Source: Fistulifera solaris
Lineage: Eukaryota > Bacillariophyta > Bacillariophyceae > Naviculales > Stauroneidaceae
DNA: 64,000 nt
Assembly: GCA_030295235.1 (NCBI GenBank)
Contig: AP026164.1
Location: 1,178,001 to 1,242,000, forward strand
Reading direction: 5' to 3'
The position numbers were made by a program, and so were the translations under genes. The notes under the pieces were generated by a model. It saw only the letters and a list, made by a program, of their open reading frames with translations, was not told where the DNA came from and did no database searches. Position 1 is the first letter of the stretch. Each line of letters begins with the position of its first letter. Below are positions 1-64,000 of the stretch, in pieces.

Positions 1-668
1 ACCGTGCTCGATGGGGTATTTGAGCGTGAGAACACCTCGCTTGGCCTGGGCTTCGTCACCGACATAGGCATCACGTTGTTCCATACCAACCTACAAGCAA
101 AGGAAAAGAAGAGGGTAGTGTTAGACGTAATGCAGAGGCAATACAGCTCTCGACCAAGTCAAATAATAGTCACCGTCGACGACTCACCATGATTCCAGGC
201 TGACGGGCGCGACCGATCAAAGAAGGGAAAACGGAGCGAGGGGCGTCATCTCCGGCGAAACCGGCTATTAGAGGCAAATAAGAAGGTTAAGACGAAGAGA
301 CGCAAGGTTAGAAAAAGGTTTGCAAGTTTGTACGACACTTTAGATAGTGAAATGACCGCGTCCTGCAAATGTCTTTTCCGCCGCTCGTCGACAGTCGACT
401 TGTTCCGTCTTTCTCGATGGAAAAAGGTGACAAATGACAGCAGCAGATCATTCCTGTCAACACAAGTTGACAGATGAAGGCTTATCGAGCCAAGTCTTCA
501 CCCTTGATACATTGCGATGGCATAGACAAGCCACCAGTCACCCAAAGACGGCACAGACAAGCAACAGGTCGCAATTCGAAAAGCGACTTCGGCCGCTTTT
601 GCCTTACCTTTGCACATTCCGGAACCGTTGTCAACGACAAGGGCGGCAATATCTTCGTCATCAGCCAT
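1..668 (-). CDS. ACT: actin, copy 2 (5' part; runs off the left edge)
   Basis: This is the 5' part of a second actin gene, read leftwards from an ATG at 668-666. Three exons are visible: 608-668, 188-264 and 1-90, with GT-AG introns 265-607 and 91-187. They give 76 codons beginning [20 protein letters not shown] and continuing into the DNase-I-binding-loop region before the window ends. As far as I compared, positions 1-688 are the exact reverse complement of 4564-5251, introns included. Upstream of the ATG the identity lasts only about 20 nt, so the two copies have unrelated promoters. Actin polymerises into cytoplasmic microfilaments. Whether the rest of this copy is intact cannot be seen here. 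Confidence 0.9.
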
Positions 669-688
669 GGTGAGATTTTAAAGTTTTG
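1..688. repeat. left arm of 688-bp inverted repeat (pairs with 4564-5251)
   Basis: Position x matches the complement of position 5252 minus x. The arm covers exon 1, intron 1, exon 2, intron 2 and the first 30 codons of exon 3 of actin, plus about 20 nt of 5' UTR. Identical antisense reading frames in both arms confirm identity through the introns. The repeat continues past the window edge. Confidence 0.93.
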
Positions 689-1235
689 CTTGCAAAGAGG
701 GGGAGGTCGTGCTGTTGAGCTTCTTTTTATGGACATGAAGTGCGGCGATGCTTTTTGTCGAAGGATCGATGCGCGGCCAAAGTCACCGGACCGAAGATCC
801 AAGACGCTCGCCCCGTTTCCACTTTTTCATTCATACTCCGAAGATTTTGATCATTGCAATGACCCTGCTGGCGGCCTCTACAATGACCGTTATATTTCGA
901 CGGTCCCTCCACGTAGGCACTCCACGCAGCGATCCAATCAAATAATGCGACCGCGCACGCACGACAGATGAACAGACGAGTCACTTGGGTTTTTTGGCTC
1001 GTGTCTTGCTTCTGTCTTGGACGCAAATGACCGATGTTCGGCCTCATTTTTTGGACGAAACGAAAGACACCGTAAAGACCTTCCACGATAAATGTAAATG
1101 AAAGATAATGAAAAAACTGCTACAAAGTTGACAAGATGCTTTGTGTCGCGTCCTCATTCTTCTTCTTGAGATGAGATGAAGTGCAAAAGAAGCTATCACA
1201 AGCCTCGTTCAAATTGTATGGCGGAGCGGTCGCTA

Positions 1236-1266
<31 letters not shown>

Positions 1267-1664
1267 ACGATAGTTGCTTGGCCAGCAACCTTACATCTAC
1301 TTCCGCTGCGGAAGTTAATTTTAATAACTGAATTACCGCTTGTCTTCAAAGCGCTGAGAAAGTCGCTGGACTAAATTCGCGTCTCGTTTCAATTTATTTT
1401 TGAAGAATACGCCCGCTGTCGTCAGTGTTGCAAATAACCCGGTCGACATAGTCGACATACGCAATTTTCGACGAGACAATGTCAAGACAGCAATCAACCA
1501 GCAACGATATTGTACAATCAATCAACACTTTCTTATGCACAAGAGAGGTGTAATGACACTTGTTGATCGGGTTAAGTGAAACTCGGTCGGAGTGAAAATC
1601 TTATTGAGGGTGGTGTTTTCTATACTGGAACATGCAAATCAGTGCTATATTATTGATTTCATGT
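689..1664. promoter_or_regulatory. intergenic: upstream region of actin copy 2 and 3' flank of the SOUL gene
   Basis: No convincing gene here. It should hold the promoter of the leftward actin gene. It contains an (ACG)10 microsatellite at 1236-1265. Several open frames around 727-1086 lack protein-like composition and overlap one another on both strands. Confidence 0.5.
1236..1265. repeat. (ACG)10 microsatellite
   Basis: Ten uninterrupted ACG units in non-coding DNA between actin copy 2 and the SOUL-family gene. Confidence 0.95.
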
Positions 1665-2327
1665 CTAATTTATGGAGCTCTCTCCGCTCCCACAAGATGC
1701 AATTAAGCTAGCAGCCTGCTGCTTTGTCAAGGGAATCCAAACTTCGTTTCGACGAAACATGGGCAAAGTGAAAGGCGGGTTGTAGCCCCAAAACTGATAC
1801 GATTGAAGCACATATTCTTCCGAAAGATCGACACCGTCCTCGCGGAGCTGTTGGCGCAACTCAATGGCCCATTTTTTGCACAGATCTTGGTCGTACGATC
1901 CTGTGTATTGCTTCACGGCACCAACCGACGGCGGAATTTCTTTCAAGAAAACTGTTGCATCCGTCGGTTTCGGGGCTTTCTCTAATGAATCGTACTTGGC
2001 TGGTAGAATAAATTGCATGATTCCTTCTTCGCGAACAACGGGTGCCGTCATGGCGATTTTAGTGCCCTTTCCGTCGGTTCGTACTACTGGGGCCGTCATG
2101 TCGATCGCCGTCCCCCCTTCGTTGGCCGGTTGGTTCCCTACCACTCCTATATATCCAGCTAACTTCATAAAAGGACTACGATCGCTTTCTCCCATTTTCG
2201 TCTCGACGGCAATTCGTTTTCCATATTCTCTGATTTGGTAAGGGACTGCCACGCTTGTTCGGTCCAAAAGAACTTTAAACGCCGGTTCCTCTACGTTAGA
2301 TTTGCCGAATACCACACCCATGATCAA
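1665..2327 (-). CDS. SOUL family haem-binding protein
   Basis: A 220-residue single-exon protein matching the SOUL/HBP family in length and pattern. It has an N-terminal PYQIREYGKRIAVET segment, two MTAPVV motifs (around residues 77-97) typical of the family, and a C-terminal YNPPFTLPMFRRNEVWI segment. SOUL proteins bind haem or other tetrapyrroles. In algae they occur in cytosol, plastid or eyespot. There is no clear signal peptide or transit sequence, so a cytosolic location is the default. The start could be Met1 or Met3. It lies between the two actin copies and converges on actin copy 2's upstream region. Confidence 0.88.
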   Translation of the reverse strand: MIMGVVFGKSNVEEPAFKVLLDRTSVAVPYQIREYGKRIAVETKMGESDRSPFMKLAGYIGVVGNQPANEGGTAIDMTAPVVRTDGKGTKIAMTAPVVREEGIMQFILPAKYDSLEKAPKPTDATVFLKEIPPSVGAVKQYTGSYDQDLCKKWAIELRQQLREDGVDLSEEYVLQSYQFWGYNPPFTLPMFRRNEVWIPLTKQQAASLIASCGSGESSIN

Positions 2328-2696
2328 CTAATGCCTTTTTTTTTAACTTTAATGTGTATAACACAAAAACGGAGATTGTTTGCAAAAGTTCAAAATCGCG
2401 TATTTCATCCATGGTTCGCAGCTTCGTCCAGCTTTTCGTCTTCGTGTGGAACAAGCCATTATTATTTCATCTCGTCATTCGTTTCTCGCGAAAGGTCACT
2501 CGTGTATCATGCAGTGTCGTACAGGTTCCATTTGGTAGGGCGTGTATATTATTTTTTTGACGACGTTTGCGCACCCTTCGTTCCTTCATTCATTTAGTTG
2601 CATTTAGCAGGTACTTGTATTTGTTTTATGGTCGACGCGTTTCATCTCCATCTCCTTAACAACTTGCACGATAGTTTGATATAGAAACTGATTTAG

Positions 2697-3686
2697 GTCT
2701 ACAATGGTCCGAATTCTGGGTCTTGGCAAAAGAAAGCGAGGAAGCGGCTGTCACCAGCTGCTCAAACGCCGGAAGCAATCCGTGAAAAATATCCCATGTA
2801 TCAATACGCTTTGAATGAATATGCACAAACTATCGCTCCTGGTACGGGAAACGATGATGGCAAATTGCATAGCCCCGCCGTCATGGATGCTAGTTCGAAC
2901 GAAGAAAGGCTGTACAACAACAATGACAAGCAAAACCAATACGAAGCGATGCCCGACGTGCCGCCATCTCGCGCTGAATCTCATCTACAGCAGACAACAG
3001 ATTTTGGTAGTACCACAAAGAGCTATGCCGAAACTGAGATCGAATCGAATCGAGGCACCAAAGCTACTTCTTTGCTAAGTTCGGAACTTCGACCGAAAGT
3101 AGCAATCCGTTCACCGTTCGAGAATGATATGCCGTATGCAACTTACGAAGAGCACTATGGCGAAGCGTACACCGGTGGACACCTCAAATACATTTACCCG
3201 AATGGATACACTTCGATGCGACCCAGATCCTGCCCCTGGAAATTGAGCATTGTTGTTTGTCTCTTATTTACCTGGCTCTCCGTTTTCATTGTCGGCCACT
3301 GCTCGGACCAAGCCGGTGTCGATCGATACGAAAATGAGGATATTGATGACGACATTGAAGTTCGCTGGTGCGGTAGCCGTCCGCTCTATTTGATATGGGC
3401 GCTAAGCATGCTCATCACCGGTTTGTCGGCTGCGTATTGTGGGGTCATTGGCTACATTAAATGCAGAGACTTCGCTGTGGCCAACAGTCGTAGCCAATTG
3501 CCTGGTATATCAGAAGGAAGATCCGATTACTATGTGCGTGTTGAGGAAGGCTTGTCGCGGTCACCGAGTGCAGATTCCGGGGCAGGTTATCGTCCCACTC
3601 TTTATCAATCTGATGGAACTCCGCAATTTTGGGGCTCGCATATCTACCGACCGACACAAGCGGCAGTTGCTGTCACCAGTAGATGA
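2697..3686 (+). CDS. hypothetical protein with two membrane segments
   Basis: I do not recognise this family. An ATG at 2796 gives 296 residues, but the same frame stays open with protein-like composition back to about 2697, just after a TTAG splice-acceptor-like sequence. A further 5' exon is therefore likely and was not resolved. The N-terminal half is polar and rich in Asn, Asp and Gln. Two hydrophobic segments follow, LSIVVCLLFTWLSVFIVGHC (about residues 148-168) and LIWALSMLITGLSAAYCGVI (about 198-220), then a Ser-rich tail. The profile suggests a small integral membrane protein with a long soluble N-terminus. It lies inside the spacer of the actin inverted repeat. Confidence 0.6.
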   Translation, partial: VYNGPNSGSWQKKARKRLSPAAQTPEAIREKYPMYQYALNEYAQTIAPGTGNDDGKLHSPAVMDASSNEERLYNNNDKQNQYEAMPDVPPSRAESHLQQTTDFGSTTKSYAETEIESNRGTKATSLLSSELRPKVAIRSPFENDMPYATYEEHYGEAYTGGHLKYIYPNGYTSMRPRSCPWKLSIVVCLLFTWLSVFIVGHCSDQAGVDRYENEDIDDDIEVRWCGSRPLYLIWALSMLITGLSAAYCGVIGYIKCRDFAVANSRSQLPGISEGRSDYYVRVEEGLSRSPSADSGAGYRPTLYQSDGTPQFWGSHIYRPTQAAVAVTSR

Positions 3687-4583
3687 CAGTTCGATGCTGT
3701 GAAACTACCATGTACTGGTAAAAATATCAACCTATTTGTGCTTAGTTTATGGGCAGCAGTCATTCGATTCCTAGAGCGGTCAAGGAGAAATAACCTTGCT
3801 AGCGGCTGCTAGAATTTGAGACTGGGCATAAGGGGACAGGTCAATTAGGATTGAGCCAAACTAGCTGCAGCTTTAGTTGCATGAGCTAAAAAATAGAATC
3901 TTGTGAATCTAATGCGCGAAATCAATTTTTTCACTACTATGTTCTAGGGTTGTCTAATCCATCTTGAAAGGCCACGCCGTCTCATAACTTTGTTACCAGC
4001 GTTCTTGTAGCTAATCTTAAGTTCAGTTCTGTGACTCCTATGTAGGTGAGAGCAATTTGTATGAGAAAAGCTATCGACTGGCAACCCAACCCTAGTTTAC
4101 ATTTTGCATTTGTCCGGGTTTAGTATAGCCCTAACCTTAGTCTCAAGTCGTTGTTTCTTGTCTCGTGTCTCGTTGTTTGTTTACAAAGTACATACGGAGT
4201 AGTACCAGGTAGACTTGTTGGAAGACAGACGGTGCCAGTAGTGGGTAGTGGGCTAAAAAAATAATGACCGAATGTCCCATATTTTGAACCGGCACTCGGA
4301 ATCGCAAGCCTCTATTGTGGTTTGAATGGAATGTGACATCTTGTTCAAAACAGGGTCTTGTGCAACGTTTTTGTCCAGGAAATTTCTCAACGGAAGTCCC
4401 GACTGTCAAGTCTTGTGTACCTGATATCTTGACGAGAAAGGTCATTGCTCCGGTCATCGATGAACGTTGCCGACGAGCCAAGATTCGAAAAAGATCAAGC
4501 ACCTCTCATACCTCATAACTTGCTTGACCAAGTGATCTGCAATCTAACGATCCCTATTATCAACAAAACTTTAAAATCTCACC
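3687..4583. promoter_or_regulatory. intergenic: actin copy 1 promoter region and 5' UTR
   Basis: About 900 nt without a convincing gene, immediately upstream of the intact actin ATG at 4584. No clear TATA box was picked out. Short open frames at 4143-4518 exist on both strands but have no recognisable content. Confidence 0.5.
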
Positions 4584-5251
4584 ATGGCTGATGACGAAGA
4601 TATTGCCGCCCTTGTCGTTGACAACGGTTCCGGAATGTGCAAAGGTAAGGCAAAAGCGGCCGAAGTCGCTTTTCGAATTGCGACCTGTTGCTTGTCTGTG
4701 CCGTCTTTGGGTGACTGGTGGCTTGTCTATGCCATCGCAATGTATCAAGGGTGAAGACTTGGCTCGATAAGCCTTCATCTGTCAACTTGTGTTGACAGGA
4801 ATGATCTGCTGCTGTCATTTGTCACCTTTTTCCATCGAGAAAGACGGAACAAGTCGACTGTCGACGAGCGGCGGAAAAGACATTTGCAGGACGCGGTCAT
4901 TTCACTATCTAAAGTGTCGTACAAACTTGCAAACCTTTTTCTAACCTTGCGTCTCTTCGTCTTAACCTTCTTATTTGCCTCTAATAGCCGGTTTCGCCGG
5001 AGATGACGCCCCTCGCTCCGTTTTCCCTTCTTTGATCGGTCGCGCCCGTCAGCCTGGAATCATGGTGAGTCGTCGACGGTGACTATTATTTGACTTGGTC
5101 GAGAGCTGTATTGCCTCTGCATTACGTCTAACACTACCCTCTTCTTTTCCTTTGCTTGTAGGTTGGTATGGAACAACGTGATGCCTATGTCGGTGACGAA
5201 GCCCAGGCCAAGCGAGGTGTTCTCACGCTCAAATACCCCATCGAGCACGGT
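4564..5251. repeat. right arm of 688-bp inverted repeat (pairs with 1-688)
   Basis: Reverse complement of 1-688. The visible end of identity lies about 20 nt before the actin ATG. At the other side identity runs to at least 5251, where the left arm leaves the window, so the true arm is longer. Confidence 0.93.
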
Positions 5252-6157
5252 ATTGTTACCAACTGGGATGACATGGAGAAGATCTGGCACCACACCTTCT
5301 ACAATGAGCTCCGTGTCGCCCCCGAGGCCCACCCTGTTCTGTTGACCGAGGCTCCTCAGAACCCCAAGGCCAACCGCGAACGTATGACCCAGATCATGTT
5401 CGAGACATTCAACGTCCCCGCTATGTATGTGAACATTCAGGCCGTCTTGTCGCTCTACGCCTCTGGACGTACCACCGGTTGCGTTTTGGACTCTGGTGAT
5501 GGTGTCACCCACACCGTTCCCATCTACGAGGGCTACGCTCTTCCCCACGCCGTGATCCGTTTGGATCTTGCCGGACGTGACTTGACTGACTACTTGATGA
5601 AGATCTTGACCGAGCGTGGTTACTCTCTCACAACCACCGCCGAGCGAGAAATCGTGCGTGATATCAAGGAGTCCTTGTGCTTCGTTGCTGTTGACTTTGA
5701 GGAAGAGATGAAGAAGGCTGCCGAGTCTTCTGCTCTTGAGAAGTCCTTCGAGCTTCCCGATGGTAACATCATCGTGATCGGTAACGAGCGCTTCCGTTGT
5801 CCGGAGGTGTTGTTCCAGCCCAACTTGACGGGTCTTGAAATGGACGGTATTGCCGACTCCACCTTCCAGACCATCATGAAGTGCGATGTCGATATCCGCA
5901 AGGACTTGTACGCCAACATTGTTCTTTCCGGAGGTACCACCATGTTCCCTGGTATCAGCGAGCGTATGTCGAAGGAGATCACTGCTTTGGCTCCTGCTTC
6001 GATTAAGGTCAAGATTGTGGCTCCTCCTGAGCGCAAATACTCCGTGTGGATCGGAGGTTCCATTTTGGCGTCTCTCTCTACTTTCCAGAGCATGTGGATC
6101 AGCAAGGAAGAGTACGACGAGTCTGGTCCTTCCATTGTGCACCGAAAGTGCTTCTAA
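4584..6157 (+). CDS. ACT: actin, copy 1 (complete, three exons)
   Basis: Exons 4584-4644, 4988-5064 and 5162-6157 join to a 377-residue actin, the canonical length. Introns are 4645-4987 (GTAAGG...ATAG, 343 nt, unusually long for this window) and 5065-5161 (97 nt). Visible family hallmarks are the phosphate-binding loop [18 protein letters not shown] near the N-terminus, the second loop [20 protein letters not shown], the segment [11 protein letters not shown] and the C-terminus [11 protein letters not shown]. It forms cytoplasmic microfilaments. Codon use is strongly biased to C-ending codons, as expected for a highly expressed gene. The divergent partner at 1-668 is identical over the shared part. 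Confidence 0.97.
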
Positions 6158-6272
6158 GTCACCTGAATGGTCTATATAATTGCATCAGAAGGGTTGGAGT
6201 ACCGTTGTGCTAGTAAGTGGATTAGAAAAAATCATACATGTCTTCTTCTTACTTAGAGTGGTTTCCTAAGTT

Positions 6273-7283
6273 TCATCGTAAGGCAACAAACTCCTCCGGC
6301 CGACTGCCAGCTAAATCCAATCTTCCCGTTGGGTTGTTTATGTACATAGCGATTACCGTTCGCCCGTACTTGCGGTTTCTGATTCCAACCATTGCTCTGC
6401 CATCTACTCCAGGAATTACATGAGGAAGACAACCCAACTCGACTGGATATTCGACCAAAACGATGGTGTCATCCGTTATGAGATCAGATGTAGCGACAGC
6501 CTCTAGAAGGTCTTCGTACACTATTTCTTCATAGGGCGGGCAGAGCGTCACAATCTGATACTTCGTCCCTTCCGTGATTCCAACTGACTTCGGCTGCTGT
6601 AATACTTGAAAGGCATCGGCGTTGATGATCTGTTCTTGCCCAGTAAATTGACACCAGTCTACATTTCGCTTAATAGCTGAACAGCAATCATCAGAGAGGT
6701 CGACGAACGTGCAATGAGCCGCCCCTCGACTAAGACTCTCCAATCCAACGCTCCCCGACCCGGAGAAAATGTCCAAGTGGCGTGTGTTCTCCACATCGTA
6801 CAGCCCAAATGACATGAGCGTGCTGTATACGGCTTCTCGCACTTTACCCATCATCGGTCGGAGATAGACGTTCGGTGAATCGAGCCGTTTTCCTCGTGCG
6901 GAGCCTCCAGCAATGCGGAGCATACTAGGATTGTTCATACCCATTTCCCGAGCTTTTCCTTGAGGCCGTAAGCGCGGGTTTGACGATCCTCCGGCTCCTG
7001 GAGTCTTTGTACTTTCTGGTACGATGTGGCCCAAGGGTGTTCTCTTGGCTTGTACCTTTCTTCTTAGATTGGCTGGAATAGCTTGATCCACAACTGATGA
7101 AGAGACTTGACTTGGTGACTTTTTAGGTTTAGCACACAATTTTTGAGTGCGTGCGAGGTGGCCCGTTTGGGTTACTGCTTTTTGTAAGATGAGTGGCGAA
7201 AACGAGAATGCATTGCAAATTGTTGACTTTGACACAATCGAAATAACGACACCGATAAACACAGGGAAAGAGAGGAGCTGCAT
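6273..7283 (-). CDS. rsmD: RsmD-like 16S rRNA (guanine-N2) methyltransferase, plastid-targeted
   Basis: A SAM-dependent methyltransferase of the RsmD/YhhF family, which in bacteria methylates G966 of 16S rRNA. Domain signs in order are LRIAGGSARGKRLDSP and RPMMGKVREAVYSTLMSFG before the SAM loop DIFSGSGSVGLESLSRGA, then INADAFQVL and a catalytic-loop position reading LCPPYEE where most relatives have DPPY or NPPY. I chose the Met at 7283 (336 residues) over one 31 codons earlier. From there the protein begins with a hydrophobic signal peptide ending CNA-FSFSP, the Ala-Phe junction of diatom plastid presequences. The likely substrate is plastid small-subunit rRNA. Confidence 0.85.
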   Translation of the reverse strand: MQLLSFPVFIGVVISIVSKSTICNAFSFSPLILQKAVTQTGHLARTQKLCAKPKKSPSQVSSSVVDQAIPANLRRKVQAKRTPLGHIVPESTKTPGAGGSSNPRLRPQGKAREMGMNNPSMLRIAGGSARGKRLDSPNVYLRPMMGKVREAVYSTLMSFGLYDVENTRHLDIFSGSGSVGLESLSRGAAHCTFVDLSDDCCSAIKRNVDWCQFTGQEQIINADAFQVLQQPKSVGITEGTKYQIVTLCPPYEEIVYEDLLEAVATSDLITDDTIVLVEYPVELGCLPHVIPGVDGRAMVGIRNRKYGRTVIAMYINNPTGRLDLAGSRPEEFVALR

Positions 7284-7727
7284 TATCGATTTCGAGGCTT
7301 CGGATTTAACAACTCTTAAATCGATGACGGGTCCGCGCGCTGTTTTTCCACAGAAAATTTCGATGAGCAAATTCAAATGCTGAATGCTAAAGAAACAACC
7401 GACGTACGAGTAGTTCTTATCTTGTAAAGTGAAATGTCGAATTCACGCCATGTAGTCGAGACAGAACAATAGAACAGAGGCGACTGATGGCTGGAAGTTG
7501 GAGTTTAAACGATGGGCGAGCAAGCGTCTGACCGACCGCCCATCCGTCTGCACATGATTGAATGCAACTCACATGATTGAATGCCAGTCGTGGGTCCTTA
7601 AGACACTTTTCACTTTGCTTCTTTAGTCTATAATAATTGTTGGGTCTTCGGAAAATATATGGTGGTAAGTAATTACTTTGATTGTGAGCATGAAAACTAT
7701 GGATTAAATACAGTTCCTTGTCGCGTA
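7284..7727. other. intergenic
   Basis: Upstream region of the RsmD-like gene and 3' flank of the next leftward gene. Nothing distinctive apart from a near-direct repeat of ATGATTGAATGC around 7554-7582. Confidence 0.5.
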
Positions 7728-8642
7728 TTAGGTTAAAAATCCATTTGCTCGTTGTAGTTCTGTTGAATCCTCAGATTTTGCAAACCTTCGAAGTGGTGTT
7801 GCGACTCGATTGATCATTTGTTTCAACTCCTTTTGCATTACTTTTCGAGCCATACTACTAATTCTTCTCCCCTGGTGTTTCGTAGTTGGCGTAAGTGAAT
7901 TGTCAGCCAGCGAGCCGCTGTTCAGTGAAGGAAGTGACCGACGCATACTCAAATCGGAAGATCCGCATGTCGTTTCAGGTGCGGTGATAACGGAGGGATC
8001 GTAGCAGCTCGATTGTCCTACAAAACTTCCAACGGATAAAACAGTAGCATGAGACATTTGTCGGGGCGTGTACTTTGGTCGGTTGCCAAGTAGTTGCAAA
8101 GCTGCTATTGATGATCCGGCCTCCGAATATCCGAAGGATCGTATCGATGGAGTCTCTTGAATCAAAGGAAGCTGAGAGTCTTTGTTGGTTAAGGTTCGTG
8201 GGGCAGACAATTGTCGAAGCCTTGACGTTCCCAATGAGGCGGGACGAGGAAGAGGAATTTGGGACCTAATTGCCTCAGTTTTGTCGGGTGATTGAGTAAC
8301 CGAAACGAAGATTTCCTTTGGAGGACTAGCGGTGTCAGCTTCGTCTTCATCGAGTCGCTTTTTAATATGATGTTTGAACGAAGTGTCGGTGACGGAAGAC
8401 ATCGTCGACGCCTCGCTAACGGAATCTTCTTCGTCATTTTCGTCTACAGCAACGTCATCGTTTATTTCAGCAACATCTTCCCGATAATTTCGAACAGGAA
8501 CGGTATCTTCAGTCATGGTTCGATTTCTCGTAGAAAATTGTGCGTAGAAGACGCCCGACAAGGATGTCGACGGCGATGAGGATCCAACCTCGACTTCGCT
8601 TATTGTTGGTGCTCCTCGCAAAAATAATCGACTTCCAGTCAT
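7728..8642 (-). CDS. hypothetical Ser-rich protein with basic C-terminus
   Basis: 304 residues from the Met at 8642. The frame is open further upstream to a Met at 8894, but that stretch looks like untranslated leader. I do not recognise a family. The N-terminal third has an acidic stretch (DVAVDENDEEDSVSEAS), the middle is Ser/Pro/Thr-rich with many potential phosphorylation sites, and the C-terminus is basic and helical (MARKVMQKELKQMINRVATP). No signal peptide or membrane segment is seen. It probably is an intrinsically disordered regulatory protein, but its function is unknown. Confidence 0.6.
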   Translation of the reverse strand: MTGSRLFLRGAPTISEVEVGSSSPSTSLSGVFYAQFSTRNRTMTEDTVPVRNYREDVAEINDDVAVDENDEEDSVSEASTMSSVTDTSFKHHIKKRLDEDEADTASPPKEIFVSVTQSPDKTEAIRSQIPLPRPASLGTSRLRQLSAPRTLTNKDSQLPLIQETPSIRSFGYSEAGSSIAALQLLGNRPKYTPRQMSHATVLSVGSFVGQSSCYDPSVITAPETTCGSSDLSMRRSLPSLNSGSLADNSLTPTTKHQGRRISSMARKVMQKELKQMINRVATPLRRFAKSEDSTELQRANGFLT

Positions 8643-9111
8643 GATGTTGTGCGTTGTTCTTTGTGTTAATGAAGTATGATATGAAAACGGTTCTTTAGAG
8701 GGTAACGGAAATGATAGAAAGATAGGTGAAATGCAACAGAAGTGTGAGTCGTGGTGAAAAAAGTGGAGGGAGAAACTGTTGTCGCGTCTTGGCAAGATTG
8801 ATTTTTCACAAGGTTCCTTTTTGTGCCGTTCGCTGTTCGCTTTGTACATTAGAGAACTATTCCGTCGACACTCATCCGTAATGGAAAAATACAATTAGCG
8901 ATACAGGTACTCGATAAAATTTGACGTGCGTTTGTTGCTTGTACGTGCGTCGCTCGTTTTTGTGTCTGTATGTGGCCCGCTATCTATGCCAACGACAACG
9001 ACCAACCAAAAAGCAAAAATGTTAGCCACCTTTTGCTAAGAAAACGAAGACCGACTTCATTGAGAAACAAAAGAATTCACGACCATCCTCTTTCGACGAA
9101 AATAACCCATC
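8643..9111. promoter_or_regulatory. divergent promoter region
   Basis: About 470 nt between a leftward hypothetical gene and the rightward uL30/RLP7-like gene. It probably holds both promoters and leaders. No individual element is identified. Confidence 0.4.
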
Positions 9112-9931
9112 ATGGTCAATGTTAACTCGAAGAAATCTGGGCTTATGCTAATACCCGAGTCAATTCTAAAGAAGCGTCATGATTTAGACGATCTTGCTCG
9201 CAAAAGAGCCGCTTCCGAACAACCGCCGAAAAAGGCAGGTGACAGCAAGTCGTTTTATGTTCGAAAACCGGAAACTTTTTTTGGCTAGAGGTCGCGCAAG
9301 ACGTAATAATTCGACTCGGTATCGTCGTGTAGCCAAGAAAGGAATGCAAAAGCGTGCTTCGAACAAGAAGGAGGTCGCCGAAAAGGTAATTGAGGGCAAT
9401 GGTGATTCCCTGACAGTCAAATACCAGTCCAACTCCGTCGGCGCTCCATTTGTTTTTGTTGTGAGAATTCGAGACGATTTGGGAGCTCCACGTGTTGTTA
9501 AAACAGTTCTGGACCAGATGCGACTGAAGAAAGAGCATGAAGGAGTGTTTCTGCGATACGATGAGGCAACACGCAAAAAGTTACATTTGGTAGAGAATTT
9601 TGTCGTTTATGGCAAACCATCGAAAGATATTATCAAAGATCTGATTGAAAGGCAGGGTCATGGGTGCGTAGATAATGAAAGAATTCCTCTTTCGGACAAC
9701 ACGGTGGTTGAACAACATCTTGGCGAGCACAATATTATTTGCGTTGAGGACATGGTCCATGAAATTTACGCGGTAGGAGGATCATTTGATGTAGTGAATC
9801 AATTTTTGTGGCCTTTTTGTCTGATGGATACAAAAACGGAATTTGAGCGGCGAACACTCAAATTGCACGACGGCAAAGATTATGGCGACAGAGGCGACGC
9901 CATCAACGATTATCTCAAGAATGTTCTATAG
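9112..9931 (+). CDS. uL30 family protein (ribosomal protein L7 or RLP7-like), with one frame break
   Basis: Starts at ATG 9112 (MVNVNSKKSGLMLIPESILK, the typical IPEs-LLKKR start of L7 and RLP7 proteins). It continues through VVRIRDDLGAPRVVKTVLDQM, GVFLRYDEATRKKL, RIPLSDNTVVEQHLG, IICVEDMVHEIYAVG and FLWPFCLMD, all matching eukaryotic L7/uL30. Joined, it is 272 residues. The frame shifts by one base at the T7 run 9276-9282; reading six T residues restores one continuous conserved protein. A 40-nt intron could also reconcile the frames but would delete conserved basic sequence. Large-subunit protein or its nucleolar assembly paralogue: the divergent N-terminal half leans to RLP7. Confidence 0.82.
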
Positions 9932-10059
9932 AAATCTTTGGCACGTGTACGTTTAGTTGACTACGCATATTCGAGAGTATTACTACCGTATATCAAGGTG
10001 CTTGCTTGATACTTTATCGAGAAGCTTTGCCATGGTCCCAGGTGGAGCGGGTATGTATT

Positions 10060-10907
10060 CTAGATCTGTTGGCTTAAGCTGCTTATTCTTTTCCAGGCAT
10101 CTTCCGCTTCTGTCTCCAATCGTTCTACATGATTTAAAAGAAAAGGATGGACTTTCTTCCTCGACAACTGCTTTACTTGCTCTTCTTCTTCTTTGAGCTT
10201 GTCTCGTTTGCGAGTCGCAGTGTCAAATCGCTTTTCAATTTGTCCCTTCTGCTCCTCGAGTTTACTAGACAGCAAGGCAGTTTTCTCGACAGTTAATGCG
10301 CGTTCCTTATTAATTCTTTCCATCCCTTCCTTGCAAGTGTCTCCTTCGGCAATACTTGCATAGATATTCGGTAGACTGCTTTCTCGGAGTCGTCGGCGAA
10401 CGGAATCAATTATGGCCTTTGTATGACGATCAAATGCAAGGACTACTTGACGGCTATGCGTCCGTTCCCCTTGTGCTCCTGACGAATCTGTCATTTCTTG
10501 GCTTATCTCCATGGCCAAGCGTCGCATCACATCTGTGCTGTAAAAAAGAATACTGTTGTCGAAATTCCTACGCTGGGATTCGTCATCGTCATGAAAGTAA
10601 CTTTTGCGGACATCTGACTTGTCACAGAAGAGTCATTTTCATTGAAATCATTGTTGTGGCTTTTACCAAGATCGACGTTCTTTTTTGTGGATTGTATTTG
10701 ATCAAAGGCTGGTTTAGAGTTGCTTTCCTCATCTGACAATGTGAAAGAGGACGAGGAGGAGCTATCAAACCTATCGTGAGCTTCCGCAAGCGTTCGTTTT
10801 CTTTTATGACCGACCTTTTCCGTTTCTAGTGATGGTTGTGAAAATAAAGCCAGCAAGGAGCTCGGAGAAGGCTTCGACTTCGAGCTTGGTCGTTTAGGTT
10901 GGCTCAT
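10060..10907 (-). CDS. hypothetical coiled-coil protein, two exons
   Basis: Exon 1 starts at Met 10907 (MSQPKRPSSKSKPSPSSLLA) and encodes a basic, Ser-rich N-terminus with a KRKR nuclear-localisation-like cluster. The second exon ends at 10060 and is a heptad-like helix rich in Glu, Lys and Arg (roughly 150 residues). The frames are joined by a short intron with a TTTTTTACAG acceptor near 10541. The donor is ambiguous, leaving an intron of about 70-90 nt. No family recognised. The shape, a disordered basic N-terminus followed by a long coiled coil, resembles chromosomal or kinetochore structural proteins, but that is only a resemblance. Confidence 0.6.
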
Positions 10908-11442
10908 ATCGACAAAAAAACTTGCAGCAAATCAAACAAAGCAAAGTTCACGAGACCGGTCTCGCTCGAACTCTTCAAGAATAGAACGCACTTGCAAAAT
11001 AGGCATTAAGGAGTAGCGAAGCTGAAGAAAGGGTGTCTCTGTAGACTTTTTAATCACCCATCTAGGAAAATCGTTTCGCGTCATCAAAAAAAAATAACGT
11101 CGTGTCGATCTTGGGGTGCTCCATGCGAAAAGGTTGAGGTTGTAAAAACATTTTGTGAATGTCTCATGACTCATGACTCGTGCTGAATGATTTAGTCTTG
11201 GCTGTGTACGCCTACATCCTACATTGTGGGAGAGAGTCAAACTGCAAAGGTCAGAATTCGTGAGACGTGTCGGCTTCCCTCGCAATTGGAGATGCATTAT
11301 TTTTCTAAGTGTAGCTAAAACACCCAATTTGCTTCCTTGCCATTCGCTATATTGTATAATAAGGTCAGTTTTTTAGTATAACGTAAGTTGCGCAACATAA
11401 CAACACCGAGTTTTTTCAATTATCCAATCCGTAGTCGCAAGA
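10908..11442. other. intergenic, or a possible small leftward gene
   Basis: An open frame of 131 codons (10932-11327, minus strand) is present, but its composition is not clearly protein-like and no motif is seen, so I do not call it. An ATGACTCATGACT motif occurs at 11166-11178. Confidence 0.35.
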
Positions 11443-12087
11443 TTAGCGATCGTAAAGCATTTTGTCCTTTTTCTTCTTTTTCTTCAATTCGGCTTGTGCT
11501 TTTAATTCTTTTGCTGCAGCAGATGCAGCAACACTTGTCGTTGGATTTGACTTTCGTTTTGTCTTAGCTTTCAACAAGGCAGCCACATCCGCCGGGCCGA
11601 CCGAATGTATGGGAGTCTCTTGTGTTGAAAGAGTAGCAGTGTTCATTTTCTTCTTTTTGGGCCTCCGCCTCTTGGCTTGAGTAGTCGCCAGGCCTTCCTC
11701 TTGATTCGTAACGGGCTCAGTATGTACTACAACGATCTCCTCCTTCTCAACAGTGACTTGATCAATACCAAGTTCATTCAAAATATCATCGAGATTGTTG
11801 AGTTGGTCGTCGATGGACACTTTTGCCAGCTGTTTCTTCGAAGCATTTTCACGGGCTTTCTGTTTGGCAATTTCCAGTCGTCGCTCGCGTTCTTCCGCGT
11901 CTTCTCCGACAGTGACGTTTCCATTTTCCTCTTCAACTTCAGAGTCTGAGTCTGGGATGAGTTTTTCCTTCTCTTTGACTGACGAACGTTCCTGTAATGC
12001 TTCATTAGCCACCGTTTCGGTCGTACTGGGATGATGATCTTCCTCATCCGACGAATCATCATCGCCCCATCGCTGATTTTCGCTCAT
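11443..12087 (-). CDS. hypothetical charged protein, Lys-rich C-terminus
   Basis: 214 residues, single exon. The N-terminus MSENQRWGDDDSSDEED is acidic, followed by a Glu/Lys-rich helix, a predicted short structured segment (SIDDQLNNLDDILNELGID), an RRRPKKKK cluster and a C-terminal poly-Lys helix ending KKKKKKDKMLYDR. A W-DDD N-terminus and Lys-rich C-terminus vaguely recall eIF3j, but I cannot support that identification. Basic clusters suggest a nuclear or RNA-associated role. No signal peptide or membrane segment. Confidence 0.65.
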   Translation of the reverse strand: MSENQRWGDDDSSDEEDHHPSTTETVANEALQERSSVKEKEKLIPDSDSEVEEENGNVTVGEDAEERERRLEIAKQKARENASKKQLAKVSIDDQLNNLDDILNELGIDQVTVEKEEIVVVHTEPVTNQEEGLATTQAKRRRPKKKKMNTATLSTQETPIHSVGPADVAALLKAKTKRKSNPTTSVAASAAAKELKAQAELKKKKKKDKMLYDR

Positions 12088-12563
12088 TATCGCTTCCTGC
12101 TGTCACACTTAATGAGTGACGATACTCTAGGATCTTGAGTTGATGTTACTGTTTACTTTTTCAAAAGAACTTATGCCAGGAATAGCTGTCTTCTTTAATC
12201 TGAAGTCTCGTCGGCATGGATTTTCTTTCGTAGAAAATGTGGCTGTCCGATCAGTTACTACACCAACGGAAGGGTGGACGGGCTGTTGATGTTTTATTGA
12301 ATGTATGAAATAACGAAGCGACACTCTATCTCGTCAACTCTGCTTTGGACGAACCACAGACGAAAGATCCGCCATCGGATCGGAAAATTGTACAAGTACT
12401 TGTATAGTACCGGTACCGGTACCTGGTATGCCGAGTTTTCGTTATTAACAGCAGCCAACGCTGCGGCCCTTCTCATTGTACCTTTTACACATTATCCTCA
12501 CAAAGTTTGTAACGTGCTTCTTAATCTGTGATTTTCCCTTTAACATTACGAAAGGATTGCACG
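12088..12563. promoter_or_regulatory. intergenic with GTACCGGTACC motif
   Basis: Divergent spacer between the charged protein and the first permease. It contains overlapping copies of the palindrome GTACCGGTAC at 12407-12423, a motif that recurs in many spacers of this window. Confidence 0.5.
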
Positions 12564-14191
12564 ATGAAGTTGCTTTTTCTATCTGCTACTTTGTCGCTCA
12601 TCTTCGCGACTTCAAATGCATCGTCCTTTCAATCTGCACCTCAAGCTCTTCTCGTCCGTGGAGGAGCTCAGCCCAAGGCCAAAAAAAGATTCGTGCGCCC
12701 GCCTGCACCCTTTCGTCCTCCTGCTAAGGCGAATAAGCCTGTTGAGAAAGTAGTTGCTGGTACAGGAACTGCCACGATTCCCCAAGAAGTGTTTAATCTA
12801 GTCAAAGGAATCGTAGGTGTCGGAGTGCTGAGTCTCCCAGCCGGTATCGCTGTGTTCGCCGATAGCCCAGCCGGCCTCGGTCCTGCTCTCTTCCTGATTG
12901 CAGCGATGGGAATCCTGTCAGCTGTGGGTTTTGCTACTATTGGACGCGTCTGTGCTTACACCGGTGCCACGTCTTATCGCCAAGCTTGGAGTCTATCGGT
13001 TGGGCCAAGGACCTCTTGGATTCCCAGTTGGAGTGCTACTCTCAAGACAAGTATGGCGTGTCTCGCTTACTCCATGGTCTTGGCTGATACCTTCTGCTCG
13101 CTGCTTGGGAGCACACAACGTACGACGGTTTTGTTGGGACTGACGGTCGCCATTTTGTTGCCCTTGTGTTGGTTGAAAGACTTGGCTTCTTTGTCACCCT
13201 TTAGTTTGGTATGTACAACACTGCGCGAACGCCCATTTTTCAAAAGTATCTCACGTCCGCTTCTTTTCTCTTCTAGTTGGGGGTGTGCGGTATGGCTTAT
13301 ACAGGTCTGGCCATGACAATTCGCTACCTTGACGGCTCCTATTCCAACCCGGGCAGTTCTCTCCTCGCGGCCGTTTCCGACAATTTGAAACCCAAGTTTG
13401 GTAGTAGCGACTGGACGAGTATTTTTCAACCAAACAGCTTGATCCTTGTATGTATGTTGAGTACTGCGTACATGGCACACTTTAATGCTCCCAAGGTATG
13501 TTGTTGTCTCGAAATATGTAATGTTGCTTCTGTTTCTCATGGGGTGAACGTCAATAACAGTTTTACAACGAGCTCAAGAACAACACGCTTGCACGTTATC
13601 ACCAAGTGGTAGGAACTAGCTTTGGTATCAGTATCTTACTTATGGGTGCCATAACTACAGTTGGGTTCCTTACATTTGGATCTGCTTGCTCAGGACTTGT
13701 CCTCAACAACTACGCGTCGAAGGATGTGCTCATTCAGGCCAGTCGAGTGGCAGTTGCTATCGCCTTGGTCTTTTCGTTTCCGTTGGCGTTCCAGGGATTC
13801 CGTGACGGAGCATTAGATTTGTTGCAAGTTCCTGTTGAGAAGCGCTCGAATCCTCTTTTGAACACCGTGACCATCGTCCTATTGGGAGCCATCACGGCTG
13901 CGGCTGCAACTTTGAAGGATGTCAGCTTTGTCCTTGCATTTGGAGGAGGTATGTGCCAGTGCTTTTGATACTGCTTTCTCAATCAAAAAAAATTCATTTA
14001 ACCTTTTCACTCTTTCCGCAGCAACGCTTGGAAATGCTTTGACTTATGTATACCCTGCGATCATGTATGCATCAGTTGTTCGCAAACAAAATCGCAAAGG
14101 AGAAACAGCGAATGTTTTGTTCAACAATATGTCGGCAGTTCTTGGCCTTGTTATGGGTGCCATTGGCGCTAAAATGGCGTTAGATAAGTAA
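12564..14191 (+). CDS. amino-acid permease (tryptophan/tyrosine permease-like), copy A, four exons
   Basis: Exons 12564-13208, 13277-13495, 13561-13948 and 14022-14191 join in frame to 473 residues with 10-11 membrane helices. The helix-1 signature FNLVKGIVGVGVLSLPAGIA is that of the aromatic/AAAP amino-acid transporter superfamily, which carries amino acids by proton symport. The Met at 12564 opens a signal peptide (MKLLFLSATLSLIFATSNAS) followed by SFQSAP, resembling a diatom plastid presequence, so a plastid-envelope or other internal-membrane location is possible. The ATG 12 codons upstream would spoil the signal peptide. Its paralogue lies tail to tail at 14362-15831. Confidence 0.88.
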
Positions 14192-14361
14192 TTCATTCGG
14201 TTAAATGCAAAATGATCATCAGACGGAGGAGATTCCGATTTTCCCAAGTTGTCTGTCTGAACAAGGAAACATTACAAATTTGAAAGACGCTAGATAGAAA
14301 AAAGGCACAGACTTGAAAGTGAAATCCCGAATTAGACTTTACAGCTCTAGCATTGGACTCT

Positions 14362-15831
14362 CTAAAGGTAGTTCTGAACTGCTTTGATGGCCCCCACTGT
14401 ACCCATAGCAACACCTAGAAGAGCAGATCCCATTGCAAATTTCGTTTCGCGTTTCTGCATCTTAGTTGGGCTAGATAGTTTGTTTACAGCTCCTCGGAAC
14501 ATTATGGCGGGATAGATATAGATCAGAGCATTCCCCAGAGTTGCACTAATGTCATCGAACACGCGAAGTCAGGGAGCTCGATTCGAACAATATCAGGTGA
14601 TCAAATACGGAACTTACCCAGCAAACGCCATGACAAAACTGACATCTGGGATGATAATAGCCAGCCCAGTGATACCAGACAATAGACCCACAGTCAATAG
14701 ATTCAGAAACTTGTTAGATGCGTTGTTGACCTTCAAAAGATCAAGTACCCCATCACGCGCACCCGTGAATGCCAGTGGGTAAGAAAAGACCAAAGAAAGA
14801 GCGACAGCGAAGCGCGAAATCGACATGAGTCCATCGCGACTAGAATAATTGTTCAGAATCAGTCCTGCAGAGTTCCCGCCAAACGTAAGGAACCCGATTC
14901 CAGCCATACTGGCAAAAAGGCCAATGCTAATGGCGAAGCTAGTGGCCACAACTTTGACATAACGGGGAATCGTGTTGTCTTTCAATTCAGTATAAAACTT
15001 GGGAGCATTGAAATGCGCCATGTAAGCTGTACTGAGCATACCTAGCAGAATGGTTGACGCCGGATTGAAAACGCTACTTTGTGTCCCGAATGCTGGCTGA
15101 AGGTTAACTGGCAGATCCTTGGCGAACTTTCCACCGACGGCATAAGCCTTACTAAAGTACCGTATGGCCATGGCAATGGCTGTATACACCATACCGAGAC
15201 TTCCCAACAGTGAGAAAGGGGCCAATGCGTTCAAATTCTTGAGTAAGCACAGTGGCAGCAGTAAAGTGCTCGTCACTCCTACCAAGGCCATCGATTTGGA
15301 TACGGCGAAACCGGCTGTGGCGAGCAGAGACGCAAATGTATCTCCAAGAATCATACTGTACGCGAGCACAGCAAACATAGTTTTCAATGTGACGGACCAT
15401 GCAGGAATCCATGATGACTTCTCACTCACAGCGGCACTCCAAGCTTGTCGAAAAGTCTTTGTTCCTGTCAAAGCGCACGATCTGCCTATCAAAGCAAAGC
15501 CGTAAGCTGACAAAGAACCGATGGCAGCGATCAAGAATACTGCGGGTGCAACTGCTCCTGGGGCGTTTCCGTACTTCGCAATCCCTGCCGGGAGACTCAA
15601 AACTCCGGCACCGACAATACCCTTGACAAGATTGAAGATCAGTTGTGATACGGTCGCTGTACCTCCTGATGACAGCACCCCCGTGACTTCTTTCGTTTCA
15701 AAAAGCGCCGTTGCCTGGAAGCTCGGTCGCACAGAAAAAGTCGGCTGTCGAATAACAGCAGCTGGCTGAAAGGCGTGAGAAAAGCACAATAAGAGGCTGG
15801 TGATGGCCAAGCAAGCGGCACGGCATGTCAT
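14362..15831 (-). CDS. amino-acid permease (tryptophan/tyrosine permease-like), copy B, two exons
   Basis: Exons 14618-15831 and 14362-14545 join in frame to 465 residues, clearly paralogous to the convergent neighbour along the whole length (FNLVKGIVGAGVLSLPAGIA, LSTAYMAHFNAPKFYTELK, ATLGNALIYIYPAIM). From Met 15831 the N-terminus is a signal peptide ending SHA-FQPA, an ASAFAP-type junction, so plastid targeting is likely. It keeps only the last of copy A's three introns, with a boundary offset by two nucleotides relative to the protein. Known function of the superfamily is proton-coupled amino-acid transport; the substrate is not deducible. Confidence 0.88.
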
Positions 15832-16472
15832 GATCGGCGTCTGAGGAAAAAGTTTTCGTTGTGCGTCAATATGTGTGTCTGCGATAATGACAAGGCGCGA
15901 CACCGTGGTTACCTCGCTTCAAAAGCAAAGAGATGAAGTTTTGTTGATAAGACGATAGGGGAGGTGTGATGCTTGATTAACATCAGCGATCGCAAAAGCA
16001 AGGCAAAAGGATTGGCATTCTCAAGTATCGATTTTTTACAAGAACTTTATTGGTATAGGAGAAACTGAGAGCACAGCACACCCAATCGAATGCCAAAATA
16101 ACATTGGGTTGACACAAGGACCGTTGGTGGAGACTTAACTTTCGATGCAGTAAGGTTCAGGAATAGGCAAGGGACTCAGTAACCCAAGAACCAAATGACT
16201 GGCAGGCGCGCTACTGTCAGTAATAAATTTAGGAGTCTACTACACAAAAACCTATTCTTTCAGATTCGATATGGTCGAGATAAAAGACTTGGGAATTGTA
16301 GCGAGAAACATACGACTCAAAACAGTCCTGCGTCCTGCATGCTTTGCCAAAAAACGCGACAGCTTTTATGGGCACATAGTCTCCGGGCGTTATCTTATTA
16401 CGACGACAAAAACAAGTATTCAAATTGTCTTTCTCTTGGATTTACTCTTCAGCACTATTATCAACAAAAGAC
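15832..16472. promoter_or_regulatory. divergent spacer between permease B and MOB1
   Basis: About 640 nt that should hold two promoters. Several short overlapping open frames at 16195-16582 have no recognisable content. Nothing else seen. Confidence 0.4.
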
Positions 16473-17229
16473 ATGAGTTCAACACAGCACGGAGGAACTT
16501 TTCAACCTTTGCAGCATCGCAGCGGAACGCTTCGAGATCGTTTGCACTCGTATACGAAAAGGACTTTGGGAGCAGGCGGTAGTCTCAACGAAGCAGTAAG
16601 TCCTTTCAATGATCAATCCTCTTTCATAACAAATCTCCATCGCTTACCTTGCCTTCGTCACGTAGGTGGCTCTACCAGCCGGTGAATCCTGCGCCGCGTG
16701 GGTCGCCGTTCATGCAATCGACTTTTACAACGATGTCAGCACAATCTGGGCCGTCATGTCGACGGATCCGTACCTATCTTCTTTTCGTCCAGGGGAGGGA
16801 TTTCCATCTGGAGTCGAATATCGATGGAGTGATAGTGACAATAACAAGGAAGCAGTTTCGGTCTCGGCTCCTGTATATGTGGACAAAGTCCTCGGATGGA
16901 TTGCTGATCAAATGAATGACGAGCGCAAGTTTCCCGATGATGACGACGAAGAACGAGCACTCCGTGTATTTCAAACTCCGCAATTTGCTGCTCTGTGTGG
17001 GCAGATTTTTCGGCGATTATTTCGGGTTTATGCGATCATATATTCGTCATTCTTTGGGACGTTGGAAGCACTTGATATGGCTCCGCATTTGAATTCGTGC
17101 TTCAAGCACTTTATGTATTTTTGCACAGAGTTCGGGCTGTTACCAGAGCGTGAAATTGAACCGATGGAAGTTCTCGTCAAACCAATTCGAAAACAGTACC
17201 ATCAGGGTAGAAACCCCAGTAATCGCTAA
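16473..17229 (+). CDS. MOB1: MOB1-like kinase activator lacking the zinc-binding cysteines
   Basis: Exon 1 16473-16595 and exon 2 16666-17229 (GTAAGT...GTAG intron of 70 nt) give 228 residues, near the normal MOB1 length. Family features are LPAGESCAAWVAVHAIDFYNDV, EYRWSD, SAPVYVDKVLGWI, RRLFRVYAIIYSSFF and HLNSCFKHFMYF. MOB1 binds and activates NDR/LATS kinases in mitotic exit and Hippo-type signalling. The His-containing HLN-FKH segment is kept. The normal C-x4-C zinc pair just before EYxW is replaced by a RPGEGFPSG segment with no cysteine. Confidence 0.88.
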
Positions 17230-17798
17230 CTCGGCATCCTCGAGGTACGGTATTTTTCAAAACAAATTGTTTTGGCCTAGAGCGCATTTGCTTCGACCTC
17301 TTCTCGTTCATACTATACACTTTAGTGATCGCGGATACTTTTATTTGTCATTGCATTCTCTAGTCTAATGGTAATTGTTCATTAGAGACAACGATGGCTA
17401 TGATAGGCCCCATATTTTAGTAAAACCTTCTGATCGACTAATAAGATAAGAAACGAAAACGAATCGCTACCATAATAGCTTCTCTCGTCACAAAATTATA
17501 CGAAGCCTTCGCAAGGGAACTTGGTTTTCGATTCATTACTCATTACACTCTTCCTCTGTCATTTCTCTTCATGTGCGGGGCGTCGCACCTTTTCCTAAAA
17601 GCAGCCCTTGGACCAACTAGAGATGCCTAATCTTCAGCTAGAAATGCTTGTGTGGTCGAATGAAAGCGTAATTCGTGGTATTATGATAATGAGAATGAAG
17701 TATCTAGTTTTCTACGAAACAAACTCCTTTTGCCCCTACCGGGTATGCAGTATCATTCATGAATAAAAAGGCACAATTAGAATGATTTCTTACATGCA
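17230..17798. other. intergenic between convergent MOB1 and ankyrin genes
   Basis: AT-rich 3' flanks of two convergent genes, with no gene, repeat or motif that I can support. Confidence 0.5.
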
Positions 17799-20592
17799 TC
17801 ATAGCTCGTTCTTACTCTCATCGCGGATTTTCTCGGCCTTTGCTTGCTTTTCCAAGACTTCAGAATCAGCATCGGGGTGATAGTCAAAGTCTTTGGCAGT
17901 GTGGCCTTCTTTGTCCTTGATACTAGCATCAGCACCGCTTTTAAGTAAGAGGTCTACCAGCGCAAGGTGATCATTTAGTGCCTGTTTGATGATAGGACCA
18001 GTACCGCTATCATCGGCTTCGGCTTTGTTTTCTGAATCTCGAACGAATTGATTGTATCTTTCCCATAACGTTTCGACCTGGTTTTTTCCATTATAGGCAA
18101 ACATAAGCGCGGTGTGTCCATCTTTATTTTGCTCATTGATAGATGCGCCAGCCTTTAACAGTTCTTGAACTACTTTGAAATGCCCTCTTGCTGAAGCGGC
18201 CATAAGTGTCGTCGTTTCGTCAGAGTCTTTCATGTTCACATTCGCGCCGCCACTAATAAGAGCAGCGACAACTTCAGCGTGGCCCTCTGATGAGGCAGCT
18301 AACAAAGGAGTTACACCTTCTTCGCTTGCTTCGTCAATGAAACCCTCTTTTCCGCCATTCTTTTCGAGAAGCATCTTAACCACATCAGTAAAGCCTCTGT
18401 GACTAGCCTGTAATAATGTGGTCACTTTCTTGTCGTCTTTATGGTAGATATTGGCTCCTTTTTCAATGAGCAGCTTTGAGAACTCCTCATTTTCAACCAT
18501 AATAGCATCAAACAAAAGATCATGAGACACACCACTGTCGTCCACAAACGGTATGTTCGGATCTGCGCCCGCCTTGACCAAAGCTGTTGCCACCTCACCA
18601 TAGTTCCCTTTGATGGCAAGTGACAACGGGGTTCTCAATTGATCATCTTTTACAAGAACCACTTCGGGACTGTGTTCGAGAAGAAGTTCGACTGTTGCGA
18701 GATGACCGCCTTGCGCAGCTGTGTCACGTAAGATTGGGTAAGAAAATAGAACATGCTTTCAAAGTACGCTTTCCCGATTCTAGAACGTACCAACGTGCAA
18801 GGCTGTGACTCCGTCTACATGTGGATCCTCGTTCGTCATTTTTCCTTCGGCGATCATTTGCGATAATTTCACTAAATATTCAGGAGTAGCACGGGCGATT
18901 GCTTTAACGTCAGCTCCAAGGGCAATAAGCTCCTTAGCGCACTCTGTATGCCCACCAGCTGCTGCGAACATTACTGATGACCCGCCAGAGTACGAAAATT
19001 TATTGATGTGTTCTGTGAGTTGAGCTGGTGTCATAGTCTTCTGCAATGTTTTAATTACATATTTTTGTCCCTCGATGCTTCCCTGTGATGCGATTGCCAT
19101 CAAAGGTGTCACGCCATCGTCGTCGCTAAAGTCTACGGATGCTCCTTTCTCGATCAACAATTTCATCGCTTCCACAGCACCTCCCGTGGCCGCTTCTAGC
19201 AAGGCCGTACCACCGTTCGTATGCTTGGCGTCAACGACAGCGTTCCCTTTCTCTAACAAGACTTTCATGGCCTCGACATGATTGGACGCGGCAGCGTACA
19301 TCAAGGCGGTTACCTTATTCTCGGAAGCACCATCAACTTCGGCCCCTGCCTCCAACAGATACTCAATCGCCGCCGTGTGGCCATGGGCGGCAGCAATGAT
19401 TAATGCGTTGAAACCAGTGGCCGATACAGCATTCAAATAGGATGGATCCTTTGTGTTCTCTGTCAGTGCTTTAATAACCGCTACAGACCCATGCTCGGCT
19501 GCGTTCATCAATGGTGTCAAACCATCTTTGTCGGCTGTTGTGGGGTCAGCACCGTGTTCAAGAAGTAAGTTGATTGCCCCTTCATGACCGCCGACACTAG
19601 CGCTCATCAACGCAGTGAGTCCATCCGCGCGAGTATTACTAGCATCTGCTCCTTTATCGAGAAGAATCTTCATGACTTCGGTTTGACCTTCACTGGCCGC
19701 AAGCCACAAGGCAGTAACTTCTGAATTCGCGGCTGCGTTCACATCAGCGCCCTTTTGAGCAACATCTCCACAATTTTCTTTTGCCCCATAATGCTAGCTT
19801 CCATCAGAGCCGTAATACCATCCTTGTCTGAAGCGTTCACATCGATACCCTCTTTCAAAAGAAACTCGCAAATATCAACGTGACCGGCAGATGCTGCTGG
19901 AATCAAAGCGGTTAAATCATCCCAGTCGCGAACATTAATATCAACCCCTTCGGCTAAGATAGACTGAATCGTCTTTTTGTCTCCGTCAGCGGCTGCTCCA
20001 ATCAATCGTGCCCCCGGCGAGCTCATCGTTTTGATATCTGCCGCCGAAGCAAATTGCAATTGAAGTGGTGTGTAGGGAACTTCCTCCGAGTCGCAAGGTG
20101 CTGTGATAACCTTGGTGGATCCCTTTTCGCGTACTAAACACGTTTTCTCGTCGAAGGTCAACACATAACCGGTGTCAGCGTCGCCGAGAATGTTCCAACT
20201 TTTCGCCCCGCAGTGAGAGCACTTGGTCAATTTGACAGGCCCGATCTTAGTAGAATCTGCTTTGCAATCTTTTTTGGATAGACACGTTCCATCGTCCTCT
20301 TCATTGATGGTTCCGTCGGAGGGGCGCTTGTGTATCTGATACTTTCCTGTCGTCGAAACAAAAAGAAATTAAGCGAAGAGTCCAATACGTCGATAAGAGT
20401 GCATGCAACGTTGGTCTTACCTGGCGAGCCAACGACATAAAATAGCGTGTCAATGGAGCAACGCTTGAATTCCTCTCCAGCCAAACATAAGGAATCGCTG
20501 GGATCTTGTAGAAAGAAAGGAGGAGGGCTGCTTTTGGTTTCTTCGGCAGCCAAAACTGTCGCAAACCAACAAGATAGAAAGAAAAATCTCAT
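17799..20592 (-). CDS. secreted or ER-lumenal multi-ankyrin-repeat protein with C-terminal KNEL
   Basis: Exons 20421-20592, 18791-20346 and 17799-18718, with 74- and 72-nt introns, give about 882 residues. It begins with a signal peptide (MRFFFLSCWFATVLA). A Cys-rich N-terminal region of roughly 130 residues follows, with TKCSHCGAKSWN and paired cysteines. Then come about 16-18 ankyrin repeats (GHVDICEFLLKEGIDVNASD, GHTAAIEYLLEAGAEVDGAS and so on). The last four residues are KNEL, which fits the ER-retention pattern [KRHQSA]-[DENQ]-E-L. One base appears to be missing near 19753-19757, inside a repeat (EMLL...KGADVNA); the frame change would otherwise split the protein. Known ankyrin arrays bind proteins; this one probably does so in the ER lumen. 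Confidence 0.85.
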
Positions 20593-21325
20593 TTCTAATC
20601 AAAAAGAGCGGCACATTGTGAGTGCAAGATAAAGATCTGTTGATGATAACAAAAATGAACCTCCGAGTCGACCCACAAAGCAATTTGCCTACGAAAATCA
20701 TTGGAAAATCGTTGACAGAGTGACGATCCTTTACGCACCTTTGTTTCGTTTCGAAAAATAGTAACAAATCGGGTAAAGGATACTTTGTAGTAAAGAGTGA
20801 CTTACAAATCGCTTTTATAACCGAACTATAAGATCAAGTTTGTGACAAGAGCCAACGCTTCGGTTACCACTCCTTTACAAGCTTTCGCATCAAATGGCAA
20901 TTAAATGCATGGACGTCAAAAGAGAACCCTTGCGAGCCACAACGGATCCTTTCTGAATACGGAGTACTTGGTACTTGGTAATTCCTCGCAGCCTGCGTCA
21001 CGGCAAAACACATGGTACAAGGTACCTGGTACTGGTTTTGGTAGTTCCACCTGGCGGTACCGGTACCATGTTGTGGTCAAAGATTTTGTCGTACCATTCA
21101 TGCTTTGTTTTTCGTATAGCTTTTCGATACTGGATAGACAAGTAAACTTCTGACATTTCTCTTTCTCTCTAGCTCGTAACGTTGTTCAAGCCTAATCATA
21201 CAAGGGACTTATAAGAGGTATATCGAAGAACTATGATGAACCTAGCTAGCTGTTGCAAGAATCCTTCGGCGGGGATTTGAGGATTTCTATTCGATGCTGT
21301 TACTTGACGTTTCTCATTGTCTCCT
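20593..21325. other. intergenic with clustered GGTACC motifs
   Basis: No gene seen. Between 20964 and 21067 there is a dense run of related motifs: GAGTACTTGGTACTTGG, AAGGTACCTGGTACTGG and CGGTACCGGTACC. Confidence 0.5.
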
Positions 21326-21785
21326 CTAAAGACGAATTCCCTTGACAAGCAAAGCCGTAACATTCCCCATTGATCCGACTGAAACTAGATTTTCGTTGAA
21401 TCCCCTCACGCTCATAGTAAGCATTTTCGCGTGTCCGATCTTCGCGAGCGAGCTGTGGGAAAAAATTTTATCTATCAAATCATTCAAGATATGGTCAAGG
21501 GCTCCGGCCTTCTTGATATCTTTCCCCAAGTGTGTTTGACAAGTCGAGCAGTTGTAATTACCGAAATTGAAAGCTATACCCAGGCACCCACGACAAAACG
21601 TCTCATGGCAATTGACAAGTTAATTGTGATTGGATCCAGTCTAATGAGAACTCCGATGTATTTGTTGTGGCATGATAAACAGGTGGAAAAAGGAACAGGC
21701 AATTTTTCGTCCGGAGTTTGTGGGTTACATTTCTTATCGCTTTCATCCCCGGAGGCTAGATTGTCGACACCCTTCTTCGATTATG
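21326..21785 (-). pseudogene. RING-finger protein remnant or unresolved gene
   Basis: Read leftwards, two frames carry the halves of a RING-like zinc domain. The upstream frame has FSTCLSCHNKYIGVLIRLDP (first C-x2-C pair). The downstream frame has NCHETFCRGCLGIAF and then YNCSTCQTHLG (C-H-x2-F-C-x2-C and final C-x2-C). They are offset by one base near 21618. A helical segment and a C-terminus ending LLVKGIRL follow, stopping at 21326. No start codon or upstream exon could be placed, because an in-frame stop lies just beyond 21785. It may be a genuine gene with a sequence error and a missing first exon, or a decaying RING E3-ligase-like gene. Confidence 0.5.
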
Positions 21786-22455
21786 AAAATAATGGATGAT
21801 GCCTTTGTTCGTAGTTACTCCTACAGGGTTTTGTAAAACAATCGTCAACCAAAAGAAAACAACAGAAAATACAAAACAGAAAACGGACGTCTGCGGGTCA
21901 TGACTCATGACTGAAACCAGTCGTAGGAAAATACGGACAAAACTTTGATTTGAGACGATTGTGAGTACAAGTAAAGCTATCAGTAATCAATCGAGGGGTG
22001 CATGGTTTATCGCCTCTATCGAGGGATGCATTGCAAATTCTGCCAAGGATAAATTATCGATTATGGATTGCCAAGATCTAAACGGCTCTTCAGTAAAACA
22101 TATTAAGAAGGGAAAAATCATGATTCATGACTGAACTTAAGTAATTCAGTCGTGACGAAAGGTTGCCTACACCTGGGCCTATACTACATCAAATCAATAG
22201 TCAATAAACCTTACGGAAATAAAATGAGTCGCAATAATTTGCAAAACAAATGATGCTGATGGTAATTCATTGCAACAACAAAAACTACTTAGTTATGTCG
22301 GTAACTGTCTGATTCGAGTAATGAATGATGATTCATTCATCGGGGTAGGACGTAAGCTTAACAAAATCTAGCCATCGTTTTAATCGAGGTACATAATAGA
22401 CTAAGGGATGGTTACAATCTGAGGCAAGTGAAGCAAAAGTCAAACGCTATTGTCA
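21786..22455. other. intergenic
   Basis: AT-rich and non-coding. It holds an ATGACTCATGACT motif at 21900-21912 and a related ATGATTCATGACT near 22120-22132. Confidence 0.45.
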
Positions 22456-23617
22456 CTATCTAATACCTTGATTTTTATTACCATTGTATAAGTGGTAATT
22501 GGTGAAGTTGAGCACTGGATTCAAATAGTCTTCTGCGTAGTACATTTCAATAGCTTCTTCTAGCTCTGCTGAAGAGATCTTTTCTTTGAGTTTATCATGA
22601 GCATTTGTAGCATGGTGGCGACCAACTCCTCCAGCTTTTGTCTGGAAGATGGAGTTGTTGCCGCCTTTTCCCCAGCCGGATGCCCCATATCTTTGCCAAG
22701 CCCCAATTTGTCGTAAAAGACGCTTTGCGTCGTCTGCTAGGTTTTCCATACGCCCAACAAAATTGATGTGAGACCAATATTTATCGTCTATCCTTTTCGC
22801 CTGGGGACTTTGCGAGAAAGTATACAATATGTTAGGCGAAAGATAGTGCGAATGACGAGATGTCAACATGGTCAACGAACCTCCAATGCGAATTATCGCA
22901 TTTCATGGCAACACGTAAGAAGCTTTCCAGCGATCTACTGGCATCTCGGATGCAGTCTTCACTTTACCACAACACTTTTCGCGCATGTAGTTGGGATTGC
23001 CCACGCCCTTGTCGAGATACGCCGACACAAGTCTTTTCTTTTGGATCGCGCACAAAGATAGCCCTTGTCCACTCGGGTGAAGTCATGATCTCGTTTGCCT
23101 TTTCAAGCGGAAAGTCGTATAGGTATTTCAGTCCATTTGTCTGGGGGTTCCAAGGTAGCATGTTAACATACTCTTCCGTTGCCCAGTTGGAGTAGCCCAT
23201 TATTCTACGAAATAACTGTTTCCAGGTTGTGCAGCCGACCTTTGGTATAGTGAAGAAGGCGAGCTTATAACGTTCGATGATAATGGGTGCTGCGTCCCAG
23301 TCATCATTCTCGTAAATCCAGTCACCATATTCTACCAGGCTCTTGAGCGGTTCCGGCGGGTTTACGATTTCATCATTAGGTATGCTCGAGCCCGATGTAC
23401 TTTGCAGGTTTTCGTCGAGATGAATATTTTGAATCACCTCAATGTAATCCTGCGGACGCTCATCAGTTTCCAGTGAGTCGACTGATAGCAGAAGCCCTTG
23501 GTAATTGGAGTAAACAGACACGACGACAATTGTCAAAAGCACGATGATTGCAACAAGAAAAGACTTCCACAAAGATGAACGAGAGCTTCGCGGCGAAGCT
23601 GGTGGTGAAAGCGACAT
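22456..23617 (-). CDS. Golgi-type sulfotransferase, paralogue of 36399-37388, with two offsetting frame breaks
   Basis: Exons 22881-23617 and 22456-22807 (73-nt intron) give 362 residues. The protein is type II: a short N-terminus, a signal anchor (FLVAIIVLLTIVVVSVY), then a sulfotransferase domain. The PAPS-binding 5' loop is FFTIPKVGCTTWKQLFRR and the 3' motif begins FVRDPKE. The frame changes near 23034 (an extra A in the coding strand) and is restored near 22960. Read across both, the sequence continues VSAYLDKGVGNPNYMREKCC and keeps matching the intact paralogue. The two shifts cancel, giving a whole number of codons. Likely role: sulfation of a polysaccharide or glycan in the Golgi. The start could also be Met 23650. 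Confidence 0.75.
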
Positions 23618-24402
23618 GAAGGGAATTATGTTTGGACTTGAAAGATGCACGTGTCGAACGCAATATCATTCAAAGCGGGGTACTTTATTAGTAATTGATG
23701 ACAAATCTTATGTTGTATTTTGCCGCTCGCATTTGTAAAAAACGTTTGTTCATGCTCATTCTTTTCAAATCTGTGACAAAACTTGTTCCGGATAACGGTA
23801 CGAATATCTATTACGAGTTCGGGCTTCCATGTCAGTAAATGCAATCCATCTTTACCGGTCACTTAAAACGGACACATGAACACTTTAAACATCAGAGAGC
23901 GACTGCGACACGTTGGGTTTTCAGTTTGACACTAAAAATTTCTGTACCCAAATTAACTCTAGACTTGCACTACCGAAAACCATACTACGGTAGATGACAG
24001 ATGACACAAGACACAACAACATGGGATTCCTATTCGGGATTTATTGAGTCATGACTGCCATAGCTAGATTACCAGGTACGGTACCGGTACATACTATGTA
24101 GTCACACCCGTTTTCACCTTATGAGTAGATCAGTGAAGATTGAAGCTATGGTCATGGTCTCTACTAGATAATCTCATAGGAGTAACACGGTTGCTCTAGA
24201 TGAAACATTGAAAGTTACTGCGGAATTTGCCATTAACAATAACACTTCCTGCAACAATTGTAAGCTGGCCGGTCTTTTCTTTCCAATAAAAAGAAAGTAT
24301 TGCTCTCTTAGAAATAATTTTTATGAACCATTTAAATGCGCGAATGTGGTTCAGTTTGATCGCTTCATCTCGCATTCGCCTACTACTAAGTAACAACGCA
24401 AT
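23618..24402. promoter_or_regulatory. intergenic
   Basis: Upstream region of the sulfotransferase and 3' flank of the LRAT-like gene. A GGTACGGTACCGGTAC cluster lies at 24075-24090 and a GAGTCATGACT motif at 24046-24056. No gene seen. Confidence 0.45.
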
Positions 24403-25541
24403 TTATCGAAGCTCTCCTTTTCTGCGCCACCATCGCTGCAAAATAATAGCCGCGGTATACTCTCGAAATCTCTGATTCAAAAAGTCGGTTCGATCACGCC
24501 ATTTGTTGTTCGAGGATTGCAGTAAGAGCGCTGTAGCCCCAACCGCTAAAATACCGACAACAGGAATCCAAGGAGCAGCGGCTAGAAGCGACACTTGAGT
24601 AGTTAACCCTGCCACGCCGAGTAAACCTTCGGCTGGGATTGTAAGAGGCAAAGCTGCAGCTATACCAGTGGCGGCCAAAGCCACGCCAGCTTTCTTCACT
24701 GCAGCGTCCAGTAAGACTGACGCCACTTGTGTGGTAGCCCAAACACCTGTTTTGCACCATACAGCTACACACTCGCAGTTGGCTTCCAACAACTCGTAGT
24801 CGGGTAGAACATGAGGATTCCTCACGAGAAAATCAACACGCGCGAGAACGACACGGCGGCAATCACAAAATGCAGAGGTACGAGTTCCGGGGGTGAAGCT
24901 TGACAAAGATCGGTGGGAGCCCCATACTCCACGACGTGCCATTCTTCCGAGTCGAATTCTGATACTCGAAGGCCTCTGATTTCGACTGCGTCGTGTTCTT
25001 TCGGTAGTGAGAGCTGAGACAGTGACGAGCTAGTGAGAGATGTTGGCAATGCGATCGTATTGGAATTGTTTGTGAAGTCGGCGATTTTGAGAATAATCCC
25101 GTCCTGCGGTGCCTTCCGAATATCGAGTAGAATTCCATGGTGCTGATAGTCGAGGACCCCGGCTTTGCAATGCATATAGATATGATCTCCTGGAACAAAA
25201 GTTTTTGCTTTCCTTCTTAATTGCCCATTTACTTTAGAAACGATTCTCCAGTTCACCATTTCGTCTTTTTCTTTGTTCATTTCTGTTAACAAGGAAGACG
25301 ACGAGGCTTCAGGGCAATTGTGGCGGCGGGTTGATGGATCGACCGTTCCCTCAATACTTGCGAGACCATCTTTGTGTGTATTGGCGTGATTCGATTGTTG
25401 AAGTATCTCCCATGGATCAAAAGATGCAACGTTGGCCGGGCTCTCTCGATGACTGACTAGTGTGATCGCATCCATCGTCGCGTCACTTTTTTCGTCAGGC
25501 AAATCCTCCCAGCATTCGGGGTCATCATCGTCGCAAGTCAT
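24403..25541 (-). CDS. LRAT/NC-domain protein, one frame break
   Basis: About 379 residues across one frame change near 24850-24860. The N-terminal 110 residues are acidic and disordered (MTCDDDDPECWEDLPDEKSD). The LRAT domain follows: FVPGDHIYMHCKAGVLDYQHHGILLD contains the His box, WHVVEYGAP and SPPE come next, and YELLEANCECVAVWCKTG has the catalytic-Cys NCE motif. The order and spacing match plant NC/LRAT proteins (thiol acyltransferase or lipid-modifying fold). The C-terminal region has hydrophobic segments (LAATGIAAALPLTIPAEGLL; LLAAAPWIPVVGILAVGATA), suggesting membrane association. The usual NCEH reads NCEC here. Function by inference: acyl transfer or phospholipid processing at a membrane. 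Confidence 0.7.
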
Positions 25542-25855
25542 TTGCTTTATTATAACACCGCTACCTCCTACGTCTATCTTCTCAGTGGCAAGAAAATTGA
25601 TGAGCGGGGACGCTGATCAATTATACTACCTGGTACCACCCTATTCCTGCGATACAACGAAATACTTACACGATCAATTTCGTTCCCTGACGTCTCATCG
25701 TCTGCACCGCGATTAAGCTGCACAATAAAACGACGATGGGATGATTCAGGCTCGGGAATGAAGTTTTTGTGAGTCGTGTTGCGGCTATCTCAGATTAAAA
25801 CGGAGTTACTTCATATGGTAGGATTGCATTTAAACAGCAACCGGGAGGAAAATAA

Positions 25856-28800
25856 TTATGCGTATACATAGTCAACTTTGGCGTCATTTGTACCTTCAGG
25901 GTACTTCCATGCGCCACGCTTTCCTTGTCGCGAGTTCCCTCGTTCCTTTTCTTCCAAGCGGATCAGTCTTAATCGCTGTTGCCTATTCTGGTAAATGTAC
26001 CAGATTACGCCAACCACCATGACAATAGAGATGCTAATCCAAGCGACCAAATTGAGAACGAACTTGTTGTACGGCACATTGTTTACTTCGTTATCGGCGT
26101 TGGCGCTCCAAGCTGTCTCGATAAAGACATTGATGCACATTAAAATGGCATCAAACGTACCATGCAGAATGAGAGCAGGAAAAACGATTCGTCCAACGCC
26201 GATACGATGGCCATTATCTCTATCGTGTTCGACGAATTTTCGTATCATGTTTATGCTTTGCATAGCTGCAGCAAGAGCATGGATTGGGAAAATAGATCGA
26301 AAGAAAAGTACAATCCATTCTTCCATGATCTCCTCCTTCCCGTGCGACTGACCGGGACCACCAAAAACGAACACATATAAACAGCTTTCCGCGCATGCAA
26401 ACCCGACAGCGACGCTAATTATTGCGGTGGTAATTGCCATTGCCCTTTGTCGGTGAGTTCGAATATCGTTCTCGTCTTCGTCGAACTCAGTCTCGGTGGT
26501 ACCAGTTGAACGAAGGAGGTTATCTTCGGTGGCCTTGACCTTCTTTGCTTTATCATCGTTACTTTGAATTAACTCCTGAACTTGATGTGAAGCAAAGGGT
26601 ACTTAACAAGGTCGCCGTCGATTGCGCCAGCATCATCTTCCTGACGTTGTAATCCGGTGAGAAACACCAAGTCCGGGTGTTCGACAGCGCGAAACGTGTA
26701 GTACTTGCACAGTTCCTCCACTGATGCGGCAATTACATAGGCATTGAAAAACTCGCTCAATATCCAAATCATTCTCCGATGGTCATCGACCCAGTTAGCG
26801 AACACATCACTAGTGACGTAAAGCACCAATTCTCCAAACAGCACCAGGTGGACAAGCAAGCCCTCCAATAAAACTGCTACCGGCAGCGCAACCAAAAACC
26901 CCGCAGCGAAAAATTTGATGACGGCGTCCAGACTGAGGTCGCTTTTGTGAAAGAGCCAATGAACAACGAATATAATTAGAAAACTTTGGGCGAACGTTGC
27001 ACCAAGTATCACAGCGTCTTGCCATGAAAAGGCAGCTAGTGGATTGAAGAAAATCGCGGCAACAAGAGCAGAGGACGACAGCAGAAAGCCGACAAGGATA
27101 TAGCGGCTTAGCTTCGACAACGCTTGAAAGTGAGGACTGATTCCGCGCAGTCTTTTCGAATATCCTTTCCATCCTTTTCGAAGATCATTTACTTGTTTTT
27201 GATATTCATGAAACGGCTGGTGCGTAATGAAGTCTATCCTTTGGTAACGCGGAGGTAAAAGGAGACGCATTTCCCGTGCTTCCTGAGCAAGTGCGCAAAT
27301 GGATAGGCACTGGCACCAGCATTTACACAACGCTCCACAACATATCGACATCAAACAGTTGAATCCTCTAGCAACGCAGTCTTCATGGTGAGCTTTTTTC
27401 TTGCGACGAACAATACCCTCGTCTGCCACCTCTATGTGCTCGTTAAAAGAACCATCAATTGTATCATCGATGGGATAGCAGCCGAACAGTGTGTGACTGC
27501 AAGCTCCTTCGTATTGGTCTTCGAGTGCGCCATCTAACGCTACGCGTCGTGTCGTAGCCTCGTCGGAAGAGGCGTAATACAAGTGATCTTCTTGGGCTCT
27601 TGCTCTCACAACATAAAACCGTGTTCTCATTCTTCGGCGTCGGCCCAACAATCCTAAGAAAATCAGGAAAAATATGAATATTCCAAGTCGAGCGTGCGAA
27701 CCAGTCTCTTGTTCCCCTAACGCACTAGGCTTGGGCTGTTTAGCGTAGTTCTGCCCTGCGTCATCGTTTGTGTCGTCGCGTGTATCGTCATTATTTACAC
27801 CCGCATCATCGTTGTTCGCATTCGCATCATCATTATAGGCGGCATCGTCGCCGTCTACGCCATAATCTTCAGTACGTCTTCGCTGTTGCCAATCTCGACG
27901 ACTTTCCTCCTGCACTTTATCGTAAATGGCGTACTCGTCGCGTACAAAATCAAGAAGGGGTCGCCAAATAGTTTCATGGCAATCGCGAATTTTGAATATC
28001 CCATTCACGGGATAAGCCGTCCTCTCTTGAGTCGATCTGTTCTGAGTGGCCTTGTAAGATCTTAAACGGCGCTGATCATCATCGTTGTCTCGAGCATTGT
28101 TGTAGTAGCGATTATTGTTGTTGTTTTGAAGGTAGTCGTCCCACCATTGCTCCTCTACGTCTTCACCCTCATCACCGCCATCTTGACTAACGGCATTGTT
28201 GTTGCCGTTACTTCTATTGCCTTTATCATTGTAAAAATCATAGCCGGACATATAATTCCCAGCAATTCCATTCCCCGTGCCGAATCCAAAGACAAGGAAC
28301 GTGGAAAACATAAGGAGCATTGTCACTAGCAAGGCGTACGCCATTAAGCGACTGGGTTGTCGCTTCTTATTGGCTTTGCCCCAACCTCTTCTTTCGTTAC
28401 GAAGCTCAAGTAAGTACTCCGTCCTATTCGAGAGAAGCAGACCAAAACAACCTATACTCGCGCAAACAAGCGGTTCATCCAAGAATAAAGATCGAATGCT
28501 GGTCGAAAAGCCCCGATATCGCAGTACAGGTGTAACGTCCGCCGTCGTAGACTGAGATCGGAATGACTCGATGTGATCATCATCCTCGTCTTCGTCGTCG
28601 TCGGACACATACGACTCGTCGGACTGTTCTTCTTTGTCCGTGCTGTATACGCTGTGATTGGATTGTTCTCTTTCCCGGTTGCCCGTTCTTGAGTGACTGG
28701 TCTCCGAACTAAAATGCTGGCTCATTTCGTTCTCGGAATGGGACTTGCTTTGCCGAAATAACGTAGAAATTTTTCCTGTTAAGCCTACTTTTGGCTTGGG

Positions 28801-28932
28801 AGGTTCCATGACAAAGTCTGCGGTCGGAGCGACAGATTCTCGGGCAACAGCACGACTGTCGAGAGCCGGAGGTACGTAAGATCCGGTGCCCTTATCATCG
28901 GGGCCACTTCGAGCGGTTGGCTTGGTTGCCAT
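25856..28932 (-). CDS. PrsW-type intramembrane protease-like protein with long acidic N-terminus, one frame break
   Basis: About 1025 residues, reading across a one-base frame change near 26600 (LVK then VPFASHQVQELIQ). The first 480 residues are largely disordered, with acidic Asp/Asn-rich runs. They include one membrane segment (LMAYALLVTMLLMFSTFLVF) and a second near GIFIFFLIFLGLLG. A Cys-rich patch follows (CLMSICCGALCKCWCQC). The C-terminal 450 residues form a polytopic membrane domain with PrsW-family motifs: VEELCKYY (EExxK), GFACAESCLYV, FPIHALAAAMQS and LHGTFDA. Bacterial PrsW cleaves membrane anti-sigma factors; the eukaryotic substrate is unknown. All putative catalytic Glu and His residues are present. 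Confidence 0.8.
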
Positions 28933-29745
28933 ATTTTAATAGAAGAAAAGATTGTTTTAGCTGTTCGTGAAAGACGTGCTGTTTACTGAATCAAGTGCTA
29001 TTTTCTGATTCAAAGAAATAATGAGGAATGATATTCATTCCTTGTCAAGAGTAATGATCATGTTGTGCATCAATGGGCATTTTTGCCTGCCCTACAACAT
29101 CATGGCGGGAGGCGTGCACGGTGCAAGTGCTCTTCGCAGCATTCATTGACAGGCGATAGGTGGAGTTTCTGCGATTACGAATCGATCTCCGTTCAAACAT
29201 CTCAACGTCTTTCTACTCTTGCGTAGTACCTATCAGTATCAATAATTGCGCACGATTTCCTATTCAAAAAGCTATGCTTAGTACTTTAAAGCCAAAATTT
29301 TGTTCCGAATTCCGTTCCCAAATTCCAATGCACGATTTTTCTAAAAGGTGATTCTGAACTCTATAACATATAGTATTGGGTACCAGTAAGTCAGTCTCTG
29401 AAAGCACTTCCGAGATGTCATCTGCCACCTTCCCCCACCGCAGTTCACACGCACAGCACCACCCAGACCCAGCCGTAGCCAGTCCTTCGACCCTTCAACC
29501 ATGTGACATGTGAAGAGCCGTTCCTGACGACAAAAGAACGATAATCCGTGGCTGATAGCCGTATTTCTATTGAATGCATGTCTACAACTTGCTCGAGGAA
29601 CAGAATAGGACACGAAACAGAGAAAAGGCATGGCTCCCAAGCGCTGTAAAATGCGGAAGCGCTAAAGAGCGCTGTGGCTGTGAGTGCGAAGAGAAAAGAA
29701 CCCGATGGCAGCGACCAGCAAGAATCACAAATTGTCGCTTCTGAT
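28933..29745. promoter_or_regulatory. divergent spacer between PrsW-like and zinc-finger/KH genes
   Basis: About 800 nt, probably two promoters. An ATG at 29630 opens MAPKRCKMRKR and then stops. Its basic sequence could be the true start of the downstream protein if a base is missing near 29665. A GGGTACC motif lies at 29378. Confidence 0.4.
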
Positions 29746-32700
29746 ATGAATTGCTCCAATACATGTGCCAGAAACATTGCCCAAAACGAAATTGATGACG
29801 GCGATTCGTCCTCAGATGGTTGTTTGCACTGTCGAAAAGTAGCGGAGGATGGCGATGTGCAAGTCAGATGCTATGATTGCTGCAAATACATATGCAGCGA
29901 GTGCCACTGGTGTCATGAATTTCAAGCGAATCATGAAATTCGAGTTTGTGATCGCTGCGATGCATTTTATTGTCGACATTGCGATGAGATGGATCAGTGT
30001 GATGATTGTGGGGAAGTTGTTTGCGCGTCTTGCAGTACTCTTTTGTCTTGCAAGTTTTGCGGTGGGGGGCTTTGTGAAGAGTGTGCTACTGCTTGCGGTC
30101 GGTAAGTGTAGAGCTCGTGTACGGTTTGCGATTCGTTGATTGAAATTTACTTATTCTATTGTTTCAGCTGCGGGATTGTGTTGTGCAACCGCGATGCGAA
30201 ATTTGCTGTAGACTGTGACACTTGTCGATTATCCTATTGCTTGGTTTGTTTGGCTAGTGGAGGGAAGGATCCTTGCGTGCGTTGCGGGCACAGACCATCG
30301 AAACGCATGGAGCAGTTAGTGCATCTTCGTCTCAAAAGTATTTACAAAGCATTTAAGCAGAGCAGCACGAGTCCCACGCTGACCTCGGCTGTAAGCGTTA
30401 CTGGCCATCATGGAGCCACGATATCCACCGTGGAAAAGCATATCTCGAGAGCGAGAGGTCAAAAGTCAAAAAGCTGGCGGGAGAGAGGCATATCCAATGA
30501 TTTGCAGAATTCGCCATGGGATGATGATGACGGGGATTTTCTGCATGACTGCCCGGTGATACCGCCCGCGACTGATCGCAACCCTTTTTTAGATGCCGAG
30601 GAGAGCGTTGATAGACTCTATAGATACAAGGAAGAGCAGGAGAAAGCTGATGCAGCAGCGGCTGCTTTGTTGGCTGAACTGGAGGAGGAAGAAGAAGCTG
30701 CAAAGTCGAGAAAGAAAAAAAAGAATAAGAAAAAGCAACGTCAAGTCACAGGTCAAGATCATGAAGGAGACGATTTTCAACAAGATTCGAACAATCAGAG
30801 TTTGAAAAAGGCTAGCACGCTAAGTACTCGCGGCCTAGAAAAGCGACCACATGACGCGACGAAGTCAGATGTAAAGTTTGCAGATGATGGTTCACTGAAC
30901 GAAGAGTCGGCTGTACATGAAACTAAGACCCGAGGACAGGATGATATTCCTTTGAAAGATACGACTGATAATCTGGAAAACGAATTGTGGAATCTAGTCG
31001 AAAACTCAGATGTGGATGGCATCAACCAACTTCTGATGTCGATTAGAGGGGTTCCTGGACGCGCTTTGCTTCGAAAGAATGCGAAAAAAGCCTTAAAGCG
31101 TATTCGTATGGATCAAGAGGCAGAATTAGATGATGGGGCTGACGAAGAGTGTGACACTGGAGCTGTTGAAGACGGTGCGCTTTCTGTGGGAGATTTTGTT
31201 GCCAGTGCACTAGAGCCTTCCAGGGAACTTCTTAGCGTAGTTTCCGAGACGCAAGTAAAATCCAGCACGACTACTTTAGGCGCTTCGCGCGGCCGGCCCA
31301 TACAGGCAGGACAGTCATCAGGTAGATGTGAATGTGTTCTTAGTATGTCTCCTCTGATTGTTGGCTGGGTAATTGGCAAAGGCGGTCAGCGTATTCGCGA
31401 TCTGATGGAAGAGAGTGGTGCCCGAATCTGGATTGATCAAGAAAGTGTCGGTCCATCAGAAAATCGTGTTGTATACGTTAGTGGGCAACGGAAAAATGTT
31501 GACGATGCTGTTCATCTAATCAAAGATTTAGTCGGTAAAGCTCCGGTAAGCTCTGCTCAAACCAGGCATAGTGCACCTTCGAGTGACAATCAGGCTGTCG
31601 ATCCCTCAGCTCCTATACCAAGAAGCAACGAGAGCCCTACTAAAGGGCTACCATTAAAGTCTACTGAGAGCGAAGTCAAGTTTGAGCCGTTGAGAGAAAT
31701 AGGCGCGGATCCTTCAAAGCAACAACCGGACGACGTTTCTTCAACAAGGCGCGTTCTAACATGTGATCCGAGATATGTTCCTTTACTGATAGGAAGACGT
31801 GGCTGGGAGATTAAGTCTATTCAAGATAGAAGCAACGCGCAGGTTGATATTGACCAAACTGTTACCCCAAGGCGTATTACGATATCAGGCACAAAAGAAA
31901 GTGTTGCGAAAGCTGCTGAGCTGGTGCAGGATGTCTTAAGGTACCCTACATCACAACTACAAGGACCCACGAACGAAATGGTGCGAATTGAGCAAGTTGA
32001 GAGTGTGGCTTCACCGCCACTTCAACAATCGTACGCGGAGCGCGTGGCAGCTGTAGAAGACGGCAAGCGAAATGTACAAATGCCAGTGGGTCAGGAGAAA
32101 CCGTCATGGCCGAGCAATGTTAATGCGACCCATCAGAAGACAGTTTCTCTTTCTCAAATTGATGTAACGCCGTCGTTAGGTATTTTAAAGAACGATCCAC
32201 GGACGTCACCTCCATCATCCTTGATAATGAACACTGATGCAAAAGTACTGTCTCGGTCTCGTCATCGCTGTCGTCGACTCCAGAGCCCACAATGTCAACG
32301 GTCAAAAGTCCATATGCGCAAAGTTTCCCGCTGCCGTCGAATATGCTTCCGCCAATGAATGGCCAGCTTGGTATAGGTGGCAGCGAGTTGAAGATTGGTG
32401 AAGTGAACCGTGTCAGCCATGCACAACCTGATACTTTGCACCCTTACCACGCTTTCCAACCGTCAGCCCTTTCACCTCGAGTTGCTCACTTCAATCAAAA
32501 TGTTGAACAGCAAAGCGCTATATTTGAACAGAGACATCAATTGGGTCCAGCAGCTGAGGCTAACAACCCTCTGTCATTGTTTCAACTGGGACCACGACAC
32601 GGCTTGAACCATCATCTGCATTCTGGGCTACATCCTTCAGAAGCTCAAAGCTTTCCTTCGCACAATCACAACGGCCTACGTTCTCAGGGTCTTTTTGAGC

Positions 32701-33185
32701 AAACAGGCATTCATGGCCACCAACAAGAATTAGGGCGTTTTGAATCAAGTGAGTTGCCGAACGCGGGTCTGTGGGAACATCCTGTTGAAGCGCCAAACCA
32801 TGTCCCTCAAACAGCCTCGGATCCTGTTGCAGGCTTCCAACTTGATGCAGCGGTCGACTTCCTTCAAAACTCAAACATGCAATATGGCAGTCAAGCAGCA
32901 GTTGGTCCACCTCCTGGACATATCCTTCTTGGTTCGCCTGCTAAGTATGATGCGAGAATTATCGACAGCCTTTTCGCCAGTTCTGGGGAACCAGAATCTT
33001 CTTTACTTCACGGATTTGATGGTCTTTCCATTAATCAAAACGATGCTTCAAATTCGATGTTTGGGCTGTTTGCGACGGGTGGCGCAGGCAATGGCGCTCC
33101 GGCCCCACGTCAAGCTCTCAATGACAGTCATCCTTCCACACAGATTCCGGAAACATTTCCTTCTGGGTTTGCTTGGGATGGATAA
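29746..33185 (+). CDS. Cys-rich zinc-finger plus two KH domains, putative RNA-binding protein, one frame break
   Basis: Exon 1 29746-30101, intron 30102-30167 (GTAAGT...TTCAG), then coding to 33185. The total is about 1124 residues once a one-base change at the A4 run 32241-32244 is bridged. The first 190 residues hold about a dozen C-x2-C pairs (CLHCRKV, CYDCCKYICSEC, CDRCDAFYCRHC, CDDCGEVVCASC, CKFCGGGLCEEC, CVRCGHR), a chain of zinc ribbons or RING-like units. A Glu/Lys coiled segment follows. Two KH domains come next: VGWVIGKGGQRIRDLMEESG and VPLLIGRRGWEIKSIQDRSN, each with the GxxG loop (GKGG; GRRG). The C-terminal third is Gln/His/Pro-rich and disordered. The start is uncertain because the frame is open upstream without an ATG. 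Probable post-transcriptional regulator. Confidence 0.75.
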
Positions 33186-33688
33186 TCAGCTGCTGCGCAT
33201 TTGTTCGATATACACCGGGCCTCTCCGCTATTCTCACCAGTTGGTCCAAGGGAGCGAAGGTTTCTACATCATTATGTCCTCTTTACTGCGAGGGAGGATT
33301 TTATTTTGAACTAAGTAATGCGGCTTATTTATTTCTTCTGTACGCTGTGTATCATGTCGCCATCTATTTTTGATGCCGTCCACAAAGGCAGAGAGAGCGC
33401 TTGCTTGTTTTGCACGAAGCAAATAAACGCTTTTAGTTGACCTTGAAACTTTCAGGCTATCGTTTCCTGGTTCTGGCTTTGGAAAACAAGATATTGCCCA
33501 AGAAAAACAACGTCGTCCTGCAACAGATTTTTCATAAAATTGGTTTATAAGATATTAAAACTGCACATCGAACCTTGGTAGGACGATGAGATTCTCGATT
33601 TCAAATACAAGCGTACAATGAGGTGATAAAGTCGGAAGTTAGAAACGTCCAGATCTTCCTCGGGGGATGTAGGTTCCATATACTTTCA
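33186..33688. other. intergenic
   Basis: 3' flanks of convergent genes. No gene or repeat seen. Confidence 0.5.
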
Positions 33689-34045
33689 TCAATTGAAGGA
33701 CTCAATTGAACTTCCACTAGGGGAGAATCCTGAAGGGTTGCTTGAGTTGATGGAATGCCGAAGAAGCATCTCACGAAGGCGCTCGATTTCGTTTTCGGGC
33801 CTTTCAACAGCCTGCAGTAAGAGACGACGCTTCTCTCGATGCAGCCGTCGCGTCAGGTGCCCAATACTTTCGTCAAGCTTCAACTCAGGCTTTGTTGTTA
33901 ACAAAGACTGGGCCTGCAAGCTTGGCATCATAGGTGCATTTTCCGGGAAGAACCCTTGTAGCGACGAGCTTTCTCTGCGCCGAGAGCGCGGAGTTGTCCG
34001 TCGAACAAAGTCAGGCGTCGTGGGTTCAGAGAAAGGCCTTGACAT
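33689..34045 (-). CDS. small hypothetical protein
   Basis: 118 residues from Met 34045. The N-terminus is basic and Ser/Thr/Pro-rich (FVRRTTPRSRRRESSSL), then comes a predicted amphipathic helix, LDESIGHLTRRLHREKRRLLLQ...RLREMLLRH, and a Ser/Pro tail. An overlapping frame on the other strand is of similar length but less protein-like. No family recognised. The helix suggests dimerisation or protein binding. Confidence 0.45.
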   Translation of the reverse strand: MSRPFSEPTTPDFVRRTTPRSRRRESSSLQGFFPENAPMMPSLQAQSLLTTKPELKLDESIGHLTRRLHREKRRLLLQAVERPENEIERLREMLLRHSINSSNPSGFSPSGSSIESFN

Positions 34046-34439
34046 GGTGATCTAGAGCTATCAGACAGAAGCAATGTGAAGTATTCCGCAATAATGAGGT
34101 GCGGTTATTATGAAGAAGAGGAGGAGTAGATATTTTTGTTGATGTCAAAAGTGTCAATCAAACCTTCCGTCGTTTAACTTTCCAACATACTGTAAAGGAT
34201 AGTTGTTTTACATTAGGTCAGTTAGTGGGCGGTTATGTCGTAAGGTTACCAGGTACGACATAAGCACCTTGCATGAGCTATGAGCTATACCTAGTTCTCT
34301 AGCAACCTAGCAACACGACTATGTCATGTATTTGCTGAGACATGGAAACCTTGATATAAGAGTTAATAGCGTGAGTAACGAAGAAGAATCGTTTGTCTGG
34401 TTAAAATAGAGTAAACCTAAAATATTTCCTAAAAATCAC
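34046..34439. other. intergenic
   Basis: Short spacer with a TTACCAGGTACG motif near 34246-34257. No gene seen. Confidence 0.45.
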
Positions 34440-35838
34440 CTAAAGACGTGGGTCCAATGGCACAGCCCCTCCCTCTGTCGACATACACACATTTTGAACA
34501 ATTTTCACACCAGCGGCAAGCGCCTCGAGCGTCTTCGGTGGTCGCACATCTTGATCAAAAATCGCCAGAGGAATAGCTAGAGTGGCCACGGCGTTTGGGA
34601 CGTCGACGATTCCCGAAATTCTGCCTTCACACGGAATGCAGCTCAACATGAGATAGACCTGCTCTTCCGAATATCCAAACTGACAAAGGTACTTAATGCA
34701 ATTGAGGACGGCGCGTTTGTAAGCGATCGTGGCATCCAAGTAGTGCTGAACTCCTTTTCATCGACAGAAACTCCCTCGAAGACCAACCACTCCGAATAAC
34801 GCGGTTCGAGTGGTCCGATTTCGAAAATCGGATTGACCGACAAAGGCGAAGGCCCGACGACAGGAAGCATTTTCATTCCTCCCTTGATAATGGAGCATTT
34901 GAGCTCCAAGAAACCAGACATTTCTATAGCACCACAGAAACTAACTTCTCCGTCTCCTTGAGAGAAGTGCATATCACCCATGGACAGAAGGGCACCGGGA
35001 CAGAACACTGGGAAATAAACTTTGCAACCCCTGCTCAGATTCTTAATGTCACAGTTGCCACCATTTTCTCGGCCAGGAACCGTCCGCGCCGCCTCGTTGG
35101 CGATTGCCAGCCATTCACTATCTTCCTGCTTATCCTTAAAGTGGCCGAGTTTTCCCAGCATAGCTCCCTTGGCTTCGGGTAGACAAGCCAACGGACGCGT
35201 GTGCAAGCAACCACACAGCGTTTTCTCCTTGTCGGTTCCTTCCTCGGCAACAAGCGTAGCTTCTCTCTCGTTCCACATTCTGAGCAGCTCGGCAGAAGGG
35301 GCCGTTCCGATCAAACCAGGATGAATCAAACTGAAGAAAGCACGCAATGAGCGCACGCAGTCAGTCCTTTAAACAAGCAGCCCGTCACTTACCCTGCAAA
35401 TCGAACACCGGGGATGTGACGAGAGGAACAATAAATTCCTTCCAAGTCCCAGCAGGCTTTGCTAGCGCAAGGAAAGTGATCCGTCAAAAAGCCTCCGCCG
35501 TTTTCTTTTGCGAAGGATCCGGTAAAGCCCCATTCATCGCCGTCCAATGTACCCAGATTGAGAAACTCGACCTTCAACAAATCGCCGGGTTCGGCTCCTT
35601 CAACCGTGATGGGTCCACTGAGATAATGGACCTGAGACAAGTCGACATTCTTGACGTCGTCGGAGTTGTCGTCATTCTTAATTTGTCCTCCCGTCCAGTC
35701 GACACACTCGACGCGAAAGACTTCTCCCTCCTTCACGGAAGCGACCGGCGGGATATCCGGATGCCAGCGATTGTGCAGAGGAGTCTCCTGCTGCCACGGA
35801 AGCTTTTTGGGGTCCACGGAAATGATCGTCTTGACCAT
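34440..35838 (-). CDS. formamidase/acetamidase (FmdA/AmdA family), one frame break
   Basis: Exon 1 35393-35838 starts MVKTIISVDPKKLPWQQE, which I preferred over a Met 41 codons upstream. After a 62-nt intron, exon 2 runs 34440-35330. Total 445 residues across one frame change at the T4 run 34755-34758, where the protein passes from EGVSVDEK to GVQHYLDATIAYKRA. Family marks are LHNRWHPDIPPV, DWTGGQI, HYLSGPITVEGAEPGDLL, GFTGSFAKENGGGFLTDHFP, HPGLIGTAPS, LSMGDMHFSQGDGE and EGRISGIVDVPNA. It hydrolyses formamide or short amides to ammonia and the acid, likely in the cytosol as part of nitrogen scavenging. No targeting signal seen. Confidence 0.88.
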
Positions 35839-36332
35839 GTTACTTTTGTTCACAACAAGGAGAGAAGTTTTTCGGGTTACTTGTGGTAAAAAGTGAGAAC
35901 AGACAATGAGAATGTCGATTGCGTGTGTGTTCTTTTTGTTGCGACGATCGTTTCGGTTCATTTTTTCGGAAGTCGGAACAACTTCCTCCTCGACATCCGG
36001 AGGAAGATATGAGTACCGGTACTGAGATTGTATTGTTTATGACTACAGTCACGCAATCCATGAAGACCAGTAATTGACGGTTAAATTTAAAATATATTTA
36101 TAGACCCTCACAAACAATAAACATTGAACGGAAGCCCTGGTGCGAGAACAAACTCCGAAACATATAGCTAAATTAAGAAGAACCGGTTATCGAATGATAG
36201 GCACGAAACTTGTTAACCGGAAAGGTCAGAAGATAATGCGTGTCGCGTATTGATCGACATGTATGCATTGTTGTCAAGCTTTCATGATAATATCTTACAG
36301 CTTTTATCCCCAAAAACAATCCGCTCATTCAA
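35839..36332. promoter_or_regulatory. divergent spacer between formamidase and sulfotransferase
   Basis: About 490 nt, probably both promoters. A GAGTACCGGTACTGAG palindrome-like motif lies at 36011-36026. Confidence 0.45.
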
Positions 36333-37388
36333 ATGAAGGTTCTAAGGAATTTACCAAGGACCAACAAATTCGAGGGAATCTTTGACGTACAAAGGAAAAT
36401 GAATTCTTCTTTCCTATCTCTCTTGGTTTTAGCTATGTCGTCGCTAGCGTTTTTCGTTCTGAACGTATATCAACTGAATACATGGAATACTTCATCTCGG
36501 GTTACAACATTATCACAACAAATTGAAATGAATAGGACCATTCATCATGTGCCAATCCAAATGCGGCCAAAAACACGGGGCAAACTGGTTCAACCCGGAG
36601 ATTTCATTTACTACAGAGATGACAAGCGATGGGACTCGGCGCCCATTGTAATCGAATCCCACAAGTTGGTCTTCTTTACCATTCCCAAGGTCGGCTGCAC
36701 GGTTTGGAAACAATTATTTCGTCGCATGGAAGGATACTCCGACTGGCAGGATCAAGACGGCGAGCGCCTGTTGCCGCACAACCCAAACGAGAATGGTTTG
36801 AAATATCTGTACGATTATTCCATTGAAAAAGCCAACGAGATCATGACCAGTCCGAAGTGGACCAAGGCCATGATGGTGCGCGAACCGAAGCAGCGATTTC
36901 TGAGTGCCTTTCTCGATAAAGCAGTCAGCAACGATCATGCTCACATCAGGAACAAATGCTGTCAGTTTATGGAAGATGCACAGCAATGCGTTGACTCGGC
37001 GCAAACAGCATCTGGATTTTTGGAGTTGATCAAAGCATGTGAGGATGATCATTGGAGAGCTCAGTACGATCGAGTGGACTATAAATATTGGCCTTACATT
37101 GACATGGTGTTGCATGTGGAGACGGCGGAGGAGGATGCAAAGAGACTTTTACAGAAAATCGGAGCATGGGATGAGTTTGGTCAAACAGGATGGTCGTCAG
37201 ATCATCAGAGTCCCATATTTGGCAACGCTGCTAAAAGTGCCGGCGATCACGCAACTTGGTCGCAGTGGCAGGTATGGAAATGGTACACGCCCGAGGTGGA
37301 ACGTCAAGTGGAAGCATTTTACCGAGCAGATTACGAGAATCCACTCTTCAATTTCACCACATACGAATGCTTCACCTGTGTTAAATAA
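36333..37388 (+). CDS. Golgi-type sulfotransferase (intact paralogue)
   Basis: A single-exon protein of 351 residues, or 329 if the second Met (36399, MNSSFLSLLVLAMSSLAFFV) is used. The second start places the signal anchor at the N-terminus as in type II Golgi enzymes. The PAPS 5' loop is FFTIPKVGCTVWKQLFRRM and the 3' motif is MMVREPKQRFLSAFLDKA. Later segments are KYWPYIDMVLHVETAEEDAKRLLQKIGAWDEFG and FNFTTYECF. The arrangement fits the Sulfotransfer_2 group that sulfates glycans. It is close in sequence to the gene at 22456-23617, which carries an intron this copy lacks. Confidence 0.85.
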   Translation: MKVLRNLPRTNKFEGIFDVQRKMNSSFLSLLVLAMSSLAFFVLNVYQLNTWNTSSRVTTLSQQIEMNRTIHHVPIQMRPKTRGKLVQPGDFIYYRDDKRWDSAPIVIESHKLVFFTIPKVGCTVWKQLFRRMEGYSDWQDQDGERLLPHNPNENGLKYLYDYSIEKANEIMTSPKWTKAMMVREPKQRFLSAFLDKAVSNDHAHIRNKCCQFMEDAQQCVDSAQTASGFLELIKACEDDHWRAQYDRVDYKYWPYIDMVLHVETAEEDAKRLLQKIGAWDEFGQTGWSSDHQSPIFGNAAKSAGDHATWSQWQVWKWYTPEVERQVEAFYRADYENPLFNFTTYECFTCVK

Positions 37389-37495
37389 TTTCTTAGAGTG
37401 AGTCATTTGCTGTTTCGATCCACTTCACCTTCTTTGGGTCTAGGTCTTAGACTATGTACTAATTCGAAAACGGAGTGCCGCAAAATTAAATAGTC

Positions 37496-37505
37496 TATAT
37501 ATATA
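37496..37505 (+). promoter_or_regulatory. TATA-like element upstream of the permuted tRNA
   Basis: A (TA)5 run about 34 nt upstream of the first tRNA nucleotide. In many eukaryotes a TATA element at about this distance helps place RNA polymerase III. The role here is inferred. Confidence 0.45.
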
Positions 37506-37538
37506 CATTAAGATCACCAATTATTCAACTCGCATGTT

Positions 37539-37618
37539 TCGAATGGTCACGTGTTCGACTCACGTTTGGCGCTTAACTAAAGCGTCAATAGCTCAGTGGT
37601 AGAGCGTTCGATTGCAGA
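37539..37618 (+). tRNA. circularly permuted tRNA-Cys(GCA): 3' half precedes 5' half
   Basis: The 3' half is at 37539-37573 and the 5' half at 37582-37618, separated by TAACTAAA. Exchanging the halves gives a standard cloverleaf. The acceptor stem is GCGTCAA (37582-37588) with TTGGCGC (37566-37572), all paired with one G-U, and the discriminator is U at 37573, as in tRNA-Cys. The D stem is GCTC/GAGC (37591-37605). The anticodon stem is TTCGA (37607-37611) with TCGAA (37539-37543). The loop TTGCAGA has anticodon GCA at 37614-37616. The variable loop is TGGTC. The T stem is ACGTG/CACGT with loop TTCGACT. Every stem pairs fully. The internal promoter boxes are in reversed order: B-box-like 37553-37561 before A-box-like 37589-37599. 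Maturation would need a circular precursor, ligation at the anticodon loop, and removal of the joining 8 nt. Confidence 0.92.
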
Positions 37619-37624
37619 GGGATG

Positions 37625-37637
37625 TTTTTTGCTTTTT
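37625..37637 (+). terminator. RNA polymerase III-type oligo-T terminator
   Basis: A T6 run (37625-37630) and a T5 run (37633-37637) begin seven nucleotides after the 5' half of the permuted tRNA. This fits one pol III transcript covering both halves. Confidence 0.65.
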
Positions 37638-37785
37638 CTACATGTTTATGCCAGTTTCTGTGATACACGGATTGGCGATAGGCGATGCCTTTGATCTTCT
37701 CTTTTGATCGAAGTCGAAAAACCTAATACCGGAGTACCAAGTACTAGGGCATCCATTCCAAACAAAAAAAAATGCCTTGACGACC

Positions 37786-39148
37786 ATGAGATTGAATCGA
37801 CTTTTCCTTGTCATTCTTGTGGTCATTGTTGATTTAGTCGCTTATTTCTACATCAGAGCCTCCTTTGGAATCGGTGGTGATGTTTCAGAATCAGCGCTTG
37901 TCAAAAAGACAGAAAAGCAAACCTTGCCGTCAATAGACGACTCCTCAACAAGCTTGGAAAGAGGAGTCCATGAAAACGCCGTTCGCTCTAGTACCGGATC
38001 TGTGAGGAAATTTAAAGAGCCATTGCTATCTCATAAGGTCACCTATGCCCCAACGGGTGGGAAGCTTCCAGAGGACGGGTTTGACACGTACGACGAAACT
38101 GCATGGAATAAACTAGATAATGGAACATGTCTATTTAAAGATGACGAAGAAGATCAAGCTTTTGAATGGCAAAGGACCTCTCCGTACGCAATACTGTTGG
38201 GCACAATGAAAGGCGGGACACATGCTCTGTCCGAATACTTGTGGCAGCATCCGCTGATAGCCGCACCCAAGAAAGTAGAGAAAAATGGCCATGAGCTCCA
38301 TTTCTTCGACAGCCGCAGTTTTGAAAGGGGGGAATTAGGAATTCCGCGAAAACCCAATCAACTGTCTTACGCTATGAAAGTGCATAGAATGTACCCGGAT
38401 TTCTTTTACACAAAAGAAAGTATGTATACGATTCATGATTCACCACGATACCTGGTGTGGAGTGACCGAATTCCTGAAGCAATCCTGTGTGTGACCCCTT
38501 GGTCGAAGCTTATCGCCGTTTTAAGGGATCCAGTTGAACGTGTGATATCGCACTATCGCTTTCAAGATCAAGGTAGGTTTCATTGTTTTCTCATGTTTCG
38601 CCTGTAGTGTTCTGGAGCGCATATCAACTCAACTGTTGCTAGCTCGATTTCGAAAACACATACCTATGGTAGATTGGGAGACGTGGATACAGGATGACAT
38701 TGAGCGTTTGAAACGAGCGGGAGTACTTCAGGATTGGAATCAAGTAAGTTTTGAGGAGTTTTCGGGCTCGGGAGCTGAACTAATTGCATGGAAGAAATAT
38801 CTTCGATCGCCTACTACTCAGATGATTGTTGGTCGCGGGCTTTACTCCCTACAAATTGAGCATTATCTTGCGGCTATGGACAAAGCGGGGAAACCTCGGT
38901 CAGATTTATTGGTCCTTCGGTCAGAGGAACTTCGGGACGAAACGCAACTGGTCTACAATCGAGTTATTGACTTTCTTAACCTTCCTCAACATGTTCTCAG
39001 CGATACCGAAGCAAAACATAAGACTCAGAAGAGCTCTACTCCGATTCCAAGTGACTTGCGCAAACAGCTGGAAGAGCTATACAGGCCTTACAACCGGCGA
39101 CTAAATAAACTTTTGGACTGGAACAACGTCTGGGATTACAACAATTAA
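37786..39148 (+). CDS. sulfotransferase (Sulfotransfer_1 / heparan-type), two exons
   Basis: Exon 1 37786-38572, 70-nt intron, exon 2 38643-39148; 430 residues. The protein is type II, with signal anchor LFLVILVVIVDLVAYFYI right after the start, then a polar stem and the catalytic domain. The 5'-phosphosulfate loop is LGTMKGGTHALSEYLWQHP (relatives have KGGTTAL) and the 3'-phosphate motif is LIAVLRDPVERVISHYRFQDQ. The domain resembles heparan-sulfate N- and 3-O-sulfotransferases and uses PAPS in the Golgi. The acceptor is unknown, possibly a sulfated cell-wall polysaccharide. It starts only about 150 nt after the permuted tRNA. Confidence 0.87.
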
Positions 39149-39166
39149 AAGGTGAAAAATCTGGTT

Positions 39167-42127
39167 CTAAAGCGGTGTCATGTGGGTCAGTGCAGCACTC
39201 GTTCCGCTTTTTGACAAACTCACGGCACGGGCGTTCGTCTTTGCTCGAGAGTGGTGGAGGAGATCGGCTAACAGCGCGCTTGCTGTAGAATCAGCTCCAG
39301 CACTCGGTCCTTGGACTACCAGAGGGTAGGTCATGTGTCTATGAGTAAAGAAACGGACGCATTCACAGCTTGGCGGTGTCACTGCAAATATGTGATGATC
39401 CGGCACTTCAACAAATCTGATTTCGACCTCACTAGTCGCTATATCCACACTAGAAATCTGTCTGATAACACAACCCTTTGCCCTAGCTTCGTCTACTCGT
39501 TTCTTCACATTGGCATCTATCTCCTGTGTTAAGTTCAGGAAATCAGAGGTATCACCGAGTAACTTTTCGCTTGCCCCAAGAATGTCGTCAGTCTCAAGGT
39601 GATGAATTCCAAGTTCTCTGGAAAGAATCATAAGTACACGGGCAGTATATTCGTTATTCAAGTCCTTTGTTGGGTCTTCTTCCATCAGCCCCAAGTCAAT
39701 GGCTTCTTTGACGGCTTGGCTGAAGGAACATTCACTTTGAAAGTCGGTCGATGGTGATATACCATGATTTCCGTCGGCATGTCCTTTGATTGTCTGCTGG
39801 TCAAACTCACTACATCGACTTGTATCTGCGGGAGGAGAGACACGAAACATGATGTAGGAAAGCGAGACAGAAAAGATGCCATCAACCCGACGAATCTTGT
39901 CGCCGGTATGAAGCAGTGTGCGCGTGGTATTAATGATAGGCAATCCTCCTCCGACAGTCACTTCACGGAGATAATTTGCCGATTGCTTACCAAAGGCTTT
40001 TTCAGCTTTACTTATCTCGTTGCGCTGCTCCTTTGGGCCAGAAAGTCCAGTATTGTTGGCGGTAACAACATCAACACCCGCGCGAAGCCACGTCGCATGA
40101 TATTTTCCAACTTCTTCGTCGTTAGTGCAATCAAACACGACGTGATTCGTGCATTCATTTCGAAAGAGGCGTTCTAACAAAGTTGATATTCCTCCAGGTT
40201 TCGGAATGGCTTTATCGCCTTTATGGGTGACCTCACTGCCGCATGTTACGTTATTGAAGGATTCTAATGTAATCGATCCAGCGCCGCCATCGACATCTTG
40301 TTCCAAACATACTATTTCACTGCTGCTGCCTTGGTCCAGCACAGCAACTATTTGCAAATCGACTTCGTATGTGTATCGTAAAGCCGTGCGACGTTCTTGC
40401 AAAAGCTTGAGCAAGGAATCGCCGAGTTCATTCATACCAATGATAGCCACACGTATTGTGGTGTGTGAAAGGCGGAAAGCAGCATGTACCGCTCTAAGAG
40501 CACGCGCGGAATCTTCCGCACTTACAACAGCGGATATGTTTCGCTCAGAAGAGCCTTGCGCAATCGCCAAAACATTTATTTTAGCATCACCCAAGGCAGA
40601 GAAGAATCTCCCGGAAACGCCTGTTTGCTGCGACATTCCATCACCTACAGCTGCAATGACCGAGCACGGTGCTTTCAAATCAATATTGGTGATTCGATTG
40701 TTTCGTAGTTCCGTGGAGAACTCTTCTTCAATAGCGATCTTTGCCGCTTTGGCGTCTGACTCGACAAGTGCAAAAGTAACGGAGTGTTCCGACGACGCTT
40801 GCGAAATCAAAATGACGTTCACATTTATGGCTTCTAGAGAACTGAAGATTCGTCGTAGAATACCACGAACGCCTATCATTCCAGAACCTTCAACATTAAT
40901 AAGAGCCATGTTTTCAATGCTTGTGAATCCGCAAACAGCCTTTTCCTTGTTCTGCAAAGATGTCGAACGAGTGAAGATCCGTGTGCCACGAAAACTGGCA
41001 TTGAATGTATTGCGAATATAGATTGGAATCTGGGGCTCGGACATGAGAGCCGGTTGCATTGTTTTCGGATGAATCACTTTGGCACCAAAGAAAGCGAGCT
41101 CCATTGCTTCGTTGTAAGAAACTTCATCGAGAACTTGTGCCAAAGGCACTCGGCGAGGGTCTGCCGACAGAACACCGTCCACATCGGTCCAAATCTGTAT
41201 ACTGTTTGCCTGTAGTAGTCGCCCCATGATAGCAGCCGAGTAATCTGATCCATCTCGTTTTAGAGTGCAGGCAACTCCATGTGTATTCGAAGCGACGTAG
41301 CCTGTGACAATGAAATGAAGCATTTTCTCCGTTTCGTCGCTGCTTCCATGTTTTGCTTGAAGCTCCTCCTTGGCTTGCTGGAACACAGATTCAAGCTTTT
41401 TAAATGATTCGTCCCAAACAACCGCTCCATCCTGGACAGCTTCGTCTTCGTCGATGGTGATGACGCGTCGTGCATCTAAAAATACAAAGTCGTGATGGAC
41501 ATCGCTAACAAGATCTTGCAAAGCATCCAACGACACAACTTTCACTTTGTTGGCTCGTTGATTGGATCGTTTCTGTAATAATGCAGCCAAGATCTGAGCC
41601 GACCATACTTCTCCAAATCCTGAAACTAATTCACGAATGCGTTCTGCCTCCCACTTCATAAGCGACACTGTCTTGAGAATATCACTCACGTTGGCGAGAT
41701 CTTGCTGTACAATACCCAGCAGTTTTTCGCGAGTTTCGGGCTCATGCTGGAACAAAATCCCCAAGCACTCGTCGTGCTTGCGCAGAACGAGGGTGGTACA
41801 TTCTTCTTGGGAAGCTAGATCACGTTTGGCGGCATACTTGACCGAATCGAGCAAAAGATCCGTGACTTTCGGCTTTCCACCCATGGCCGAAACGACGACT
41901 GCGAGATGACAATTTGTATTGCCAAGCGATGATGAAAGTGACACGTCGCCGGTCGAATCGGCAATCCCCAGTTGGTCTTCGACGATACGAGCTGCTCGCA
42001 GGAAGCATTCAGCATTTGCGACAGAAGTTCCGCCGAACTTGTGAACTTGCCATTTCAGACCATCAAATCCAACGTACGACTGTTGACTCGCCTCTTCAAT
42101 CGAAACAAGGCGCGATGAGGAAGACAT
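39167..42127 (-). CDS. bifunctional aspartate kinase-homoserine dehydrogenase, dehydrogenase domain apparently degenerate
   Basis: A single-exon protein of 986 residues with the layout of bacterial ThrA and plant AK-HSDH. The kinase domain opens with HKFGGTSVANAECFLRAARI and continues with VVSAMGGKPKVTDLL, SGFGEVWSAQIL and LKRDGSDYSAAIMGR, all intact. Two ACT regulatory modules follow (MIGVRGILRRIFSSLEAINVNV; GVSGRFFSALGDAKINVLAIAQGSSE). The C-terminal 430 residues align with homoserine dehydrogenase but have lost the nucleotide-binding glycines (IGMNELGDSLL). The ANK lysine reads ANN. The catalytic Asp and Lys of DLxGxDVARK are Tyr and Val (DLNNEYTARV). Known role: first step of Lys/Thr/Met synthesis. 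No obvious plastid presequence. Confidence 0.9.
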   Translation of the reverse strand: MSSSSRLVSIEEASQQSYVGFDGLKWQVHKFGGTSVANAECFLRAARIVEDQLGIADSTGDVSLSSSLGNTNCHLAVVVSAMGGKPKVTDLLLDSVKYAAKRDLASQEECTTLVLRKHDECLGILFQHEPETREKLLGIVQQDLANVSDILKTVSLMKWEAERIRELVSGFGEVWSAQILAALLQKRSNQRANKVKVVSLDALQDLVSDVHHDFVFLDARRVITIDEDEAVQDGAVVWDESFKKLESVFQQAKEELQAKHGSSDETEKMLHFIVTGYVASNTHGVACTLKRDGSDYSAAIMGRLLQANSIQIWTDVDGVLSADPRRVPLAQVLDEVSYNEAMELAFFGAKVIHPKTMQPALMSEPQIPIYIRNTFNASFRGTRIFTRSTSLQNKEKAVCGFTSIENMALINVEGSGMIGVRGILRRIFSSLEAINVNVILISQASSEHSVTFALVESDAKAAKIAIEEEFSTELRNNRITNIDLKAPCSVIAAVGDGMSQQTGVSGRFFSALGDAKINVLAIAQGSSERNISAVVSAEDSARALRAVHAAFRLSHTTIRVAIIGMNELGDSLLKLLQERRTALRYTYEVDLQIVAVLDQGSSSEIVCLEQDVDGGAGSITLESFNNVTCGSEVTHKGDKAIPKPGGISTLLERLFRNECTNHVVFDCTNDEEVGKYHATWLRAGVDVVTANNTGLSGPKEQRNEISKAEKAFGKQSANYLREVTVGGGLPIINTTRTLLHTGDKIRRVDGIFSVSLSYIMFRVSPPADTSRCSEFDQQTIKGHADGNHGISPSTDFQSECSFSQAVKEAIDLGLMEEDPTKDLNNEYTARVLMILSRELGIHHLETDDILGASEKLLGDTSDFLNLTQEIDANVKKRVDEARAKGCVIRQISSVDIATSEVEIRFVEVPDHHIFAVTPPSCECVRFFTHRHMTYPLVVQGPSAGADSTASALLADLLHHSRAKTNARAVSLSKSGTSAALTHMTPL

Positions 42128-42700
42128 TCTTCTGGTCTTATATCAGATTATGTTTGCATGTAACTTGTATGCCATAAAGAACGTCAAAGAAAACAAAAAC
42201 CATTGAAGGTTGACGTCGTTTTGTGGGAAGTTGCAGGAACGAAAAAAACGAGTGGATGGAAGATGGAATGTGTCATCGGTCATCGATCCGCGTTCCCCGT
42301 CCTAAAACATAAGGAAAAGGCACCAAGCGGTATTGCTTTCACGTTTCTCGCCTGCCAAAATGTGATGGTGTGACCAGTGACGGTATTGAAAAGGTTAGGG
42401 ACTAAAAAATAAATAAGCGATGAGCCACGAGCCACGAGCAACTAAGCTTTACGAAAAGGAACAATGGCGTTGACAGCTAAGGTTTTTTACTGATGAAAGC
42501 TCTTTCAGGAGAACAAAAAATTCATTTGTAGTCGACGACTCATAGTTCTATCTGACACAGGGAAAGTCAACGACAAGGTCTTTTTGTCATGAAGAAAAAC
42601 CCCAAATTTCTATCTCCGCAATCTTTTTTGTCCGTTCATCAGCAATCGCCAAGGATTCTCGTTCGATAATAGTGTTCAATATCAATCCTTCTAACTTTCT
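42128..42700. promoter_or_regulatory. intergenic
   Basis: Upstream region of the aspartokinase gene and 3' flank of the OB-like gene. It has GAGCCACGAGCCACGAGC short tandem repeats near 42423. No gene seen. Confidence 0.45.
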
Positions 42701-43675
42701 CTAGACAACATCGTCCGGCGTTTGGGTCAGTTCCATCCATAACGACAAGAAACGGTTGGAGGCGTTTCTATTGTTTTCTTCATTCCCGGTAGACTGCAGT
42801 ATATTGTTGCGATATTTCCTTGCTGATAATCGGACTGTATCGTTCTTCTTTTTTTTCTCGTTTATATGATCTTCCTCCATAACCAGCATGTTACGAATCG
42901 ACATTTTTTTGTCATTTTCAACAGAATCATCGTCCATCTCTTCCACCAGTTCGTCTCCTCGTAAAGAATTTGTTTTCGAATTGAGGTGCGGCGATGGATG
43001 TTGAGTTGAGTTTTCTTTGCCTGGTATTCGATGCTCTGAAAAGAGTCTTTTCGTGTTACAGGTGAGCGGGGTTGTGGCTCGACTTGATCTTGTTCAATCA
43101 CAGCACTATCCACGGCAAACGCTTCTGTCGGTTGTGATGATATCATTTTATCTGTTTGTCTCGATTGAGTAATATATTGTTTTAAAAGGCGATGGTGATG
43201 GGTTGAATCTTGAAGCACTTTTGCTACATCTCCACTGGGTGGCTTTTGATGACGCAACAATTCCCAAGTCGACGCAAATTTCCAACTGTCCAAGACGCGT
43301 TTTACCTCCACAGAGTCATTGATGGAAGATGGTTTGCCTATGATCGCCATGCCGTGTCCACCAATGACGTCCAAAGTTCCGACGTGGAAGCATATGGCGT
43401 TTTTTCTCCCGGGCTACGCCCGACTGGCCGGAGGCTACGATATTCCACTGCTTCACACTGACTAACGATCCTGTTCGTAGCGTTCCATTCAATTCATCAT
43501 AAAAAGCATCTACAAAGAACTTTTGATCCGACAAAGTGACAACGTTGCTGTTCGGTCGAATCGAAATCACTTGAACTACCTGCGATGAACGGTCTTGTGG
43601 CTTCTTTTGCTTGTGATACAGCAAAGCTGACACGACACGCTCTTCCATCCACGGTTCACTCAGTAAACTTGCCAT
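42701..43675 (-). CDS. hypothetical OB-fold-like protein, frame changes twice
   Basis: About 324 residues from Met 43675 (MASLLSEPWMEERVVSALLY), reading across two one-base frame changes. The first is at the T6 run 43400-43405 and the second near 43015. They cancel out: the first and last parts lie in the same frame. The N-terminal 120 residues alternate hydrophobic strands (VVQVISIRPNSNVVTLSDQK, GTLRTGSLVSVKQWNIV, AICFHVGTLDVIGG) as OB folds do, vaguely like TPP1/ACD-type telomere proteins. That is only a resemblance. The C-terminal part is charged and disordered. I do not recognise the family. Confidence 0.55.
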
Positions 43676-44183
43676 TGCATTTTCTTACTTGATTTACTTT
43701 AATTCGTTTTCGTCGTTGTGGGTTCAATGGTTGTTGATGCGCCGGACGGTGTCTTCTGAAATACAATTCCAGAGTTGTTTTTTAATCTTACGGGCCGCGT
43801 TTCAAAACAAATGCATTGCCGCAGGTATTGCCTGGGCATGTACAAGTACAAGTCATGTTCCATGTTCCCATAAAATCTGTGTTGGTTATTTTTACGTTTC
43901 CAGAAAATCTGGATACCTGGTACCTAGTGTTTCTACCAGAAAATCTGGGGCTGTGGTGGCTTCAAGTAATCAGAAAATCTGGGGACGTAAGTGTGAAGTG
44001 GAAAGTCTGGCAAAATGATCGACAGAGAGAACCCGGTTGTTACGGCGTTAAAATTGTGCCTCCTCGTAAACGCTACGTAGAATCTTTTACTGGAGGTAGA
44101 ATTTTAATGCCCTTCCCAGCACCGACATTCGACTCCAACGAGAAAGAATACCTGAATCAAACAACCAACAACCAACTACAAAC
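43676..44183. promoter_or_regulatory. divergent promoter region with triple CAGAAAATCTGG repeat
   Basis: Spacer between the OB-like gene and the lumenal protein gene. Three copies of the near-palindrome CAGAAAATCTGG lie at 43901-43912, 43937-43948 and 43971-43982, with a degenerate fourth at 43870. A GGATACCTGGTACC motif sits between copies one and two. Regular spacing and symmetry suggest a transcription-factor operator. Confidence 0.5.
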
Positions 44184-44615
44184 ATGAAAGCGTTCATTTC
44201 GCTGGTGTTGTCGCTAATCCTGTTGATCTTAGTGAACGACAGTTACGCGCTCACTTTGTCGAACACGTCACGACGATCGTTTTTAGGGTGGACGACAACA
44301 GCCGTCGTTTTTTCAGCAGCCAATGAACCCGCATTGGCAGAGGCCGATTGTTTTACGGATTGTTTCAAAAACTGCCGACTGATTGCGCCCAAAGATCTCT
44401 CGTATTGCCAGGAAAACTGCAAAGAATATTGTGATCAAACGGATCGGAACGATGGTTTATCGGGTTCTGTGTCATTTAGTGGAGGAGAAGTCGGCATATT
44501 GGGAGGGACCTTCGGTACAGGAACCGTAGTCAAGGGCGAAGATAAGCCGCCTTCTATCGCTTTGCCCGGTTTGGACTTTACAAAAGGTGCTGGGAAAAAG
44601 CTAATTGGTTATTGA
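44184..44615 (+). CDS. Cys-rich probable thylakoid-lumen protein with Tat signal
   Basis: 143 residues. The N-terminus is an ER signal peptide (MKAFISLVLSLILLILVNDSYA) followed by a short Ser/Thr-rich stretch. A twin-arginine signal comes next (SRRSFLGWTTTAVVFSAANEPALA), ending at an ALA cleavage site. This tripartite layout takes proteins to the thylakoid lumen of complex plastids. The mature domain (about 97 residues) starts with a six-cysteine region, CFTDCFKNCRLIAPKDLSYC and onward, and ends with a Gly-rich tail. It resembles small Cys-rich lumenal proteins of unknown function found in algae. The start codon is clear (AAACATGAAAG). Confidence 0.8.
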   Translation: MKAFISLVLSLILLILVNDSYALTLSNTSRRSFLGWTTTAVVFSAANEPALAEADCFTDCFKNCRLIAPKDLSYCQENCKEYCDQTDRNDGLSGSVSFSGGEVGILGGTFGTGTVVKGEDKPPSIALPGLDFTKGAGKKLIGY

Positions 44616-44710
44616 TCTGTGTGGAACTCGTTTTTGAAAGAACTGTTCTGTAGCGCTAACGTCGTAATGCAATCTCGTTAGATATATATTAAAGACTTTT
44701 TCTACCAGAT

Positions 44711-45919
44711 TTAGCGGTAGCCGAGCAATCTCTCCATGTGTACATCCATATTTGATTCGATCCATTCTTTTAGTCCTTTCGGAACGACCCGTTGCCCCAA
44801 GCGCTCCGGCTGAGGACCGGTGGGCTTACATTGTTGGGGTAAAGTTCCCTGCATTCCTGCCACCTCTGAGAGTTTCCTCATTAAAAACTGTGTTCCCTTT
44901 TCCAGCAGGTCCTCGTAACGAACCAGGACAAAACCACCAATACTGAACAGGAAAGGTAAATGGAGGACATGGTTGGCGATTTTGTCGGCGCGCAATTCGA
45001 GGATATTTCGGTAAGCAGTCCCTGAGCCATCATTCTTTAGCTCATATACCGGATACATGGAACGTAGCATATCATCCGGTAACTCTTCCAACGTCGAATT
45101 CAATGTACAGGGAACGACCTCATCGTAACGGAAAACACTTTGACAGAGTCTCTCTGATCTCAACGCTGGGTTAGTCGCCATGCGTTTGAATAATTTTCTG
45201 TCACTTTTCGGGCGTGGCATGGTCCAAGGTCGTGACACAAAGTCGGCCCAAGGTAATGGAGTTACCTCGTTTTTGTGAATGCTAGCCACATGTCCCGGAC
45301 TGTGATACGGCATCTCGTTCATAGCCGACACCCAATCCACTGGATCTCTTACAATGACAACAATAATATGGCGCAGAAAGTTACCCCCGTAATGCAAAGG
45401 TTGAAAGAAATGTTTGGATCGAATGAAATCTCGATGAATCCTTTTGATATGAGGAGCCGATTCGGGCGCGTTGGAAAAACAATGTTGCAGCTCTTTTGTA
45501 ATCCACTTGGTTCCCGAATGTCTTTCTCCAATGATGTGAATTTCAAACGGTTCTTCGTTTCCGGTGTCGTCTTCGGCAAAGAATCGACCCGTCAAACACT
45601 TTTGTACCGAGTCCCAGGTATTGATCCCTGAATTCCGACAATCGGCACTCATCGGCCGTCGCAGTTGAGGAGGCATACAGTCCTGAATATCGTGCCACGA
45701 TTTCAACCGTTTACAGGATACGCGTTGTTGACGCTGTTTAAAGTCTTCGATCATGGCCTCACGATTGATGGATGCACTGTCGGTCTCTCCGACTAGCCGC
45801 AGAGTCGTCCAGGTCGAGAGACTGATGCCCATTGTCGTTGCGAGCATGAGCGCATTCTTGAGGGAAAGGCAGGACCTTTCGCTGCTGGGCAATCTCCTTA
45901 TATTTCCTCGGCTACTCAT
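44711..45919 (-). CDS. sulfotransferase-like type II membrane protein
   Basis: 402 residues, single exon. A hydrophobic signal anchor sits near residues 20-45 (LKNALMLATTMGISLSTW). The sulfotransferase nucleotide-binding signs are IHIIGERHSGTKWITKELQHCF (phosphosulfate loop with Ser-Gly-Thr-Lys) and IIVVIVRDPVDWVSAMNEMPYH (3'-phosphate motif RDP-x-W-xSA). LVRYEDLLEKG comes later, and the C-terminus ends ERLLGYR. It is the fourth sulfotransferase-type gene in this window but is divergent from the other three. Golgi glycan sulfation is likely. Confidence 0.75.
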   Translation of the reverse strand: MSSRGNIRRLPSSERSCLSLKNALMLATTMGISLSTWTTLRLVGETDSASINREAMIEDFKQRQQRVSCKRLKSWHDIQDCMPPQLRRPMSADCRNSGINTWDSVQKCLTGRFFAEDDTGNEEPFEIHIIGERHSGTKWITKELQHCFSNAPESAPHIKRIHRDFIRSKHFFQPLHYGGNFLRHIIVVIVRDPVDWVSAMNEMPYHSPGHVASIHKNEVTPLPWADFVSRPWTMPRPKSDRKLFKRMATNPALRSERLCQSVFRYDEVVPCTLNSTLEELPDDMLRSMYPVYELKNDGSGTAYRNILELRADKIANHVLHLPFLFSIGGFVLVRYEDLLEKGTQFLMRKLSEVAGMQGTLPQQCKPTGPQPERLGQRVVPKGLKEWIESNMDVHMERLLGYR

Positions 45920-46344
45920 CGGTGGCGCAAAGAATTGTAATGGTGATTTTCCATTCCTCCGACTTCCGACTACATGAAACTCTCTTCCTTCCAGTGGAGG
46001 GAACGTTTTTAGTTGTCGTTGTGACTTTTTCTTTTTTATGACGAGGTCATTATTTTACCGGCAACACTTTTGCCAGTACCGGTACCGGTGCCAGTACAAA
46101 GTATTTATTTTGTTATAGCGCGGTTATAATAATGCGGTGACACGATCTCCGACTCAACGGAATTGCAGTCCCGGAACATCAGTGCCTCCGTCGTCGGTTC
46201 AAGTCAAAAGGTCGTCTGCAACAAAAATGACATTCCGAGCGATTGAGATAACAATAACAATTTGAGAATATATTTTTAAAGTCCTATCCACATTCGTCAG
46301 AGCAAGATCTGAGTCCACACAATACGCTTTGTCAAAACAACAAT
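45920..46344. promoter_or_regulatory. divergent spacer with CAGTACCGGTACCGG motif
   Basis: About 425 nt between a leftward sulfotransferase-like gene and the rightward carrier gene. CAGTACCGGTACCGGTGCC lies at 46074-46092. No gene seen. Confidence 0.45.
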
Positions 46345-47262
46345 ATGCCTACTCGAAAGGAATCTGTTGCTTCGGAAGTCGTAGCAGCCGCTTTGGCGGG
46401 CGCTCTATCCGCCACAGCTCTTCATCCTCTCGAAGTCATCAAGACCAATTTGGTGGCCAAAGATGATACGTGTGCGGAGGACAAGGATGAGAGGGATGAT
46501 AATACTGGTAACGGGATGATTGCAACGGCGCAGGCTTTGTATAAGGAAGGAGGCGTTGCTCGATTCTTTCGCGGGGTGCAATTTTCTGCTGTGCAGAGTT
46601 CGATCGAGAAGGCTCTCTACTTCTTTTCGTACACCTGTCTAAAACAAGTTCACAGCACATTTTCAGGCGGAGCTGCCATGAACACGTTGACCAATCTCAT
46701 TCTCGGATATGCTGCGGAGTGGTCTCATTTACCAATTACCTTACCTATTGATTCCATCACGACCGCAATCCAGACATCGTCGAAAGGAGATGGAGCCTTT
46801 CAAGTCCTGATGACCATGCTGTCCTCGAAGAACCAGAAATACTACAATGCAATATCGGCTTACTATCTGCTGTGCCTTAAACCTGCTCTACAGTACACAA
46901 TTTATGAACAGGTCAAAACTGTGTGGCTCCGATCCAAGTCACGCAGGGCGTTGACAGCCGTCGAAGCTTTTGCTTTAGGGATGGTAGCCAGAACAGTAGC
47001 AACAATACTGGTGTTCCCATTTTTAAGGGCCAAAGTCTTACTGCAGACACAAGGCAGCCAGCAAAACAACACAATAGAGGGTGGGGTTTCGAAAACGACC
47101 ACCATGGTACTAAACGAACAATGGAATCGCGCCGGTCTCGCGGGTCTCTATCAAGGTCTGTCGCCGGAACTGACTCGCGGCGTCTTGAGTGCGGCTCTGA
47201 TGCTGATGATCAAGGAACGAATTGCTGAAAAGGTGCAACATGTATTCTCTACGAAATCATAG
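46345..47262 (+). CDS. mitochondrial carrier family (SLC25) transporter
   Basis: 305 residues, the usual carrier length, with three repeats of about 100 residues. The carrier signature is clear in repeat 1 (ALHPLEVIKTNL), modified in repeat 2 (LPIDSITTAIQTS) and degenerate in repeat 3 (FPFLRAKVLLQTQ). The later GLYQGLSPELTRGVLSAALMLMIKE also fits. Such carriers exchange metabolites across the inner mitochondrial membrane, or the peroxisomal or plastid membrane. The weakened second and third signatures recall peroxisomal adenine-nucleotide carriers, but the substrate cannot be deduced. No introns. Confidence 0.87.
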   Translation: MPTRKESVASEVVAAALAGALSATALHPLEVIKTNLVAKDDTCAEDKDERDDNTGNGMIATAQALYKEGGVARFFRGVQFSAVQSSIEKALYFFSYTCLKQVHSTFSGGAAMNTLTNLILGYAAEWSHLPITLPIDSITTAIQTSSKGDGAFQVLMTMLSSKNQKYYNAISAYYLLCLKPALQYTIYEQVKTVWLRSKSRRALTAVEAFALGMVARTVATILVFPFLRAKVLLQTQGSQQNNTIEGGVSKTTTMVLNEQWNRAGLAGLYQGLSPELTRGVLSAALMLMIKERIAEKVQHVFSTKS

Positions 47263-47445
47263 TATTTTGCATTTGGTGATAAAATCGCAAACTTCCCCTT
47301 TACTCGTATCGTTATCCGGGGTTTCTGAAGTACTTCGGCGCACGCGAGAACGGGTCGAAGTCTCAAACTCTTTACTATTAAGTGAAAACAGTAAATTATG
47401 CGACTAAGAAAATATGCTACCGGAAACAAAAAGACGAATTGCCCA

Positions 47446-48144
47446 TCAGAGTTGTGATGTCTGTAGGCTTTGCCGAATGACAGATCGGGTCTTTCCTTGA
47501 ATTTCGTGTCGGTTTTGGTGAAGGCGACGACTAAAAAGTTCTTTTCTAATTTGTGGGCAGTGACCAAGTTCGGACCATGCCTTGCGAAAAGACAGTAGCT
47601 GAAGCTTTTTCACCGGAACATGCTTCACTTTGGGAAGTGGAAAGGACGTTTTCTCGGTAAAGTTCGATGCAAGTCGCGAAGCAATTGAAGCATTTGAAAT
47701 GTTTGGACTGGCAAATGATAACTGCTGACCTAGGTGAGCTCGGGTTGCTGGGGTGATGTTGTGGAACTCTGAAAAGTGTGAAGTCCTTGGTAGAACGTGC
47801 TCAAGATCACCCCCCGTAGGAAGTATGGGGCCGTAGCGAGGCATTTGAGTGTTGCTTGCGGGAGTTTCGTATTTCAATTCGTCGACAGAAACCAGTGGCA
47901 GATAGCCAGATTGTTTCAATCGCTGTTTCTCGATCAAGCGTTGAAGCAATAGGTATCTTTCGGCCGTGGCACGAGATGTGGTACCGATGTCTGAGAACGG
48001 TTGCCGGTTTTGCAAAGCGAGCAAAGAGCCTTGAACGAGTTCTCTCGATCTCGTCACTTCCTCGCTCCTTAAAGCACTTCGTTGCAGCTGACAAGCTTCA
48101 ATCATGTGGAGCTGTTCCAAGAGGTAACTCTGCGGATCATTCAT
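47446..48144 (-). CDS. hypothetical protein
   Basis: 232 residues from Met 48144 (MNDPQSYLLEQLHMIEACQL). The N-terminal half is helical and Gln/Leu/Arg-rich, and the C-terminus is strongly basic (VKHVPVKKLQLLSFRKAWSE ... RRLHQNRHEIQGKTRSVIR). No signal peptide, membrane segment or known domain is seen. The composition suggests a nuclear protein. Confidence 0.55.
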   Translation of the reverse strand: MNDPQSYLLEQLHMIEACQLQRSALRSEEVTRSRELVQGSLLALQNRQPFSDIGTTSRATAERYLLLQRLIEKQRLKQSGYLPLVSVDELKYETPASNTQMPRYGPILPTGGDLEHVLPRTSHFSEFHNITPATRAHLGQQLSFASPNISNASIASRLASNFTEKTSFPLPKVKHVPVKKLQLLSFRKAWSELGHCPQIRKELFSRRLHQNRHEIQGKTRSVIRQSLQTSQL

Positions 48145-49526
48145 TTCTAGTGAAGCTTGCTATATTTAGGAATGAAGAAACTGGAGTAGATGATAGAATC
48201 ACCGACAAGATGAACAAAATGAAGTTAGGGAAGAATGTCAAGGCGTTAAAGCCATTGCCACGCCGCTTATGACACGCTAACTTTGCAGGTTTACTCAGAA
48301 GTTGCGGCAGGCCATTTCAGAGAAGAACGGCGGGGAACGTCGATGACCGCAGATGTCGGTTTAGGGAAAACGCAGACGTTTTCCCAAGTTTAAGAAATGC
48401 CCTTGAACTTGCTCTGGCGTCTTTCTGAGCTAGAAAGTAGTGCAGTACTACGTAAGTACTAATTCTGAGGAAAAAATCTACCTTTGGCTTATATCTTATA
48501 TAGTAATTCTCCGAGATTTTCGTACTAATGTCGGTCGACTCGTCGTCTCTTGCTTTCCATGCGCTTAGACTTAAAGGGCCCATGGAAATAAGCCGTTATC
48601 TTAGTAGTAGTAGAAGGAGAAGGTAGCATGCGGAGTCAGTAGTAAGTTCTTATTTGTACGATTTTAACGATTAACGCCTAACTGGCCGTTGGGTAAAAAT
48701 TAGATATTTACAAATCAACAGACAAAATAATACGAACCAGGACCCAGGACCTGCCACTACCAACTGCCAGGCTGCCAGGCAGGGGCCAGGGGACAGGAGA
48801 CAGGACCCAGGACCCAGGACTACAAGTAGAGTTCTTTGAACCTGAATTTTTACTAGAACAGTCCACAATAATGTGTTAATGGCAGATGGTATTGTGAAAC
48901 GTGAAACTCGTAACTCCTGTGACAAAATGACATTTTCATTTTTACATCATCATCATCTTAAGCTCTAAAAGATATCCCTAGTAAAGACTGGATTTCCAGA
49001 GTGGGAGTCCATTTTCATTTGGCGCTCATTATTAGAACATGGAGCGAATCATCATAACCTTGGATCGCTAAATGGTAATCTCGTTTTCGATACTGGTAAG
49101 GTTAGCTATTCCCCAGGAAGGAATAGACTGCCTAAGTTGCGCTCTGACTGAATTGGCGTGAATGGACTCTAAAGACGATGCAATCCTGACTCCCTCAGAT
49201 TTTCAGTCCTGGAAGTTGTCGACGGCATTTATTGCGATGAATTACTACACCATCCAAAACGGTTAAGGATCGTGAGCGAAGATGGCTTTTGCATAGTTAG
49301 AAAGGCTGATAATTTCGACAACGGATTAGGGTTAAGGCACCTGCGTCTGTCTGTGGTGGTTCGATCGGATCCATTGTCTATGTGGATGGTGCGCAGCTTA
49401 GTGAAAAGAAAGCCATGCGGAAGTGAAACAAAAATAAAATTCCGTCTAGCTCTATGCATTTCAAAGAGAATCATATCCGTTTAAAGTTTAAAAAGTTTCC
49501 TATCTTTTGATTCATATGATCAAAAA
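48145..49526. other. long intergenic region with a CCAGGAC-repeat patch
   Basis: About 1.4 kb with no supportable gene. A GC-rich low-complexity patch at 48737-48822 is made of short CCAGGAC and CCAGGCTG units in an otherwise AT-rich region. The remainder holds only short overlapping open frames. The last part should be the CCT theta promoter. Confidence 0.5.
48737..48822. repeat. degenerate tandem CCAGGAC repeat
   Basis: Several CCAGGACCCAGGAC units flank a GCCAGGCTGCCAGGC centre. The patch is purine-biased and GC-rich against AT-rich flanks. Confidence 0.75.
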
Positions 49527-51176
49527 ATGACTTCTATGGCCTATAATAGCGCTGCTGGGCTTGCAGGAATGCTCAAGGAAGGAACCCGCCATTTCAGTCA
49601 AGAAGACGACCCTACGAATTCGTCTGTTGTCCTTCGCAACATTTCAGCTTGTCTTGAACTCTCACGAATGCTCAGCACATCGCTTGGTCCCCAAGGTCGC
49701 TGTAAGCTTGTCGTCAATCACCTGGAAAAGATAATGGTTACATCCGATTGTGCTGCAATTCTCAAAGAAGTTGAGGTCGAACATCCTGCTGCGAAATTGT
49801 TGGCTTCTGCTTGCAGAAAGCAAGAGGAGGAATGTGGAGACAATACCAATTTTGTTCTTGCTTTCGCTGGTGAACTTCTGTGGCAAACTGCTCAACTCAT
49901 CGCTAAGATGACTTGGCAACCTGCCCCCGAGATCTTGGCAGGGTACCGCCGTGCTTTGGATTTGTGCGAAAGCAAATTCTTTCCTACTTTGGTCTGTGAC
50001 AGTGTCAACAATTTCACTCAGAAAGATCAACTACTGCAACTTCTTCGTCCTGTGCTTGCTTCGAAGCAGTACGGAAGCGAGGGTGTACTGGCGCCCCTTG
50101 TCGTAGAAGCCTGCTTGCGCGTCATGAAAAATGGTCGTGTCTCTGTTGAATCCGTCCGTACGGTCAAGATTCCGGGTGCATCCGTCTCTCAGTCCGTCTT
50201 GTTAGACGGATATGCCGCAAAAAGTGGTGTGGAAACAGTTGTGACGTCGGTTGAAAAGGCAAAGATTGCCGTATTTGCATCGGGCTTTGAGGCTTCTTCG
50301 ACTGAAGCCAAGGGCACGGTCTTGATGAAGACCGCGGACGACTTGAAAAACTACAACAAATCTGAAGAAGCGAAAATGGAAGAAATTGTGCGCTCTATTG
50401 TGGAGTCCGGCGTCAAGATTGTTGTCACTGGAGGAAATCTTTCGGACATGGCCTTGCACTTCCTCGATCGTCACCAAGTCATGTGTCTCCGCATCGGTAG
50501 CAAGTGGGAATTGCGACGACTCTGTCAAGCGGTTGGTGCCACTGCGTTGGTTCGTTTGGGACCTCCAACACCAGATGAAATGGGTTACTGTGATTCGGCA
50601 AGGGTTCAAGAAATGGGAGGAAAGCCCGTCACGATCTTCACAAATGCTGAAAGCAAGTTGGCTACGATCGTCCTCCGAGCGAGTACTACTTCGGTATTGA
50701 ACGATCTCGAGCGAGCGGTTGATGACGGAGTACAAGCTGTAGCTCAAGCGGCAAAGGATGGACGTTTTGTGTACGGCGGTGGCGCTGTCGAGATGGCGCT
50801 ATCGGTTGCCTTGCAACAAGAAGCCGAGAAAGTACCAGGATTGGAACAGTATGCGCTGGCAGCTTTCGGTAAAGCCCTCGAAGTCATTCCTCGCACGCTG
50901 GCAGAGAATGCTGGGTGGGACTCCACTCGCGTCTTGGCGGATCTCCAGAGTTCTCACGCTTCGGTCACAGAAGGCACCATTTGTGATGTCGGTGTAGACA
51001 TTGATCGGTTAGGAGATGACCAAGGTAGCGGAACCACTAGTATGAAGGAGAAAGCGATTTACGACCTGCTAAATACCAAGATGAGTGCGCTTCGTCAGGC
51101 AGTCGATGCGACGGTGACAATTCTAAAAGTCGATCAGATTATCATGAGTAAGCCTAGCGGCGGCCCTAAAATGTAA
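49527..51176 (+). CDS. CCT8: CCT/TRiC chaperonin subunit theta
   Basis: A 549-residue single-exon group II chaperonin subunit. It is closest to theta by KLVVNHLEKIMVTSDCAAIL, EVEHPAAKLLASA, GDNTNFVLAFAGELL, GYRRALDLCE and RASTTSVLNDLERAVDDGVQ. It ends with YDLLNTKMSALRQAVDATVTILKVDQIIMSKPSGG. The normal GDGT phosphate-binding motif reads GDNTN. The TRiC ring folds actin and tubulin in the cytosol. Strong ATG context (AAAAAATGACT) and no introns. Confidence 0.95.
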   Translation: MTSMAYNSAAGLAGMLKEGTRHFSQEDDPTNSSVVLRNISACLELSRMLSTSLGPQGRCKLVVNHLEKIMVTSDCAAILKEVEVEHPAAKLLASACRKQEEECGDNTNFVLAFAGELLWQTAQLIAKMTWQPAPEILAGYRRALDLCESKFFPTLVCDSVNNFTQKDQLLQLLRPVLASKQYGSEGVLAPLVVEACLRVMKNGRVSVESVRTVKIPGASVSQSVLLDGYAAKSGVETVVTSVEKAKIAVFASGFEASSTEAKGTVLMKTADDLKNYNKSEEAKMEEIVRSIVESGVKIVVTGGNLSDMALHFLDRHQVMCLRIGSKWELRRLCQAVGATALVRLGPPTPDEMGYCDSARVQEMGGKPVTIFTNAESKLATIVLRASTTSVLNDLERAVDDGVQAVAQAAKDGRFVYGGGAVEMALSVALQQEAEKVPGLEQYALAAFGKALEVIPRTLAENAGWDSTRVLADLQSSHASVTEGTICDVGVDIDRLGDDQGSGTTSMKEKAIYDLLNTKMSALRQAVDATVTILKVDQIIMSKPSGGPKM

Positions 51177-51272
51177 AAAGAATTGCATTACTGAGAAAAC
51201 TGGCGATTTATGTAGAAAAATATCAAGAAAGACTTGAAAAAATCTTCGCGTCTCTTGAGGTAATTTGTGATT

Positions 51273-51490
51273 TTATTGTGGTAGAGTTAGATGAGTGTCA
51301 TCGTGCGGCTCATCGTGATCCGCTGCTACCGACATGATGTTCAGTGCTGAATCCAAAACGTTTAGCAATTCCTGTTGCCTAGCCGATGAAGTACGAACTC
51401 TACCGGTGCTTTCCGGTGTTAGTTGAAGATTAGCACGTTGTCGTGCATCGGAAGCAGCAGCTCTTTCACACGCTGCATCAAAGCATAAAG
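51273..51490 (-). pseudogene. C-terminal fragment of an unidentified gene next to the retroelement insertion
   Basis: A frame ending at a TAA at 51273-51275 reads about 72 residues of protein-like sequence (CERAAASDARQRANLQLTPE and on to VAADHDEPHDDTHLTLPQ). It is cut off at 51493 by the left target duplication of the LINE-like element. A second frame through the same DNA is also open, so the coding frame is uncertain. No family recognised. Confidence 0.35.
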
Positions 51491-51492
51491 GC

Positions 51493-51505
51493 TGTCATTG
51501 GTAGT
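51493..51505. repeat. target-site duplication, left copy
   Basis: TGTCATTGGTAGT, identical to 55577-55589. The two copies bracket the retroelement exactly. Confidence 0.85.
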
Positions 51506-51531
51506 TAACATTAACATTAACATTAACATGT
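51506..51531. repeat. (TAACAT)n tail of the LINE-like element
   Basis: Four units directly against the left target duplication. On the element strand it is (ATGTTA)n, taking the place of a poly-A tail. Confidence 0.85.
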
Positions 51532-54500
51532 AATTTTATATTTACATCCTATCGTTTCTTAGGGGTCCGCACTTTAGTAAGACGCGGCAGCCTGCAATGA
51601 ATCGGATGTCCCGGTTTCCCGAGAGATTTTAATTAGAAGAAACTAATGTCAAGTAACTGGGGCGTTGTCGTCTGAAAAAGGATCTGATGTCCCGCTGGCG
51701 CAGTGGATTTCTGGTTAACCACTGAATATGGCTGTCTTCAATATTTTGTTTGTGATTTATCAACCATGCGTCCAATTGGTCCGTGGGTTGTTGGAGGCGC
51801 TGATCCAAATCCATGTCAAATGGGTATTGTATAATGCACTGTGTTTGAAGTTCGTATAAGCCTGTGATGTGTTGTTGGTGTGCTAACCTTTGTTGTTGGT
51901 CGTGATTTGACATTGCATTGATGGTCATCTTGGTGGACCGGTGGGCCCATCGCCCGATCGTTTGAAGAATGATGAAGTGGCATAAGTCGGTGACCCACCT
52001 GCTTCCAGGTTGGTGATAGTTGTGAATCTGCCGTGTGTGGTAAGATAAGTCAATTTGGCGGGACCATGAGGTGGGGAGGCATCCAGCGAAGGAACAGAGC
52101 AACCGAGAACGTGCTTGTGGCACAGAAGGGCAATGGGGCTGATTGAAACCATGCGGCGAACAGAATTTAGGGTGCACTGGGCAAGTTGTTTTGGGGAATC
52201 GTGTTGAAGGTGCCAGTTATGTAGGTCTTGAATGAACTTTTCCCGCCACTGTTCTTGTAGTGGGCATCTGAGTACATGGTCGAACGTTTCAATCGGGTGT
52301 GGACAGTGAGGGCATCCTGCTTTTTGGGACTCATTCCATCGAAGCGGATCGTTGATTTGTATTGATCCAATTGCAAATCAGTTTTGTGGCGACGTTTGTT
52401 GGCGAACGGATAGTCGTGATCGAGCTCTGTTCCATGCTTGCCAGTCAATGTCATCAATGTCGGCCGTCCTTGATCTTCACGACTCAGATATTCGCGGGCT
52501 ATCCCGTGTCCTGCGCTTTGGGCGCAGTTGTCGAGAGTACTTGCTGGTAATCAGGCGTCCACCGAAGGAGCAGGTGGACCGGACTTCGGTGTAATCGGAT
52601 CCATCAGGGATCCTGTGATAGTCTCGAGGGCATACGTAGCAAGAGCATCAGCTTTGACGTTCAATTGTTCCAACCGTGAGCTGGTGGAAGGGTTTTGTCT
52701 CATCTTGGTGGCCTTTGACGTGAGAATGTTGCTTGGCTATTTGAAGATGTGGCCAGCTTGCATCCAATAATACGATTAAGTCCGGCGTCAGCATTCAGAT
52801 GACGGTACGGGTTTGGGATCAGAGTTCTTTTCCAACCTGTTTCATTTCGCAACAGTTCTTGATTATCAGTCGCTGTCTGGAGGGTGGATCCGGGGGCAAA
52901 TGTTATGTCCAAATATGTCATGTACCTTATTAAAAACCGACATGCTGCAAGCCGGCCGTAAGCTTCGGGCGCGGTAAGAAGACATAGGTGTGCCATGAGC
53001 GGTTCCCCATCCTTCCCAGAGAATTTCGTTTTTGTTGGCAATGACCCACCCATAACTTCCATGTTTTGATTTGTGACCGCCATCAGAGACGAGGAATAAA
53101 TGCTGGTCCTTCTGTAGGAGTGTGTCTAAGAGGGATGTTGTTGAACAGCATGGGGACTGATGGTGTAACAGGTCCCGTTCCCAACCAGGGAGTGTCATGA
53201 TGTAAGATTGGAATGATAGTATTGGTGTTACCTTGGGTATGTCCAGGAAGTGGTGATCAGGTATGTGGTAGGTTTGGTTGTGTATGTGTGCAGCTGGGAT
53301 ACATACAGCTGGCAAAACTCGGTCGGTTTCGATAGGTTGCTTGGCTGTCACCGTGCGTCTATAACGTGCCTCAAGTATGGGGAACACTTTCCACTCCTGC
53401 TCGTGGGCGGACGAGAATGTGGGCTGTGTTCAGATCGAACATCACCTGCCATTGGCGGTCGTAGGGTTGGGGTATCCAAGGTCCTAATGGGTTGCGGAGA
53501 TATGTACCATCACGGGTGAGGAAATCGATAAATCGCCACCATGAGTGCCAACTGATATGGTGGGGGTTGGGTTGGACTGGCCACAGTTCGGGTAGAAACG
53601 GATGGAAACGATTTTGGTGTTAGCGGGAATGTGCCTTTGCGCTGAATGATTTTCTGACCATCCACCGTGCATATGTCGGACAGTCGTGTGACCTGCAAGT
53701 GTAATCGAACTTTGTTTAAGTGTAGTAGATCATTGGCCTGCATACCGAATTTTACTGCTGCTTCCATGATAAAGTCGTCGCCCGACCCGATAGGTGGGAA
53801 GGGTCCGGTCAGTGTCCATATACAAGGATCCGTGGATACTGGCAAGGAACCGGCGATATTCCGTAAACCACAAGCTGGGAAGTGACACGACCTGGCGAGC
53901 AGGGCAGGAAAGAAGTGGAAAGGACACGCCGGGAAAACGTTGGAGCCACTGGAGGTAAATTTGGATAATGGTACCCAGTTGCCGGCCGTTCGCGTAGCTG
54001 TCGGAGTAGGAACGTAGTGTTGAGAATACCTTGTTCGACGTATAATGGAGTGAAACCAAGGCCGCCGTCTCGGTTTCCAAAAATCATTGCTTTTGGAAAT
54101 GAAATAGGATATCCCATTGCTTGTATTGTTGCATTGAGTGGATTAGACTGGATCAGGTGTAGCTGTTTCTCGGACAAGCCGCACATCTGGAGCCGGATAG
54201 AGAGTACGGGAAGGTAGACTGCCAAATAGGTGCGATGTGCCGTGGTGGGATCCATGTGGTGGGCTCGGATGGCCCGTGCTAAGTTGTTACTTCCGGTTCG
54301 TAGGACTGCAAACTGTTCACGGAAATCATTGCTGGGTTTGGCCTGAAATCCCAGGGTGCGGTGGGCTTCATCTGCCGATTTTTGTAGCATGATCTGCTCC
54401 ATGCCATCGGTACTTTGCGTCACTGTAATATTGTAGGACCGTTCGAGGTTGTAAATGGCCTGGTGCCCGTGGTTGTAAAGTTCCATTCGATCATATAAAA

Positions 54501-55576
54501 GAAACACTTTTGTAGTTCGAGTTTTCCACCTGTAGCCACGAGTAATTGTTCCCACCACTGAGTAGCCGTTTGGAGTGTCTGTGCGATGTCGTGTCCCTGG
54601 ACTTCGGTAGAGAGGCTCTGAAGAAAATCATTTACCCAGATGGAGCTGTCATCAACGAAGGACTGCATGTAATGAGAGACCTCCAGGGTGTGATCCGGGC
54701 TGCAAAAATATGTACCTGGGGATTTACTTACAGCGGTGAGAAGAAGAGTGCTCAGTGCCGTCCATATTGCTGGCGAGCATTGGCTCCCCTTGGCCGGGCC
54801 CGTGTAATTTATGGTCAGGTGTGGATCCATAGGATCGTTCTGCCAAGCCAAGTTGTGTCCGAATAAAATATTCCGCATGATTCAGAAATGTGTCAAGCAG
54901 TCGGCAAGCGTCGTACGGAATGCCAAGCTGCTGGCATCGTAATAAGGCCAATGCCATGACTATACGGTCATAGCATGCCTTTGCATCGTTATCCATAACA
55001 GCCAGTGGGGTCCTTGTTACCTCGGAAATTTGAAAGGAGAAGAACTTCATGGCGTAAACATCTGTACAGGTCGCCCTTTCCGAGATCCGCCTTGTTCTTC
55101 AGCCCAAAAAGTGAGAGAGTTCCGCTTTCAGCATCATGCGTCGGCCGAACACAATCCCTGCCCAAGCATTGAAGTCCGCCTCAAATATATGGATCACTCG
55201 TAGTTTGTCAAGTAGAGGGAGTCCAGGAATTTTTTCCAGCATGACGTTGGTAATCTTGCGTAGCGTGCTAAGGAATATCCGGTGAGCACACATATGTTCA
55301 AAATATGTGCTAAGCAATCGTGAGAAAATGGCTCCATGATCAGGTTCTGATAGTAGAGTGAGGTTGGGGTGGAGAAGCTGATCGTAAGGTGTTGGCGTGA
55401 AGGGTTTGCTTGAAATGTTGGATTGTCGCCCTTAAGGATCGCTTTGTACAAACCAAGATGGCGGCCAGATGGTGAAGTAGAGGTGCTTTCTTTCCAACGG
55501 CGAAATTTCTCTCGCGAGAATTGCACCTGAGAGGAGTCCAGAATCTGGGTCGGGATCATTGTGTGCCGCAGAGAGA
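51506..55576 (-). mobile_element. non-LTR (LINE-like) retrotransposon, about 4.07 kb, broken
   Basis: Read leftwards from 55576. A reverse-transcriptase N-terminus (SPSGRHLGLYKAIL) lies near 55.45 kb. Palm motifs follow: DNDAKACYDRI near 55.0 kb and FVDD near 54.64 kb. A thumb and connection region comes next, then an RNase H domain (LFLVSDGGHKSKHGSYGWVI) near 53.1 kb, and a C-terminal CPHC-x-H-x-C zinc knuckle near 52.3 kb. The 3' end is a microsatellite tail, (TAACAT)n on the plus strand at 51506-51531. There are no LTRs, protease or integrase, and a 13-bp target duplication flanks it. No upstream ORF1 or endonuclease domain is present, so it is probably 5'-truncated. Its coding region is spread over several frames and is not functional as read. 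Confidence 0.85.
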
Positions 55577-55589
55577 TGTCATTGGTAGT
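55577..55589. repeat. target-site duplication, right copy
   Basis: TGTCATTGGTAGT, matching 51493-51505. Confidence 0.85.
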
Positions 55590-55848
55590 GCTGGCTCCGC
55601 CCGTGGCTCAGAAGCTGCGTCAAAGAAAGCGGGGTTAGGACAGGATGATGCGGACTGCATGACAGCCTAAGATGGAAAAAGAACAGTGTGATGAGTATGG
55701 TAAGCTAAGAACGGCGGTAGATGCTGAGTTCGAGCGGTGATCATGGACGAAATAATTTTGTCAGCGGTTGGAGCTCTGGGGTTTTTTTGGTATTGGTTGT
55801 TGGTTTTCATTTTTCCATTTTCATTTTCACCACAACCTTTCGCACAAT

Positions 55849-55870
55849 AGTGGTTCTCAAAGTTTTTTTT
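55849..55870 (+). repeat. left terminal inverted repeat of the Harbinger element
   Basis: AGTGGTTCTCAAAG followed by a T run, complementary to 57464-57485. Confidence 0.85.
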
Positions 55871-56111
55871 TCCGTCCTCACAACACCGCTCCCCAAGTTT
55901 CGCTACGTCATAATTTGCCAATCACAATTATTTATTTTTGAAAACTTTGAGTCCCCCACGCACCTGCAAAAACTTTAAATTCACCTGTAGAACTTTTTCA
56001 TGTAAAATATTCCAGATTCCAATGGGGATAGTTTTGGTTGCAACTCAGCGTCGTCGGGAAGAGATGCGGTGGCAGAATAAATGGTGAACTTCATTTTATT
56101 TCAAAGAAGAT

Positions 56112-56760
56112 ATGACCGAACCGCAACCTGCAACTGCAATTGCAGCTACAACAGACGCTTGCTGCATTCGAGGCTGCAAGGTTGGCCAGGCATACTGCTT
56201 GGTGAAATGCTACATGTCGCGACAAAAAGTTGCATCAGGAGTGCTGCGACCAAAAGGTGATTGCAAAAACAATCTCGACACTCCGAGGGATCCTGATGGT
56301 AATCTTGTTGCTGTTTGCACCAAGACTTGCTGGAAAGCTTTGGAGAAATCGATGACAAAAGGTTTGCGCTTGTTGTGGGGGGAGAGATGGAAAGAACGGC
56401 GAAAACGATCCCAACTCGTCGGAGGCCATTTTGTTGAATTGGCTCACGGAAGCTGATAATTACAATAGATACCGTGGTAAAGGCAATGAGGGCAAAACAA
56501 AGATTGAGTTTTGCCAAGACATAGCAAATATTATCAATGCGGCGGGAGTTGTGAAGAATCGCAGTGCCGACGGCGTCAAGAAAAAAATTGAGACACTTGA
56601 AAAGCAAATGCGCAAGGCGGCAGAATGGGCTAGCCAAACAGGCGCTGGATTGATGGAAAGTGGTAACCAAACTGCTTTCCGTGAATTCACCTCGCAAGGA
56701 GCAAATAGCTTTAACGACGCGCTTACGGAAAAGTTCCGCTGTGCCTTGGCTTACGTGAAA
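56112..56760 (+). pseudogene. Harbinger-associated Myb/trihelix DNA-binding protein, two frames
   Basis: The first frame (56112-56456) holds a Cys-rich stretch (CCIRGCKVGQAYCLVKCYMS; DCKNNLDTPRDPDGNLVAVC) of unclear role. The second (from 56431) carries the SANT/trihelix-like domain: LLNWLTEADNYNRYRGK, then KIEFCQDIANIIN, then RSADGVKKKIETLEKQMRKA. This is the usual partner protein of PIF/Harbinger transposases, which binds transposon ends and imports the transposase. The two parts are offset by one frame around 56435, so the copy is broken or needs a splice. After about 56760 the sequence is the antisense of the transposase. Confidence 0.65.
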
Positions 56761-57240
56761 CACAAATCTACCTGCCGCGTTGGAGGCCCCCGAACCTTCT
56801 GTACCAATGTAATTCAGGAACACCATAAGCTGAAACTCTACTGGGGCTTGTTCCGGTCCTCGTCTTCCTCTTTGAAAAACAGGATGATCTTTGATGCGAT
56901 TCAAAATCGCCGTAAATCCTTCCCGAGTGACTCTGTATTTGCGAAGAAATTCACTGTCTGACAGCCAATTCCTCGTATTTGTAACGCTCAAGTCGATATT
57001 GAGGATTTGCCGAGGCAGCGGCGATGATCTGTATCGACCACGTTCAAGATATCTTGTCTGTAAAAAGGCAAAATAGAACATGAACATCCAGAGTATTGCG
57101 TCTTCATCGTCGTCGTCGTCGTCGTCGTCGTCTCCACAAATCAAGCCAGTCGAGAGGCTTGTCATCATGGCATCAAGCTGCTGAGACAGCAGACTCTCAA
57201 CCATTGAGATAAGCTTCAGCCGTTTGTTTCTGCGGGGCAT
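56745..57240 (-). pseudogene. Harbinger transposase, N-terminal part only
   Basis: From Met 57240 (MPRRNKRLKLISMVESLLSQ), followed by an Asp9 run encoded by a (GTC)n repeat at 57108-57132. The HARBI1-type region YRVTREGFTAILNRIKDHPV, PVEFQLMVFLNYIGTEGSGA and FHVSQGTAELFRKRVVKAI comes next. The frame remains open beyond 56745 but there it only reads the antisense of the Myb partner. The DDE/nuclease domain is absent, which marks an internal deletion. Confidence 0.75.
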
Positions 57241-57463
57241 TATTACAATTAGACAACAAAATGAAACAACAAGAGCGACGAATTGAAAAAATGCAGCGTC
57301 GTAGGTGGAGGAATTTTTCTGAAAGATTTTGGCAAAAAGGCGAGCGGTGTCCGTGTTGTACGCCGCCCGCGTTTCGAAGCTCGCACTTCGTTTTTGGCGA
57401 AATGAGCCAATCAGATTGCAGTGACGTAAGCAAAAACGAAAAACACCGATCGGTGTCGTACAC

Positions 57464-57485
57464 AAAAAAAACTTTGAGAACCACT
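57464..57485 (-). repeat. right terminal inverted repeat of the Harbinger element
   Basis: An A run followed by CTTTGAGAACCACT, complementary to 55849-55870. Confidence 0.85.
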
Positions 57486-58061
57486 AATGTATTGAAGTCT
57501 TCAAAGTGCACAGTGCACGCTTAACAGATCTCATACAGACTGTTTGATACAGACTGTACATTCGATCATAAAGCCCGTAACCTTGAAAAGGAATTAATAG
57601 TAAGCCATACGGAATAATAATAATAAATGTCGTTTGTTGAAATGACAGTTGACATTCGACAATTTGAGACGTGTACTTTAGTGTGTTTAATTTGAAACTC
57701 CGACAAAATGATTAATGATTAATGATTAATGACACTTTAGACTTTAGACTGAATTATTTTATATTTTATACTGTACCTCTACTGACGGTTTTGACGCCAC
57801 GCCACGACCCACGACCCACGCACTACGCACATGCAAGCCATTCCAAGTACACATTGACTTCAAGTCAAATCCTTCTCGCGCAAACGTACGTACGACGTGC
57901 GTCGATCGTCAACGTCTGTTTTCCTTCCGTCTTCACCACAGTCAAGGTTCAAGGTCAAGAGCCAACCGACAACCAGCAGCGAGAAAAATCAAAATGAGTG
58001 GAAGAACAAAAACATTTGATCTCGCACTCCAAGCCTTTTCTGTCAAAAAGAAAACAAAAGA
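57486..58061. promoter_or_regulatory. intergenic and DBP7 leader
   Basis: It contains (ATTAATG)3-4 at about 57709-57732 and duplicated ACTTTAGACTTTAGACT. An ATG at 57994 (MSGRTKTFDLALQAFSVKKK) reads into the DBP7 start region with a one-base offset near 58056. It may be the true N-terminus of DBP7. Confidence 0.45.
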
Positions 58062-60367
58062 ATGGAAGATTTACTGCAGGAAGGCGATGTATTTTCTCTT
58101 AATATAGTCGCTACACCGGCTGCGCCGAAACAATCGGTTGCGAAGAAGAAACCAAAGAATAACAAGTACGAGCGTAGACGAGCTCGGGCTGCTCGTGCAC
58201 GTGGTGAAACAAACAGGGAGTCTCGCGGCACGACAATTGAGACACCGGCTACAGGAAAGCAAAAGAAAGCAGTTGAGTATGAGGAGAACGATAAGGAACC
58301 TGAGTTAATCGAATCTGAGCCCGATGACGACGAAAGTGCGGTGGACTTGCAACGAGATCATGCTAGTGTTCCGCAAGAGAAAGCTGTTCAGAAGCGCGAT
58401 AGTCTTCAAGACCCCGAGGAACGAGCAAAATATATGGCCGAATTTCACGCTCGGCCTTTGGAACTTGACCGTAGGTTTGGAGCGACCACGAAACCAGCTA
58501 TAACATCGAAAGACTCGTCTCATCTCTTCGCTACGTCTGCTGAATGGCCCGCAAATTTATTGCATCCGCGTCTTCTCAATACCTTGAAGACATCGGGTTG
58601 GACTCGTCCGACTACGATACAGGCGAGGGCCATGCCTTCATTTTTAGTAACGACGACAATGTAATGATACATTCTGAGACGGGGTCTGGGAAAACGTTGG
58701 CATTTTTTATCCCAATATTGAGCCATTTGGCTGCGAAAGATCAAAAAGTGCGCTGCGAAGGGACTCGATGTGTTATTCTTTGTCCGACACGCGAGCTGGC
58801 TGTTCAGACGTTTGATCTTGTGGAGACTCTTTCGAGCAAGACATTCAATTGGATTGTGTGCGGTCAACTGCTTGGTGAGGAAAAGCGCAAGTCTGAAAAG
58901 GCACGAATTCGGAAAGGTCTTAGTGTGATTGTAGCGACGCCTGGTCGTTTTCTTGACCATTTGTCGCGTACAGAATGTTTGCTGCCTGCTCTTACTTCAA
59001 AAGGTCCTCTGGAATGGTTAGTACTCGACGAAGCAGATCGCCTTCTAGACATGGGTCTTGGTGAACAAGTGAAAAGTATTTTTGATCGTATTCAACAGGA
59101 AGCTAAATCAAAAACATGGCGCTGTGTATTAGTGTCGGCAACGGTAACAGCCAGCGTAGAGGAATTGGCGCTGAAAACTCTGTCGGGGAAAAGTGAGAAT
59201 TGGGTTCGAATTCGTGCGAATGAAGTCGACAAAGCGACTCTTATATCGACGGGAAAGGATGAAAGCGCTGGCGAGGAGGCCTTAGTGAGTTCTACACCGA
59301 GACAATTAGCACATCATCATGTTACAGTTACGGCGAAACTACGACTTGCGGCGTTAATGGCATTCCTTGTACCACGACGAAAAGAGAGGACGGTTGTGTT
59401 TATGAGCACATGTGCCTCTGTGGATTTTCACCATGCTCTGCTCACAAAAATGAAATCACTTTTTGGAGACGAATCTTCAGGAATTTTTGGTTCTGATTGC
59501 AATATTCTAAAATTACATGGAAACGTCCCACACAGTGAACGTCAGCACGTCCTTAAGCGGTTCTTGAAGGAGAACCAAGGAGCGATACTCCTTGCGACAG
59601 ATGTAGCCGCCCGTGGCTTGAACCTTCCAAATGTTGATTGGACAGTGCAATATGATCCACCGAGCGAAGTATCTGATTATGTTCATCGAGCTGGGCGTGT
59701 TGCCCGTGCCGGTAAGGCAGGTAACTCCCTAATCTTCTTATTACCTTCTGAAAAACTGTTCCTTGAAGTGTTGAAACGACAAGGGATTAAGAATATGAAT
59801 GCTTTGTCTCTCACAGAAACTCTCAACGTTGCTGCGAAATGCTGCCCTGAGTTAACATCCAGTGGAATGCGCAGATCAAGTGGCGGTCTGGGAAATACGG
59901 GTAAAGGAAGTTCTAGTAGTCGGTTGGGAGAAGCGTTCTGTTGGGAAATGCAGCATCGTCTCGAGGAATGCGTGAATGAAGATCAGAATCTACCAAAAAA
60001 GTCCTCGTATTCAGTTACGAAGAAACGAATGAAGGCGCAGGAAGATGAGAAAACACTTGAGACACTTCTGGACATTGCTCAAAATGCATTTATCTCCCAC
60101 TTGCGTGCTTATCCGACGCGTGAAAAGGTCGTACGACAAATCTTTGCTGCAAAGTCATTGCATCTTGGTCATGTGGCGCGGTCATTTGGATTGAAAGAGC
60201 CCCCCTCGCGTATTTCGAACAAGAAACGGAAAGTGTCACCACCAGTCGATCCACGCAAGAATAATGCCACCTTTGATTTCAAAGCGAGTCAAGTCTTATC
60301 TGAGTCGTCGAAAAGCTCCAAAGGAAAGGCGACGCCGAAAAGTCTCCCTTTTGGAGAACGCGAGTAG
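58062..60367 (+). CDS. DBP7: DEAD-box RNA helicase DBP7 (DDX31 family), one frame break
   Basis: About 768 residues, reading across one frame change at the T5 run 58642-58646. The basic, acidic-patched N-terminus precedes the Q motif (GWTRPTTIQARAMPSFL). Next come motif I SETGSGKT, Ia CPTRELAVQTF, Ib ATPGRFLDHL, II VLDEADRLLDMG, III SAT, then HGNVPHSERQ, V ATDVAARGLNLPNV and VI HRAGRVARAG. The C-terminus is the Lys-rich extension typical of DBP7/DDX31. It unwinds pre-rRNA in the nucleolus during 60S assembly. Motif order is complete and the two segments abut at the exact Q-motif to motif-I junction, so the break is probably a sequence indel. Confidence 0.92.
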
Positions 60368-60874
60368 ATTAGAGAAGAATGGTATGGATGCTTTGTAATA
60401 TAACAAGTAACATTACAAGGTGTATATGCTGCACTGTTGCTCATCAAAGGAATAAGTGGTAGTTTTTGGCAAAGTGGGGTCTAAGCTAAGCGCCAAAATG
60501 ATTAAAGGTTCTTTTCGTTTGGTCGTTAGTCGCGAGTGGACCGTGACTCCAAGAAAATGGGCTTGTTTTTTTTTGCGACACGGAAAACTTCTACGGAGTA
60601 ACCATGAACCATGACGAAGGAGATCGAATTGAAAATATAAAGGACATCACAATAATTCATCACTTCTATTTAAATAATTGCTAATGTCTCTCGGAACGCT
60701 CATGAAGCACTTGTCTCTTTGTGAACTCGCTGATGAAAAATGGAGTCACGGGCGCCTGTGGGCATCCTGCCGTTTCCGAGCGCAGGATCCCCGAGAAACC
60801 CGCCCGCTGATTCTCAAGCGACGCTTCCCTCATAATTCACTGCTGCAGTTCAAAACTTCAATATCATACTTAGC
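60368..60874. promoter_or_regulatory. intergenic
   Basis: 3' flank of DBP7 and upstream region of the DUF285 gene. No gene or repeat that I can support. Confidence 0.45.
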
Positions 60875-63848
60875 ATGATTCTTCTCCTCTTTTCGTTTCT
60901 TTTCTTTGTCTCGGCAGCGGCTGCTGACAAAAAGTTGTGCTTCACGAGCAACACTGAACTCCGCCAAGCGGTCCGTTCGTACATGGGAGATCCTTCGCCC
61001 GAGAATATTGTCGCGAAGAAGTATGGCTGGCCGATTGGTGTCTGGTGTGTCGATGCGATTCAAGACTTTTCGAATGTTTTCACAACCATGCGTACCTTCA
61101 ATGACGATATCTCGCGTTGGAACATGTCGGCGGCAACTTCGCTCTATCGCATGTTCGATCGCGCCGAGCGCTTCAACCAGGATCTATCAAGTTGGGGTAA
61201 GTCTATGATACCAGGAACTCTAACTTTTGTTATGTCAGACAGGTTTCTCTAATATTTTCTCTCGGTTTTGCAAAAATAAGACGTCTCAAATGTGAAGAAC
61301 ATGGTTGGGCTTTTCGATGGAGCAAAAGGATTCAATCAGGATCTTTCGACATGGACAACATCTCGAGTGACGAGTTTGGGTACGGCCTTCCGTGGCGCAA
61401 CGAAGTTCCTTGGAAACGGATTGTCGGGTTGGGATGTTGGGCGCGTGACCAGCTTTGGATCTTGTTTTCATAGTGCCACTTCTTTCAATAGTAATATCAG
61501 CTCGTGGGATGTTTCCCGCAGCACATATTTCAATCACATGTTTATTCGCGCGTCATCCTTTCAACAAGATTTGTCGGCGTGGGATGTCTCTTCTGGTACA
61601 GATTTTAAAGCGATGTTCCATGGTGCTCGCCTCTTCAACTCTGATATCTCCGGTTGGAACGTTAGCAACGGTTTGTACTTCAGCTACATGTTTGAAGACA
61701 ACGTAGCCTTTAACGTCGATATCAGCTCCTGGGATGTCAGTAAAGCGATCGAAATGCGCGGTATGTTTGAAAAGGCATCGTCATTCCAGGTGGATCTCTG
61801 TGCATGGGCGCCAAAATTGCTGGGACGGAGTGTGAGGTTCGAAGACATGTTTACGGCCAGTGGTTGCCCCAGTCAGACCCATCCCATGTCTACGACTACA
61901 GCTGTGGGACCTCTTTGCTATTACTGTAGTGACATGGCATGTGATGATGATCGTTCTGATTCGGAATGTCAGTGTTTTGAGCCCGATGGTTCTCTGCAAC
62001 GCGCGGTGGCAGACTATATTCGCGACAGCAGCCAGTTGTCTGCTGTCGCGCACACGTATGGGTCCGTCATTGGGAATTGGTGTACGCATAATGTGACTTC
62101 CTTTGATTACCTCTTCGATCGTGCGGTGACTTTCAATGAGGATTTATCGAAGTGGACGACGGGCAAGGTGACGAGCATGGTAAGCATTCTTTCTCTTTAT
62201 CTACTTAAACGGTTGCCGTTTTTGTAAGTACTCATCTATCACTGCTCTTTTCCAGGTGGGTGTGTTTCGTGGTGCGGTATCTTTTAACATGGACTTGAAA
62301 TGGAATTTGTCCAACGTCGAATCTATCGCCAGCATGTTTGAAGGAGCAGCTGCTTTCAACCGGGACATCGGATCATGGGATGCGTCGAACATCATAGATG
62401 CTAAGAGATTATTTGCGGCAGCAACGTCCTTTACTGGGGGTTCCATATCTTTATGGGACGTTACGCGTATGGTCAATGTAGATGAGATGTTTGCCGGAGC
62501 GTCATCCTTCAATGGAGATTTGAGCAGTTGGAAGTTAGCAAATGCCAAATCGCTTCGTCGTATGTTTGCAAGTGCTACTTCCTTTCGTCAGAATCTTTGC
62601 ACGTGGACCAAGCACCTGTTGTTGAACGAAACAGTAGAAGTAAAGGACATGTTCATCGAGTCTAGTTGCCCTTCATCAGCGGACCCATTCGTCACAGTGA
62701 GAGACGTTGGACCACTTTGTCACTATTGCTCAGAGCTTCCGTGCAATGATAATAATGATGTGACATGCCTTCCATTCGTACTTGGAAATGAATTTCGGCG
62801 TGCAATCGCTGCATATCGACTTGATTCTAGCAGATACACCGCTGTTGCCTCTACTTATGGGCATCCGATCGGAAAATGGAACACATCGCAACTACATGAT
62901 TTTCGTTATGCGTTCTTCAACGACTACAGTTTCACTGATGATATCAGCGAATGGGACACTTCTAACGCCATATCTATGGTGTCAATGTTTAATGGGGCGA
63001 CTTGGTTTCGTGGTGACATTTCAGGATGGGATGTCTCTCGCGTAATATACACATCGGACATGTTCAAGAATGCAGAGTGGTTCAATCAAGATATTTCGAT
63101 GTGGAATCTGTCTAGTATTCATTACGCTGATCGGATGTTTTATGGTGCTACTAGATTCAATCAGAATCTATGCGATTGGCGCAGTCGCTTTCTGTTTAAC
63201 AAGACGCGTCGTGTGGATGATATGTTTTCCTATTCGGGCTGTCCTAACAAGTCCTCACCCCTCGGAATTGGTTCGGGGCCGTATTGCCATGAATGCCCGC
63301 ACAGTCCTTCCACGTCCAACCCGATTAGCTCATCGATATCTCCGACGTCGTCTCCTATCGACAATTTTCCAACGAGCGCTTCGACATATCTTCCGACGAC
63401 ATCCAAATCCTTGCTTCCGGTTGTATCACCAACGAAGATGCCGCCACGTACTGCCTCTATGCAGCCATCAATGATGTATATTTCTTCTGAATCATCAGAC
63501 ATTCCTTCAACCTTGCCAACTCTCTTATCTATAACCCCCGTCTTTCGGCTATCAGACGTCCCGTCGATCTTTCCGACTGTTACTATCACTTCTGATTCCC
63601 CAACGAAGGAGCCCGCGAAAACAGATCATCACCTTCCAAGCGTGCATCCAACATATAAGTCATCGGCAATTCCGCCATTGGCCCAGTATGCACCGGATGT
63701 CTTGAGCGGAGGGTCCTCACCTTTGGAGAGCCAAACGCTGCCTCCGTCGATGAAACCAACTCCAGGAATTCCCAGTGGGGCGTCACGCTGTGTTTCACTT
63801 AACCCGTTCCAGTTCATCCTTTGCATTTGGACCAAGCTGAAGAAGTGA
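60875..63848 (+). CDS. DUF285 (BspA-like) secreted surface protein, three modules
   Basis: Exons 60875-61196, 61281-62179 and 62256-63848 join in frame to 937 residues. A signal peptide (MILLLFSFLFFVSAAAA) opens it. Three modules follow. Each begins with a Cys-bearing ELRQAVRSY-type helix and a YGxPIGxW segment, continues with 25-residue DUF285 repeats (W-D-V-S-x3-M-x2-MF-x2-A-x2-F-x2-D-I-S), and ends GCP...GPLCYYC or similar. The C-terminal 150 residues are Ser/Thr/Pro-rich, the usual O-glycosylated stalk. The last hydrophobic stretch (FQFILCIW) is too short for a clear anchor. BspA-like repeats mediate adhesion in bacteria and protists; a cell-wall or secreted location is inferred. Confidence 0.87.
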
Positions 63849-64000
63849 TTTGGGCGATTTCTTGTCGGGCGCCAATCTCAAAAATGTTTTCCTTGCGGAC
63901 AGCGAAGCTCTCAAAGGTCCATTGTGGGTAACACTCATAGTACTCATTGTAATTCATGACAGATATTGACATTATTATTTTAATTATGAAAGCCCAACAA
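63849..64000. other. 3' flank to window end
   Basis: 152 nt, AT-rich, no feature. Confidence 0.4.

Follow-up and report, generated by a model that had tools for sequence, protein, structure and literature searches.

Gene order, cloverleaf and flanking elements at the locus

The window analysed here is a 64-kb stretch of DNA (C4:1178001-1242000) from a 61-contig, 51.7-Mb diatom assembly. On its + strand, direct reading finds the two halves of a tRNA-Cys(GCA) gene in exchanged order, the 3′ half upstream of the 5′ half and 8 nt apart, as a sequence-only reading of the locus had proposed (Table 1). The 3′ half comprises T38, the 3′ strand of the anticodon stem, the variable loop, the T arm, the 3′ strand of the acceptor and U73; the 5′ half comprises the 5′ strand of the acceptor, the D arm, the 5′ strand of the anticodon stem and UU-GCA-G.

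Table 1. Features of the permuted tRNA-Cys(GCA) locus, in window positions. BHB, bulge-helix-bulge.
Feature	Position	Strand	Evidence
TATA-like run TATATATATA, candidate Pol III upstream promoter	37496..37505	+	sequence; putative function
BHB leader strand, -12 to -1; cut predicted after 37537	37526..37537	+	8/10 positions paired, both here and in C3
3′ half, tRNA-Cys(GCA) positions 38-73	37538..37573	+	sequence, homeolog, covariance model, ARAGORN
Linker TAACTAAA between the halves	37574..37581	+	4 of 8 bases changed in homeolog
5′ half, tRNA-Cys(GCA) positions 1-37	37582..37617	+	sequence, homeolog, covariance model, ARAGORN
BHB trailer strand, i1-i7; cut predicted before 37618	37618..37624	+	BHB register
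Oligo-T terminator-like runs	37625..37637	+	sequence; putative function

When the halves are exchanged all 21 stem pairs form (acceptor 7/7, with one G-U; D 4/4; anticodon 5/5; T 5/5), the anticodon is GCA and the discriminator is U73, all as read before. The positions U8, G15:C48, G18G19, U33 and U54U55C56 are also present in the exchanged tRNA, and the joined halves are recognised by ARAGORN as tRNA-Cys(gca) whichever of two possible junctions is used. CCA is absent from the gene: U73 is followed by TAA here and by TGT in a homeologous copy on contig C3, described below. The flanking TATA-like and oligo-T runs, already pointed out in the sequence-only reading, are both present. The former ends 33 nt upstream of the 3′ half and is retained as a ATATATAT run upstream in the C3 homeolog, and by eye the AT-rich upstream stretches of seven conventional nuclear tRNA genes that were inspected are less regular. 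The latter consist of T6 at 37625-37630 and T5 at 37633-37637, the homeolog having T4 and then T5.

Neither ARAGORN nor Rfam at its gathering thresholds reported a tRNA within the 64-kb window. A permuted-tRNA covariance model, for which 15 conventional nuclear and organellar tRNAs of this genome, none of them Cys, had their halves exchanged by script, scores the locus at 69.0 bits (E = 3.5e-21 with 67,170 bases searched); the second-best match in the window reaches 10.2 bits. Since the same model gives conventional tRNA loci of this genome up to 38.9 bits and tandem conventional tRNAs in viral contigs up to 64.8 bits, the score alone is no proof of permutation and must be taken together with the finding that the locus has neither complete tRNAs nor outer halves. 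ARAGORN finds no complete tRNA there, and within 500 nt of either copy no outer tRNA halves rise above shuffles, so that tandem conventional tRNAs with outer-half remnants are unlikely. A gapped pattern running from T loop to D arm matches once in the window and not at all in 100 shuffles (0.00 expected), and a structural scan for permuted tRNA also gives one match in the window.

The tRNA locus is flanked by genes on the same strand, one at 36333-37388 encoding a Sulfotransfer_2 protein and another region at 37777-39148 with two open frames. A neighbouring aspartokinase/homoserine dehydrogenase is 97% identical to the Fistulifera solaris protein, and among its matches (at least 120, most of them without an organism name) every other organism named is a diatom. 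The host is probably a Fistulifera-like raphid diatom.

A homeologous copy and the search for other tRNA-Cys genes

When 341 bases were used to search the assembly at the DNA level, one other locus came up, on C3, matched in two pieces. There, C3:1297516-1297595 repeats the permuted order, the spacing and the flanks seen in the window. All 72 tRNA bases are identical between the homeologs (36/36 in each half), and the C3 linker, TGTCCGAA, differs from TAACTAAA at 4 of its 8 bases. The aligned flanks differ at 37 of 265 bases, with 114/136 aligned bases identical in the leader (84%) and 114/129 in the trailer (88%, with many gaps). Fisher tests of exon change against the linker and against the aligned flanks give 4e-5 and 1.6e-4, respectively. 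As judged from this comparison, the tRNA is under selection while the linker drifts. Neighbouring coding sequence shares 91-92% identity between the homeologs, and two homeologous sets of chromosomes appear to be present in the genome. Downstream of the tRNA and ahead of the following gene, a 21-base block at 37663-37683 (ATACACGGATTGGCGATAGGC) is unchanged in the homeolog, surrounded by diverged, gapped sequence; it may help to regulate the gene that follows.

The comparison also bears on the exact ends of the halves. The two-half layout of the sequence-only reading stands, and its limits (37539-37573 and 37582-37618) are more likely shifted by one base to those of Table 1. At 37618 the window has A and the C3 homeolog G, whereas both have T at 37538; because the former varies and the latter is fixed, the exons most likely end at 37617 and begin at 37538. 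The junction would thus most likely be the canonical 37/38 (type II). The 38/39 junction implied by the earlier limits is less likely, given the variation at 37618 and the register of the splice motif (see below).

Whether a conventional tRNA-Cys(GCA) gene exists elsewhere in the genome had been raised by the sequence-only reading, and the nuclear searches of the assembly found none. These comprised one search at the DNA level across the 51.7 Mb, plus patterns in which as many as 3 mismatches were allowed. With the joined tRNA as query, the matches (E up to 10) are the two permuted loci alone, as 4 half-matches. Two consensus patterns (≤3 mismatches) return the two permuted loci and two sites on the plastid-like contig C60; the latter were rejected as tRNA-Cys, their matched letters reading GCC, not GCA. 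A pattern for the Cys-type 5′ half has six matches, the two permuted loci and four others, which is also the number given by the pattern read backwards (2 and 2). At those four ARAGORN calls no tRNA, and in two of them the D loop lacks GG. An initiator-tRNA pattern of like design, run as a control, picks up two conventional genes, on C5 and C6. The plastid carries its own conventional tRNA-Cys(GCA).

The nucleus of this diatom probably has no tRNA-Cys gene other than the permuted kind, within the limits that a divergent gene can be missed by patterns, that the assembly may be incomplete and that some of its stretches are N. The Rfam tRNA search of the assembly scored 63 of 1908 candidates, and 56 of these 63 lie on contigs C57-C61, which include plastid and probably mitochondrial sequences.

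A rearranged dead copy would fit with such a rearrangement being one proposed origin of permuted tRNA genes (PMC3978253), and the whole-genome tRNA search that scored 63 of 1908 candidates leaves it some room. We consider it improbable, since pattern and DNA searches of the assembly found no conventional nuclear tRNA-Cys(GCA) and the homeolog keeps the permuted gene with its tRNA bases intact while flanks and linker have diverged. The lack of outer-half remnants above shuffles within 500 nt of either copy also speaks against it. Very improbable, in our view, is that the locus is expressed to yield circles or RNA fragments while the cytosolic tRNA-Cys used in translation comes from elsewhere: permuted pre-tRNAs do pass through circles (PMC3978253), but the acceptor, anticodon and discriminator bases of tRNA-Cys are all kept here, and no alternative nuclear tRNA-Cys gene was found.

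The organelle contigs look like joined copies. C60, of 232,645 bases, is about twice as long as C61 (116,223), with tRNA matches that come up again in the opposite orientation, and on C57 matches repeat about 43 kb apart. By eye, C61 holds tRNAs along with plastid-looking reading frames; the latter look short or broken, suggestive of base errors in that contig. Such errors are what could be said for an assembly artefact at the permuted locus, which is hardly credible, as is a chance juxtaposition of two tRNA fragments: the same order is repeated at the homeologous site, which lies on a different contig and has diverged flanks, the 21 stem pairs are complete, and the pattern matches expected from shuffles are nil.

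Splice motif, splicing machinery and predicted maturation

Leader and trailer can pair across the anticodon loop in a BHB motif. In the 37/38 register, positions 33-35 pair with -4 to -6 and i2-i7 mostly with -7 to -12, which leaves a 3-nt bulge at each cut. The relaxed pairing of 8/10 is reached by 971 (here) and 593 (C3) of 100,000 leader/trailer shuffles, the two homeologous copies not being independent samples. When the 3′ cut alone is shifted by 1-2 nt, pairs fall to 1-6, and shifting both cuts by 1-3 nt leaves 2-6 pairs here and 3-7 in C3. The junction of the sequence-only reading, with both cuts moved by one, has 5/10 pairs here and 7/10 in C3. The register favours 37/38 clearly here and slightly in C3 (8 vs 7 of 10).

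The homeologs differ at three places of the motif: at -5 a G-C becomes G-U and pairing is kept, at i3 the G-U found here is lost in C3, and the mismatch of -10 with i5 found here is paired in C3. The helix that had been proposed between CTCGC (37529-37533) and GC-A-GAG can form; in the shape that fits both copies, those same bases take part in a relaxed BHB with a 3-nt bulge, A36-G37-R. An anticodon-intron pair at 32:-3 is generally expected for eukaryotic endonucleases. In both copies 32:-3 is U x U, hence the BHB is a relaxed one. Anticodon-intron pairs are recognised by the yeast endonuclease, according to the 2014 review, which does not give them as defining permuted genes (PMC3978253).

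The genome encodes tRNA-splicing endonuclease domains at three places (C19, C20 and C10). Two of these three frames match Pfam with E-values of 3e-13 and 2e-5 (the latter below the curated cut-off) and solved tRNA endonucleases with 3.7e-5 and 0.009. Tpt1 is encoded at two places, C9 and C10. RtcB was not found in this genome by a search whose control was positive in 9/14 genomes, and the Trl1-type ligase models PF09511 and PF08302 gave no match, but without a working control; Trl1 homologs are said to occur in diatoms (review PMC4090602). Given that Tpt1 is present and RtcB was not found, ligation of the 5′-phosphate type, which leaves a 2′-phosphate, is the likelier route.

We consider the locus very probably functional: a nuclear gene, circularly permuted with its junction at 37/38 (type II), that encodes cytosolic tRNA-Cys(GCA) and is probably the sole nuclear kind of gene for it. 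RNA polymerase III would start downstream of the TATA-like run and stop at the T runs, giving a transcript of leader, 3′ half, linker, 5′ half and trailer. With leader and trailer paired into the BHB across the anticodon loop, the tRNA-splicing endonuclease is predicted to cut at 37537/37538 and 37617/37618. The ends would then be ligated into a circle, probably with the 2′-phosphate removed by Tpt1, from which RNase P and tRNase Z would excise the 8-nt linker before CCA is added after U73. In folds of the predicted circle the linker is the loop at the acceptor end, and in either copy U73 and U74 can form pairs with the two A's that precede G1.

On balance, we lean towards the broader reading that all nuclear tRNA-Cys(GCA) genes of this diatom are permuted and fixed in both subgenomes, that cytosolic cysteine decoding would need a circular RNA, and that the gene may be the first of its kind in a stramenopile, either independent of the tRNA-Cys ones in green algae or derived from an algal endosymbiont. 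An essential tRNA that seems to be permuted only, in two diverged subgenomes, would offer a natural replicate for the bases of leader, linker and trailer.

Known permuted tRNA genes and permuted-looking tRNAs in phage-like contigs

A list from 2014 counts 34 permuted tRNA genes in a red alga, four prasinophytes, one nucleomorph and one archaeon, with intervening sequences of 1-74 nt (PMC3978253). In the algal pathway, a linear transcript is cut at the BHB and closed into a circle, the linker is removed, probably by RNase P and tRNase Z, and CCA is added; unlike in the archaeal cases, CCA is not encoded in the algal permuted genes (PMC3978253). The cis features of this pathway are present at the diatom locus.

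The closest counterparts are the type II tRNA-Cys(GCA) genes of Ostreococcus lucimarinus, O. tauri and Micromonas pusilla, which share with the diatom gene the 37/38 junction and the lack of an intron, and have linkers of 26, 38 and 12 nt, respectively, compared with 8 nt in the diatom (PMC3978253). Their hosts, unlike ours, are prasinophytes (nuclear genes). Cyanidioschyzon merolae resembles the diatom in having, in most cases, an upstream TATA-like sequence, as well as a downstream T stretch and no encoded CCA, and its linkers of 7-74 nt take in the diatom length of 8 nt (PMC3978253). For this red alga a circular intermediate and charging have been reported (PMC3978253). Its 11 permuted genes include no Cys, fall into four junction types and have varied BHB motifs, whereas in the diatom one isotype was found, with a 37/38 junction (PMC3978253).

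Nucleomorphs offer a further comparison. The tRNA-Ser of the Bigelowiella natans nucleomorph has the 37/38 junction of the diatom gene, with 5-nt linkers (PMC3978253), and the nucleomorph of Amorphochlora amoebiformis carries two permuted tRNA-Ser genes (PMC4494063). Chlorarachniophyte nucleomorphs are relict green-algal nuclei and their permuted genes are for serine tRNAs, whereas the diatom gene lies in the main nucleus. In the green alga Auxenochlorella, permuted tRNAs were found after tRNAscan-SE had given an incomplete set (PMC12636532). Ordinary finders can make an essential tRNA look missing, as with ARAGORN, which reports nothing at the diatom locus.

In a non-exhaustive search of the literature, we found neither a diatom nor any other stramenopile reported to carry a permuted tRNA gene. 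Among the texts that mention both permuted tRNA and diatoms, none ties the two in the portions available, and the accessible part of PMC4033280 names no diatom among the carriers. With one pattern, no relatives of the 5′ half were found in the prokaryote genome contigs and viral contigs searched. The type II permuted tRNA-Cys(GCA) is thus a known kind of gene in a lineage for which we found no report, and priority is not claimed. The diatom case would extend permuted tRNA genes to a lineage with a secondary red plastid.

Permuted tRNAs in phages, if true, would be a separate and possibly larger finding, and phage-like contigs gave several observations of this kind. They contain a repeated small-RNA element of the form AGA-(G+4 nt)-T(A/G)CTTATTTC-insert-(complement of the 5-mer)-C, found at L057:1741-1870 (+), on L115 (-, ~1675-1894 and elsewhere), on L191, L193, L206, L210, L214 and L231, and on others. 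An exact complementary 5-mer followed by C lies within 240 nt at 57 of 68 distinct sites, some of them at loci that overlap or are near-copies, with 15 different helix sequences; a swapped-helix control gave a mean of 5.25 and at most 11 over 200 rounds. The element often stands behind a TATAAT-like box, and at its sites on 14 loci tRNA is the sole family that Rfam reports.

Structural scans of phage-like contigs point to permuted-looking tRNAs that overlap no ARAGORN tRNA. Seven have the element just upstream: L057:1772-1851 (+), L115:1675-1754 (-), L206:3575-3650 (+), L209:9564-9639 (+), L210:7871-7946 (+), L213:646-721 (-) and L235:4021-4100 (-). Others are without it, at L082:6477-6562 (+), L121:1154-1229 (+) and L208:3892-3967 (+). 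The first scan gave 5 non-diatom matches, one of them (L141) weak, and a looser one 9 matches in 63 loci, 5 with the element upstream. The L115 site scores 69.9 bits with the permuted covariance model, above the diatom gene and the best of the viral matches, and overlaps no conventional tRNA.

The phage junction is not always the algal 37/38; by eye, the L057 tRNA seems to be split in the anticodon stem, and the L210 insert encodes ACCA after the acceptor. A T-loop motif occurs in 16 of 57 elements, some elements hold just a T arm and acceptor (L229, L239), and the element at position 656 of L203 holds a whole conventional tRNA.
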